Source: Pirellulales bacterium
Lineage (GTDB): Bacteria; Planctomycetota; Planctomycetia; Pirellulales; Lacipirellulaceae
NCBI GenBank assembly: GCA_016930815.1
Contig: JAFGFZ010000345.1
Span: 1 to 42,394 of the forward strand
Direction of reading: 5' to 3'
Length of the DNA stretch: 42,394 nt
A program made the translations under genes and the position numbers. Each line of letters opens with the position of its first letter. Position 1 is the stretch's first letter. Below, piece by piece: positions 1 through 42,394 of this stretch. The notes under the pieces were generated by a model that did no database searches, was not told where the DNA came from, and worked only from the letters and a program-made list of their open reading frames with translations.

Positions 1-28
1 CTGACCGCCTATCGGAGGATTGACTACG

Positions 29-418
29 ATGCCGTCTCAAGAAGATATCTTCTCCAAAGTCCAGGAAGCACTCGTCGATGCTCTCGGTGTGGAATCTGAC
101 GAGGTGACTCCTGAAGCGACATTGACTGGCGATCTCGAAGCCGAGTCGATTGATTTCCTTGACATTGTATTCCGTTTGGAGAAGAGTTTTGACATTAAGA
201 TCGAACAAAGCGAACTGGTGCCCCAAGATATCTTGACCAATACGGATTATGTCCAAGACGGTCGAGTCAATGCCGAGGGCATTTCGAAGCTGAAAGAGCG
301 GATGCCATTTGCCGATCTGTCATCATTCGAAGCCGATCCTGCCGTGCAAAATCTTGGCCAGCAGCTGACTGTCCGGGACATGTGCAAATTTGTAGAGTAT
401 AAACTCTCGCTCGCATAA
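29..418 (+). CDS. acpP: Acyl carrier protein, extended form
   Basis: 129-residue acyl carrier protein, the cytosolic carrier of acyl chains on a phosphopantetheine arm. The attachment site is visible as E-S-I-D with Ser40 at the start of helix II, after the typical helix I and the GDLEAES stretch. The C-terminal helix (LTVRDMCKFVEYKL) matches the end of ACPs. Ordinary ACPs have about 78 residues; here roughly 40 extra residues lie between helix II and the last helix (about residues 65-110). Start chosen at ATG 29 because GGAGG at 14-18 is 10 bases upstream; the in-frame TTG at 20 is too close to it. It leads a same-strand row with a FabZ-like dehydratase and a ketosynthase. The symbol is by family; a specialised ACP of a secondary fatty-acid pathway is equally possible. 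Confidence 0.88.
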   Translation: MPSQEDIFSKVQEALVDALGVESDEVTPEATLTGDLEAESIDFLDIVFRLEKSFDIKIEQSELVPQDILTNTDYVQDGRVNAEGISKLKERMPFADLSSFEADPAVQNLGQQLTVRDMCKFVEYKLSLA

Positions 419-443
419 GGCAGGCAAGATTGCCGGCGGTGGA

Positions 444-480
444 CCGCGGAATGCACCCGATCGCCAATCCATTCCCGCGG
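444..480 (+). other. Intercistronic hairpin between ACP and FabZ
   Basis: CCGCGGAATG (444-453) is complementary to CATTCCCGCGG (470-480) with one bulged base and a 16-base loop. No T-run follows, so it is not a standard intrinsic terminator. It lies in the 102-base gap after the ACP gene and could stabilise the ACP message end or attenuate read-through. Seen in sequence; role inferred. Confidence 0.4.
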
Positions 481-520
481 AGTGTAATCCGCAGTTCGAA
501 ATTCCAGCAGACTGGTAGCC

Positions 521-1054
521 ATGCGTTGGTTCTGGATTGATCGCTTCACCGAGTTTGTTTCCCGCCAACGAGCGACAGCGGTCAAGGCCGTTTCGCTTTC
601 GGAGGATTTTCTACACGATCACTTTGCGAGTTACCCGATTATGCCCAATTCGCTCGTCATCGAGGGCATGGCACAGACTGGCGGGCTATTAGTGAGCGAG
701 TTTCATCGGTTCGAGGAATGGGTCGTGCTTGGTAAAGTGGCCCGGAGTCTTTTTTTTCTTCCGGCCCGTCCAGGGGATTTGCTCACTTATCGCATCACGT
801 TGGACAACGTTCGCGATGGCGGAGCCGTGGTTACGGCCACGAGCCACATCGGAGATCAGCTTCAGGCTGAGGCCGAATTATTTTTCGCCAATGTTCCGGC
901 GGAATCCGTAACTGGTCCAGAGATGCTGATTTTCGATCCACACGACTTGCTCTCCTGGTTAGAAATGGTTGGGGTATTCGATATCGGCCTCACGTCGGAT
1001 GGGACACCTCTGGCTCCATCTCAATACCATTTCGTCACGATCGGTAAGTCGTAG
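521..1054 (+). CDS. fabZ: FabZ-like 3-hydroxyacyl-ACP dehydratase (hot-dog fold)
   Basis: 177 residues, the family size for FabZ (about 150) with a longer tail. FabZ removes water from 3-hydroxyacyl-ACP to give trans-2-enoyl-ACP in the cytosol. The active-site block HFASYPIMPNSLVIEGMAQ is present, with His34 and Glu48 spaced 14 residues apart as in characterised FabZ. The usual Gly after IMP is Asn here. The last 50 or so residues (after FFANVP) are not part of the standard fold and have no motif I recognise. No strong ribosome site precedes ATG 521. Position between an ACP and a ketosynthase supports a role in the same acyl-chain elongation cycle. The symbol is a family-level assignment; a dehydratase of a dedicated lipid pathway is possible. 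Confidence 0.82.
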   Translation: MRWFWIDRFTEFVSRQRATAVKAVSLSEDFLHDHFASYPIMPNSLVIEGMAQTGGLLVSEFHRFEEWVVLGKVARSLFFLPARPGDLLTYRITLDNVRDGGAVVTATSHIGDQLQAEAELFFANVPAESVTGPEMLIFDPHDLLSWLEMVGVFDIGLTSDGTPLAPSQYHFVTIGKS

Positions 1055-1169
1055 GGCCGCTTCATGAATCCGGTCCCTTTTGAGAAACCAGATTCTTATA
1101 CCAGTTCTCGGATTCGTTCGAAGGATTATAATAACTCAATTCCTTTGGGTCTGCCGATGGAGTCCTACC

Positions 1170-2450
1170 ATGAGAAAGCGGGTTGTCGTCACGGGAATTG
1201 GATGTGTCACGCCGCTTGGCACGGATACGGATACGCTTTGGGATAACCTTATCCATGGCCGGTCGAGCGTCCGCAAGATCACCCTCTTCGATGCCACCAA
1301 TTTCCCGACTCAGATCGCGTCGGAAGTGCATGGCTGGTCGCCAGCCAATTGCGGCCTGGATCCCGAAGAATGGAATGGTCGGGGGCGGCATACCCGTTTC
1401 GCCGTAGGAGCTGCCAAACAGGCCGTCGATGATTCGGGTATCCTTAATCACGTCGCGCCAGAACGATTGGGTGTTTATTTAGGGTGTGGTGAAGGGCATC
1501 AAGACTTCATGACCTTTACCAATATGATGGTTGCTGCGCTCACAGAAGATGGATTGGATATGGATTCCTTCATTCGCGCCGGACTCGCACAACTCGATCC
1601 GATGGAGGAACTGGAGCAAGAACCTAACATGCCACCCGCTTACGTTGCCGCCATGTTCGATGCCCAAGGTCCAAACGCCAATTGCCTGACCGCATGTGCG
1701 GCGAGCAGCCAGGCGATTGGCGAAGCAGTCGAGATTCTTCGAGACGGTGATGCGGATGCGATGATCGCCGGCGGATCGCACAGTATGATCCACCCGTTCG
1801 GTGTTACCGGCTTCAACCTGTTAACTGCCCTCTCAATCCGGAACGACGAACCGGAGCGAGCATCCCGTCCATTCGATCTGCACAGGGATGGCTTCGTAAT
1901 CGGCGAGGGGGGGTCGATGATTGTACTGGAAGAGTTGGAGCATGCCAAAGCCCGAGGGGCAAACATCTACGGCGAAATTCTAGGTTATGGCACCACCGCC
2001 GACGCCTTCCGGATTACCGACACACACCCAGAAGGTCGCGGCGCCATCCGGTGTATCCAAATGGCCTTGGCCGATGCCGGTGTGAATACCGACCAGATCG
2101 ACTATATCAATGCCCATGGAACAAGTACTTCCGTGAACGACAAAGTGGAATCCCTTGCCATTCGCCATGTATTCGGTGCCGGCGCCGATACCGTCCCCGT
2201 TTCTAGCACGAAGAGCATGATGGGACACTTGATTGCTGCTGCCGGCGCAACCGAACTCATCATATGCCTTCTCACCCTCCGCAATGGCATCCTCCCCCCG
2301 ACGATTAACTACGAAACACCCGATCCCGATTGCGACCTTGACTACATTCCTAACCGGGCGCGCGAAAAGAATTGCCGAATCGCACTGAATAATAGTTTTG
2401 GATTCGGGGGGCAGAATATCTGCCTGGTTGTCGGGAAGTATACGCACTGA
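1170..2450 (+). CDS. fabF: Beta-ketoacyl-ACP synthase II (FabF-like)
   Basis: 426 residues, thiolase-fold condensing enzyme that extends acyl-ACP with malonyl-ACP. The Cys-His-His triad is visible: Cys176 in TACAASS, His316 in NAHGTST and His353 in MMGHLIAAAGA; the C-terminal FGFGGQN glycine motif is also present. Start chosen at ATG 1170 (MRKRVVVTGIG), the normal N-terminus for the family, with GGAG at 1159-1162 seven bases upstream. The open frame continues 30 codons further up but without family similarity. An acidic segment around residues 115-160 (AALTEDGLDMD...) is in the region where FabF proteins vary. It follows the dehydratase by 115 bases and probably shares a transcript with it and the ACP. 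A KAS of a secondary pathway cannot be excluded. Confidence 0.88.
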   Translation: MRKRVVVTGIGCVTPLGTDTDTLWDNLIHGRSSVRKITLFDATNFPTQIASEVHGWSPANCGLDPEEWNGRGRHTRFAVGAAKQAVDDSGILNHVAPERLGVYLGCGEGHQDFMTFTNMMVAALTEDGLDMDSFIRAGLAQLDPMEELEQEPNMPPAYVAAMFDAQGPNANCLTACAASSQAIGEAVEILRDGDADAMIAGGSHSMIHPFGVTGFNLLTALSIRNDEPERASRPFDLHRDGFVIGEGGSMIVLEELEHAKARGANIYGEILGYGTTADAFRITDTHPEGRGAIRCIQMALADAGVNTDQIDYINAHGTSTSVNDKVESLAIRHVFGAGADTVPVSSTKSMMGHLIAAAGATELIICLLTLRNGILPPTINYETPDPDCDLDYIPNRAREKNCRIALNNSFGFGGQNICLVVGKYTH

Positions 2451-2500
2451 ACTCGAATCACCGGCCTGCCCGTATTTGGCCTGGTATTGTATGAGTCAGT

Positions 2501-2521
2501 CCCGCCCCAAGGGAGGGCGGG
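2501..2521 (+). terminator. GC-rich hairpin downstream of the ketosynthase
   Basis: CCCGCCC (2501-2507) pairs perfectly with GGGCGGG (2515-2521) around a 7-base loop, 50 bases after the fabF-like stop codon. It is followed by AAAATT rather than a T-run, so it is a weak terminator candidate or a message-end stabiliser. Confidence 0.35.
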
Positions 2522-2777
2522 AAAATTGCCATTCCGGATAGGCCGGGTTAAAATTTCCATATGGTACAATGTCCATCTGGCAATCCTGTACGGCAATGCG
2601 CAATTGTCAGGATTATCCCGATCCGAGGAAACATTCCGATCGCCCGCCCGTCGCATCGAGTTGCATAATCCGTTTCCCCCGAAAAATTAGGTGCAATCCC
2701 GTCCTGGCCCATGGATGGGGTCGCGGCGGGAAAATCTGATTGGAAAATCCCGGTTATTTCCCAAAGGACGCGGATAT

Positions 2778-2806
2778 TTGTTTCACGGAGCCCCCTCGAA
2801 TACAAT
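2778..2806 (+). promoter_or_regulatory. Possible sigma-70 promoter for the 2861 gene
   Basis: TTGTTT (2778-2783), a 17-base spacer and TACAAT (2801-2806). The -10 matches five of six consensus bases, the -35 only three. It lies 55 bases before ATG 2861. Prediction from sequence only. Confidence 0.35.
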
Positions 2807-2860
2807 AAACTACATGGGGCAGGCATTCTGCCAAGCCCACTTGTGTGGAGGCTGATCATC

Positions 2861-3412
2861 ATGTTGACAAGATTCACTTATTCTGCATTGGCTTTGGTAC
2901 TGGCCTTTTCTCTCGCGGAGCAAGGAAGAACCCAGGATTTTGATATCACGACAAGAGCTCCGAGCAGCTCAAGCTATCAATCCATCATCAAGGACCGTGA
3001 TCTCCCGACATACAACTTGAAGAGAACCATCGCCAACGATATCAATGCCGGCCAGGCGCTCTTCGGACGATCCATAAAGAACGTTACCGGCTCAGTAACT
3101 CCGGAGCGCGTGAATAAGCCTTTCACCTACGTAACCCAGCAACCCACCGTCAGCCCTTATCTCAATTTATTACGGGAAGATCTGACCGGTGAAGCAGCGC
3201 CCAATTACTATTCGCTGGTGAAGCCTCAGCTCGACCAGATCAACTTCAATGCGCAACAGATGCGGCAGAACCAACTCATGGCACGGCGGATCCAAGGTAT
3301 TCAGAGCCAATCGGCCTTTCCGGTCTCCGGCTCCCAGTATCTCATACCGACAGGGCATCCATTCGCCTACATGAACTACCTCCACTATTACTCCATGCCG
3401 CGCAGACGGTAG
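2861..3412 (+). CDS. Secreted protein of unknown function
   Basis: 183 residues. The N-terminus (MLTRFTYSALALVLAFSLAEQGRTQ) is a classical signal peptide: Arg at position 4, a hydrophobic core and a probable cleavage near residues 19-25. The mature part is polar, rich in Ser, Asn and Gln, with no Cys and no motif I recognise; the C-terminal half has a Q/N-rich stretch (QINFNAQQMRQNQLM) and ends in several Tyr/His and a tri-arginine. Start at ATG 2861 is well supported: GGAGG at 2847-2851 lies nine bases upstream. The gene is 14 bases before the TIGR03790-type gene, so the two are probably cotranscribed and both exported. Function unknown. Confidence 0.8.
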   Translation: MLTRFTYSALALVLAFSLAEQGRTQDFDITTRAPSSSSYQSIIKDRDLPTYNLKRTIANDINAGQALFGRSIKNVTGSVTPERVNKPFTYVTQQPTVSPYLNLLREDLTGEAAPNYYSLVKPQLDQINFNAQQMRQNQLMARRIQGIQSQSAFPVSGSQYLIPTGHPFAYMNYLHYYSMPRRR

Positions 3413-3426
3413 TATCCACATCCGGC

Positions 3427-5199
3427 ATGATTGTTTTTCACAATCCGAGAATTCGCCGTTTTGCATGGATTGGCGCGCCAGTTCCTTGGATCATTGCGTG
3501 GCTCCTGTGCCTTAGCCACATGAGTTATGTCCGGGCCGGAGGTGGCCCGGAAAATGTCCTTGTCGTCGTCAATCGCCGCAGTGAATCCTCCAAGACCATC
3601 GCCAACCATTACATCTTTTGGCGCCGCATTCCAGCAATCAATGTGGTCCATATCGACTGGAACGGGGATATCGAAAGTTGCTCGGCCGATCAATTTCGGA
3701 ATAATCTCTGGCAGCCGATCCGAGATGCCATGGAGCTTCGTGGCATCGAGCAGCAGATTGACTACATCGTCTATTCCAGCGATTTTCCATGGCGGATCAA
3801 TTTCACCCACGACTTTCAGGATCCGAAGCCACCTCAACAATGCACTCCGTGGTTATCGATCACCGGGGCGACCTATTTATGGAAATACGCCGTTTCCAAG
3901 GATCCCAAACTCCTGAAATTGGACAGCAATCACTACCTCCCAAATTCTCGAATCTTATTTGATCCGGGAAAAAAAGCCACTGTCGCGACACCTTCCCAAG
4001 GATTTCGGAGTTTTTACACATGGGAACCGGGTGGTAAGCGGGTGAAGGCGGGTGGAGCCAGTTATTACCTCTCCACCATGCTGGCTGTCACCTCGGGGCG
4101 CGGGACGCGCGTCGATGAATCACTCAAGTATCTCGGCCAATCCATCCGAGCCGACCAGATACGCCCGCGCGGGACGATCTACCTGATGCAACGAAATGAG
4201 ATCCGTTCCAAAGTACGCCATGACCGGTTTCAAGCGACGGTTGACGAATTGGGGTCCTTGGGCATTCGGGCAGAAATCCTTAATGGAACATTACCGGCTG
4301 GCAAAGAGGACATCGCCGGACTGATGTTGGGGGCTGCCACGTTCGACCTCGATCAAGCCAAGGTAAAAATTCTTCCTGGAGCCATCTGTGACCATCTGAC
4401 TAGTTTTGGTGGCATCCTGTTGAAAGATGCCAACCAAACGCCGCTCACTGAGTTTCTGCGCCATGGAGCTGCCGGTGCGAGTGGCACGGTTGTCGAACCC
4501 TTAGCAATCTGGCAAAAATTTCCACTTCCTTCCATCCACGTGCATTATGCCCATGGATGCAGCCTGGCTGAATCTTTTTACCAATCGGTCGCCGCGCCAT
4601 TCCAGCTTCTCATTGTTGGCGATCCACTCTGCCAACCGTGGGCGGACTTATCGTCGGTTGCCGTTACGGCCGACGGCATTGAGCCGGAGCAGACGGTGGA
4701 AGGTGTGATATCTTTCCGGCCAAATGCCCGGTTTCCAAAAGCTACCCCCCCGATGTATTTTGATCTGTTCTTCGACGGGAAACGCACCAGACGAATCCCA
4801 CCGGGCCAGCAAATCAATCTCGACACACGAATTTTGGCGGATGGATTTCACGAACTGCGGATCGTTGCCGTGGAAGCGAGCCTGATCGAGCGTCAGGGGC
4901 GTTTCATTGTTCCGGTGCATGTGGACAACCATGGCCATCGGATGGAATTCACTATCACACCGCGTGGTCGCGCATCCCCAGACACAACATTAACATTATC
5001 GGCTCAGGCTGAGGGAGCCGAGTCCATTGTATTCACGCATCACCAGCGTGTCCTGGGCAAGATCACAGGCAGTCAGGGTACGATCCAGGTCGAAGCGGCC
5101 GAGCTCGGTCCAGGTCCCAGTGAACTATATGCCACGGCGATTGGATCCCATTCTGTCGCGGCCAAACCACTCCAAATCCTCGTCATTCCGGACGGATGA
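3427..5199 (+). CDS. TIGR03790-family secreted protein
   Basis: 590 residues. After an N-terminal hydrophobic signal segment (about residues 10-37) comes PENVLVVVNRRSESSKTIANHY, the start signature of the TIGR03790 family, proteins of uncharacterised function common in planctomycetes and some other bacteria. The next blocks (FWRRIPAINVVHIDW, DYIVYSSDFPWRI, GASGTVVEPL) also fit. The C-terminal third (about residues 415-590) looks beta-rich, with repeated short strands such as SLIERQGRFIVPVHV and TLTLSAQAEGAESIVF, resembling Ig-like or carbohydrate-binding modules; this is inference. Likely periplasmic or surface. It follows the small secreted protein gene by 14 bases. Family assignment is from memory of the motif; no enzyme activity can be claimed. 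Confidence 0.75.
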   Translation: MIVFHNPRIRRFAWIGAPVPWIIAWLLCLSHMSYVRAGGGPENVLVVVNRRSESSKTIANHYIFWRRIPAINVVHIDWNGDIESCSADQFRNNLWQPIRDAMELRGIEQQIDYIVYSSDFPWRINFTHDFQDPKPPQQCTPWLSITGATYLWKYAVSKDPKLLKLDSNHYLPNSRILFDPGKKATVATPSQGFRSFYTWEPGGKRVKAGGASYYLSTMLAVTSGRGTRVDESLKYLGQSIRADQIRPRGTIYLMQRNEIRSKVRHDRFQATVDELGSLGIRAEILNGTLPAGKEDIAGLMLGAATFDLDQAKVKILPGAICDHLTSFGGILLKDANQTPLTEFLRHGAAGASGTVVEPLAIWQKFPLPSIHVHYAHGCSLAESFYQSVAAPFQLLIVGDPLCQPWADLSSVAVTADGIEPEQTVEGVISFRPNARFPKATPPMYFDLFFDGKRTRRIPPGQQINLDTRILADGFHELRIVAVEASLIERQGRFIVPVHVDNHGHRMEFTITPRGRASPDTTLTLSAQAEGAESIVFTHHQRVLGKITGSQGTIQVEAAELGPGPSELYATAIGSHSVAAKPLQILVIPDG

Positions 5200-5579
5200 C
5201 AACGATGACGGATGGCACGCATTATACCGATTACGCAGGCCGTTTGACGACAAAAGGGCCCCTTCAGATTGACACAGATCTTATGAGGGATACGATGTAA
5301 TTGAAATGATCCGCATTGCCCATTCGAAGCCCTCGTGGACTGCCACAGATCGGCCACTGGTTCAGCCGGAACCTTCTGATCGGTTGATGGCCTAGGATAT
5401 TCTGGCTTATGGCCTCTCGGCTACCCCTTATTGGGGTACCCTTTCCATAGGAATTATCGGGCGACGAAAAGGGGATACCGAATCCTATCGTGACTTTCCA
5501 TATGCTATCGACCTAGCTGAAAGACGCCCGGACTTTATTGAAAACATCAAAATACTCACGAACAAACAGGTAAATTGTC
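5200..5579. other. Gene-free leader region before the large TPR gene
   Basis: 380 bases without a supported gene. It holds a promoter candidate at 5269-5296 and a small hairpin, TACCCC (5422-5427) with GGGGTA (5433-5438) around TTATT. The hairpin has no T-run. If the promoter is used, the TPR message has a leader of about 275 bases. Confidence 0.5.
5269..5296 (+). promoter_or_regulatory. Possible sigma-70 promoter upstream of the TPR gene
   Basis: Perfect TTGACA (5269-5274), 16-base spacer and TACGAT (5291-5296, four of six). Orientation and position fit the 5580 gene. Sequence prediction only. Confidence 0.4.
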
Positions 5580-8500
5580 ATGGCACGCCGTCGGCTTAAT
5601 ACGAAATTCCTAATCATTCTCTTGGTGATCGTCATTGCGGGTGTTGCTGGCGCGATTGGGGTACGCGAGTACCAGATCAGACGCAATGCCCCGGTGTTTT
5701 TGGAACGGGCGAAAGCTTGTATCGAGGAGGGTGATCTGCGGAAAGCTCGCGAGAATCTGATCAACTATTTGGGACACCGTCCTGATGATGATACCGCCCG
5801 GACGCTTCTCGCCAATACATGCCTTGATGTTACGGATCAGACTGATGCCGACCAACAAGATTACGCTTATGCGTTTAAGATTCTCCCAGAAGCCGTTCGT
5901 CGAATGCCCGAAAATGATGAGGTGCGCTACCGTTATGCCACATTCATGATGAGACCAACGATCGCGCGATACCCGGAAGCATTGCGTCAATTGGAAATTC
6001 TGAGCAAGAAAGATTCAAAAAACACCGATTACCAGGTCAATAAACTGCGCTGCCTCATACGGTTAGAGAATTATGATGGCGAAGACGGAGCTATTTCTTA
6101 CGGTTACCAATTGATCGGTTACGACGAGGCAAAAAATGCATTCGATCCATCGAAGGGAACTGCCGCCAGCCGAGTGGAAGTCTATTCGATGCTTGCCAAT
6201 TTGATGGTTGGTGTTCAACGGAAACCAGAACATGGGGAAGAAATTATTAACCAGATGGTCAAGGCGAATCCGAAAGACGAGGTCGCATATTTAAGTCGCT
6301 GCCACTTCTTCCTCGATTCAGCCAGGAGGGCTGAGGAAAAGAAAGATACGGAACTCGCCCAAGAAAAAAAAGAGGCCGCCAGGTCAGATATTGACAAGGC
6401 CCTTGAATTGAATCCGACCAACGCAGATGTCCTTCTCACTGCCGGCCAGATAGCGGAAGAAGACAAGGATTTCGACCGTGCTCGCCAGATGTATGAACGC
6501 GGCATTGAAAATCACCCGAAGGAATCGCGGTTTTACGATTCCTATGCGATTCTTGAGAACCAACAGAATAATTATAGCGCAGCCATCGCTAAATTCGATG
6601 AAGGCATTGCAGCCTTAGAAATTCCTATTGATCTTATGATCAAAAAAGCGTTGATTCAAGGAGCCAACGGCGATGTTGAGGGAATGCGTGAAACCCAGAA
6701 GACTTTGTTGACCTCCTACATCCTGCCCCAAGATATCAAGGACTTTGTCGAGGCCAATGCGCTCTTCGCCGAAAAGAAATGGACATCCGCCGCAAAAATA
6801 TTGGAGAATCTGCGTACCAGACTCGAGGGTAACAGACCGGGCCTCTTCCGATCTGTCGACGTCAATCTAGGCAAATGCTACGAATTCCTGGGAAAGTATG
6901 AGCAAGCTCTGAATTCGTACGACTTGGCTTTGAAATCGAATCCCGACAATCGAGATCTGCGTCTGCTAGCCGATCGCATGCGAGTCAAACTGGGCCGAGC
7001 GAGCACATCGTCTCAACTAGGTCTAGGGGATCTGACAAACGCCGAATTGTCCAAACCGGAAGCAGAGCGGAATTGGTCCAAAGTCGATCAGTTGATCGAG
7101 CAGACAATCAAAAAACAGAATTTGGATTCAGCGAACACCAAGTTATTGCAGGCGGAAGCTCTCACACTTCGCGGAGAATACGCCAAAGCAGAAAAACTTA
7201 TCCGCGAAGCCAATGCAGAAAAGCCAGATGACCTGACCGTGTGGAATGCGGCCTTCCGATTGACCATTCGAAATCCAGATGGTGGCCCTGAGAAAGCACT
7301 GAAGATTCACGAGAATATTGTCAAGAAATTCGGGGATTCGCCATCACTGCGAGAGTGGAAAGCACGGGCCTATCTACTACTCGGTGGTGATGATATGCAG
7401 GCCAATCTCGAACAGCTAACTCAAGGAATCGACGATTGGCCAAACTATGATCAGGTGCTTCTTTGGAAGTTCCTCGGAAATCTGTATATGCAAGTTGGTA
7501 TGACCGATAACGCTCAGAAGTGCATGAAACAAGCGTCCATCCTGTCTCCCGAAGATCTCGAGACCCGAGTATCCCTATTCGAAATTGCCCTTATTCAACT
7601 TGACGAAGAAGCCATCAAGGAAGCTCAAGAGGAAATCCTGAAAGCGGTGAAAGATAAGAACGATAGTACCTATCTTTTTACTGAAGCAGCTAAAATCCTC
7701 GCACTGACTCAAAACACGAGTCCAGATTCCCCTGACATAGAAACGGCTCGCCAACTCATCGAAAAGGCACTTCTCGACCGCCCGGAATGGCATCTATTGT
7801 ATCGCCTGAAAGCCCGAATTGCATCTCTTCAGGGGCGCGAGGATGATGCGATTGATGCCTATGAACGCGCGGCGAACCTAGGACCACCCCATCCTTCGGC
7901 GGTTCTCAACCATGCGAATCTCCTCTATAACCGCGGCCGCTTGCGCGAAGCAGCCTTTGTCATCAATCAAATCGACAAGGAATTACGGATCAAGGTCCTC
8001 GGACGCCTGAATGCTGAAATCATGTACCAGACAGGTAATATTCCCGAAGCGATCGAAACGGCAGATGCCCTGATCAAGGCCCATCCGGAAAATCCAGGCA
8101 TCTATCTCTGGTATGGCCAATTGTTGCTGCGCATGGATGAGCTTCAAGCGTCCGATGAACACCACTCTAAGGCCGAGGAGATGCTTTCTAAAGCAGTTCA
8201 ACTGGAACCTCAATCACCCCATGTCTGGCTTGCATGGATTTCGCATCTTATCAACTCCAAACGCCGCGCCGATGCCGAACAGGCATTACGCGAAGCACAA
8301 CTCGCATTACCCGCCGATACCCTGCCAATCGTGGTTGCCCGTTGCAATGAAATCTTGGGCCGATGGCACGATGCCGAAAGTTATTACCTGGCCGCATACA
8401 AAAATGATCTGGATAATTCACGGATGGCCCGATCCGTGGCTGCCTTCTACCTGGGGCCAGGATACCGCCGGGCAGATCGGATCACCAAAGCAACTCCTTA

Positions 8501-9956
8501 CATCAACCAAATACTCCAGGCAGCCGCCGATGGAAAGATCGCCAGCGATCACGAGGATGTCCTCTGGGCACGCCGTGAGGCGGCTACCATTCTCTCACTC
8601 GACAAGACTTATCCAAGTCTCCTCAAGGCAGAACAACTGCTCGAAGCTAATGCCGTTGGGAAGGAGTTAAGGATCCATGATAAATTGCAGCTCGCCCAGA
8701 TTTTGCAGTCACGTCCAGAACCGGCATCCCGATTGAGAGCCATTGAACTCCTCCAAGATGTCGGCAGCAACCAAGAGCTGAATCTCGCTGCTCAATTATC
8801 ACTGGCAAAACTCTACAACCAGGTCGGGCAATGGCCAAAGGCACGCGAACAAATGCTTGGTATGATCGGCCGATTCGGTGATCAATCCATTGTTTGGGAA
8901 ACCTACGTGGAAATGTTAATTGATCACAGGGAGTACAAAGAAGCTGAGAGCATGCTCGAGCGACTTATCAAAATACAACCTGATAATTCAAAGTCCCTAT
9001 CCGTAATCCAATTACTCATCCAAGTGCTATCCGGACAGGATAAAAAAGAACAAGCCGTCAATTGGCTCCAAAGCCAATTGCCAAAGGACATGGATTCCTT
9101 AGGGGCAGAGCATCTCGACACAATTCGCACCTATGCAAACTTATTCAATCTGATTGGCGAACCAAAGACCGCTGAAACGCTCCTTCGACAGCATCTGGCT
9201 ATCGCCCAAAAGTCAGAAGATCCGGCGAAAACCAATGAATCGGCCTTCTTACTTGCCTCTCAACTGGCTCAATACGGGGATGTTGAAGATGCCATGAATC
9301 TACTCGACAAGATGTTTAGCCAATCCAAATCGCCTCAAGTGCTGAACATCGCTCTTTCCTTGCTCAGCCAGCGCCGCGACCTCATCGGTTCCACAAAAGA
9401 TGCAACCGTCGAAAATTGGCTGAACCGGGCACTCCAAGAAGAACCCGAATCCATTTCTCTGTTAAGCCTTATGGCACGGTTTCGAGAGATTCAAAATAAT
9501 CACAAGGAAGCCGAATCGATTTACCGGCAGTTACTCCGTAGACAGGAAGTGCAAGGAGAACACCGCGGTATCTTGCTGAATAACCTCGCATTCCTCCTTG
9601 CGCTCCAGAAGAAAGACCTGGACGACGCAAGCCGTTTTGTCGAGGAGGGCATTAAGTTGTTTGGCCCAACCGCGGAGATGCTCGATACGCGGGCCGTGGT
9701 AAAAATCGCAAGGAAGGACACATCCGGTGCGATTGAAGATCTGAAGCTGGCGCTTCTAGACAAACCAACGGCATCCCAATACTTCCACCTGGCCCAGGCT
9801 TATCTCCTGGCCGGTGATAAGCAGCTAGCAACCGACGCCTGGAACAAGGGCAAAGAGCTGGATCTCGGGCCGAAATCGCTGAGTGACCTCGAACATGAGG
9901 AATACGAACGAATTCGGAAGGAAATCGGACAAAACCGGATTCCGGGGACCGGGTGA
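5580..9956 (+). CDS. Giant membrane-anchored TPR-repeat protein
   Basis: 1458 residues. The N-terminus has basic residues followed by one hydrophobic helix (FLIILLVIVIAGVAGAIG, about residues 10-27), so the protein is probably anchored in the inner membrane with the bulk in the periplasm. The rest is almost entirely helical tetratricopeptide-like repeats: recurring patterns such as A..Y..AL...P.N are seen, e.g. GKYEQALNSYDLALKSNPDN, KAEKLIREANAEKPDD, EDDAIDAYERAANLGPPHP and REAAFVINQIDKEL. There are few Cys and no catalytic motif. It resembles the long TPR scaffolds often encoded near exopolysaccharide or secretion genes in planctomycetes, but no such genes are adjacent. ATG 5580 has only a weak AGG site upstream. 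A terminator at 10082 closes the unit. Specific partner unknown. Confidence 0.85.
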   Translation: MARRRLNTKFLIILLVIVIAGVAGAIGVREYQIRRNAPVFLERAKACIEEGDLRKARENLINYLGHRPDDDTARTLLANTCLDVTDQTDADQQDYAYAFKILPEAVRRMPENDEVRYRYATFMMRPTIARYPEALRQLEILSKKDSKNTDYQVNKLRCLIRLENYDGEDGAISYGYQLIGYDEAKNAFDPSKGTAASRVEVYSMLANLMVGVQRKPEHGEEIINQMVKANPKDEVAYLSRCHFFLDSARRAEEKKDTELAQEKKEAARSDIDKALELNPTNADVLLTAGQIAEEDKDFDRARQMYERGIENHPKESRFYDSYAILENQQNNYSAAIAKFDEGIAALEIPIDLMIKKALIQGANGDVEGMRETQKTLLTSYILPQDIKDFVEANALFAEKKWTSAAKILENLRTRLEGNRPGLFRSVDVNLGKCYEFLGKYEQALNSYDLALKSNPDNRDLRLLADRMRVKLGRASTSSQLGLGDLTNAELSKPEAERNWSKVDQLIEQTIKKQNLDSANTKLLQAEALTLRGEYAKAEKLIREANAEKPDDLTVWNAAFRLTIRNPDGGPEKALKIHENIVKKFGDSPSLREWKARAYLLLGGDDMQANLEQLTQGIDDWPNYDQVLLWKFLGNLYMQVGMTDNAQKCMKQASILSPEDLETRVSLFEIALIQLDEEAIKEAQEEILKAVKDKNDSTYLFTEAAKILALTQNTSPDSPDIETARQLIEKALLDRPEWHLLYRLKARIASLQGREDDAIDAYERAANLGPPHPSAVLNHANLLYNRGRLREAAFVINQIDKELRIKVLGRLNAEIMYQTGNIPEAIETADALIKAHPENPGIYLWYGQLLLRMDELQASDEHHSKAEEMLSKAVQLEPQSPHVWLAWISHLINSKRRADAEQALREAQLALPADTLPIVVARCNEILGRWHDAESYYLAAYKNDLDNSRMARSVAAFYLGPGYRRADRITKATPYINQILQAAADGKIASDHEDVLWARREAATILSLDKTYPSLLKAEQLLEANAVGKELRIHDKLQLAQILQSRPEPASRLRAIELLQDVGSNQELNLAAQLSLAKLYNQVGQWPKAREQMLGMIGRFGDQSIVWETYVEMLIDHREYKEAESMLERLIKIQPDNSKSLSVIQLLIQVLSGQDKKEQAVNWLQSQLPKDMDSLGAEHLDTIRTYANLFNLIGEPKTAETLLRQHLAIAQKSEDPAKTNESAFLLASQLAQYGDVEDAMNLLDKMFSQSKSPQVLNIALSLLSQRRDLIGSTKDATVENWLNRALQEEPESISLLSLMARFREIQNNHKEAESIYRQLLRRQEVQGEHRGILLNNLAFLLALQKKDLDDASRFVEEGIKLFGPTAEMLDTRAVVKIARKDTSGAIEDLKLALLDKPTASQYFHLAQAYLLAGDKQLATDAWNKGKELDLGPKSLSDLEHEEYERIRKEIGQNRIPGTG

Positions 9957-10290
9957 TCATTTTCCGGGCCAAGTTATTTTTCACCGTTGGTTTTTTACCG
10001 GTGATCCGCTTCCAGAGTGCCTCCCGGCCGGATTCCAAGATTCCCCGATCGGCCGGGAAAATAACTCAAGCGCCCATGGGCAACCGGCCAATCCGGTTTT
10101 TTTACCCATTCGGCACGAGGCAGTAAGTGCTTGGCCGGCAAAGAGGATGCGCCATTTGGCCAGAACCGCAACTTATCCCCCTTTTTCTCATTGCGCAAAA
10201 TCCGTACGCTGCATGTTTTCGCTGCTACCAGAATTCGGTGACCTGCCTAGTGCCAGCGAAATCCAACCAACAGCCATTACGGAGACCCGC
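9957..10290. other. Gene-free stretch between TPR gene and fabH
   Basis: 334 bases. It contains an inverted repeat TCACCG/CGGTGA (9981-9986 with 9999-10004) and the intrinsic terminator at 10082-10103. The open frame running through it into fabH has no family similarity upstream of ATG 10291. I see no clear promoter for fabH. Confidence 0.5.
10082..10103 (+). terminator. Intrinsic terminator after the TPR gene
   Basis: Perfect stem AACCGG (10082-10087) with CCGGTT (10093-10098), a 5-base loop CCAAT, and seven consecutive T residues (10097-10103). It has the form of a rho-independent terminator on the plus strand and lies 125 bases after the TPR stop codon, separating it from fabH. Confidence 0.7.
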
Positions 10291-11280
10291 ATGCAGTTTC
10301 GCCGTGTGACCGGTGTTCAGATCGTTGGGACAGGAAGTTACGTGCCAGATCCTGTCATCACCAACGAGGACCTTGCAGACCTTGGTTGTGATCCCGAATG
10401 GATTCTTCAACGGACGGGTATTCGCGAGCGCCGCCACGCCCCCCCCGAGATGGCAACCAGTGACATTGCCGTCATTGCCGCCGAACGTTGTATCCAAAAG
10501 GCTGGCGTCGATCGCCGGGATATCGATCTTCTCCTGATGGCCACAATCTCTCCTGATTACTGGATGCCCTCAACGGCATGCGCCGTGCAGGAACGTCTGA
10601 AGCTCCATTGCGGCGCGATGGATATCGTGGCGGCCTGTGCCGGTTTCTTGTATTCCCTGATTACCGCGGCTCATTTCGTGGCAATGGGAGGTAGTAAGTT
10701 GGCCCTGGTCATCGCTGCCGATACCAGTTCACGGATCATGAATCCGGAAGATAAGCATACGTACCCCCTCTTTGGAGACGGCGGGGGGGCCGTGCTCCTC
10801 GCTCCGGGCGATGAAGATCAGGGCCTGCTATCTTTTGCCTTCGGATCGGATGGATCCGGCGAGCAATACCTCGTGCGGCCAGCAGGGGGATCTAGGTTGC
10901 CTCTCCAACAAGATCATTTTGCCAGCGGGATGCATTATCTCAAAATGGACGGACGGCCGGTCTTCAAATGGGCCGTGCGGCTGTTAAGTGAAGTCTTCCA
11001 TCGGATCATTGAAGGAACCGACTTGACGGTATCCGATATCGATCTTTGGATACCCCATCAGGCCAACGCGAGAATTATCGATGCGGCAGCCCAGGATCTG
11101 GGCGTCGACCACAGCAGAATCGTCATGCACATCGACCGCTATGGCAATACGTCGGCTGCCAGTATCCCGATCGCGCTGGATGAATCATTGCGCGATGGTC
11201 GTATCCGGCGTGGCACGACGATTGCCACCGCCGGTTTTGGTGCCGGTCTTGTCTGGGGCGCGAGCTTGTTGAAATGGTAG
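10291..11280 (+). CDS. fabH: Beta-ketoacyl-ACP synthase III
   Basis: 329 residues, the normal FabH size. KAS III condenses acetyl-CoA (or another acyl-CoA) with malonyl-ACP to start fatty-acid synthesis. The catalytic triad is visible: Cys116 in AACAGF, His256 in IPHQANARI and Asn286 in YGNTSAAS. The N-terminal IVGTGSYVPD and the RTGIRERR block are typical. ATG 10291 is chosen because GGAG at 10281-10284 precedes it by six bases and the protein then begins at the usual family position. It is 18 bases before the peptidase gene start chosen here. It lies 9 kb from the ACP/FabZ/FabF-like genes on the same strand and is the clearest housekeeping fatty-acid gene in the window. Confidence 0.95.
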   Translation: MQFRRVTGVQIVGTGSYVPDPVITNEDLADLGCDPEWILQRTGIRERRHAPPEMATSDIAVIAAERCIQKAGVDRRDIDLLLMATISPDYWMPSTACAVQERLKLHCGAMDIVAACAGFLYSLITAAHFVAMGGSKLALVIAADTSSRIMNPEDKHTYPLFGDGGGAVLLAPGDEDQGLLSFAFGSDGSGEQYLVRPAGGSRLPLQQDHFASGMHYLKMDGRPVFKWAVRLLSEVFHRIIEGTDLTVSDIDLWIPHQANARIIDAAAQDLGVDHSRIVMHIDRYGNTSAASIPIALDESLRDGRIRRGTTIATAGFGAGLVWGASLLKW

Positions 11281-11297
11281 GTGGGGCGTCCCGATTC

Positions 11298-13100
11298 ATG
11301 TCCAAGCAAAAAACACTCCCATTACGCAGCCAGGTTAAAACAGCCAACACATGGGATCTGGCAAGCCTGTTTCCCAATGATGCCGCCTGGGAAAAGGCAT
11401 TTCGCCAATGGGAAAAGCAAATTGCCAAGTACCCATTGTTTCGCGGTACGCTCGGGCAGCATGCCAAGCAGCTTGCCGCATGTCTCCGTTTCGATAGCCA
11501 GATCGATCGAATGGCCGAGAAAGTGGGGATCTATGCCTTTCTGAAATCGGCCGAGGACCAGGCGAATAGCACGTATCAGAGAATGGTGGGCCAGTACCAG
11601 ATCGTCGCCAGCCGCCAGAATCAGGCGGCCAGTTTCATCCACCCGGAGATTTTGGCCATTCCCTCCGAAACAATGACCTGTTTTCTAGCCGCCAAAGAAA
11701 TCCGCCCTTATCACCTCATGATCGAGCGGCTCCTCCGGTACAAACCGCATACGCTCTCCGACAAGGAAGAACGCCTCCTGGCCATGCAAAGCGAGATGGC
11801 ATCGACTGCCAACAAGGTGTTTCGACAATTGACCGATGCCGATCTGAAATTCGGTACGGTTCGGGACGAGCATGGCGACGATGTCGAATTATCGAATGCA
11901 ACGTTTACCAGGTTCTTGTATTCCCCCAAACGTGCCGTCCGCCGCAAGGCCTTCTTCCAGTTTTACCATCAGTTCGCCCGCCACGAAAATTGTCTTGCCG
12001 CAACCCTGGCCGGTTCAATCCAGACAGACATCTACTATGCCCGGGCACGATGTTTCGACAGTGCCTTGGCCCAAGCCCTCTTTGCCGACCATGTGCCGCA
12101 GATTGTCTATGACAATCTGATCACGGCGGTTCGAGCTAAGTTACCAGCCCTCTATCACTATTACGACCTTCGGCGGCGGAAGATGCGGCTTCGAGATATC
12201 CATCACTACGATACGTACGTTCCGATCCTCGCCGAACTCGATGTCCAACTCTCATGGAAACAAGCCACGCGGATCATCCTCGATGCCCTCCAACCACTCG
12301 GTCATTCCTACTGTGCCACGCTCGAAAAAGGTTTCTCCGGCCGCTGGTGCGATCGCTACCCAAACCGCGGGAAACAGAGCGGTGCTTTCAGCTGCGGATC
12401 TTATGACGGCGATCCGTACATCCTGATGAACTATCAGCCCGAAGTGTTCGATCATGTCTTCACACTTGCCCACGAGGCGGGGCATTCGATGCACAGTTAT
12501 TACTCCGCCAAACATCAGCCGTACGAATATTACGATTACGTGATCTTTGTCGCGGAGGTCGCAAGTACGTTCAACGAACAGCTTCTAAGCCGGCATCTGA
12601 TGGCGAAAGCAAAGACATCCCAAGAAAGAGCGTATCTCATCAATCGGGATATCGATGCCATCCGCGGTACGATCATTCGCCAGACGATGTTCGCCGAGTT
12701 TGAAAAGATCACCCACGCGATGTGTGAAGCCGGCGAGCCACTGACGGTCGATACCTTCAAGAGCGAATACCACAAACTACTCGCAGATTATTTCGGACCC
12801 GATTTCTTCCTTGACGACGAATTGAAACTCGAATGCTTCCGCATCCCCCATTTCTATCGTGCGTTCTATGTTTACAAATACGCCACCGGCCTCGCCGCGG
12901 CCATCGCCCTCGCCGACCGGGTCCTCGCGGGAGGGAAACCAGAACTTGACGATTACCTGGCTTTTCTTCAGAGCGGCTGCTCGAAATACCCCCTCGACCT
13001 GCTCCGCGCCGCCGGTGTCGATATGGAGCAACGGGAACCCGTTCTAACGGCATTGCAACACTTTGAAGACCTGGTCGGGGAACTGGGGGATCTATTATAG
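11298..13100 (+). CDS. pepF: Oligoendopeptidase F (M3B zinc metallopeptidase)
   Basis: 600 residues, the family length. Cytosolic enzyme that cleaves short peptides. The zinc motif HEAGH is at residues 392-396 in FTLAHEAGHSMHSYY, and the downstream E-V-A-S-T-F-N-E segment supplies the third ligand, as in M3 peptidases. The N-terminus (NTWDLASLFPNDAAWEKAF) matches PepF. An in-frame ATG at 11274 overlaps the fabH stop codon and would add eight residues; I prefer ATG 11298, which has a G-rich stretch (GGTGGGG) upstream, but coupling from 11274 is possible. The gene ends six bases into the convergent CorA-like gene, so the two stop codons are interleaved. Complete, with all key residues visible. 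Confidence 0.92.
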   Translation: MSKQKTLPLRSQVKTANTWDLASLFPNDAAWEKAFRQWEKQIAKYPLFRGTLGQHAKQLAACLRFDSQIDRMAEKVGIYAFLKSAEDQANSTYQRMVGQYQIVASRQNQAASFIHPEILAIPSETMTCFLAAKEIRPYHLMIERLLRYKPHTLSDKEERLLAMQSEMASTANKVFRQLTDADLKFGTVRDEHGDDVELSNATFTRFLYSPKRAVRRKAFFQFYHQFARHENCLAATLAGSIQTDIYYARARCFDSALAQALFADHVPQIVYDNLITAVRAKLPALYHYYDLRRRKMRLRDIHHYDTYVPILAELDVQLSWKQATRIILDALQPLGHSYCATLEKGFSGRWCDRYPNRGKQSGAFSCGSYDGDPYILMNYQPEVFDHVFTLAHEAGHSMHSYYSAKHQPYEYYDYVIFVAEVASTFNEQLLSRHLMAKAKTSQERAYLINRDIDAIRGTIIRQTMFAEFEKITHAMCEAGEPLTVDTFKSEYHKLLADYFGPDFFLDDELKLECFRIPHFYRAFYVYKYATGLAAAIALADRVLAGGKPELDDYLAFLQSGCSKYPLDLLRAAGVDMEQREPVLTALQHFEDLVGELGDLL

Positions 13101-13844
13101 TCTCCAATTTTTTCGAGTCACGAAGAGGGCTAACAGGGCGCCGGCGGCCAGGCCCCCGATGAGGACGGCTTCGAAAGGGACCAGTGAATTGACGGTTTCT
13201 GGTTCCAGGCCCGTTTTAACATTCATGCCCAATAGGGCCGCCAGCGTGGCGATCGGGAAGAAGAACGCAGCCAGGATGTTGAGCCGGTGGCCGGCGATAG
13301 CCATTTGTTTGCCGGCCGCGGCCTGTTCCTCGGATCGCAGGGCGATGGCGTGATCGAGCGCATTTTTGGCATCGTTTGCCAGCAGCTCGGCCTGCCGTTC
13401 GATCGCGTATGCCCGGTCCCGGTAGTCGATGATCCGCTTATCGTCCGGCACCATTTCTCGCGCCTTGCGGAGAGCATCGTGCAGGTTCCGCGACGTGCGA
13501 ACGAGCGGATTGAGGTGCCGCATCAGCTTGAAATAATCGTTTGCCGTCCGAGCGGCCTCCTCCTGTTCGTCAAGTCGGTTCAGGACGGTTTCGAAGTCTT
13601 CAAGGTGCGTATCGAGGCCGACCTGCCCTGAACCTTCGGTTGTGCTGGCCCAGGAACCGTCCGGTTTGCGCCAGAAGAATCGGGCGCGTCGTTCTTCTTC
13701 GTCCGGTCCAGGTGGTTCATGAAGAATGATCAGCAGATGCCCATCTTCCAGCATGGCCCGCTGCCGGCCCGGCAATCCCCCGATCCGATCTCGAAAGACC
13801 TTGGGAACTTGCCAGCTGGAAGGAAGGAGTGATTTCTTGTGCAT
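13095..13844 (-). CDS. Short CorA-like membrane protein with GMN motif
   Basis: 249 residues. The C-terminus shows two membrane helices (about residues 188-205 and 223-243) with the sequence GMN at 206-208 at the end of the first. This is the layout and signature of CorA/ZntB divalent-cation channels (Mg2+, Co2+, Ni2+ or Zn2+ efflux). A long charged helix (about 80-185) precedes it, as in CorA. CorA proteins have about 320-350 residues, and here the N-terminal soluble domain is short and unlike the usual one. Start at ATG 13844, with AAGGA nine bases upstream; the open frame continues 50 codons further but into an intergenic repeat. It overlaps the pepF end tail-to-tail. A divergent CorA is likely; the ion is unknown. 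Confidence 0.72.
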   Translation of the reverse strand: MHKKSLLPSSWQVPKVFRDRIGGLPGRQRAMLEDGHLLIILHEPPGPDEEERRARFFWRKPDGSWASTTEGSGQVGLDTHLEDFETVLNRLDEQEEAARTANDYFKLMRHLNPLVRTSRNLHDALRKAREMVPDDKRIIDYRDRAYAIERQAELLANDAKNALDHAIALRSEEQAAAGKQMAIAGHRLNILAAFFFPIATLAALLGMNVKTGLEPETVNSLVPFEAVLIGGLAAGALLALFVTRKNWRL

Positions 13845-13927
13845 GGTTGGGATCCTTGAATCGTGGATATTATTTACTGAGGGCTGCACAGTCATTGAAC
13901 CCTGGACATCGAGCGATTCCCGCCAAA

Positions 13928-13968
13928 TGCCGGGCTCCCGTTGGTCGCCCTGGCTCATTTGCGGCGCA
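13928..13968. repeat. Dispersed 41-bp intergenic repeat, copy A
   Basis: This 41-bp segment matches 21012-21052 in the same orientation at 36 of 41 positions, and all five differences are transitions. Both copies can form a stem, CCGGGC with GCCCTGG (one bulged base), around an 11-base loop. It lies in the gap between two minus-strand genes. No transposase or flanking target duplication is visible. Confidence 0.6.
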
Positions 13969-13999
13969 GGGCTCGATAGTTGCGTACAAACCACGCCCT

Positions 14000-15070
14000 C
14001 TACTCGGGTTTCCTCCGGGCGGTGATCCAGTAAAAAACCTTTCCCGCTTCGTCCACGCGGACTTCACCCTTCAGCTTGGCCTGAGAGAGAATGGAATCAA
14101 GCACCCGTTTGTAATAGGTCCGCCCGGCTGGGAAGCGGACTTTGATTTGGTCCGGATGGATATTCCGTTCGGCCAATGCCGAGTGATCAAATAAAAAAGG
14201 GGCATCGATTCGTTCCCGCAGGGCATTGAGTGCCTCGGTCAGGGTATACCCTTCGATCTGGACGTTGATCTGTTCGAACAGGATCGGCAGCGCCCCCCTT
14301 AGCTGGCCGGCCGGTTCGTGGCCAGGCGACCAGCATTCCATGCCGTCTGGCGCGTTTTTATGATTCGCCGCGATTTCGAAAACATGGTGTTTCAACCGTC
14401 CTTGTTCGATCGCCGGTCGAAATGCAAGGCCTTCGTGGCGGAGAAGAACCGCCAGGCCGGTACCGGCCGAAAATCCCTTCATTTCGTCGATGGACCGCCG
14501 CCGTTCGAGGGCGACTTCGGCACGGGGGTCCACATCGATCGGGAGCCTGAACATGGCCCTGAGCTGCTTGATCAAATCGACCAGCGGCCGGTCCTTGGTT
14601 TCGAATTCAATGGTTCGAATCAGGTCGGAATGGATTTGATTGAATTGTTTTTCCGTGAGACCGAATGTGCCCCGCGGCGCTGTCGCGCCATCAATCCCCT
14701 GCTCGGCAAGCCGTGTGAGATACCTCCTGAATGCCTCCATATCCTGCCGCGCGAAGGTAGCACCGGTTAGTTGAAGCCGATCGTTGTGTGTGAGAACTCC
14801 AACGACCTTATAGTACCCAGGCTGGCCATGACGTTCCGTGATACTAGGCGATTCGCCTTCTCGGGCCTGGCGGAGCCGGAGCCCGCCCAGTTTTTCATCT
14901 TTGAGATATTCATACCACCGCCGCTGAGCCATCACGTCGGATGATGGAATCGTGGCGATTTCGAGTTCGATCCTCGATAACGGTTCGGCCGCTGCCGCAA
15001 GGGGCCCTAAAATGCAAAGAAAGAAAACCGCCAGCCCGTAATCAACTCGCTGAGTCATGTCATTTCCCAT
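14000..15070 (-). CDS. Secreted protein with possible secretin/TonB-like short domain
   Basis: 356 residues of unknown function. The first about 30 residues form a signal peptide (hydrophobic core AVFFLCILGPLAAAA before EPLS), so the protein is exported. The last about 80 residues (EALNALRERIDAPFLFDHSAL... then a V/F-rich strand ending near YWIT) resemble the small beta-alpha-beta domains called STN that are found at the start of secretins and TonB receptors; this is a weak resemblance from pattern only. The middle contains a segment FRLPIDVDPRAEV of the same flavour. Two ATGs are possible (15070 and 15058, four codons apart); the second has GGGA seven bases upstream, the first is listed. It lies 155 bases upstream of the CorA-like gene on the same strand. 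Confidence 0.72.
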   Translation of the reverse strand: MGNDMTQRVDYGLAVFFLCILGPLAAAAEPLSRIELEIATIPSSDVMAQRRWYEYLKDEKLGGLRLRQAREGESPSITERHGQPGYYKVVGVLTHNDRLQLTGATFARQDMEAFRRYLTRLAEQGIDGATAPRGTFGLTEKQFNQIHSDLIRTIEFETKDRPLVDLIKQLRAMFRLPIDVDPRAEVALERRRSIDEMKGFSAGTGLAVLLRHEGLAFRPAIEQGRLKHHVFEIAANHKNAPDGMECWSPGHEPAGQLRGALPILFEQINVQIEGYTLTEALNALRERIDAPFLFDHSALAERNIHPDQIKVRFPAGRTYYKRVLDSILSQAKLKGEVRVDEAGKVFYWITARRKPE

Positions 15071-15239
15071 GGGATTCCCGATTCAAAGAAATTCTACTGA
15101 CCGTTTCTTTATCTAGCGGAGTTCCGCGATCGGCTGGGCCATTGGCAAATAGTATTCTTACCTAAAGTATTGAATTAACACCACTGATTGCAAGAACTGT
15201 TAGGGACATGCTAGGATGCCAGGTGTGTGGAACGACCTA

Positions 15240-15343
15240 GTGCTCTGTCAACTTTCCATCTTGGGGGAGCCACGGTCGATAGACCGTGGCATATCGCCCT
15301 CTGACGAGCACAGTGATCCCAAATCTTAAACTTGACGGAGCAC
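15240..15343. mobile_element. MITE-like element with TA-flanked terminal inverted repeats
   Basis: The left end GTGCTCTGTCAA (15240-15251) is inverted as TTGACGGAGCAC (15332-15343), one mismatch in 12. Both ends are flanked by TA (15238-15239 and 15344-15345), and the flanking C and G extend the match to CTAG...CTAG. The inside holds a perfect 9-bp hairpin, GCCACGGTC/GACCGTGGC around GATA (15269-15290), and a third inverted copy of the end, TGACGAGCAC, at 15302-15311. TA target duplication and short terminal repeats are typical of IS630/Tc1-mariner-type elements; at 104 bp there is no room for a transposase, so it would be mobilised in trans. Family assignment is inferred. Confidence 0.65.
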
Positions 15344-15360
15344 TAGGCTCATTTCATAAC
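15332..15360 (+). promoter_or_regulatory. Possible hybrid promoter formed by the MITE end, for dapL
   Basis: TTGACG (15332-15337, five of six bases of the -35 consensus) lies inside the right terminal repeat. A 17-base spacer leads to CATAAC (15355-15360, four of six) in the flanking DNA. A start about seven bases later would give dapL a leader of about 25 bases. Sequence prediction only. Confidence 0.4.
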
Positions 15361-15391
15361 GACACACTGAATTCTTTCCTATTATTTGATC

Positions 15392-16624
15392 ATGGCCGAT
15401 CCCTATTTCCAAGATCGATTCGCGGACCGGATTGGCGGGGCCCGGTTCGGCAAAGAGACTGAAATATATAAGTTTGAGAAGATCAAACGGGCGAAGCGCC
15501 GCGTTTTGGCCGAGCATCCGGATCGCCGGCTCTTGGATTTCGGGATCGGTGAGAACGATGCAATGGCCCCTGAACCGATCCGCCGGATTCTGAGTGAAGA
15601 AGCCGGCCGGCCGGAGAACCGCGGCTATGCCGACAACGGGATTACCGAATTCAAGGAGGCGGCCGCACGGTTCATGGAACGGAATTTTGGCGTCTTTCTC
15701 GATCCGGTGACTCAGGTCAACCACTGCATCGGGACCAAGTCCGCTCTAGCCATGTTCCCGGCCGCATGGATCAATCCAGGCGATGTCACATTGATTACCG
15801 TCCCTGGGTACCCAATCGCCGCGACCCACACACGGTACTATGGTGGCACGGTCCATTCCTTGCCGCTGGTCGCGGAAAGAGATTTTTTCCCCGATTTGGA
15901 TTCCATACCGGGCGATATCCTGGCGCGGGCCAAGTTGCTGGTCCTGAATTATCCAAACAGCCCGACCGGCAAGACAGCCACACCCGACTTCTACGCCCAT
16001 GTCGTCGATTTCGCCCATCAGCACCGGCTCGTTGTGATCCAGGACGCCGCGCATGCCATGCTCAGTTACGACCGGCCGCCCACCAGTTTCTTAGCTACCC
16101 CTGGCGCGATCGACGTGGGTGTGGAACTCCATTCGATGTCCAAAGGTTTTAACATGATCGGATGGAGGATCGGCTGGATCTGCGGACATGCACGACTTGT
16201 CCACGCGTTTGCTGACATCAAGGACAACTGCGATTCTGGCCAGTTTATTCCAATTCAAAAGGCGGCTGCCGCCGCACTCGACGACGATACCATCCATCAA
16301 GGGATCCGCGATAAGTACCACCGCCGGCTGGAAAAACTTGTCTCAGTACTCCAGCGGTGCGGATTCACTTGCCAGATGCCCGGCGGATCGTACTTCCTCT
16401 ATACGCGGGCGCCATCGAAACGGGGCAATGCGACCTTTGCCTCGGCTGAAGAGGTGAGCCAGTTCCTGATTGCCGAGCAATCGATCTGCACCGTGCCGTG
16501 GGACGACGCGGGGCCGTACCTGCGGTTCTCGGTCACATACGAAGCCGCCGATGGGACGGGCGAGGACTCCCTGATGGCCGAACTCGAAGCACGCATGCAA
16601 AAACTCCATCTGGCTTGGGAATAG
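15392..16624 (+). CDS. dapL: LL-diaminopimelate aminotransferase
   Basis: 410 residues, PLP-dependent fold type I aminotransferase. DapL converts tetrahydrodipicolinate directly to LL-diaminopimelate with glutamate as amino donor, the lysine/peptidoglycan route known from plants, chlamydiae and other bacteria. Family blocks are visible: LLDFGIGENDAMAP near residue 50, the RGYADNGITEFKEA block, and the PLP lysine Lys251 in SMSKGFNMIGWRIGW, with LNYPNSPTGK and DAAHAML as cofactor-binding segments. Start chosen at ATG 15392 (MADPYFQDRFADRIGG); an in-frame TTG at 15386 is less likely. There is no clear ribosome site upstream, suggesting a short or leaderless-type start. It stands alone on the plus strand, with a MITE-like element ending 46 bases before it. 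A related aminotransferase is the main alternative. Confidence 0.85.
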   Translation: MADPYFQDRFADRIGGARFGKETEIYKFEKIKRAKRRVLAEHPDRRLLDFGIGENDAMAPEPIRRILSEEAGRPENRGYADNGITEFKEAAARFMERNFGVFLDPVTQVNHCIGTKSALAMFPAAWINPGDVTLITVPGYPIAATHTRYYGGTVHSLPLVAERDFFPDLDSIPGDILARAKLLVLNYPNSPTGKTATPDFYAHVVDFAHQHRLVVIQDAAHAMLSYDRPPTSFLATPGAIDVGVELHSMSKGFNMIGWRIGWICGHARLVHAFADIKDNCDSGQFIPIQKAAAAALDDDTIHQGIRDKYHRRLEKLVSVLQRCGFTCQMPGGSYFLYTRAPSKRGNATFASAEEVSQFLIAEQSICTVPWDDAGPYLRFSVTYEAADGTGEDSLMAELEARMQKLHLAWE

Positions 16625-16641
16625 CCGTTCGAGACGCCGGA

Positions 16642-16893
16642 TTAGCCAAAGAGAACGAGCGCGACGATAGCGGCAATCAAACCGGCCAGGCCGAGGGATA
16701 CCCAGGCCACCGAACGGCCGGACCAAACATTGGTGCTCCATGTCACATAGGCCCCGCAGATCGGGCACTGTTCCGATTCCTCATAGATCATGGCATGGCA
16801 CTGGGGGCATTGGACAACCTCAGCCGGGCCTTCCTCATGTGGGTCGCTGCAATCGTCTGCATCATAGAAATCGTCGAAATCGTCGTCGGACAC
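16642..16893 (-). CDS. Small zinc-ribbon membrane protein
   Basis: 83 residues. An acidic N-terminus (DDDFDDFYDADD) is followed by two CxxC knuckles, CPQC and CPIC (about residues 29-32 and 43-46), forming a rubredoxin-like zinc ribbon, then one hydrophobic C-terminal helix (WVSLGLAGLIAAIVALVLFG). Thus it is likely a tail-anchored membrane protein with a cytosolic zinc ribbon. I chose GTG at 16893 because GGGAG lies five bases upstream and 13 bases separate it from the korB stop. The same frame is open far upstream inside korB, but that part is a shadow. It is the third gene of the korA-korB row and converges on dapL, 17 bases apart. Function unknown. Confidence 0.65.
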   Translation of the reverse strand: MSDDDFDDFYDADDCSDPHEEGPAEVVQCPQCHAMIYEESEQCPICGAYVTWSTNVWSGRSVAWVSLGLAGLIAAIVALVLFG

Positions 16894-16906
16894 GCCGTCT
16901 CCCAAA

Positions 16907-17935
16907 TCAATCCACGGTCCACGTATCGCCGGAGCGGAAGAGTTCTTCAAGGTTACCAACACCCTGCTTTTGGATAGCCTGCTCGATTTGCTCATTGATT
17001 TTTCGATCGTAGCGCGGCTTTTCCACGCAGTGGAAGACACCGATCGGTTCCGGGAAGCCATCCTCATGCCGCATGCGGCTGAGCAGATAGGCAAGACTCG
17101 GCTCGGGGCAATTCTCGTTATGGAAAAGGAGATCGTCTTCGGCAATTCCCTTACCCAATTGGACAACTTCCGGTTCCATGCCATGGAGCCGAATTCCTTT
17201 GTCGCGATTCTTCCCAAAGATGAGCGGCTTACCGTGTTCGAGTTCAATGATATTGTCTGCTTTTTGGTCCTGTTCCTTGGCATAGTCCCATGCTCCGTCA
17301 TTAAAGACGACGCAATTTTGGTAGACTTCGATAAAAGAAGTACCGTCATGGCGGGCCGCCCGTTCCAGGACCATGCTGAGGTGCTTGACATGGGTATCGA
17401 TGCTCCGTGCGACGAAGGTCGCTTCGCATCCAATCGCGATGGACAGTGGGTGGATCGGATTCTCGATGGATCCCATGGGAGAACTCTTGGTGACTTTACC
17501 CAGCGGGGAAGTGGGCGAATATTGCCCCTTGGTTAAGCCATAGATGCGGTTATTGAACAGGACGATGTTGATATCAAGGTTGCGGCGGATTGCGTGGATC
17601 AGGTGATTCCCGCCAATACTCAGCCCATCCCCGTCGCCCGTAATGACCCAGACACTGAGGCCGGAACGGGCAATTTTCAGGCCGGTGGCCAAGGCGGGAG
17701 CTCGCCCATGGATCGAATGGAAGCCATAGGTGTTCATGTAGTACGGTAACCGGCTGGAACAACCGATCCCGGAAACGATCACGACCTTTTCACGCAGTCT
17801 TCCCAGCGCCACGAAGGCCTTTTTCATTTGCGCGAGGATCGAGTAGTTGCCGCAGCCGGGGCACCAGCGGATTTCCTGGCCGCTTGCAAAGTCGGCTGGA
17901 TTGAGAACGGGCAGAGGTGATTGGAGACGGCTCAT
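16907..17935 (-). CDS. korB: 2-oxoacid:ferredoxin oxidoreductase, beta subunit
   Basis: 342 residues. This is the thiamine-diphosphate subunit that, with the alpha/gamma subunit, oxidises a 2-oxoacid (probably 2-oxoglutarate) to acyl-CoA and reduces ferredoxin, or runs in reverse. Visible signs: CPGCGNY near residue 25 (Cys25 and Cys28 begin the 4Fe-4S site), GIGCSSR with another Cys, then GDGDGLSIGGNH and NNRIYGLTKGQYSPTS, the thiamine-diphosphate/Mg motif. ATG 17935 is taken (MSRLQSPLPV); an in-frame GTG at 17947 adds four residues. It follows korA by 66 bases on the same strand. The 2-oxoglutarate assignment over pyruvate rests on the two-subunit architecture and is likely, not certain. 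Confidence 0.9.
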   Translation of the reverse strand: MSRLQSPLPVLNPADFASGQEIRWCPGCGNYSILAQMKKAFVALGRLREKVVIVSGIGCSSRLPYYMNTYGFHSIHGRAPALATGLKIARSGLSVWVITGDGDGLSIGGNHLIHAIRRNLDINIVLFNNRIYGLTKGQYSPTSPLGKVTKSSPMGSIENPIHPLSIAIGCEATFVARSIDTHVKHLSMVLERAARHDGTSFIEVYQNCVVFNDGAWDYAKEQDQKADNIIELEHGKPLIFGKNRDKGIRLHGMEPEVVQLGKGIAEDDLLFHNENCPEPSLAYLLSRMRHEDGFPEPIGVFHCVEKPRYDRKINEQIEQAIQKQGVGNLEELFRSGDTWTVD

Positions 17936-18001
17936 GGTACAAGACACACCGATGGAAGCAACCTAATCCGGCCGTTGGAACGGACCGGGAAATAACGGAT
18001 A

Positions 18002-19858
18002 TCAAACCAATTCCTCAATTTTGTTCTGTATTTCGGCAATGGTAAACGGTTTGCCTTGGACTTTATTGAGACCGACCGCATCGCAGAGATAGGTTCCGCG
18101 AATGATCATCCGCAATTGGCCCAGGTTGAGTTCGGGAATCAAAATGCAATCATAGGACTGCAATATTTCTTCGAGATTTTTAGGGAATGGATTCAGATAT
18201 CTCAGGTGGCAGTGGGCAACTGATTTCCCCGCCGTTCGGGCGGCCCGAACGGCCGTGATGCATTCGCCATATACGCCTCCCCAGCTCAAGACCAGAAGTT
18301 TGCCCTGTTCGGGCCCATCGACCTCCTGGAGTGGAATATCGTCCACAATCCCCGCGATTTTTTTGGCCCTCGTTTCGACCATGAATTGATGGTTTGCTGG
18401 ATCGTAGCTGACAGAGCCAACAATATCCTGTTTCTCGAGGCTGCCGATGCGGTGCATCAGACCCGGAGTGCCGGGAATGGCCCACGGCCTGACAAGTCGT
18501 TCATTGCGCTGATAGGGGAAGAACGGTCCACTTTGATCTTCTGGGAGTGGGTGTTCAATTGCAATCTTAGGCAAGGAATCGACTTCTGGAATCCGCCACG
18601 GTTCGCTGCCATTGGCGATATAGGAATCGCTCAGAATCAAGACCGGTGTCATATAATTGACGGCAATCCGCCAGGCCTCGATGGCGATGTTGAAACAATC
18701 GCTTGGGCTTTTGGCGGCAAGGACGGGAATGGGGCATTCACCATTTCGTCCAAAGACGGCTTGGAACAGATCGGCCTGTTCCACCTTGGTGGGCAGTCCG
18801 GTACTTGGTCCGCCACGTTGGACATCGATGATGAGCATCGGAAGTTCGGTGATGACGGCCAGGCCGAGTGCCTCGGACATGAGCGCGATACCGGGCCCGC
18901 TGGTTGCCGTGGCGGCCATTTCACCTCCATAGGCGGCGCCGATTGTCGCCGCCAGGGCCGCGATCTCGTCCTCGGCTTGGAATGTCAGGACGCCAAAGTT
19001 TTTATGCCGGCTTAGCTCGTGCAGAATATCACTGGCCGGAGTGATCGGATACGCACCGAGGAAGAGTCGCTTGCCACTTCGCTGGGCGGCGGCGATCAGT
19101 CCCAACGCAAGCGCCGTGTTGCCCATGATATTCCGATAGGTTCCAGCCTGCAGGTTGGCCTTTTCGACGTGGTACTGCGTCGTGATGGCTTCAATCGTCT
19201 CGCCGTAGTGATAGCCGGCTTTCAGAGCCCTCGTATTGGCCTGGGCAATTTCCGGATGGCGACCAAATTGTAGCTCGATATGGTTCAGTGTCGGTTCCAG
19301 AGATCGGTCGTAGAGCCAGTAGACCAGCCCCATCGCGAAGAAGTTCCGGCAGCGATCGGCCTGTTTTGTAGTCAATCCCAGGTCACGGACCGCCTCGCGG
19401 GTCAACCGGGACATGTCGACTGGATAGACGCGATACGCATCGAGGCTTCCGTCCTCGAGTGGGTTCGTATCATAGCCGGCCTTTTCAAGGTTCTTCTGGT
19501 CGAATCCACTCTCGTTTGCAATGACGATGCCACCGCCGCGGAGATCGGCCAGGTTGGAGGCTAGAGCCGCCGCATTCATGGCGACAAGGGCATCGACCTT
19601 GTCGCCGGGCGTGAAAATATCACGGCTTGAAAAGTGGATCTGAAATCCGCTGACACCCGCCTTGGTTCCCGAGGGAGCACGGATCTCCGCTGGGAAATCG
19701 GGGAAGGTTGCCACGTCATTTCCAGCCAGTGCGGACGTGGTTGTAAACTGGGTTCCGGCAAGTTGCATACCGTCACCTGAATCGCCGCAAAAGCGGACGG
19801 TTGCCTCTTCGATGAATTGGACCGGTTTCCCCGCCAGTCGTTCCGCTTTGGTAGCCAT
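18002..19858 (-). CDS. korA: 2-oxoacid:ferredoxin oxidoreductase, fused gamma-alpha subunit
   Basis: 618 residues, the expected size for the KorA type in which the gamma domain (about 1-200, starting VRFCGDSGDGMQLAG) is fused to the alpha domain (about 245-618). The alpha-domain signature YPITPASD is at residues 270-277, followed by the acidic FQAEDEIAALA block and TSGPGIALMSEA, all characteristic. The complex links the TCA cycle to ferredoxin and would act in the cytosol. No separate delta (ferredoxin) subunit gene is adjacent, as is usual for the two-subunit type. A GAG-containing stretch precedes ATG 19858. I see no convincing promoter in the 235 bases before it. Complete. Confidence 0.92.
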   Translation of the reverse strand: MATKAERLAGKPVQFIEEATVRFCGDSGDGMQLAGTQFTTTSALAGNDVATFPDFPAEIRAPSGTKAGVSGFQIHFSSRDIFTPGDKVDALVAMNAAALASNLADLRGGGIVIANESGFDQKNLEKAGYDTNPLEDGSLDAYRVYPVDMSRLTREAVRDLGLTTKQADRCRNFFAMGLVYWLYDRSLEPTLNHIELQFGRHPEIAQANTRALKAGYHYGETIEAITTQYHVEKANLQAGTYRNIMGNTALALGLIAAAQRSGKRLFLGAYPITPASDILHELSRHKNFGVLTFQAEDEIAALAATIGAAYGGEMAATATSGPGIALMSEALGLAVITELPMLIIDVQRGGPSTGLPTKVEQADLFQAVFGRNGECPIPVLAAKSPSDCFNIAIEAWRIAVNYMTPVLILSDSYIANGSEPWRIPEVDSLPKIAIEHPLPEDQSGPFFPYQRNERLVRPWAIPGTPGLMHRIGSLEKQDIVGSVSYDPANHQFMVETRAKKIAGIVDDIPLQEVDGPEQGKLLVLSWGGVYGECITAVRAARTAGKSVAHCHLRYLNPFPKNLEEILQSYDCILIPELNLGQLRMIIRGTYLCDAVGLNKVQGKPFTIAEIQNKIEELV

Positions 19859-20093
19859 CTCTTACTTGTTCGTATTACGTTCCGGATCCCAGGATGGTTC
19901 TCTTCTTGTGGATCTGTCGGAATAAGGCTCGCGGTTTTCCCGCAATATGGCAATCTACCGCGCCTGTCTTTTTGCTTGAACTGGAAAAACAGATAAAAAT
20001 CCAAATATGTTTTGATGCAACACGTTGCGGTTCCAACTGCTAGCTGAATGATTCACCTTGATGAGAATCGACACACCTTTTTCGGATGGGGTT

Positions 20094-20954
20094 TCACTGT
20101 TGATTTGCACTGGGTGGGCCATAGAACTTCGACAAATCAATCCCGCCTCGTTGTTCCTCTTCGACCAGCCGAAGTCTCGCTTCGAGCAGTTCGAGACGCC
20201 GGGCCAGTTGAGGTAGCAGGTCCCGTTGAAGATCGGCTTTTGGAGGGTTGGGAACTTCTGGGTAGCCGAGTTGCCGGTGTAGGGATGCGAAAAGGATTAA
20301 GGGATCCTTATGCCGATTGGCTAGCGCGATGCGACCTTCCCGCTCGCCAAAGAGGGGAGGCGGCACGCTGCCGTCTAGGTCCCGGCCGGCTGTTTGCCGA
20401 TAATATTGGCTCTGCACATAGATCAAGTCGGCTACATCGACGGCGCCAATCTGCCGCCGCAGCGCGAGGATCCAATTCCGCCACTGACTATCAAACGCCG
20501 GATCGTCTGCAATCGCTGCCAGCCCTCCATCATAACCGAGCCGGTGGCGGCAAAGGGTTTCGAACTGATAGAGAAATAATCCCTGGCGCGTCGGTTCTCC
20601 CACGCGATATTCGGCTTCGCGCCGAAGGATTTCCAAGGCAGCCCGGAGGTCGAACCGGCCCTGCTCGTTTTCGGCTTCCGCCATGATGAAACATTGAAAT
20701 GGCGAAAAGTAATGAGCCAGTTTCCGCATACCCGGGGCTAATACACCCACGTGACGCAGTTCGCCAAGCAGAAAATCGATCGCCAGAGGCAACCGGGTTG
20801 TCGCCAGGATTTCTTCTCGGACCGATCCCAACACATCCTGGGTCGGTAAATTTCGGCGGATTTGATCGCCTAAGGTTGAAAAAAAATGGGCCTGCTCGAT
20901 ATATTCCTCTCGGCATAAAAGAGCCAGGTCCAGACTTGGTTCGTTGGAAGGCAT
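20094..20954 (-). CDS. Conserved-looking soluble protein of unknown function
   Basis: 286 residues, not recognised. No signal peptide or membrane helix; the composition is helical with many Arg, Glu and Leu. Observable segments: an early FFSTLGDQIRRNL, a central LCRHRLGYDGGLAAIADDPAFD and a C-terminal helix rich in Arg, Leu and Glu (about 240-270) that could be a coiled coil. It resembles planctomycete-restricted proteins of regular helical design, but I cannot name a family. The start at ATG 20954 has no clear ribosome site. The gene lies between korA (same strand, 235 bases downstream) and the divergent ribBA. The 235-base gap has no called gene. Confidence 0.7.
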   Translation of the reverse strand: MPSNEPSLDLALLCREEYIEQAHFFSTLGDQIRRNLPTQDVLGSVREEILATTRLPLAIDFLLGELRHVGVLAPGMRKLAHYFSPFQCFIMAEAENEQGRFDLRAALEILRREAEYRVGEPTRQGLFLYQFETLCRHRLGYDGGLAAIADDPAFDSQWRNWILALRRQIGAVDVADLIYVQSQYYRQTAGRDLDGSVPPPLFGEREGRIALANRHKDPLILFASLHRQLGYPEVPNPPKADLQRDLLPQLARRLELLEARLRLVEEEQRGGIDLSKFYGPPSANQQ

Positions 20955-21011
20955 GTTTTAATAAGGATTGCGCAACGAAAGTATCTGCAGTTCAAGATGG
21001 AACTCGGAAAT

Positions 21012-21052
21012 TGCCGGGCTCCCGCTGGTCGCCCTGGTCCATTCGTGGCGCA
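21012..21052. repeat. Dispersed 41-bp intergenic repeat, copy B
   Basis: Second copy of the element at 13928-13968, same orientation, 36 of 41 bases identical. It sits 58 bases upstream of the minus-strand 20954 start and 40 bases before the ribBA promoter candidate. The CCGGGC/GCCCTGG stem is fully conserved, while one change falls in its loop and four lie outside. Confidence 0.6.
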
Positions 21053-21091
21053 AACATCCATAGCCGTACGGCAAATCCAGCAACGGGCCCG

Positions 21092-21120
21092 TTGGAGAGT
21101 CACCTGCTTGATTCTATAAT
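21092..21120 (+). promoter_or_regulatory. Sigma-70-type promoter candidate for ribBA
   Basis: TTGGAG (21092-21097, four of six), a 17-base spacer and a perfect TATAAT (21115-21120), pointing at ribBA. A start near 21127 gives a leader of about 113 bases. I looked for an FMN riboswitch in it and did not see one. Confidence 0.5.
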
Positions 21121-21239
21121 AAATATCCCACCCTTTCATTGTGAGTGCCTAAACCAGACCCAGTCGCTTTTTTATGCCAAGGATCCCAGATTGATCGCAC
21201 CGCGCCGCTTCGGAGCATATCGAAAGCTTTGGAGCAGCC

Positions 21240-22499
21240 ATGGTGCCTGCTATCCGTTATCTTTCACCCCTCGCTCCCATGTCCAGCCATTTTTCATCCA
21301 TCGAACAGGCGGTTGAAGCCATTGCCCGCGGCGAAAGTATCATTGTTGTCGATGCTGAGGACCGCGAGAATGAGGGAGATTTTGTCTGCGCTGCGGAAAA
21401 AGTCTCGCCCGAGACTGTCAATTTCATGATCACGCACGGCCGAGGGCAGCTTTGCATGCCTATCCTGCCCGAGGTGAGCCAGCGTTTGGAACTGGCGCCG
21501 ATGGTCGAAGATAACACGGCCCCACTCGGCACGAATTTCACCGTGCCCGTCGATCACCGCTCGACCAAGACCGGAATCACGGCTGGGGAACGGGCGATGA
21601 CCATCCAAGCAATCTGCGATCCGAACAGCCGGCCAACCGATTTTGTTCGGCCCGGCCACCTCTTCCCACTGGTCGCCAAGGAGGGGGGTGTATTGCGCCG
21701 CGCGGGCCATACGGAGGCGGCCGTCGATCTGGCCCGACTGGCTGGCCTCGCCCCAGCAGGCGTCCTGTGCGAAATACTCGATGAACGGGGAGACCGCGCG
21801 AATCGAGAGGAACTCCGTATCTTGGCTCAAAAGAACAATCTGGCGATTATCTCCATTGAACAGCTGATCGCTTATCGCCGAGTCCGTGAGAAACTCGTCT
21901 ATCGCAAAGCCGAAGCCAAACTCCCCACGCGCTATGGAACTGGCCGAGTCATTGCGTATGGCGTGAAATATGAATCTCAGGAACCGGTTGTCTTTGTCCT
22001 GGGTGAACCGGAAAAAGTAACCGCACCCCTGATTCGACTACACTCCGCCTGCTTCACAGGTGATCTCCTCGAATCCCTGCGTTGCGACTGCGGTGCCCAA
22101 CTTCATTTAGCCCTCGACATGATCAGCCGGGAAGGAGTTGGCGTCCTGGTCTACCTACCGCAAGAAGGCCGGGGGATCGGCCTGGTCGAGAAGATCAAGG
22201 CCTACGCCCTGCAAGACGATGGCCTGGATACAGTCGAGGCCAATCATGCCCTGGGACATGTGGCCGATTCTCGGGATTATGGAGTCGGCATCCAATTGCT
22301 GAAGGATCTTGGCCTTTCCAAAGTCCGCCTGCTGACAAACAACCCCAAGAAAACGGATGCATTTGTCTACGGTGGATTTGATCTGGAAGTCATCGACCAG
22401 GTACCCATTCTTCCGCCAATGCACGAACTGAACGAACGCTACCTGGCCACAAAGCGGGAGAAGTTGGGGCACAAACTTCCTGGTGGAAGGCGGGGATAA
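21240..22499 (+). CDS. ribBA: Bifunctional 3,4-DHBP synthase / GTP cyclohydrolase II
   Basis: 419 residues, the normal fused length. The N-terminal half (about 17-215) is 3,4-dihydroxy-2-butanone-4-phosphate synthase: DAEDRENEGD at 38-47, then THGRGQLC, HRSTKTGITAGERA and AGHTEAAVDLARLAG. The C-terminal half is GTP cyclohydrolase II with HSACFTGDLLESLRCDCG, the zinc-binding cysteines, and YLPQEGRGIGL. Together they make both precursors of riboflavin in the cytosol. ATG 21240 has GGAG six bases upstream (TTTGGAGCAGCC). It is six bases before the anmK start. All catalytic blocks are present, so both halves are probably active. Confidence 0.95.
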   Translation: MVPAIRYLSPLAPMSSHFSSIEQAVEAIARGESIIVVDAEDRENEGDFVCAAEKVSPETVNFMITHGRGQLCMPILPEVSQRLELAPMVEDNTAPLGTNFTVPVDHRSTKTGITAGERAMTIQAICDPNSRPTDFVRPGHLFPLVAKEGGVLRRAGHTEAAVDLARLAGLAPAGVLCEILDERGDRANREELRILAQKNNLAIISIEQLIAYRRVREKLVYRKAEAKLPTRYGTGRVIAYGVKYESQEPVVFVLGEPEKVTAPLIRLHSACFTGDLLESLRCDCGAQLHLALDMISREGVGVLVYLPQEGRGIGLVEKIKAYALQDDGLDTVEANHALGHVADSRDYGVGIQLLKDLGLSKVRLLTNNPKKTDAFVYGGFDLEVIDQVPILPPMHELNERYLATKREKLGHKLPGGRRG

Positions 22500-22505
22500 T
22501 TGGGA

Positions 22506-23597
22506 ATGGCCGATCATCTTCCATTACTTGCCCTGGGTTTGATGAGTGGCACGTCCTGTGATGGAGTCGACGTGGCGCTGATCGAAACGGACGGCGAGCA
22601 GTCCATTCGTTTCCTCGCCGGTGATACAGTCCCCTATCAGCGGACGACAACGGAACGCCTCCTGGAAGTCGCCCGGAGGGATATTCCGCTTAATCATCTG
22701 TTACGGCTCGAACGGGACTTGACCCAAGACCATGCGGACGCCGTTCGGCAGGTTCTCGCCGAACATGATCCTCCCCGTGAAATTGAAATTGTTGGTTTCC
22801 CTGGCCATACCATTCGGCATCTGTCGGCGGAACTCCTTTCTTGGCAGCTTGGCGATGCCTCGCTCCTGGCAGAAGAGTTGGGTATCCCGGTCGTGGCCGA
22901 TTTCCGACGCCGTGATCTCGCGGCCGGTGGCGAAGGCGCACCGTTGGCTCCTTTATACCACCAAGCGTTGCTTTTACATGTCGATAAACCGTGCCTGGTT
23001 TTGAACTTGGGTGGGGTCGCGAATATCACCTGGCTCGGTCTCGGCGGCCAAACCATGGCGACCGATACCGGACCCGGCTGCGGGTTGCTGGATGCTTGGA
23101 CATTCGCGGAGACCGGTTTCCCATTCGACCGTGACGGGCAGCTGGCAATCGCTGGCCGGATCGATGTGTCCCGCGTCCGCGCGGCCCTGACCTGGCCCTT
23201 CTTCGAAAAACTGCTCCCCAAGAGTGCGGATCGGCACGAATTCGACGATGCGATCGATTTGGAAGGTCTCAATCCAGCCGACGGTGCCGCGACGCTCTGT
23301 GAATTTACTGTCGAGGCCGTCTTGCATACCATGGAACATCTGCCCGCGATTCCCCGCACGGTTTGGGTGACCGGCGGTGGAGCGAAACATCCCTATCTTA
23401 TGCAACGATTGGCCGCTCGATTCGCTTTCATCGGTGTCGAGGTCGGCAACATCCGCCAACTCGGATTGCGGCCCGATCTGCTGGAAGCCGAATGTTTCGC
23501 CTGGCTCGCCGTCCGTCGCCTCCGCGGCCTGCCACTCTCGCTCCCCACGACCACTGGTTGCCGCCACGCAACGGTCGGCGGCGTCCTCACCATGTGA
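22506..23597 (+). CDS. anmK: Anhydro-N-acetylmuramic acid kinase
   Basis: 363 residues, family length. AnmK hydrolyses and phosphorylates 1,6-anhydro-MurNAc to MurNAc-6-phosphate in cytosolic peptidoglycan recycling. The signature LMSGTSCDGVDVA lies at about residues 12-24; further ATP/sugar-kinase blocks are LNLGGVANITWL, TDTGPGCGLLD, and VTGGGAKHPYLM. ATG 22506 is used, six bases after the ribBA stop, with GGGGAT upstream; the TTG at 22500 is less likely. The pair with ribBA suggests one transcript. It converges on a BadF/NagK-type kinase gene 13 bases downstream. The presence of a muropeptide-recycling kinase fits a bacterium that still makes peptidoglycan. Confidence 0.93.
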   Translation: MADHLPLLALGLMSGTSCDGVDVALIETDGEQSIRFLAGDTVPYQRTTTERLLEVARRDIPLNHLLRLERDLTQDHADAVRQVLAEHDPPREIEIVGFPGHTIRHLSAELLSWQLGDASLLAEELGIPVVADFRRRDLAAGGEGAPLAPLYHQALLLHVDKPCLVLNLGGVANITWLGLGGQTMATDTGPGCGLLDAWTFAETGFPFDRDGQLAIAGRIDVSRVRAALTWPFFEKLLPKSADRHEFDDAIDLEGLNPADGAATLCEFTVEAVLHTMEHLPAIPRTVWVTGGGAKHPYLMQRLAARFAFIGVEVGNIRQLGLRPDLLEAECFAWLAVRRLRGLPLSLPTTTGCRHATVGGVLTM

Positions 23598-23610
23598 TGC
23601 GTTTTGGAAT

Positions 23611-24582
23611 CTATTTTCGACATGCTGATTGAGCGGCCAAGGCGATAGCCCCGACAACCGGTTCGTGGACGATTTCGATGCGGGCTACCAAGTCACGTTC
23701 ACGAAGCGATTCCCTCAAGGCGGCACGGATTGTATCGGAGCCGGTCAAGACACCTCCAGCGACCGCCAGCGGGAATTCACCTTGGTCGAATCCGAGTCGC
23801 TGGGCGAGCCGGTGGACAAGTCGCGCTAGATCATCGGCCGTTTTCTGGACAATGCCCCGCGCGGACGGATCGCCGCGCACGGCCGCTTGCACGACAAGCC
23901 GCGCGATGTGAGCAATGGCAAACCGCGGATCGTCCGCGGCGTAGATCGCACGGACCAGTTGAGCGGTGTCAGCGGCATCGAAGTGACCCAGAACGAGTTG
24001 CTCCAGGAGTTGTTCGTGACCGGATTCACCGGCACGTCCTGCTGACTCCAATCGTTCGATCATTTCACATACGGCAGCGCGACCAATGGCAAATCCGCTC
24101 CCTTCATCGCCCAGAAGATATCCCCAACCACCCGCACGGGCGGTTTCGCCACGCGCATTACGGCCGAAGGCAAGAGAACCGGTCCCCGCGATCAGCCCGA
24201 CACCAACGCCGTCCGGAGCGACGGCCGCGAGGACCAATTCGAAATCAGGAACGACACAGACGTGTTCGGCGATCCGTTGCCCATGCGCCCAGGCTGCAAT
24301 TGCATCTTGGATCTCGGCAGGCCCCGCGCCAGCCAGGCCAAAGGTACTCGCGGCGACCGGTCTTCGATCCAGGCTCGCGTCATCGAATGCCTTGGCAATC
24401 GCCCCATCGATGGCATCACAGGCCGCTGCCAGGCCAACCGCCCTGGGATTGGACGCCCCGGACCGCCCGCGACCCAGGATGGAGGTTGCCCTTTCCAGGG
24501 ATGCAATCCAGCATACGGTTTTCGTGCCACCTCCATCGACGCCCAGAACAAGCTGGGATGATGCGTCACCTCGATCTTCCAT
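23611..24582 (-). CDS. BadF/NagK-type N-acetylglucosamine kinase-like ATPase
   Basis: 323 residues of the ASKHA sugar-kinase fold, BadF/BadG family. The N-terminal ATP-phosphate loop DGGGTKT is at residues 16-22. Later blocks are PDFELVLAAVAPDG, LIAGTGSLAFG and GGWGYLLGDEGSGFAIG, typical of eukaryote-like N-acetylglucosamine kinases that also include MurNAc kinases. Likely role: phosphorylation of GlcNAc or MurNAc released from cell-wall turnover, in the cytosol. Start at ATG 24582, with a GAGGAT site; this overlaps the J-domain gene by 17 bases. The convergent neighbour is anmK, and the two may feed the same recycling pathway. The substrate is inferred, and a different sugar cannot be excluded. 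Confidence 0.82.
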   Translation of the reverse strand: MEDRGDASSQLVLGVDGGGTKTVCWIASLERATSILGRGRSGASNPRAVGLAAACDAIDGAIAKAFDDASLDRRPVAASTFGLAGAGPAEIQDAIAAWAHGQRIAEHVCVVPDFELVLAAVAPDGVGVGLIAGTGSLAFGRNARGETARAGGWGYLLGDEGSGFAIGRAAVCEMIERLESAGRAGESGHEQLLEQLVLGHFDAADTAQLVRAIYAADDPRFAIAHIARLVVQAAVRGDPSARGIVQKTADDLARLVHRLAQRLGFDQGEFPLAVAGGVLTGSDTIRAALRESLRERDLVARIEIVHEPVVGAIALAAQSACRK

Positions 24583-25039
24583 GAATCCTCGCCTCGCGTT
24601 CGCGTAGGAACTCGATTGCCAATTCAAAATGCGCCTGCAAACGAAGGAACTCGTGTCGTTCACCGCCTCGGTCGGGGTGCAATTTCTTGACTTTCGCGCG
24701 ATAGGCTTGCATCAACTCCGCTTCCGTGCAAGGCAACGACAGCCCGAACACGGAAAGGCAACGGGGTGTTGTTTCCCGAGCCCAACTTGGCAGTTCAGTG
24801 AAGTAGTTTACCACCACAACCAGTGCACCGCGGAGACGCCGCATGTAGGCACGAATATCCAGGACCATGCAGGTGTATCCAGCTACCGGCGCGAAGACAA
24901 CCATTGCGAGAACCGCCGTGGTGACTGCCAAATCGAATTCATCCGGCCAAGTCTTTGCAAGGAACATGCGTCCATCGTAGATAGCATCCATCTGGAATGC
25001 AAGCAAATGAAAAACGACCACCAAACAACCGATTCTCAT
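24566..25039 (-). CDS. Membrane-anchored J-domain protein
   Basis: 157 residues. The N-terminal 80 residues contain two or three hydrophobic stretches (about 4-16, 38-60 and 70-79), so it is probably membrane-bound. The C-terminal 60 residues are a J domain: helix II AELMQAYRAKVKKL, the diagnostic HPD at 121-123, then helix III HEFLRLQAHFELAIEFL. J domains stimulate the ATPase of DnaK-type chaperones, so it may recruit DnaK to the inner membrane. The start ATG overlaps the malic enzyme stop (ATGA, four bases), and its end overlaps the kinase start by 17 bases, pointing to translational coupling. Cellular client unknown. Confidence 0.82.
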   Translation of the reverse strand: MRIGCLVVVFHLLAFQMDAIYDGRMFLAKTWPDEFDLAVTTAVLAMVVFAPVAGYTCMVLDIRAYMRRLRGALVVVVNYFTELPSWARETTPRCLSVFGLSLPCTEAELMQAYRAKVKKLHPDRGGERHEFLRLQAHFELAIEFLREREARIHGRSR

Positions 25040-26703
25040 GCGTACCGCTTGTAGTTCGGCACGTACATTTTCTGCTCGACATATTCAAGCAGGTTCTCAG
25101 GGACGGGATTTCTTGCCAGTCCCTGTTCTTGGGCCAATTGAATCACGGCCACCGCGATGGCCGCAGAGACAGACCGGATTTTGGCAATTGGGGGAAAGAG
25201 TTGCCCCTGATCCATTTCCCGCTGGTTCACCTGATTGGCAAGTATCTTGGCCGCGGCCAGGAACATCTGATCGGTGACATGTTGGGAACCACTGAGTACC
25301 ACACCAAGGCCGACACCGGGAAAGACATAGGCATTATTGATCTGGCTTGGAATAAATGTTCTCCCGTTATGGATCACCGGTTCAAAGGGGCTGCCGCTAG
25401 CAAAGATGGCTCGCCCCTGCGACCAGGTGTATGCCTCTTCCACCGTACATTCGGCCTTGGATGTTGGATTGGAAAGGGCAAAGATGACGGGTCGTTCATT
25501 GATATTCGCCATCAACTCAACAATCGGTCGCGTGAAAAGTCGGCTATGCCCGGAAGCGCCTATAATCACATTGGGCCGAATTTCCTCGACAGCATCCAGG
25601 AAGCAATTTATTGGGGGATGAGGATGTGCAAAAGGGATATGGTAGTCGGCCAGATTTGCACGACCCTGGACGATCAATCCATCCACATCAAAAAACCAGC
25701 AATGGTGGTATGCGTCTTCCATGGCGAGTCCTTCGTCCATCATGGCTGTCACCGCCAGGCTGGCAATTCCGATTCCCGCTTCACCGGCACCACAGAAGAG
25801 AATTTTCTGATCTTTCAGTCTCGTCTTGGTAATCTTCATAGCCGAGTAGAGGCCCGCAAGTCCCACAGCAGCCGTGCCTTGGATATCGTCGTTGAAGACA
25901 CATGCCCGATCGCGATACTTGCTCAGAAGCCGGAATGCGTTCACGTTCGCGAAATCTTCAAACTGAATCAGCGCGTTGGGGAAACGGTTTTGGACCGCAG
26001 AAATGAATTCATCCATCAACTCGTCATAGGGTTCCCCGCGCAAGCGGTGTTGGGGCAATCCGATATAGAGTGGGTCGTTTAGAAGCTGGACATTGTCGGT
26101 GCCAACATCCATCATGACGGGAAGAGTGGCTCCTGGGTGGATACCACCACAGGCTGTATAGAGTGTTACTTTGCCGACGGGGATACCCATTCCATTGGCG
26201 CCGAGGTCGCCCAAACCAAGAATCCTCTCACCATCCGTTACCACGATGACACGCACATCCCGGTTCGGCCAGTTGCAAAGGACTTCCTCGATACGGCCTT
26301 GATGCTCCGCCGAAATAAACAAACCTCGTGGTCGTCGGAAGAGGTGCCCATATAATTGGCATGCCTTGCCGACAGTCGGAGTGTAAATGATCGGCATCAT
26401 CGATTCCAAGTTATCCATGATCACGCGATAGAACAGGGTTTCGTTCCGATCTTCCAGATCGATCAGAAAAACATATTTTTCAAGATCGTTTGGTTTGTGC
26501 GCGAAATTCTCCATAATGCGAAGTTTTTGCGTATCCTGGGACATGATCCGCGGAGGCAAGAGGCCTTGGAGTCCGAGCGCGTCGCGTTCTTTCTGGCTGA
26601 ATGCCGTTCCCTGATTTTTTAGGGGATCGTGGAGCAGATCCACTCCGCGCGGCAGACGATCTAGGCCAGTGAGTTCCCAAGAATTTCCGGATGCATTCGG
26701 CAT
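25036..26703 (-). CDS. maeA: NAD-dependent malic enzyme
   Basis: 555 residues, the long malic enzyme type. It decarboxylates malate to pyruvate with reduction of NAD(P)+ in the cytosol. Diagnostic blocks are present: YTPTVGKACQLYGHLFRRP, GLGDLGANGMGIPVGK, FNDDIQGTAAVGLAG, FCGAGEAGIGIA and ALSNPTSKAECT. Start chosen at ATG 26703 (MPNASGNSWE), with GAGGGAATC immediately before it; the frame is open further up but overlaps the preceding gene. It follows the LptB-like gene by 25 bases and is coupled to the J-domain gene. NAD over NADP is a family-level inference. Confidence 0.93.
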   Translation of the reverse strand: MPNASGNSWELTGLDRLPRGVDLLHDPLKNQGTAFSQKERDALGLQGLLPPRIMSQDTQKLRIMENFAHKPNDLEKYVFLIDLEDRNETLFYRVIMDNLESMMPIIYTPTVGKACQLYGHLFRRPRGLFISAEHQGRIEEVLCNWPNRDVRVIVVTDGERILGLGDLGANGMGIPVGKVTLYTACGGIHPGATLPVMMDVGTDNVQLLNDPLYIGLPQHRLRGEPYDELMDEFISAVQNRFPNALIQFEDFANVNAFRLLSKYRDRACVFNDDIQGTAAVGLAGLYSAMKITKTRLKDQKILFCGAGEAGIGIASLAVTAMMDEGLAMEDAYHHCWFFDVDGLIVQGRANLADYHIPFAHPHPPINCFLDAVEEIRPNVIIGASGHSRLFTRPIVELMANINERPVIFALSNPTSKAECTVEEAYTWSQGRAIFASGSPFEPVIHNGRTFIPSQINNAYVFPGVGLGVVLSGSQHVTDQMFLAAAKILANQVNQREMDQGQLFPPIAKIRSVSAAIAVAVIQLAQEQGLARNPVPENLLEYVEQKMYVPNYKRYA

Positions 26704-26728
26704 GATTCCCTCGTTGGATGTTTTTCGT

Positions 26729-27601
26729 TCACGATGCGGCCCGGTGTTGAACCTGGATGCGGTGGAGGGCATCTCGGAGGGCGTTGCCCGGCCGCTTGCC
26801 ATCCGCAGCCTGGGACCCGGACTCTAAATGGTCTGAGTCGGAGATTCGTTGGCCGGCTTGGCCCGCAAAGCTCCCACCTATTTCGATGTCTCGGCCAAAG
26901 TAGCGTTCCCGCGCTTCGGGGTGAGCAAGGACCTCTTCAGGCCGCCCGTGACAAAGGACTTGGCCCGACTCGATGACGTAACTCCGGTCGGTGATCTGGA
27001 GCGTTTCTCGAGCCTGATGGTCGGTGATCAGAATCGAAATTCCTTGATCACGCAAGTCACGAACAATCTCCTGGATTGTAATGATGGTCACCGGATCGAT
27101 CCCTGTAAACGGCTCGTCCAGCAGAATGAGCTTCGGATCCGAGACGAGGCACCGTGCAATTTCCAGACGTCGTCGTTCTCCACCGGATAGGGACATGGCC
27201 CGACTTTTGCGCAGTTTGGCAATCCCAAACTGTTCGAGCAGTTCGTCCGCGCGGGAGCGGCGGGTTTTACGGTCCATGCCGAGCATCTCCATCACGCCAA
27301 GTAGGTTTTGCTCGACCGTCAGTTTACGGAAGACGCTCGATTCCTGGGCCAAGTAGCCCATTCCCCCCTCAGCAGCACGGCGGTACATCGGCCAGCGTGT
27401 GGCATCCTGGCCGCTCAGATAAACCGACCCGGCATCCGGTTCGATCATACCGCAGGTCATCCGGAAACAGGTTGTCTTCCCGGCCCCATTTGGACCTTGG
27501 AGCCCAACAATCTCACTCGTTTCGACCTCAAAATTGACACCGTCGACAACCCGCCGGCGGCCAAAACTCTTGACGAGCCCAATGACTTCCAAAAGGGGCA
27601 T
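26729..27601 (-). CDS. lptB: LptB-like ABC transporter ATPase
   Basis: 290 residues. The ATPase is complete: Walker A GPNGAGKTT, signature LSGGERRRLEIA, Walker B LILLDEPF and the switch His in ITDHQ. The GMGYLAQESSVFRKLTVEQN block and the DHQARETL segment match LptB, the ATPase that drives lipopolysaccharide transport from the inner membrane. LptB has about 240 residues; here roughly 50 additional C-terminal residues after the YFGRDI block are polar and low-complexity. GGAGGAT lies nine bases before ATG 27601. No lptA, lptC, lptF or lptG is adjacent. It sits 33 bases after a signal peptidase gene. A related branched-chain-type ATPase is a less likely alternative. Confidence 0.85.
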   Translation of the reverse strand: MPLLEVIGLVKSFGRRRVVDGVNFEVETSEIVGLQGPNGAGKTTCFRMTCGMIEPDAGSVYLSGQDATRWPMYRRAAEGGMGYLAQESSVFRKLTVEQNLLGVMEMLGMDRKTRRSRADELLEQFGIAKLRKSRAMSLSGGERRRLEIARCLVSDPKLILLDEPFTGIDPVTIITIQEIVRDLRDQGISILITDHQARETLQITDRSYVIESGQVLCHGRPEEVLAHPEARERYFGRDIEIGGSFAGQAGQRISDSDHLESGSQAADGKRPGNALRDALHRIQVQHRAAS

Positions 27602-27634
27602 GGGATGGATCCTCCGTGATGATATCAATCGAAT

Positions 27635-29674
27635 TTATTGTATCCGTCGCATATCCCCAAAATTCGGGAAAAAGGGGAGTGGGATCCCGATCCCCGGGAT
27701 GCGGTTCCACGAATGGGGCCAAAAGACAAACAATGCCTTGCCAATAAGTAGCTTCCGCTCGACATAAGCACCGCCCGGTTTTTTGATACCGCCCGACATT
27801 TCGTCCTGGCCCTCTTGAGCCCACAGGCGGCAATCCAAGCTGGATGGGCTGTTATCCCCGAGAACGAAAAACTGGTCTCCATCCGGATCGGATGGATTTC
27901 GCTTCAAGGAGAATTCGTAAGCGTGCCTGGCTGCAAGGAATGACTCCGCGGTCTCTGGATGGGTTAGGAGATCCAGGAAACCTTCGCGATAAACAGAGTC
28001 GACGTTGAGGTCGGCGAACTGGATTGTGTCACGTGGCAAATCCGTGATCGGATTGGTCCCGCCGGGCATGTTGTTCGTGGCGGCAATGTAATACAGATCC
28101 CGGAGCACGCGGAGGCGACGGATCTCTAGAGCCGCCCCGCGAGAACCGATTCCTACCGGAGATAAGTCCCCTGCAATCAAGTCGTTCGTATGTGGATCTC
28201 GATGATCTGGTTTCGGGACGATTTTTGAACGATCACCGAAAATGGAGTCCGCATCATATTCAGTCGATTCCAGGGCATTGTCAAAGTGGATCAGCGATCC
28301 ATTCACCCAGAGAAGTAACTGATCATCCACATTACCAAACCGCAACCGGTATGTTCCCGGCCCGCGAACCGGTGTTTGAGCTGACGGGGCAAAGGTATCC
28401 TGGCCCAGCGAATCGATTGAGAGTCTGGTATCCCCACTGGCCAATTCGATGGTGCATGTGAAGTGCTTGCCAGCTTCCACAAGGTCGAGTAACAACGCGC
28501 CACGCGATTCGATCACTTCGACTTCGCATTCCACCAGCAAATCACCCACCCAATGCATACCAAGGCGGCTATTCGATGGCCGTAGTGTGCGGGCCCCTCG
28601 AAGATTGGGCCTCTGAACGTATTGCCGCACGATTTCCGTGTTATAGGCATACATGTCCGTGATCAGTTGCGGCTTGATCTTTGCGCGGGCCGTATCGTCC
28701 CAAACCGGCCCTTCGGTACTACCAACGTCCAACCAATCATCCATATCGGGGACGTAATGGGAATAACGCAGCCAAGTGATGCCATCCGCGGAACCATTGG
28801 TTGTGTACGAGGGATTGATGGTTTGGCCCGAAGTCTTTTCGCTAACTTTCCACGCCCCAGCTGGTGAATCACGGCCGTCCGCCGGCCATTGGGCCCAGCG
28901 GAGTGGCCAGCCGGCTCGTCGGAGAGCGGACGGATCATGGTCCGTATCGTGGACGAGTTGCATCAAGGACAGAACCTTGCGGGGCGGTTTCCGCTCAATC
29001 GTGAACTTATCCAATGCACGAGGGCCCCGCCCGCCCTGCCGGTTCTTCACGAAGATATCACCTTGGAAAATCTTGATCACTTCACCCGGCAATCCAACCA
29101 GCCGTTTGATGTAATTCTGATTGCCATCACCAGGATACTTGAAGACCACCACATCCCAGCGCTTTGGTTCTGTGAATTCATATGCGAACTTGCTGACTAG
29201 AATGCGGTCGCCGTTATAGGATGGCTGCGGCTGGACGGCGGCCATTTCACGGGCATCGGATAGCAGGCCATTGAGTTGAGAAACTGGGATCGTGTGGCGG
29301 CATATCGGGCAGGTGACGGCAACCGTATCGAACATGGCAATATCGGCTTGAAGCTGACGCCGATCATATTTTCCCGATCGGAGTTGGGCTCTTAATCTCT
29401 TCGTTTGCTCCGTATCCTCGGCACTCGCACTTGCTTGGAACCGGTAGCCGCACTCCGGGCAATAAATATCCTTGTGCCGGCCTTGGAGTGTGGGTGCCAT
29501 CGATCCCGTGGGGATGACAAAGGCCTCGGCTTCGAATGTGCGGAATAAAAAGGCCAAAACAAAGGCAATGGCGATCGATTCAACGATCTCGCGAATGTTG
29601 CGGGCTAGATGGCCCGGATCCGGCTCGTTAGATAGAGGTTTCGTTCTGGAATGCCGGGAGCGTCTATCATTCAT
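27635..29674 (-). CDS. lepB: Large type I signal peptidase with zinc ribbon and long insertion
   Basis: 679 residues, against about 180-330 in typical SPase I. One N-terminal membrane helix (about 30-45) leads to the catalytic Ser58 in IPTGSMAPT. A zinc-ribbon insert follows with CPEC (72-75) and CPIC (122-125). The general base Lys162 is in GDRILVSKFAYEF, followed by KRWDVVVFKYPG and YIKRLVGLPGE. The last conserved box, GDNSPSSLDCR, is at about 606-616. Between these is an insertion of about 390 residues containing a beta-rich, lectin-like part (FGNVDDQLLLWVNGSLIHFD). The enzyme cleaves signal peptides at the periplasmic face. All catalytic residues are intact. It is 121 bases downstream of a shorter paralogue. 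Confidence 0.9.
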   Translation of the reverse strand: MNDRRSRHSRTKPLSNEPDPGHLARNIREIVESIAIAFVLAFLFRTFEAEAFVIPTGSMAPTLQGRHKDIYCPECGYRFQASASAEDTEQTKRLRAQLRSGKYDRRQLQADIAMFDTVAVTCPICRHTIPVSQLNGLLSDAREMAAVQPQPSYNGDRILVSKFAYEFTEPKRWDVVVFKYPGDGNQNYIKRLVGLPGEVIKIFQGDIFVKNRQGGRGPRALDKFTIERKPPRKVLSLMQLVHDTDHDPSALRRAGWPLRWAQWPADGRDSPAGAWKVSEKTSGQTINPSYTTNGSADGITWLRYSHYVPDMDDWLDVGSTEGPVWDDTARAKIKPQLITDMYAYNTEIVRQYVQRPNLRGARTLRPSNSRLGMHWVGDLLVECEVEVIESRGALLLDLVEAGKHFTCTIELASGDTRLSIDSLGQDTFAPSAQTPVRGPGTYRLRFGNVDDQLLLWVNGSLIHFDNALESTEYDADSIFGDRSKIVPKPDHRDPHTNDLIAGDLSPVGIGSRGAALEIRRLRVLRDLYYIAATNNMPGGTNPITDLPRDTIQFADLNVDSVYREGFLDLLTHPETAESFLAARHAYEFSLKRNPSDPDGDQFFVLGDNSPSSLDCRLWAQEGQDEMSGGIKKPGGAYVERKLLIGKALFVFWPHSWNRIPGIGIPLPFFPNFGDMRRIQ

Positions 29675-29795
29675 GGTCTATCTCAAGGGGTTCCATAACC
29701 TATTCGGATCGAAGGCCTCAATATAGCCCAAGATCGTGCGTGCGCCAGCGCGAACAAATCGTCGATTGTCCCATTGGAACAGGCTACATCCATGT

Positions 29796-31076
29796 TCACA
29801 AAGGCTTGCCTAAAAACAACTTGCGCGGTAAAACAGGTCCGCCTGGCCACGTACGACTGTCCGCGGAGATCGGGCTGTTGTCGCCAAGGACACAATATTC
29901 GGCAGGGCCAAGATGCCATGGCTGCCTTGCTTTGCTCATGCTCGAATCGATCGGCCATATGTAATACACATCACGCCATAGCTCCAGATCGGAAATCTGG
30001 ATCCGGAGATCTTCGATTCCAATCGCCAGTCGATGCCCAAGGGGAGGACGAACATCCCGCGTTGAAAATCCAGTCCCATCATATGCCTTCGGATTCCATG
30101 AGGCCAACGGATAGGACAAGATTTCTCGGCCATCCATTGCGGCCAGCACGTTCCGATCGAAGAGCGAGAACTCGATCTGGATTGGCCGATTTAGCCAAGA
30201 TCCGCTGCATTCGTCGACCATGGACTCCGCAACTTGGATGCCGTTCTTTATCAACTCCATGCGAGATACGGCCGGTTGAATCTTGAGCAAGATCGGTTCG
30301 CCTGCATCCAAAATCCGAATTTGGAAACTGCCAGAACCGGAAAGTTGGACCCGCATCGACACCATGACGTCGCGGATCTGATGGAGATTTCTCGGGATGC
30401 CGGCATTGTATTCGCTCGTATCGTAGATTGTCGAATCACCATCCCAACGGGCTGGGTGGTGGTAGACCAGCCAATCCACTTCAGGCCCAGAAGGCATTCC
30501 CTGCCAATGCTCATGGCACATTTTCCAGCCGGTCTTCGCCGATTCTGGATACCACCGAATTGTCGATTCAGATTCATCATGGATCCTTTGCCGCAGGCGC
30601 CGTTGTTCTCGAAGTGTTTTTCGAACGATGGTGCCATCGACAGAAACATCACCATCCCGGATCCGGATGGATTCCCCCGGTAGCCCAACAATCCGCTTGA
30701 TACATAATTGACAGGCATCCATGGGACAACGAAAGACAACGACATCCCACCGTTTGGGGTTGGATATAAAAAACGCCGTCCGGTCGATCCAGAACCGATC
30801 ACCCGACCGGATGGCAAGCCCATTCAAGGGAACTCGGCCATTCCAGCAATTCGGGCAGGTCGTGGTATCCGCCGAGATGGCTGGATTGAAACCAACAGCG
30901 AATGTATGCCCGCACTGATCACATGTTGCCAAACGATGGGGGCCCAACCATGCAGGTGCCATGGACCCTGCGGCTACTTCAATCGGAAAAAACCAACCTA
31001 GAACCAGAAATGTTCGAACAAAAAGGGCGCACATCAAAAGCCCAACCATCCACGCGCAGAGAATCCGTATCGTCAT
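29796..31076 (-). CDS. Signal peptidase I paralogue with Arg in place of catalytic Lys
   Basis: 426 residues, clearly homologous to the neighbouring SPase: N-terminal membrane helix, Ser38 in AAGSMAP, a zinc ribbon with CDQC (52-55) and CPNC (74-77), NPKRWDVVVFRCP, CIKRIVGLPGES, an insertion of about 245 residues, and GDNSPISADSR at about 398-408. The general-base position is changed: the block aligned with GDRILVSK reads GDRFWIDR, so Arg99 occupies the Lys site. Known mutants of this Lys in bacterial SPase I lose activity, so this protein may be inactive, use another base, or be a partner of the active enzyme. Its ATG overlaps the mutY stop (ATGA), showing coupling. Complete, not a degraded gene. 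Confidence 0.85.
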   Translation of the reverse strand: MTIRILCAWMVGLLMCALFVRTFLVLGWFFPIEVAAGSMAPAWLGPHRLATCDQCGHTFAVGFNPAISADTTTCPNCWNGRVPLNGLAIRSGDRFWIDRTAFFISNPKRWDVVVFRCPMDACQLCIKRIVGLPGESIRIRDGDVSVDGTIVRKTLREQRRLRQRIHDESESTIRWYPESAKTGWKMCHEHWQGMPSGPEVDWLVYHHPARWDGDSTIYDTSEYNAGIPRNLHQIRDVMVSMRVQLSGSGSFQIRILDAGEPILLKIQPAVSRMELIKNGIQVAESMVDECSGSWLNRPIQIEFSLFDRNVLAAMDGREILSYPLASWNPKAYDGTGFSTRDVRPPLGHRLAIGIEDLRIQISDLELWRDVYYIWPIDSSMSKARQPWHLGPAEYCVLGDNSPISADSRTWPGGPVLPRKLFLGKPL

Positions 31077-32194
31077 CGTTGATGCCTATGCAACGGATCA
31101 ATGAGTGATGCGAGTTGACGTCCGGTGCTTGAGAACGGGTACTCGGCAAGATTGCGGCAGGGGACCCATTTCACGGGGAGGGTTCGGTGGGAGTGTGGCT
31201 GGCCTGAGACATAGGATGCCATGTAGCAATCGAGTTTGATACGGTAACGGGTCACAGCGTGCCGGATGGTTGTTAAAACGGTTTGGATCTGGACGGATAC
31301 GCCGGTTTGATCCAGAACCGCGCTGGAAATATCGTCATCCGGCATGGCCTCCATCCCAGCGCACGCAAATCGAGGAAAATCCCAGAGGCCGGACCATCGT
31401 TCCTCGTCACCACAGCGTCGCAAGAGAACGCGACCTCGCCGCACAACAAGGACCGCCACCTCGTGGACCGGGATTATTTTGGGACGTTTTTTTTGTGGCG
31501 GGATCAGGTCCACGATCCCATCCGCCCAGGCCATGCAATCCGAACGGATCGGGCAGACGTCGCATTGCGGCGCGGTAGGAGTACAGACCAGGCTACCGCA
31601 TTCCATGAGGGCCTGATTGAATTGCCCCGCGCCGCGTCGGGGCAGAAGTGCCTCGGCAATGGACCATAGCAGTCGTTGTCCTGTTGTTGTCGATGGATCA
31701 CCACGAAAACCGATTAGCCGAGCGAACATCCGGGTTGTATTCGCTTCCACAATCGGCACCGGCTGGTCATAGGCAATCGAAACAATGGCCCCGGCCGTAT
31801 AGCGGCCGATCCCTGGCAATGCCATCCATTCCGAGACGTCGCGGGGAAAAGTGCCGGCATATTGCCCGGTAATTTGCCGGGCCGCGGCATGGATCTGCCG
31901 AGCGCGGCGGTAATAACCGAGGCCTTCCCATTGCCGCAGAACGGCCTGTTCGTCCGCCGCGGCAAGATCCGCAACGGTCGGAAAAGCTGCCAGAAACGAT
32001 TCATAATAACCGCGAACCGTGGCCACCTGCGTTTGTTGGAGCATGATCTCGCTAATCCATACCGAGTAGGGATCACGCGTCATCCGCCACGGTAGCTCTC
32101 GCCGATTCCGGCGATACCAGGCCCGCAGCCGGCGTCGAAGGTGGTGCCGCCGGTCCCGGATAGCCTCAATGGTGGTCGATCGCCCAGATTCCAT
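31073..32194 (-). CDS. mutY: A/G-specific adenine glycosylase (MutY)
   Basis: 373 residues. It removes adenine mispaired with 8-oxoguanine. Visible: catalytic Glu49 in SEIMLQQTQVATV, helix-hairpin-helix LPGIGRYTAGA (about 127-136), the 4Fe-4S ligands C204, C211, C214 and C220 (C-x6-C-x2-C-x5-C), and a C-terminal NUDIX-like domain that recognises 8-oxoG (VAVLVVRRGRVLLRR). The usual catalytic Asp in the VDGN block is Glu150 here (VEANTTRM). Start uncertain: ATG 32194 fits the family N-terminus; ATG 32290 would add 32 residues but lies over the promoter of the divergent pentapeptide gene. It heads the seven-gene minus-strand run. Glu is still acidic, so activity is likely. Confidence 0.88.
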   Translation of the reverse strand: MESGRSTTIEAIRDRRHHLRRRLRAWYRRNRRELPWRMTRDPYSVWISEIMLQQTQVATVRGYYESFLAAFPTVADLAAADEQAVLRQWEGLGYYRRARQIHAAARQITGQYAGTFPRDVSEWMALPGIGRYTAGAIVSIAYDQPVPIVEANTTRMFARLIGFRGDPSTTTGQRLLWSIAEALLPRRGAGQFNQALMECGSLVCTPTAPQCDVCPIRSDCMAWADGIVDLIPPQKKRPKIIPVHEVAVLVVRRGRVLLRRCGDEERWSGLWDFPRFACAGMEAMPDDDISSAVLDQTGVSVQIQTVLTTIRHAVTRYRIKLDCYMASYVSGQPHSHRTLPVKWVPCRNLAEYPFSSTGRQLASLIDPLHRHQR

Positions 32195-32277
32195 GGCCCA
32201 TGATTGTGATCCCACGATTCCATCAGAAACAGAGGGGTCTAGGATCCCCTTTTCCTGATTCGCAACGGATTGCCGGT

Positions 32278-32286
32278 TGATATAAT
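32278..32286 (+). promoter_or_regulatory. Extended -10 promoter candidate for the pentapeptide gene
   Basis: TGATATAAT (32278-32286) contains a perfect TATAAT with TG one base before it, the extended -10 form, which can work without a -35. No -35 box is seen. A start near 32293 leaves a leader of about 25 bases, and AGGAT at 32306-32310 provides the ribosome site. Confidence 0.45.
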
Positions 32287-32317
32287 ACATGGGCAATTCA
32301 CGGGCAGGATAGATGCC

Positions 32318-32959
32318 ATGATTGAGATCCTACATAAAACAACAGGCGAGGTTCTCTATCGCATCCAGGCCGACTCACTGGAACATGCTCCGCTAGCCGG
32401 TTCGCAGCTCCAGGAGGCCAATCTCGTAGGGATCAACCTCGCATACGCGAATCTGGCAGGTGCCGACCTTCGGGATGCGGATCTGACCAATGCCGTCCTC
32501 ACGCATGTCAATTTCATGGATGCCGGGCTCGCCCACGCCTGTTTCACCGGCGCGGACCTCTCCGGCGCGGATTTAACCGGTGCCATCGTCCATCATGCCG
32601 ATTTTACAGGTGCCAATCTCTCGCATGTCACCATGCGTTATACAAAACTCATGGGAGCGAATCTATCGAACGCGGATCTCTCCTTCGCGGACCTCAGCTT
32701 GGCTGACCTCCGTGCCACGTTCGATCATGCCAACTTGACACATGCCGATCTTCGAGGCGCCAACTTAACCGGCGCAAGTTGCATTGGGGCGAATATGCAG
32801 GCAGTCAATTTTACCAATGCGACAACCATGTCCATCCGCCTGACCGGTGCGAATCTGGAAGGTTCCATCGATTCACGTGGGCAGCGCTACAAGGGTGCTT
32901 TGCAGCGCCGAGCGCCGGTGAAGCAGAAGCAGGCCTGGTGGCAATTCTGGAAAAAGTGA
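32318..32959 (+). CDS. Pentapeptide-repeat protein
   Basis: 213 residues. From about residue 30 to 185 it is built of tandem pentapeptide repeats A(D/N)Lxx: ANLVG, INLAY, ANLAG, ADLRD, ADLTN, ADLSG, ADLTG, ANLSH, ADLSF and so on, which fold into a right-handed four-sided beta-helix. The N-terminal 15-20 residues (IEILHKTTGEVLYRIQA) form a cap and the C-terminus is basic with a WWQFWKK end. Such proteins can mimic DNA and inhibit gyrase or act as scaffolds, but nothing specific can be concluded. Start at ATG 32318, seven bases after AGGAT. The gene is divergent from mutY and convergent with a TPR gene. Confidence 0.9.
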   Translation: MIEILHKTTGEVLYRIQADSLEHAPLAGSQLQEANLVGINLAYANLAGADLRDADLTNAVLTHVNFMDAGLAHACFTGADLSGADLTGAIVHHADFTGANLSHVTMRYTKLMGANLSNADLSFADLSLADLRATFDHANLTHADLRGANLTGASCIGANMQAVNFTNATTMSIRLTGANLEGSIDSRGQRYKGALQRRAPVKQKQAWWQFWKK

Positions 32960-32992
32960 TTACCAGCACGTGGACGTCCATCGAATTGCCTC

Positions 32993-33058
32993 GCCCGCCT
33001 ATTTCATGAGCCTTCTGCTCCGTGGCCGCTCCCTACGAAATTCATGAAATATGCGGGC
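32993..33058. other. Long imperfect inverted repeat between convergent genes
   Basis: The 17-base arm 32993-33009 (GCCCGCCTATTTCATGA) is complementary to 33042-33058 (TCATGAAATATGCGGGC) at 16 of 17 positions; the exception is one C-T mismatch. The loop is 32 bases. It lies after the pentapeptide stop and its right end touches the stop codon of the convergent TPR gene, so it could end both transcripts. No T-run follows on either strand. Confidence 0.6.
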
Positions 33059-35655
33059 TAATGATCAACCAGCTTCCGAAAGGATTCTCGCATTCGATCA
33101 CCACCCAGGTCAGGATAAATCGCGGTTGTCAAGCGTATGAGTGTCATCGCCTCGTCTCGGCGGCCGAGGCGGATCAGCAACTCGCAGCGGGCGTATCGGG
33201 CGCGGAACCACCGCGGCCCACCCGGTTTGCTGCCATGTTCCACGGCCTGCCATGCCCGCAACGCGGTGTTCCAATCCTTCGCGCCGCCCGTTTGGCTGAG
33301 GAGCCGCGCTTGATCTTCTCGCAAGTCTCCGTCTTTTGGTCTTTGTTTCACCAGTTGAGTATAAAGGGCCAGTGCCTCATCGTAGTGACCTAGCACATCA
33401 TGCGCGGCAGCGCGTGCCCGATCCAAAAGAAAACGATCCGCAGCGGAAAAGCCATTTCGCTCGTGCCCGAAACGTTCGACCAAGTGGAGAACGAACTGAG
33501 CTACGGCGGCCTTTTTTTCATGGCCCGTTGACTGATGCAAGATTTTTCTGGATTGCTCAACCAATTCAACCATTGGCAAGTGTCCGTCCGGGAGCTGTTT
33601 GGCCAGTTCATCCGCCTCATGGATTGCGCCTTGAATAAGGAGGGCTTCGGCGAGTAAAGCCCTGGCGGTTGCTTTCCAAGCCGAATCAACTTCATTGGAT
33701 CCGGCGAGTGCGGCTGTTAGGATCTCCCGACAATACTCCGCGCCATCCTCGGCATAGCGGATATGCATTCGGCCCAGACTGAGGGCAATCGAACGCTGCA
33801 GTGGTGTCCAAGGACTCGGCCACGTCTTGTCCGGTCCTGCAATCAGAGGTTGCAGGAATTGGGTCGCTTCCTGAACACATTGGATCCGGAAATTCCGATC
33901 GAGATTTTCCTTCAGAAGTCGCTCGTAGAGATCGCAGACACAATTCAATCCCCTCGGGAAGTGTTCACTGTCCGGAGGGATGGACTGATACATGGCAATG
34001 GCTTCACGCCAAGATCGCTGGTTTTCGAGCCATTGGCCATACCAGAATCGGGCATCATTCGCCGTGGGCGAGTTGGGCCAGTTCGATAGATGATTTTGCA
34101 GAAGTGCCGTGTAGCGTTCTTCCGCACCGCTTCGAGCGGCAGGTCCCTCGGCTCGCCGGACCAGGCCAGATGCGCAAAGGATCGCCATGCGATGGGCCCG
34201 GGCCGCATTCGGATGTTGCGGCATCGTCTCGGCCAAACGGCAATAACGATCGCAGGCCACTTGGAGTTGATCCATCTTCTGTTCCAAGGCAGCCGCCGTG
34301 AAACCGAACTGGAATCTCCGATCAGCATCTCCAATCTTTCTGGCCGCGCCAGCTGCCTGATCGTAGGCGGCAATGGCTTCGGATATCTTACCTGCCCGGT
34401 AGAGACTTTCAGCCGCGATCCTAAGGGCATCCAGATCCGATCCACCCCTCTGAACCACATCGGTCGATGCGAACAGCCGGCCGACCTGCATTTCGGCTCG
34501 ACGCCCCGCGGCCGGACCGTACTCGTTGCCTATCAATCGGACCTGGTCAAGGATACGGGATGAGAGCGAATCAAGCTCGGTCGGATCGGCAGGGTGATGC
34601 GCGGCCTGCCAGAGGGCGAGATAAACATCCAGGTGCGCAAAATCGAGCTGTTGGGAAACGAGGCCGTGTCGTGAGCGTCCTTTTTGGATCGCAGCGCGTG
34701 CTTCCGTTAGATCACCCTCGCTTACGAGCAGTTGCACTCGATTGGCTTCGATACAAAGGGTTACCCAATCGGGTGGTTTGGTCTCAAGCAAAGCCTGCAT
34801 TTCTTGGCGGCAGGCGTCACCATGACCGAGTAACCGCAGGCAGGCAATCCGAACCAGGCGCGCACGCCAACTCAAGAGATCCTGCCCTATGGCGACACCG
34901 GGCTGTGCCAGTTGTTCCAGGGCACGGGTCAGGGCGTTGACATGGTCTTCGCTCCCAGACGGATAGCATAGAGCCTGATTTTGCAGAGCCCGCGCCAGTT
35001 CAATTGCCACATGCCGTTCCAAGCCTTCCAATTCGGCAGCCGACCAGCCGTCTTCGGACGGTTCGGTACGGCTCAAACGGACCTGCCGGAGCAGTGTCTT
35101 TGTCTGTTCCACCACATCCGTCATTCCACGAATCGCTTGACGAAGATGTTCCTTCGCCAATTCGAAGCGATTGGAATCGGACACCCCCGTTGCTTCCAGA
35201 CGCTCCAATTCCCCTGCCGCCAGCCATGTCAAAGCGTCTTGGAGATCCACCAGCAACCGCTTTGGGTGATTGGGTTCCGAGCGTGTGAATTCGGCGGTTA
35301 CCTTATGAGCCTTCTCCCACAACATGGAACGCTCGCCGGGTGGCGATGCGACTGCCCATTCGGCATACGTTTTCGCCAGTTCAATCGTTCGGCTGGCCCT
35401 GGCATCGGAGGTTGAATTTTCAGCAAGTGGTTGACCGAGGATCTGCTTTTCGGCAAGCCAATACAAACCACGCGCTCGCAGCCCATCGAGAAATTCGGTA
35501 TCCCTTGTGCTGGCGCTGAGCATGATGGGAAGACCCCATGCAATCAGGACAAGGGCCCCTATTTGGATTCTGGTTGGGAATCGACCCAGTAACCAGCCGT
35601 CTTTGAAGAAACACGAGCAATAGTACAAACGAACTCTTTGCACGAACGCATTCAT
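33058..35655 (-). CDS. Large TPR-repeat protein of an ExbB/ExbD cluster
   Basis: 865 residues. A basic N-terminus is followed by one hydrophobic helix (about 30-50, GALVLIAWGLPIMLSA), so it is probably an exported or membrane-anchored protein. The remainder is helical with TPR-like units, e.g. ISEAIAAYDQAAGAARKIGD, HYDEALALYTQLVKQRPKDGD and RRDEAMTLIRLTTAIYPDLGG. No catalytic motif is visible. Its ATG overlaps the stop codon of the upstream ExbD gene (four bases), so it is part of the ExbB-ExbD-ExbD operon. In this position it may be the periplasmic scaffold or load of the ion-driven motor. The role is inferred from context only. Confidence 0.8.
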   Translation of the reverse strand: MNAFVQRVRLYYCSCFFKDGWLLGRFPTRIQIGALVLIAWGLPIMLSASTRDTEFLDGLRARGLYWLAEKQILGQPLAENSTSDARASRTIELAKTYAEWAVASPPGERSMLWEKAHKVTAEFTRSEPNHPKRLLVDLQDALTWLAAGELERLEATGVSDSNRFELAKEHLRQAIRGMTDVVEQTKTLLRQVRLSRTEPSEDGWSAAELEGLERHVAIELARALQNQALCYPSGSEDHVNALTRALEQLAQPGVAIGQDLLSWRARLVRIACLRLLGHGDACRQEMQALLETKPPDWVTLCIEANRVQLLVSEGDLTEARAAIQKGRSRHGLVSQQLDFAHLDVYLALWQAAHHPADPTELDSLSSRILDQVRLIGNEYGPAAGRRAEMQVGRLFASTDVVQRGGSDLDALRIAAESLYRAGKISEAIAAYDQAAGAARKIGDADRRFQFGFTAAALEQKMDQLQVACDRYCRLAETMPQHPNAARAHRMAILCASGLVRRAEGPAARSGAEERYTALLQNHLSNWPNSPTANDARFWYGQWLENQRSWREAIAMYQSIPPDSEHFPRGLNCVCDLYERLLKENLDRNFRIQCVQEATQFLQPLIAGPDKTWPSPWTPLQRSIALSLGRMHIRYAEDGAEYCREILTAALAGSNEVDSAWKATARALLAEALLIQGAIHEADELAKQLPDGHLPMVELVEQSRKILHQSTGHEKKAAVAQFVLHLVERFGHERNGFSAADRFLLDRARAAAHDVLGHYDEALALYTQLVKQRPKDGDLREDQARLLSQTGGAKDWNTALRAWQAVEHGSKPGGPRWFRARYARCELLIRLGRRDEAMTLIRLTTAIYPDLGGDRMRESFRKLVDH

Positions 35656-36089
35656 TCGATCGATGCGGCGAATTGTATTCGGTCGAAGCCGATGAGGCGA
35701 CAGAGGTCGTAGACATCGATTGCATGCCCCAGTGGCATATCACCATCCATGTCCAGAATAACCGGCACGCTGGCGTCTATTTCGAAAACAGCCGCTAGGA
35801 CGGTCCTGACATCCAAGAGAGTCGCACAGAGACGTTCATCAACGGCCCATCGCGGCTGGCCATTCTGGAGGGTAGCCCGAACGACAACTTGCTCCGGCGG
35901 TGGTTCGATCTGGGACTGCAGGTTGGACGGCGCGGTTCCGGCAGCCAGCAAACTCGTTGGCAAAATGGCTTCGGCCATTTGAAAGCTGGCAGTGCAGACG
36001 AAGAAAATTAATAGAAGAAACACAACATCGATCATCGGCGTCATAGCCAGGTCAGATTCATTTCGACGGGAGATGTACGGAGCCCTCAC
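35652..36089 (-). CDS. ExbD/TolR-family protein, second copy
   Basis: 145 residues. The N-terminal membrane helix carries the family motif TPMIDVVFLLLIFF, with the proton-site Asp, then a periplasmic domain of about 100 residues. The latter has the GHAIDVYDLCRLIGF helix and RIQF strand typical of the ExbD/TolR fold. With ExbB it forms an inner-membrane motor that couples the proton gradient to envelope work. Starts with GTG, one base after the stop of the other ExbD, and overlaps the TPR gene by four bases. The periplasmic part contains a Pro-rich, longer linker (SQIEPPPEQVV) absent from the neighbour. Confidence 0.88.
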   Translation of the reverse strand: MRAPYISRRNESDLAMTPMIDVVFLLLIFFVCTASFQMAEAILPTSLLAAGTAPSNLQSQIEPPPEQVVVRATLQNGQPRWAVDERLCATLLDVRTVLAAVFEIDASVPVILDMDGDMPLGHAIDVYDLCRLIGFDRIQFAASIE

Positions 36090-36090
36090 G

Positions 36091-36513
36091 TCATTCCTCT
36101 CGTTTTACCACGGCGAACGTGACATTCCAGATAGCTGCTCGGGCACATGCGAGTAGAATTGGCTCCACGATCCGATAGGGAACCTCGCGATGCCCGCGGA
36201 TACGCACTTCAAGATCATCGCCCAATTTGCGGCGTTCCACAGCAAGCCGTCGGCTCAGTTCGTGCTCGGTGACCAATCGACTCCCAAGCAGGACACGGCC
36301 ATCCGCCATAACATGGATCATCACCCGGGGCCGAACTGCCTCACTCGGTTCTTGTCCCGTATCCGCCTTGGGAAGATCGAGTTCCACCTGTGTTTCCTGC
36401 CTTGCTAAATGGCTGCTAACCAGGAAAAAGATAATGAGCTGGAAGACAACATCGATCATCGGCGTCATGTTGAAACGTAGAAGGAGACGCCGAGGAGGCG
36501 CAGGTAATCGCAT
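36091..36513 (-). CDS. ExbD/TolR-family protein, first copy
   Basis: 140 residues. An arginine-rich start (PPRRLLLRF) precedes the membrane helix with TPMIDVVFQLIIFFLVSS, containing the conserved Asp. The periplasmic domain includes VELDLPKA, the usual ExbD block, and ends in an IWNVTFAVV strand. Together with ExbB and the second ExbD it would make the proton-driven complex. Two dissimilar ExbDs suggest a heteromeric motor. The start is ATG 36513; the gene begins 40 bases after exbB. Complete. Confidence 0.9.
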   Translation of the reverse strand: MRLPAPPRRLLLRFNMTPMIDVVFQLIIFFLVSSHLARQETQVELDLPKADTGQEPSEAVRPRVMIHVMADGRVLLGSRLVTEHELSRRLAVERRKLGDDLEVRIRGHREVPYRIVEPILLACARAAIWNVTFAVVKREE

Positions 36514-36553
36514 GGTGGTTCCAAGGATGGTTGTAGGACGATCGTATCACGTG

Positions 36554-37399
36554 CTATTGCACGCGTGGTGGGGGGCCTCGCCTGGGCATCTGCGAGCGTT
36601 TGATTGGGAGTAAGGCATGTTGTGCCATAGAGGCCGTTTCAGCGACCAATTGATCAACGCGGCTCCGGAACACGGCATATGCCGCCAAGGACGGGATGGC
36701 AATCAAAAGTCCGCCCACCGTGGTCACGAGTGCACAGTAAATCCCGCTGGCCAATTCCGAGGCCCGCGCCGCCCCCTGGGTATCGGCCACTTCTTGAAAT
36801 GCAAATATCATGCCGATCACGGTACCCAAGAGGCCAACCATCGGCGCGATATTGCCAAGAACGGAAAGGTACTCCACCTTCCTGAGCTGCCGCGCAGCCT
36901 GCTCGGCAAGCGCATCTTCCGCTCCTTTTTCAACGGCCGGCCATCCGGCGTCCACTTCCGACAAACCTGCATGCAGGACGAACGCCAGCACACTCGGTTT
37001 CTGCTGGCATGCATGATCGGCAGCCTGAAGATCGCCACTCGATAGATGCCTGAAAACCAGATCACCTAGACCAGGCGGCATGAACACATCCTGGCGAATC
37101 GTCATCAGGTGTTCGATTACCAATGCCAAGCCGCCGATCGACAGGGCAAAAAGCAGGAGCATAATCAAAGATCCAGAGAGCCCTCCGGAGAAAATGATCT
37201 GGAAGAATCCTCGGGGCTGATCGGTTTTATCAGCGCGTTCCGGGACCGTGGCTGCCAGCACCGGTTGGTTCTGAACCGGCCGGACGGATGCGTTCTCCCG
37301 AAATCCGATCCGATCGGATAGGGACGGCCCCTTGGCTTGGACCGGGATTGGGCCGCATAAAACAAGCAGCAAATACGTCAAGAGGACCAGACGCTGCAC
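36554..37399 (-). CDS. exbB: ExbB/TolQ/MotA-family proton channel protein
   Basis: 281 residues. An N-terminal signal-like helix (about 3-20) and a linker of about 60 residues precede the family's three membrane segments: about 90-115 (SGSLIMLLLFALSIGGLALVI), 190-212 (LGNIAPMVGLLGTVIGMIFAF) and 230-250 (CALVTTVGGLLIAIPSLAAYA). The GLLGTV and the TVGGLLIAIP blocks are diagnostic of MotA/TolQ/ExbB. The signal-containing periplasmic N-terminus is the form found in planctomycetes and related bacteria. Starts with GTG 37399 and heads the four-gene minus-strand operon. It is not possible to say from sequence whether the cluster serves TonB-type import, Tol-type division or another task. Confidence 0.9.
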   Translation of the reverse strand: MQRLVLLTYLLLVLCGPIPVQAKGPSLSDRIGFRENASVRPVQNQPVLAATVPERADKTDQPRGFFQIIFSGGLSGSLIMLLLFALSIGGLALVIEHLMTIRQDVFMPPGLGDLVFRHLSSGDLQAADHACQQKPSVLAFVLHAGLSEVDAGWPAVEKGAEDALAEQAARQLRKVEYLSVLGNIAPMVGLLGTVIGMIFAFQEVADTQGAARASELASGIYCALVTTVGGLLIAIPSLAAYAVFRSRVDQLVAETASMAQHALLPIKRSQMPRRGPPPRVQ

Positions 37400-37700
37400 G
37401 GGTTATCTCGATTGAGAAAATGAAGTATTGCTGTCACGGAGTACGTCAACCATAACCACTTTCGAGTCAATCGCATAGAGTGGATCAGACCGGCAGATGC
37501 CAATTGCCTTTTCTCCGGGACACCGATAACCTAGAGGACATTTCAAAACCCGTTTTTTGAGGAGGTCGATGCCGCTGCTGAGCCTTCCTTTTCCGATGAT
37601 TCGGCTCGGTGCGTGCCGCGCCGTTCCGGTTTTGGAATGTTCTTGAGCCTTTGTTTCATTTCTCAATCCATTTGCAAACCTATCTTCACGGTCTTCAACC
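37400..37700. other. Divergent intergenic region between exbB and the sugar dehydrogenase
   Basis: 301 bases between two divergent starts. No convincing promoter seen. A 25-codon frame (37569-37646, plus) follows AGGAGG at 37560-37565 by three bases and is treated as a possible leader peptide only. A 108-codon minus frame also crosses it but looks spurious. Confidence 0.4.
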
Positions 37701-39017
37701 ATGTCAAAACTTGAGCAATTGATTGCCAACCAAACCGCTCTGGTGGGGGTTGTTGGCCTCGGTTATGTGGGATTACCGCTGATTCGAGCCTTTATTGAAG
37801 CCGGATATCGCACGATCGGATTTGATGTCGATCAAGCCAAGGTTGATAAACTGCTCGCAGGAGAGAGCTATATTGGCCATCTTCCATCCGAATGGATCGC
37901 CGCATGCATCCAAAACGGGCAGTTTGAACCAACGGCCGACATGGATCGCCTCGACGAGCCGGATGGTATTTTGATCTGCGTCCCGACCCCCCTCTCGGAA
38001 AGCCGGGACCCGGATCTTGGCTATATTGAGGCAACCACTGAGCAAATTGCGATCCGGCTCCGCAAAGACCAATTGATCGTTCTGGAGAGCACAACCTACC
38101 CCGGTACCACGCGAGACGTGATGTTGCCGATCCTCGAGATGTCAGGACTGAAATGCGGCACCGACTTCTTTATCGCATACAGTCCGGAACGCGAGGATCC
38201 GGGGAATCCAGATTTCACGGCCGGCAACATCCCGAAAGTGGTTGGTGCAGATGACGAGAAGAGTCTCTTGCTTGCCGTCTCTCTTTATGGGGGCGCAGTC
38301 CGGGAAGTCGTGCCCGTGTCGAGCTGGGAAGCCGCCGAAGCATGCAAAATACTGGAGAACACCTACCGCGCCGTCAATATTGCCCTCGTGAATGAACTCA
38401 AGCGGCTTTTCGAACGGATTGGAATTGATGTGTGGGAAGTCATCGATGCCGCCAAGACAAAGCCTTTCGGCTTCCAGGCATTCTATCCTGGCCCTGGACT
38501 CGGCGGACATTGTATCCCAATCGATCCTTTCTATCTGAGTTGGGTTGCCAGAAAGCATGGATTGACAACCCGATTTATCGAGCTGGCTGGTGAGGTCAAC
38601 ACGAGCATGCCCGAGTATGTCGTCGATCAAACCACACGGGCACTCAATGACCAGGGCAAGCCAGTGCGCGGGAGTAAAATTTGTATTCTCGGCATCGCTT
38701 ACAAGCGGGATATCGATGATCCCCGTGAAAGTCCATCATTCGAACTGATCCACCTTCTCCAAATGCGGGGTGCCATCATTTCGTATAACGATCCGCATAT
38801 CCCCGTCATCCCACACATGCGGCACTATGATGTGCCGGCTCTGTCGAGTAGCCAGTTATCCGCTGCGTTCCTGGCAGCGCAAGATTGCCTGATTATTGCA
38901 ACCGACCATTCGGCATACGACTATCCGTTCCTTGTCGAGCACAGCCAGCTTGTTATTGACACCCGCAATGCAACTAAAAATGTCACGTCATTTCGGGAGA
39001 AGATTTACAAAGCGTAA
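37701..39017 (+). CDS. Nucleotide-sugar dehydrogenase (WbpA/UDP-sugar 6-dehydrogenase type)
   Basis: 438 residues. The Rossmann NAD motif VGLGYVGLP lies near residue 18, followed by LICVPTPL and the catalytic Cys271 in GLGGHCIPIDPFYL. The block AAEACKILENTYRAVNIALVNEL is typical of the family, as is the C-terminal LGIAYKRDIDDPRESPS. It oxidises a UDP-sugar C6 to the acid in two NAD-dependent steps. WbpA/TviB-like dehydrogenases (UDP-GlcNAc or UDP-GalNAc) match better than classical UDP-glucose dehydrogenase. Because the next gene decarboxylates UDP-glucuronate, UDP-glucose is also a reasonable substrate. No clear ribosome site at ATG 37701. Confidence 0.87.
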   Translation: MSKLEQLIANQTALVGVVGLGYVGLPLIRAFIEAGYRTIGFDVDQAKVDKLLAGESYIGHLPSEWIAACIQNGQFEPTADMDRLDEPDGILICVPTPLSESRDPDLGYIEATTEQIAIRLRKDQLIVLESTTYPGTTRDVMLPILEMSGLKCGTDFFIAYSPEREDPGNPDFTAGNIPKVVGADDEKSLLLAVSLYGGAVREVVPVSSWEAAEACKILENTYRAVNIALVNELKRLFERIGIDVWEVIDAAKTKPFGFQAFYPGPGLGGHCIPIDPFYLSWVARKHGLTTRFIELAGEVNTSMPEYVVDQTTRALNDQGKPVRGSKICILGIAYKRDIDDPRESPSFELIHLLQMRGAIISYNDPHIPVIPHMRHYDVPALSSSQLSAAFLAAQDCLIIATDHSAYDYPFLVEHSQLVIDTRNATKNVTSFREKIYKA

Positions 39018-39101
39018 TCGCATGGATTCCCACGCAATTTCGGAATCAGAATGGTTGGATCCCTCCCTAGATAGCCTTCTTGTCGGAAGGAGATGATGTC
39101 T

Positions 39102-40076
39102 ATGTCACACCTCAAGCGCATCCTGGTTACGGGTGGAGCCGGCTTCTTGGGCTCGCATTTATGTGAACGGCTGGTCGAACAAGGTCACGATGTGATATGT
39201 CTGGACAACTTCTTCACGAGTCAAAAATCCAACGTGATGCATCTGCTCAATTTACCGAATTTTGAGTTGATCCGGCACGACATCACACAACCCATTTTTT
39301 TGGAAGTGGATGAGATCTACAACATGGCTTGCCCGGCCGCGCCAGGGCACTACCAATATAATCCGATCAAGACAATGAAGACCTCCGTGCTTGGTGCGGT
39401 CAATACGCTGGGGCTGGCAAAGCGATGTCGAGCCAAGATCCTGCAAGCCTCGACCAGCGAAGTCTACGGCGATCCAGAAGTCCACCCTCAACCGGAGACT
39501 TACAAGGGCGCTGTGAATACACTGGGCACCCGGGCTTGTTACGACGAAGGGAAACGGGCGGCCGAAACCCTTTTCATGGATTACTACCGGATGAACAGCG
39601 TCAATATCCGGATTGTGCGTATTTTCAATACCTACGGCCCCCGGATGCATCCATTTGATGGCCGTGTCGTCTCGAACTTTATCCGGCAGGCCCTGGACGG
39701 TGATGATCTTACAATCTTCGGCGATGGGAGCCAAACACGTTCCTTCTGTTACCGGGATGATCTCATTGAGGGGATCCTTCGCATGATGAACGGGCCGGAT
39801 ACATTGATCGGTCCTGTGAATCTAGGCAATCCGAACGAGTTCACTATTCTCGAACTGGCGAAAATAATCTTGGAGCTGACCCAGTCCTCGTCCAAGCTCG
39901 TTTATTCCCCGCTTCCGGCCGACGATCCGACACAACGCCAGCCCGATATACGACTTGCGCAGAAACATCTCGCCTGGGAACCACGGATTCTGCTCCGCGA
40001 GGGTCTTCAGAAAACGATCGATTGGTTCCGCTCGATCCGTTTAAACGAATACCGACCGCCAACACCCAATTACTAA
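39102..40076 (+). CDS. uxs: UDP-glucuronate decarboxylase (UDP-xylose synthase)
   Basis: 324 residues of extended short-chain dehydrogenase. NAD motif GGAGFLG at residues 11-17; catalytic Tyr-x-x-x-Lys as YDEGK at 147-151; [13 protein letters not shown] and [14 protein letters not shown] are UXS signatures, as are [11 protein letters not shown] and [15 protein letters not shown]. It converts UDP-glucuronate to UDP-xylose in the cytosol for surface polysaccharides. The start is ATG 39102: AAGGAG (39087-39092) is nine bases upstream; ATGs at 39093 and 39096 lie inside or right after it. The upstream dehydrogenase would supply the UDP-glucuronate. Confidence 0.92.
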
Positions 40077-40093
40077 TGGACCCTAACAAAACT

Positions 40094-40155
40094 CTGTTGT
40101 GGCCGGTCTCCTAACCGAGCTATCCTGTTGTGGCCGGTCTCCTGACCGAGCCACA
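40094..40155. repeat. Tandem 31-bp repeat, two units, with internal hairpins
   Basis: Units 40094-40124 and 40125-40155 match at 27 of 31 positions. Both begin CTGTTGTGGCCGGTCTCCT. In unit 2, CGGTC pairs with GACCG around TCCT; in unit 1 one base (A for G) breaks this. The block fills most of the gap between two convergent genes and may act as a transcript end. Confidence 0.65.
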
Positions 40156-40161
40156 GGCCGA

Positions 40162-40392
40162 TTACACACGAAAAACATCCAGGCATCTTGCGGCAATCCA
40201 TTCATCCGCGCTGGAAGACATCCCCTTGGTTGCGCCGAGTCCGCCGTATTCGCTGATCTCCAAATAGAGGAACACGCAAGCGATAACCAGCGCGATCACG
40301 GAAAGGATCAACAGGACGGTATAAATCGATGATTTCGGCTTGGGAACAAGAACGCCCCCAGGGCTATCCGACTCGAAGTTTGGTTGCGACAC
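40162..40392 (-). CDS. Small single-pass membrane protein
   Basis: 76 residues with one strong membrane helix (about 23-45, IYTVLLILSVIALVIACVFLYL) in the middle, preceded by a polar, Pro/Lys segment. Unknown function. Start at GTG 40392, with GAGG nine bases upstream; an earlier GTG at 40398 adds two residues. It overlaps the 3' end of the coiled-coil gene by 29 bases, so the two are probably translated in a coupled manner. Proteins of this size and placement are common in planctomycetes, but I do not recognise a family. Confidence 0.65.
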   Translation of the reverse strand: MSQPNFESDSPGGVLVPKPKSSIYTVLLILSVIALVIACVFLYLEISEYGGLGATKGMSSSADEWIAARCLDVFRV

Positions 40393-41203
40393 GATCACCT
40401 ACCTCAATGCGGCCGTTAAGTGTACGGGGAATAATTCTTCCAATGGACTTGTCGGGTTCCGTATCTCGAATCTCAGCGCGTCCGAGATACCGGTTTCCAC
40501 GGTAAACCTCAACCGTATGCCCTCGTAGCAGTCCGTCGTCCGAACCGATGGATATCTCAATCAGCTGATCCGCGTTGAGTTGACGGACAACCAGGACTTC
40601 GCCTTTGACACGTGGAACGATCGCATCGGGTGGACGGTTTGGATCATGGCCGAGGGACGCGAGCCAATTGCTGTACTCGGCAACTTTTTCGACCAGCATC
40701 TGTTTTCGTTCTTCCGCCATGATCAGCTCGTTGAATTTCTGGTGCATGGCATCGGTTGCCTTTTTTGCGGCGGCGAATGCTGAATCGCGGTCGGATTGTT
40801 CCTTGCGTATCTCGGCTCGGAGCCCTTCCAATTCCTTGATAATCTGAGAATTATTGGCCTGCGTGGCTTTGGCTGCCTCAATGGCATCCCGCTGCGTGAG
40901 TCGGGTCGTATCGAGATCTTGACGCATGCTGTTATTTTCCGCGATCAGCGCGTCCCGTTCGCCCTTGACCTTAATCAGTTCCTGAGTCGCGATTTCCTGT
41001 TCGATTCGAAGTTGGCGCTCGATACGGTTGCGCCTTTCAACCAATCGCTCGTTCTCCGTCTTCCTATCATCCAATTGGCTCTTCAGTTGCTCGGCATCCT
41101 CACGCCAGTTTTTATGCGTCGCATAGACGGCCATCGATAAAAACATGAAGCCGAGGCTAATAATAAGGATCAGGCAAACACAGATTTTTCCGACGAGATT
41201 CAT
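40364..41203 (-). CDS. Membrane-anchored coiled-coil protein with MreC-like C-terminal part
   Basis: 279 residues. An N-terminal membrane helix (about 6-28) is followed by a long coiled coil (about 35-165: Glu/Lys/Arg/Gln-rich heptads such as EQLKSQLDDRKTENERLVERRN) and a C-terminal beta-rich domain (about 185-279) with VLVVRQLNADQLIEISIGSDDGLLRG and GRIIPRTLNGRIEVGDRV. This layout (membrane helix, coiled coil, beta domain) is that of MreC, the rod-shape scaffold, and the C-terminal part is similar in flavour; identity as MreC is not established. It is preceded by GGGAAG and a strong promoter candidate at 41438-41467. It overlaps the small membrane protein gene. Confidence 0.78.
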   Translation of the reverse strand: MNLVGKICVCLILIISLGFMFLSMAVYATHKNWREDAEQLKSQLDDRKTENERLVERRNRIERQLRIEQEIATQELIKVKGERDALIAENNSMRQDLDTTRLTQRDAIEAAKATQANNSQIIKELEGLRAEIRKEQSDRDSAFAAAKKATDAMHQKFNELIMAEERKQMLVEKVAEYSNWLASLGHDPNRPPDAIVPRVKGEVLVVRQLNADQLIEISIGSDDGLLRGHTVEVYRGNRYLGRAEIRDTEPDKSIGRIIPRTLNGRIEVGDRVATKLRVG

Positions 41204-41571
41204 CGCGACGCTTCCCGATACAGTTTACCCGTCGGCCGCGGCGAAGCAGACTCCTGGGAAGGTACAGGAACCGGCGCGGCCCGCTCCTCCCACGCGCTAG
41301 GCCCATGCATTCACCCAGTTACTGGACCAGTCTGTTCCGTCCACTGGTAGGGGAGAGTGGCATTCCTTGCAAGAAATCCGGTGAGTGCATGCCCTGCCAC
41401 GTCAGGAGATGCTGTGCTAGGGTTTGGTTGTTCTTTGAGTATAATCAAATCGGCTGGAAAGTGTCAAACTTGGCTGCAACAAAATGCGTCCCAGACACGA
41501 CTTAAGGTTCGAAATGCGGCAAGGAACCCGATTATAGGGCGCGGGACGGTTGTATGTTCGGTCTGATCGTA
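41204..41571. other. Gene-free stretch between coiled-coil gene and FKBP gene
   Basis: 368 bases. Contains the minus-strand promoter candidate at 41438-41467. A small plus-strand open frame (41305-41505) has no family similarity, no ribosome site, and overlaps the promoter, so it is not called. Confidence 0.5.
41438..41467 (-). promoter_or_regulatory. Strong sigma-70-type promoter for the coiled-coil gene
   Basis: On the minus strand: perfect TTGACA (41467-41462), an 18-base spacer and TATACT (41443-41438, five of six). It points at the 41203 start with a leader of about 230 bases. Best-scoring promoter in the window by eye. Confidence 0.6.
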
Positions 41572-42324
41572 TTATTGGCGGACGATCCCCAGTAATTCGA
41601 CCTCAAATACCAGGACCTCATTCGGGCCGATCGGCCCCATCCCCTTTTCACCATAAGCCAATTCGGGTGGGATAAAGAGTTGCCACTTCCCGCCGACGCG
41701 CATCAACTGCAATGCCTCGGTCCAACCCTTGATCACTTCGCCGACGCCAAACTGGGCCGGTTCGCCCCGGGTATAGGAACTATCGAATTCCGATCCGTCG
41801 AGGTGGACACCCCGATAATGGACCTGGACAATATCATTTTCCTTCGGACTGGGGCCGTTTCCCAGTTCGATGATTTTATATTGCAGGCCACTTGGAGTGA
41901 CCTGCACGTCCTTACCCTCCTTGTTTTTCGCTAGGAAGGAGGTCGCCGTTTGCTTGTTCTCCTCGGCATATTTCTTCATACGAACTTTCTCGCGGGCCTG
42001 CATTTCCTTCTCGAAAATGGTAATCAATTGGTTGAGCTCTTCCTCGGTGAAGAGGGACGGTTTCTTAAGGAGCCCATCGGCCAATCCCTGATTCATGGCC
42101 TGGAGATCAAGATCCGCCTCGCCCGCGCGAAGGCTCGCCCCGAAATCATAGCCGACTGCGTAACTGATTTGCTGCTTCTTGTCCATTCGGACAGTTCCGC
42201 GAGGTTCCGCGGAACCTATGTTCGCGCGGTCTTCCGCCGGATCTGGGGAACCGAGTTGGCCCACGGCCAACGTGGCGGAAACGACGATGACTAAGAGGGC
42301 AAATAGGAGTGGACGAATCATCAT
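41572..42324 (-). CDS. Exported FKBP-type peptidyl-prolyl isomerase
   Basis: 250 residues. Signal peptide (about 1-22), an N-terminal helical dimerisation domain (about 48-125: ISYAVGYDFGASL, NQGLADGLLKK) of the FkpA/Mip type, then an FKBP domain (about 145-250) with VQVHYRGVHLDGSEFDSSY, GEVIKGWTEALQLM, IPPELAYG and VFEVELLGI. FKBPs of this kind assist folding of exported proteins in the periplasm. Start at ATG 42324 with GGAAGG four bases before it (next ATG three bases later is also possible). It is about 370 bases upstream of the coiled-coil gene, so it is probably transcribed separately. Complete. Confidence 0.92.
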   Translation of the reverse strand: MMIRPLLFALLVIVVSATLAVGQLGSPDPAEDRANIGSAEPRGTVRMDKKQQISYAVGYDFGASLRAGEADLDLQAMNQGLADGLLKKPSLFTEEELNQLITIFEKEMQAREKVRMKKYAEENKQTATSFLAKNKEGKDVQVTPSGLQYKIIELGNGPSPKENDIVQVHYRGVHLDGSEFDSSYTRGEPAQFGVGEVIKGWTEALQLMRVGGKWQLFIPPELAYGEKGMGPIGPNEVLVFEVELLGIVRQ

Positions 42325-42360
42325 AGGCCCTTCCGTAATGGAGAATCGTTGGTTGCATTG

Positions 42361-42394
42361 TGGACAGCCATCTCGTTCGAGATGGACAGCCATC
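42361..42394. repeat. Start of a 22-bp tandem palindromic repeat, cut by the window edge
   Basis: TGGACAGCCATC occurs at 42361-42372 and again at 42383-42394, period 22. The unit contains palindromes ATCTCG/CGAGAT (42370-42383) and GATGG/CCATC. Only one and a half units are visible because the window ends. It lies upstream of the FKBP gene. Confidence 0.45.

Follow-up and report, generated by a model that had tools for sequence, protein, structure and literature searches.

The window, i.e. the whole 42,394-nucleotide stretch of Pirellulales bacterium DNA that was analysed, contains a 104-bp non-coding element (15240-15343) with a TA dinucleotide on each side, situated in the divergent intergenic stretch between the gene for a 356-aa protein and that for an LL-diaminopimelate aminotransferase, and this raises the question whether it is a mobile element and, if so, of which family. 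The 356-aa neighbour (14000-15070, minus strand) has a signal-peptide-like start and matched no Pfam or NCBIfam family; the ATG of the aminotransferase gene lies about 46 bp downstream of the element. With its flanks, the element (15237-15346) reads C-TA-GTGCTCTGTCAACTTT ... AAACTTGACGGAGCAC-TA-G, with CTAG at either edge, and its parts are as follows:

15238..15239, no strand: left flanking TA, forming CTAG with C at 15237 and G at 15240; C precedes the TA in 19 of 19 copies
15240..15255, plus strand: left terminal inverted repeat GTGCTCTGTCAACTTT, corresponding to the 3' end of IS630-type elements
15261..15267, plus strand: left subterminal box TTGGGGG (family form TTGGGGT), the box end lying about 30 bp inside the TA; this 30-nt spacing is mostly fixed
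15269..15290, no strand: internal hairpin with a perfect 9-bp stem and the loop GATA, its palindrome nearly confined to element copies genome-wide
15302..15311, no strand: weak, degenerate third end copy, TGACGAGCAC, which lacks one base
15316..15322, minus strand: right subterminal box, TTGGGAT
15328..15343, minus strand: right terminal inverted repeat, GTGCTCCGTCAAGTTT
15344..15345, no strand: right flanking TA, a probable target-site duplication; the next base is G in 17 of 19 copies and A in 2 of 19

The preliminary description had proposed 15-base ends that are inverted copies with one difference, TA on both sides, a 9-bp internal hairpin and a third copy of the end sequence. The first three were confirmed: the 15-mers CTAGTGCTCTGTCAA (15237-15251) and TTGACGGAGCACTAG (15332-15346) are inverted with one mismatch, both TAs flank the 104 bp, and the hairpin consists of GCCACGGTC-GATA-GACCGTGGC with a perfect stem. 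Moreover, the inverted repeat extends to 20 nt at 90% identity (15236-15255 and 15328-15347) and is the sole inverted repeat in 801 bp. The third copy was the weakest part of that description, as TGACGAGCAC matches TGACGGAGCAC minus one base when a gap is admitted, and does not stand out in an ungapped comparison.

Mobility was indicated by the genome itself, an assembly of 5.55 Mb in 528 contigs that is 89% complete. A BLAST search with the element gave 32 matches, about 22 of them spanning most of its length. Besides partial copies, 19 copies could be bounded, 16 of which measure exactly 104 bp between the TAs and the others 103, 105 and 107 bp. All copies occupy different sites, and their flanks are unrelated beyond the C before the left TA (19/19) and the G after the right TA (17/19); TA is found on both sides in 11 of the 19 bounded copies, one side being altered in the other eight. 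The search for further copies suggested in the preliminary description thus revealed a dispersed family. The closest copy pairs are 97% identical, and the window copy is 91% identical to the copy nearest to it and diverges by about 7% from the consensus (93.5% identity), so that it is not a recent insertion. Gene disruption was considered for the copies in L022 and L006 and rejected, the candidate spanning frames being separate or complete genes.

The same tips occur on other short elements of this genome, of at least two kinds. A second kind of miniature inverted-repeat element (MITE), 107 bp from TA to TA, has the tips TAGTGCTTTGTCAT and TAGTGCTTTGACAA and an unrelated interior (L068 464-570; L069 442-548; L070 460-566; L077 1760-1866). 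Further elements (L071 1021-1174, L073 493-617 and L072 6500-6654) have these tips with palindromes such as GTTCGCTCCGCGAAC inside, those at L071 and L073 being 125-154 bp long.

The family assignment comes from autonomous elements in related genomes. L116 of genome G117 contains an element of 1,228 bp, both flanking TAs included, with the ends TAGTGCTTTGTCAA and TAGTGCTTTGTCAC, in longer form TAGTGCTTTGTCAATTTTTAATTTTAGGGT and TAGTGCTTTGTCACGCTTAGGAATTAGGGT. Its two overlapping frames code for a 147-aa helix-turn-helix (HTH) protein and a 231-aa DDE_3 protein, of which the DDE_3 protein matches the NCBIfam model transpos_IS630 above the cut-off. Since the two frames overlap at a run of eight A, a frameshift is likely, as has been documented in the IS630 family (PMC5009743). 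Homologues of this transposase were retrieved from 22 of the 147 genomes of the order, and named homologues come from many phyla, among them planctomycetes, cyanobacteria, acidobacteria and Bacteroidota. Residues D44, D127 and E169 are invariant across 11 aligned transposases of this type and would fit a DDE triad. Most of the homologous elements are about 1.22 kb long, with C-TA-GTGC... tips and a subterminal box at both ends, which differ slightly (ATTTTGGGGTAGA at the 3' end and AAATTGGGGTTG at the 5' end). The MITE's left end appears to be closer to the 3' version and its right end, AAATTTGGGGTAA, closer to the 5' version, a pattern that internal deletion of such an element would be expected to leave. 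Related genomes therefore do contain the full-length IS630-family elements to which the preliminary description had pointed; their ends match those of the MITE at the family level, over the tip and the subterminal box.

An autonomous element with exactly the ends of the MITE (CTCTGTCAACTTTCC...) was not found, nor was a transposase of the L116 group found in its own 89%-complete assembly. A partner transposase in the same genome is usual for an IS630-type MITE, although not obligatory. Its absence was not treated as excluding this origin, because the assembly is fragmented into 528 contigs and 89% complete, and MITEs can outlive their partner. The only DDE_3 transposase of the assembly belongs to an IS630-type element (L060, about 430-1625), which has perfect 15-bp ends, ATGACCGAGCGCGAT, and also lies beside TA; on account of those ends it was rejected as the partner.

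CTAG at both edges of most copies could also mean that the MITE belongs to another family, of the IS5 type, which duplicates the 4 bp CTAG; in that case the element itself would begin and end one base further in. However, the DDE_3 transposase encoded by the autonomous elements that share these ends is of the IS630 family, and IS630 itself reportedly prefers the TA within CTAG, as the title of the 1991 work by Tenzen and Ohtsubo (in the references of PMC2170065) has it. A precedent for the 4-bp duplication is MITEPsy1, listed as possibly IS5-type, which duplicates CTAG or YTAA (PMC3189936), whereas for IS630-type elements the target is TA and the duplication 2 bp (PMC2170065). Another family is thus very improbable, and the IS630 assignment is retained.

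The end signature turned out to be shared well beyond this genome. Of the 147 genomes of the order, 32 contain the 15-mer CTAGTGCTYYGTCAA, with a maximum of 30 occurrences in one genome, against a near-silent control with the reversed pattern (once or twice in a few genomes). At these sites lie many more short elements that share the tips and in most cases have a TTGGGGT-like box about 24 bp inwards; their interiors are many, mutually unrelated and often provided with hairpins. The shared signature is C-TA-GTGCTYYGTCAa followed by the TTGGGGT-like box about 24 bp in, and the base preceding TA was C in 80 of 85 further edges examined. A strict tip-plus-box pattern matched two genomes within the own order and none in a sample of the rest of the phylum, a distribution that only hints at the range, as this pattern misses most variants. 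The exact 27-bp end pattern had no match in a collection of 84,980 species, from which the own genome may have been left out, and the whole element had none in the plasmids and phages searched. An order-wide group of small elements is hereby added to planctomycete genomes, and the occurrence of one end signature of about 30 bp on several unrelated interiors and on a widespread IS630 subgroup defines what the transposase must recognise.

Other arrangements of these tips were encountered as well. Very short elements of about 44 bp, barely more than two tips and lacking the subterminal box (L109 2892-2935, L124 114-157 and L110 134-176), possibly represent the lower size limit. Adjoining elements share one CTAG at L107 (2819-2936) and L112 (156-367), one having inserted in the flanking CTAG of the other. 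A lone tip with the same upstream flank at two places (L067 3492-3505 and L085 2510-2523) appears to be an old duplicated remnant; the gene pair just downstream of one of these tips reads as NuoE/NuoF-like.

Comparison with an empty site, which the preliminary description had proposed, was possible for a sister MITE with the same ends in genome G017 (L114 2583-2689), as the element is missing at the same place in three congeners. Its right edge lands exactly on the stop codon of a gene that reads as motA-like: the G017 protein ends in ...GEAA, its TAG stop consisting of the flanking TA and the first base of the element, and the congeners' proteins end in ...EAA, ...EAA and ...QAA, with the stops TAA, TAA and TAG, respectively. 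One junction is hence exact at the stop-codon TA, and the other side has diverged, so that this pair does not prove the TA duplication itself. For the window copy no empty site was obtained, because no other genome represents its genus and its surroundings are not conserved; in the 29 relatives' loci examined, the aminotransferase never had the 356-aa protein as its neighbour. A further empty-site comparison, with L113, was overwhelmed by another, unrelated repeat, a palindromic sequence of about 80 bp (L113 985-1063) that occurs in high copy number and gave over 70 matches in G004 and likewise in G140.

The strength of the fold suggests a different kind of explanation, namely that the element is a structured RNA or a regulatory element (terminator, attenuator or promoter) of the divergent neighbours, kept for its fold. 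The single strand folds far more strongly than shuffled sequences (z = -8.3 as RNA and -7.4 as DNA), the element lies about 46 bp upstream of the aminotransferase ATG, and its tips, read outward, give TTGACA and TTGACG, a -35-like hexamer. Yet -10-like matches for outward hybrid promoters were no better in the flanks than in shuffled flanks, a promoter and terminator scan gave no such site in 15071-15420, and Rfam had no match in the window at the gathering threshold. Changes on both sides of a pair affected just 4 of 31 consensus pairs, too few to support an RNA by hairpin covariation. Among the copies, the hairpin arms vary by 6%, versus 11.5% for the rest of the middle, which could be explained by a weak or minor role of the hairpin or by gene conversion. 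Furthermore, the copies adjoin unrelated genes, and relatives possess the aminotransferase without the element. Presence at the same site in all relatives with no other copies had been named in the preliminary description as favouring an RNA or a regulator; the element was instead absent from the 39 relatives searched (24 of the same family and 15 of the same order). The dispersed copies with their precise ends largely refute this explanation, which is therefore regarded as highly unlikely. Finally, a REP or palindromic repeat of the RAYT type, of which the perfect internal palindrome would be the unit and the ends incidental, might be suspected given another high-copy palindromic repeat in relatives of G017, but is contradicted by the distribution of the palindrome, which in the own genome is found almost solely within full element copies, whereas the ends occur with many other interiors, leaving it a negligible chance.

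Consequently, the element is considered a 104-bp non-autonomous MITE of the IS630 (IS630/Tc1/mariner) family, with a probability of about 0.95. The Tc1/IS630-like nature put forward in the preliminary description is borne out by direct observation of dispersed copies, of their fixed length and ends, of their CTAG sites and of autonomous IS630 elements in related genomes whose ends are of the same kind. An IS630 transposase would have worked in trans, binding the ends of about 30 bp (the 12-16-bp tip plus the TTGGGGT box), excising the element and inserting it at the TA of a CTAG, with duplication of the TA; the interior would be only a spacer with a hairpin. In agreement with such a course, the IS630-type transposase of ISY100 alone cuts the ends of its element and inserts it at TA with the TA duplicated (PMC2170065). 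The cognate transposase would have been lost from the genome or be missing from the assembly, so that the window copy, about 7% off the consensus, is probably an old, resident insertion; an IS630 partner would be expected to end in TAGTGCTCTGTCAACTTTCCATCTTGGGGT. There is no demonstrated effect of this copy on the neighbouring genes.

The landing sites may in part account for how such elements are tolerated. Because insertion takes place in CTAG and the element has G as its first and C as its last base, CTAG is restored on both sides and a TAG stop codon on either strand survives the insertion, leaving the encoded protein unchanged. Such stops were found at the edges of several elements:

L006: edge TAG is the stop of a complete PGK gene
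L022: edge TAG is the stop of a CsrA-domain frame
L077: edge TAG is the stop of a redoxin gene
L072: edge TAG is the stop of a sulfatase gene
L069: edge TAG is the stop of an IS200-like transposase gene
L011: edge TAGs are the stops of both convergent neighbours, FolD and a SpoU-type methylase

When open frames of at least 150 codons were counted in the own genome, 6 of 26 elements lay on a stop, versus 23 of 351 background CTAG sites (Fisher p = 0.009; p = 0.028 and p = 0.023 at cut-offs of 100 and 200 codons), and in other genomes this was the case for 7 of 85 edges versus 29 of 742 background sites (p = 0.066). This modest enrichment is suggestive only, since the test was made after the cases had been seen. 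In the own genome CTAG occurs at only about a quarter of the expected frequency (0.98 versus 3.83 per kb). A literature search of incomplete coverage found no earlier description of stop-codon landing by such elements. It is tentatively proposed, at somewhat less than even odds, that the CTAG-targeting IS630-type group uses TAG stops as harmless landing sites, the survivors being enriched by selection or by targeting. If true, this would help to explain the persistence of so many families in compact, CTAG-poor genomes, and it offers a simple, testable reason for the little damage done by such elements.

Compared with known systems, the MITE is an ordinary kind of element, not known before as a member of the RUP/IS630-Spn1-like kind. 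RUP of Streptococcus pneumoniae, which is thought to be mobilised in trans by IS630-Spn1, is likewise non-coding, about 107 bp long and located at TA, with ends resembling those of an IS630-family element (PMC2229807). It differs in sequence and host phylum, its inverted repeat measures 9 bp versus 16-20 bp in the window MITE, and its partner IS occurs in the same species, whereas the partner of the MITE was not found in its own genome. Similarly, MITEPlu5 of Photorhabdus, related to ERIC/MITEEc1, is an IS630-related MITE of 123 bp that is flanked by TA and predicted to form a very strong secondary structure (PMC6267812), but it has about 450-550 copies and CCC-type ends, as against about 20 copies and GTGCTCYGTCAA ends. 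The IS630 elements with TAGTGCTYTGTCAC-like ends (Planctomycetales bacterium 10988, G117) share with the MITE the terminal 12-14 bp, the TTGGGGT-like box and the C-TA-G site, although they are about 1.22 kb long, contain one or more transposase ORFs, have interiors unrelated to that of the MITE, and often have C or G at position 14 from the TA, where the MITE has A. Lastly, ISY100 of Synechocystis belongs to the same IS630/Tc1/mariner family, and its cut-and-paste transposition with TA duplication has been shown in vitro (PMC2170065); unlike the MITE it is autonomous, and it serves only as a mechanistic model.
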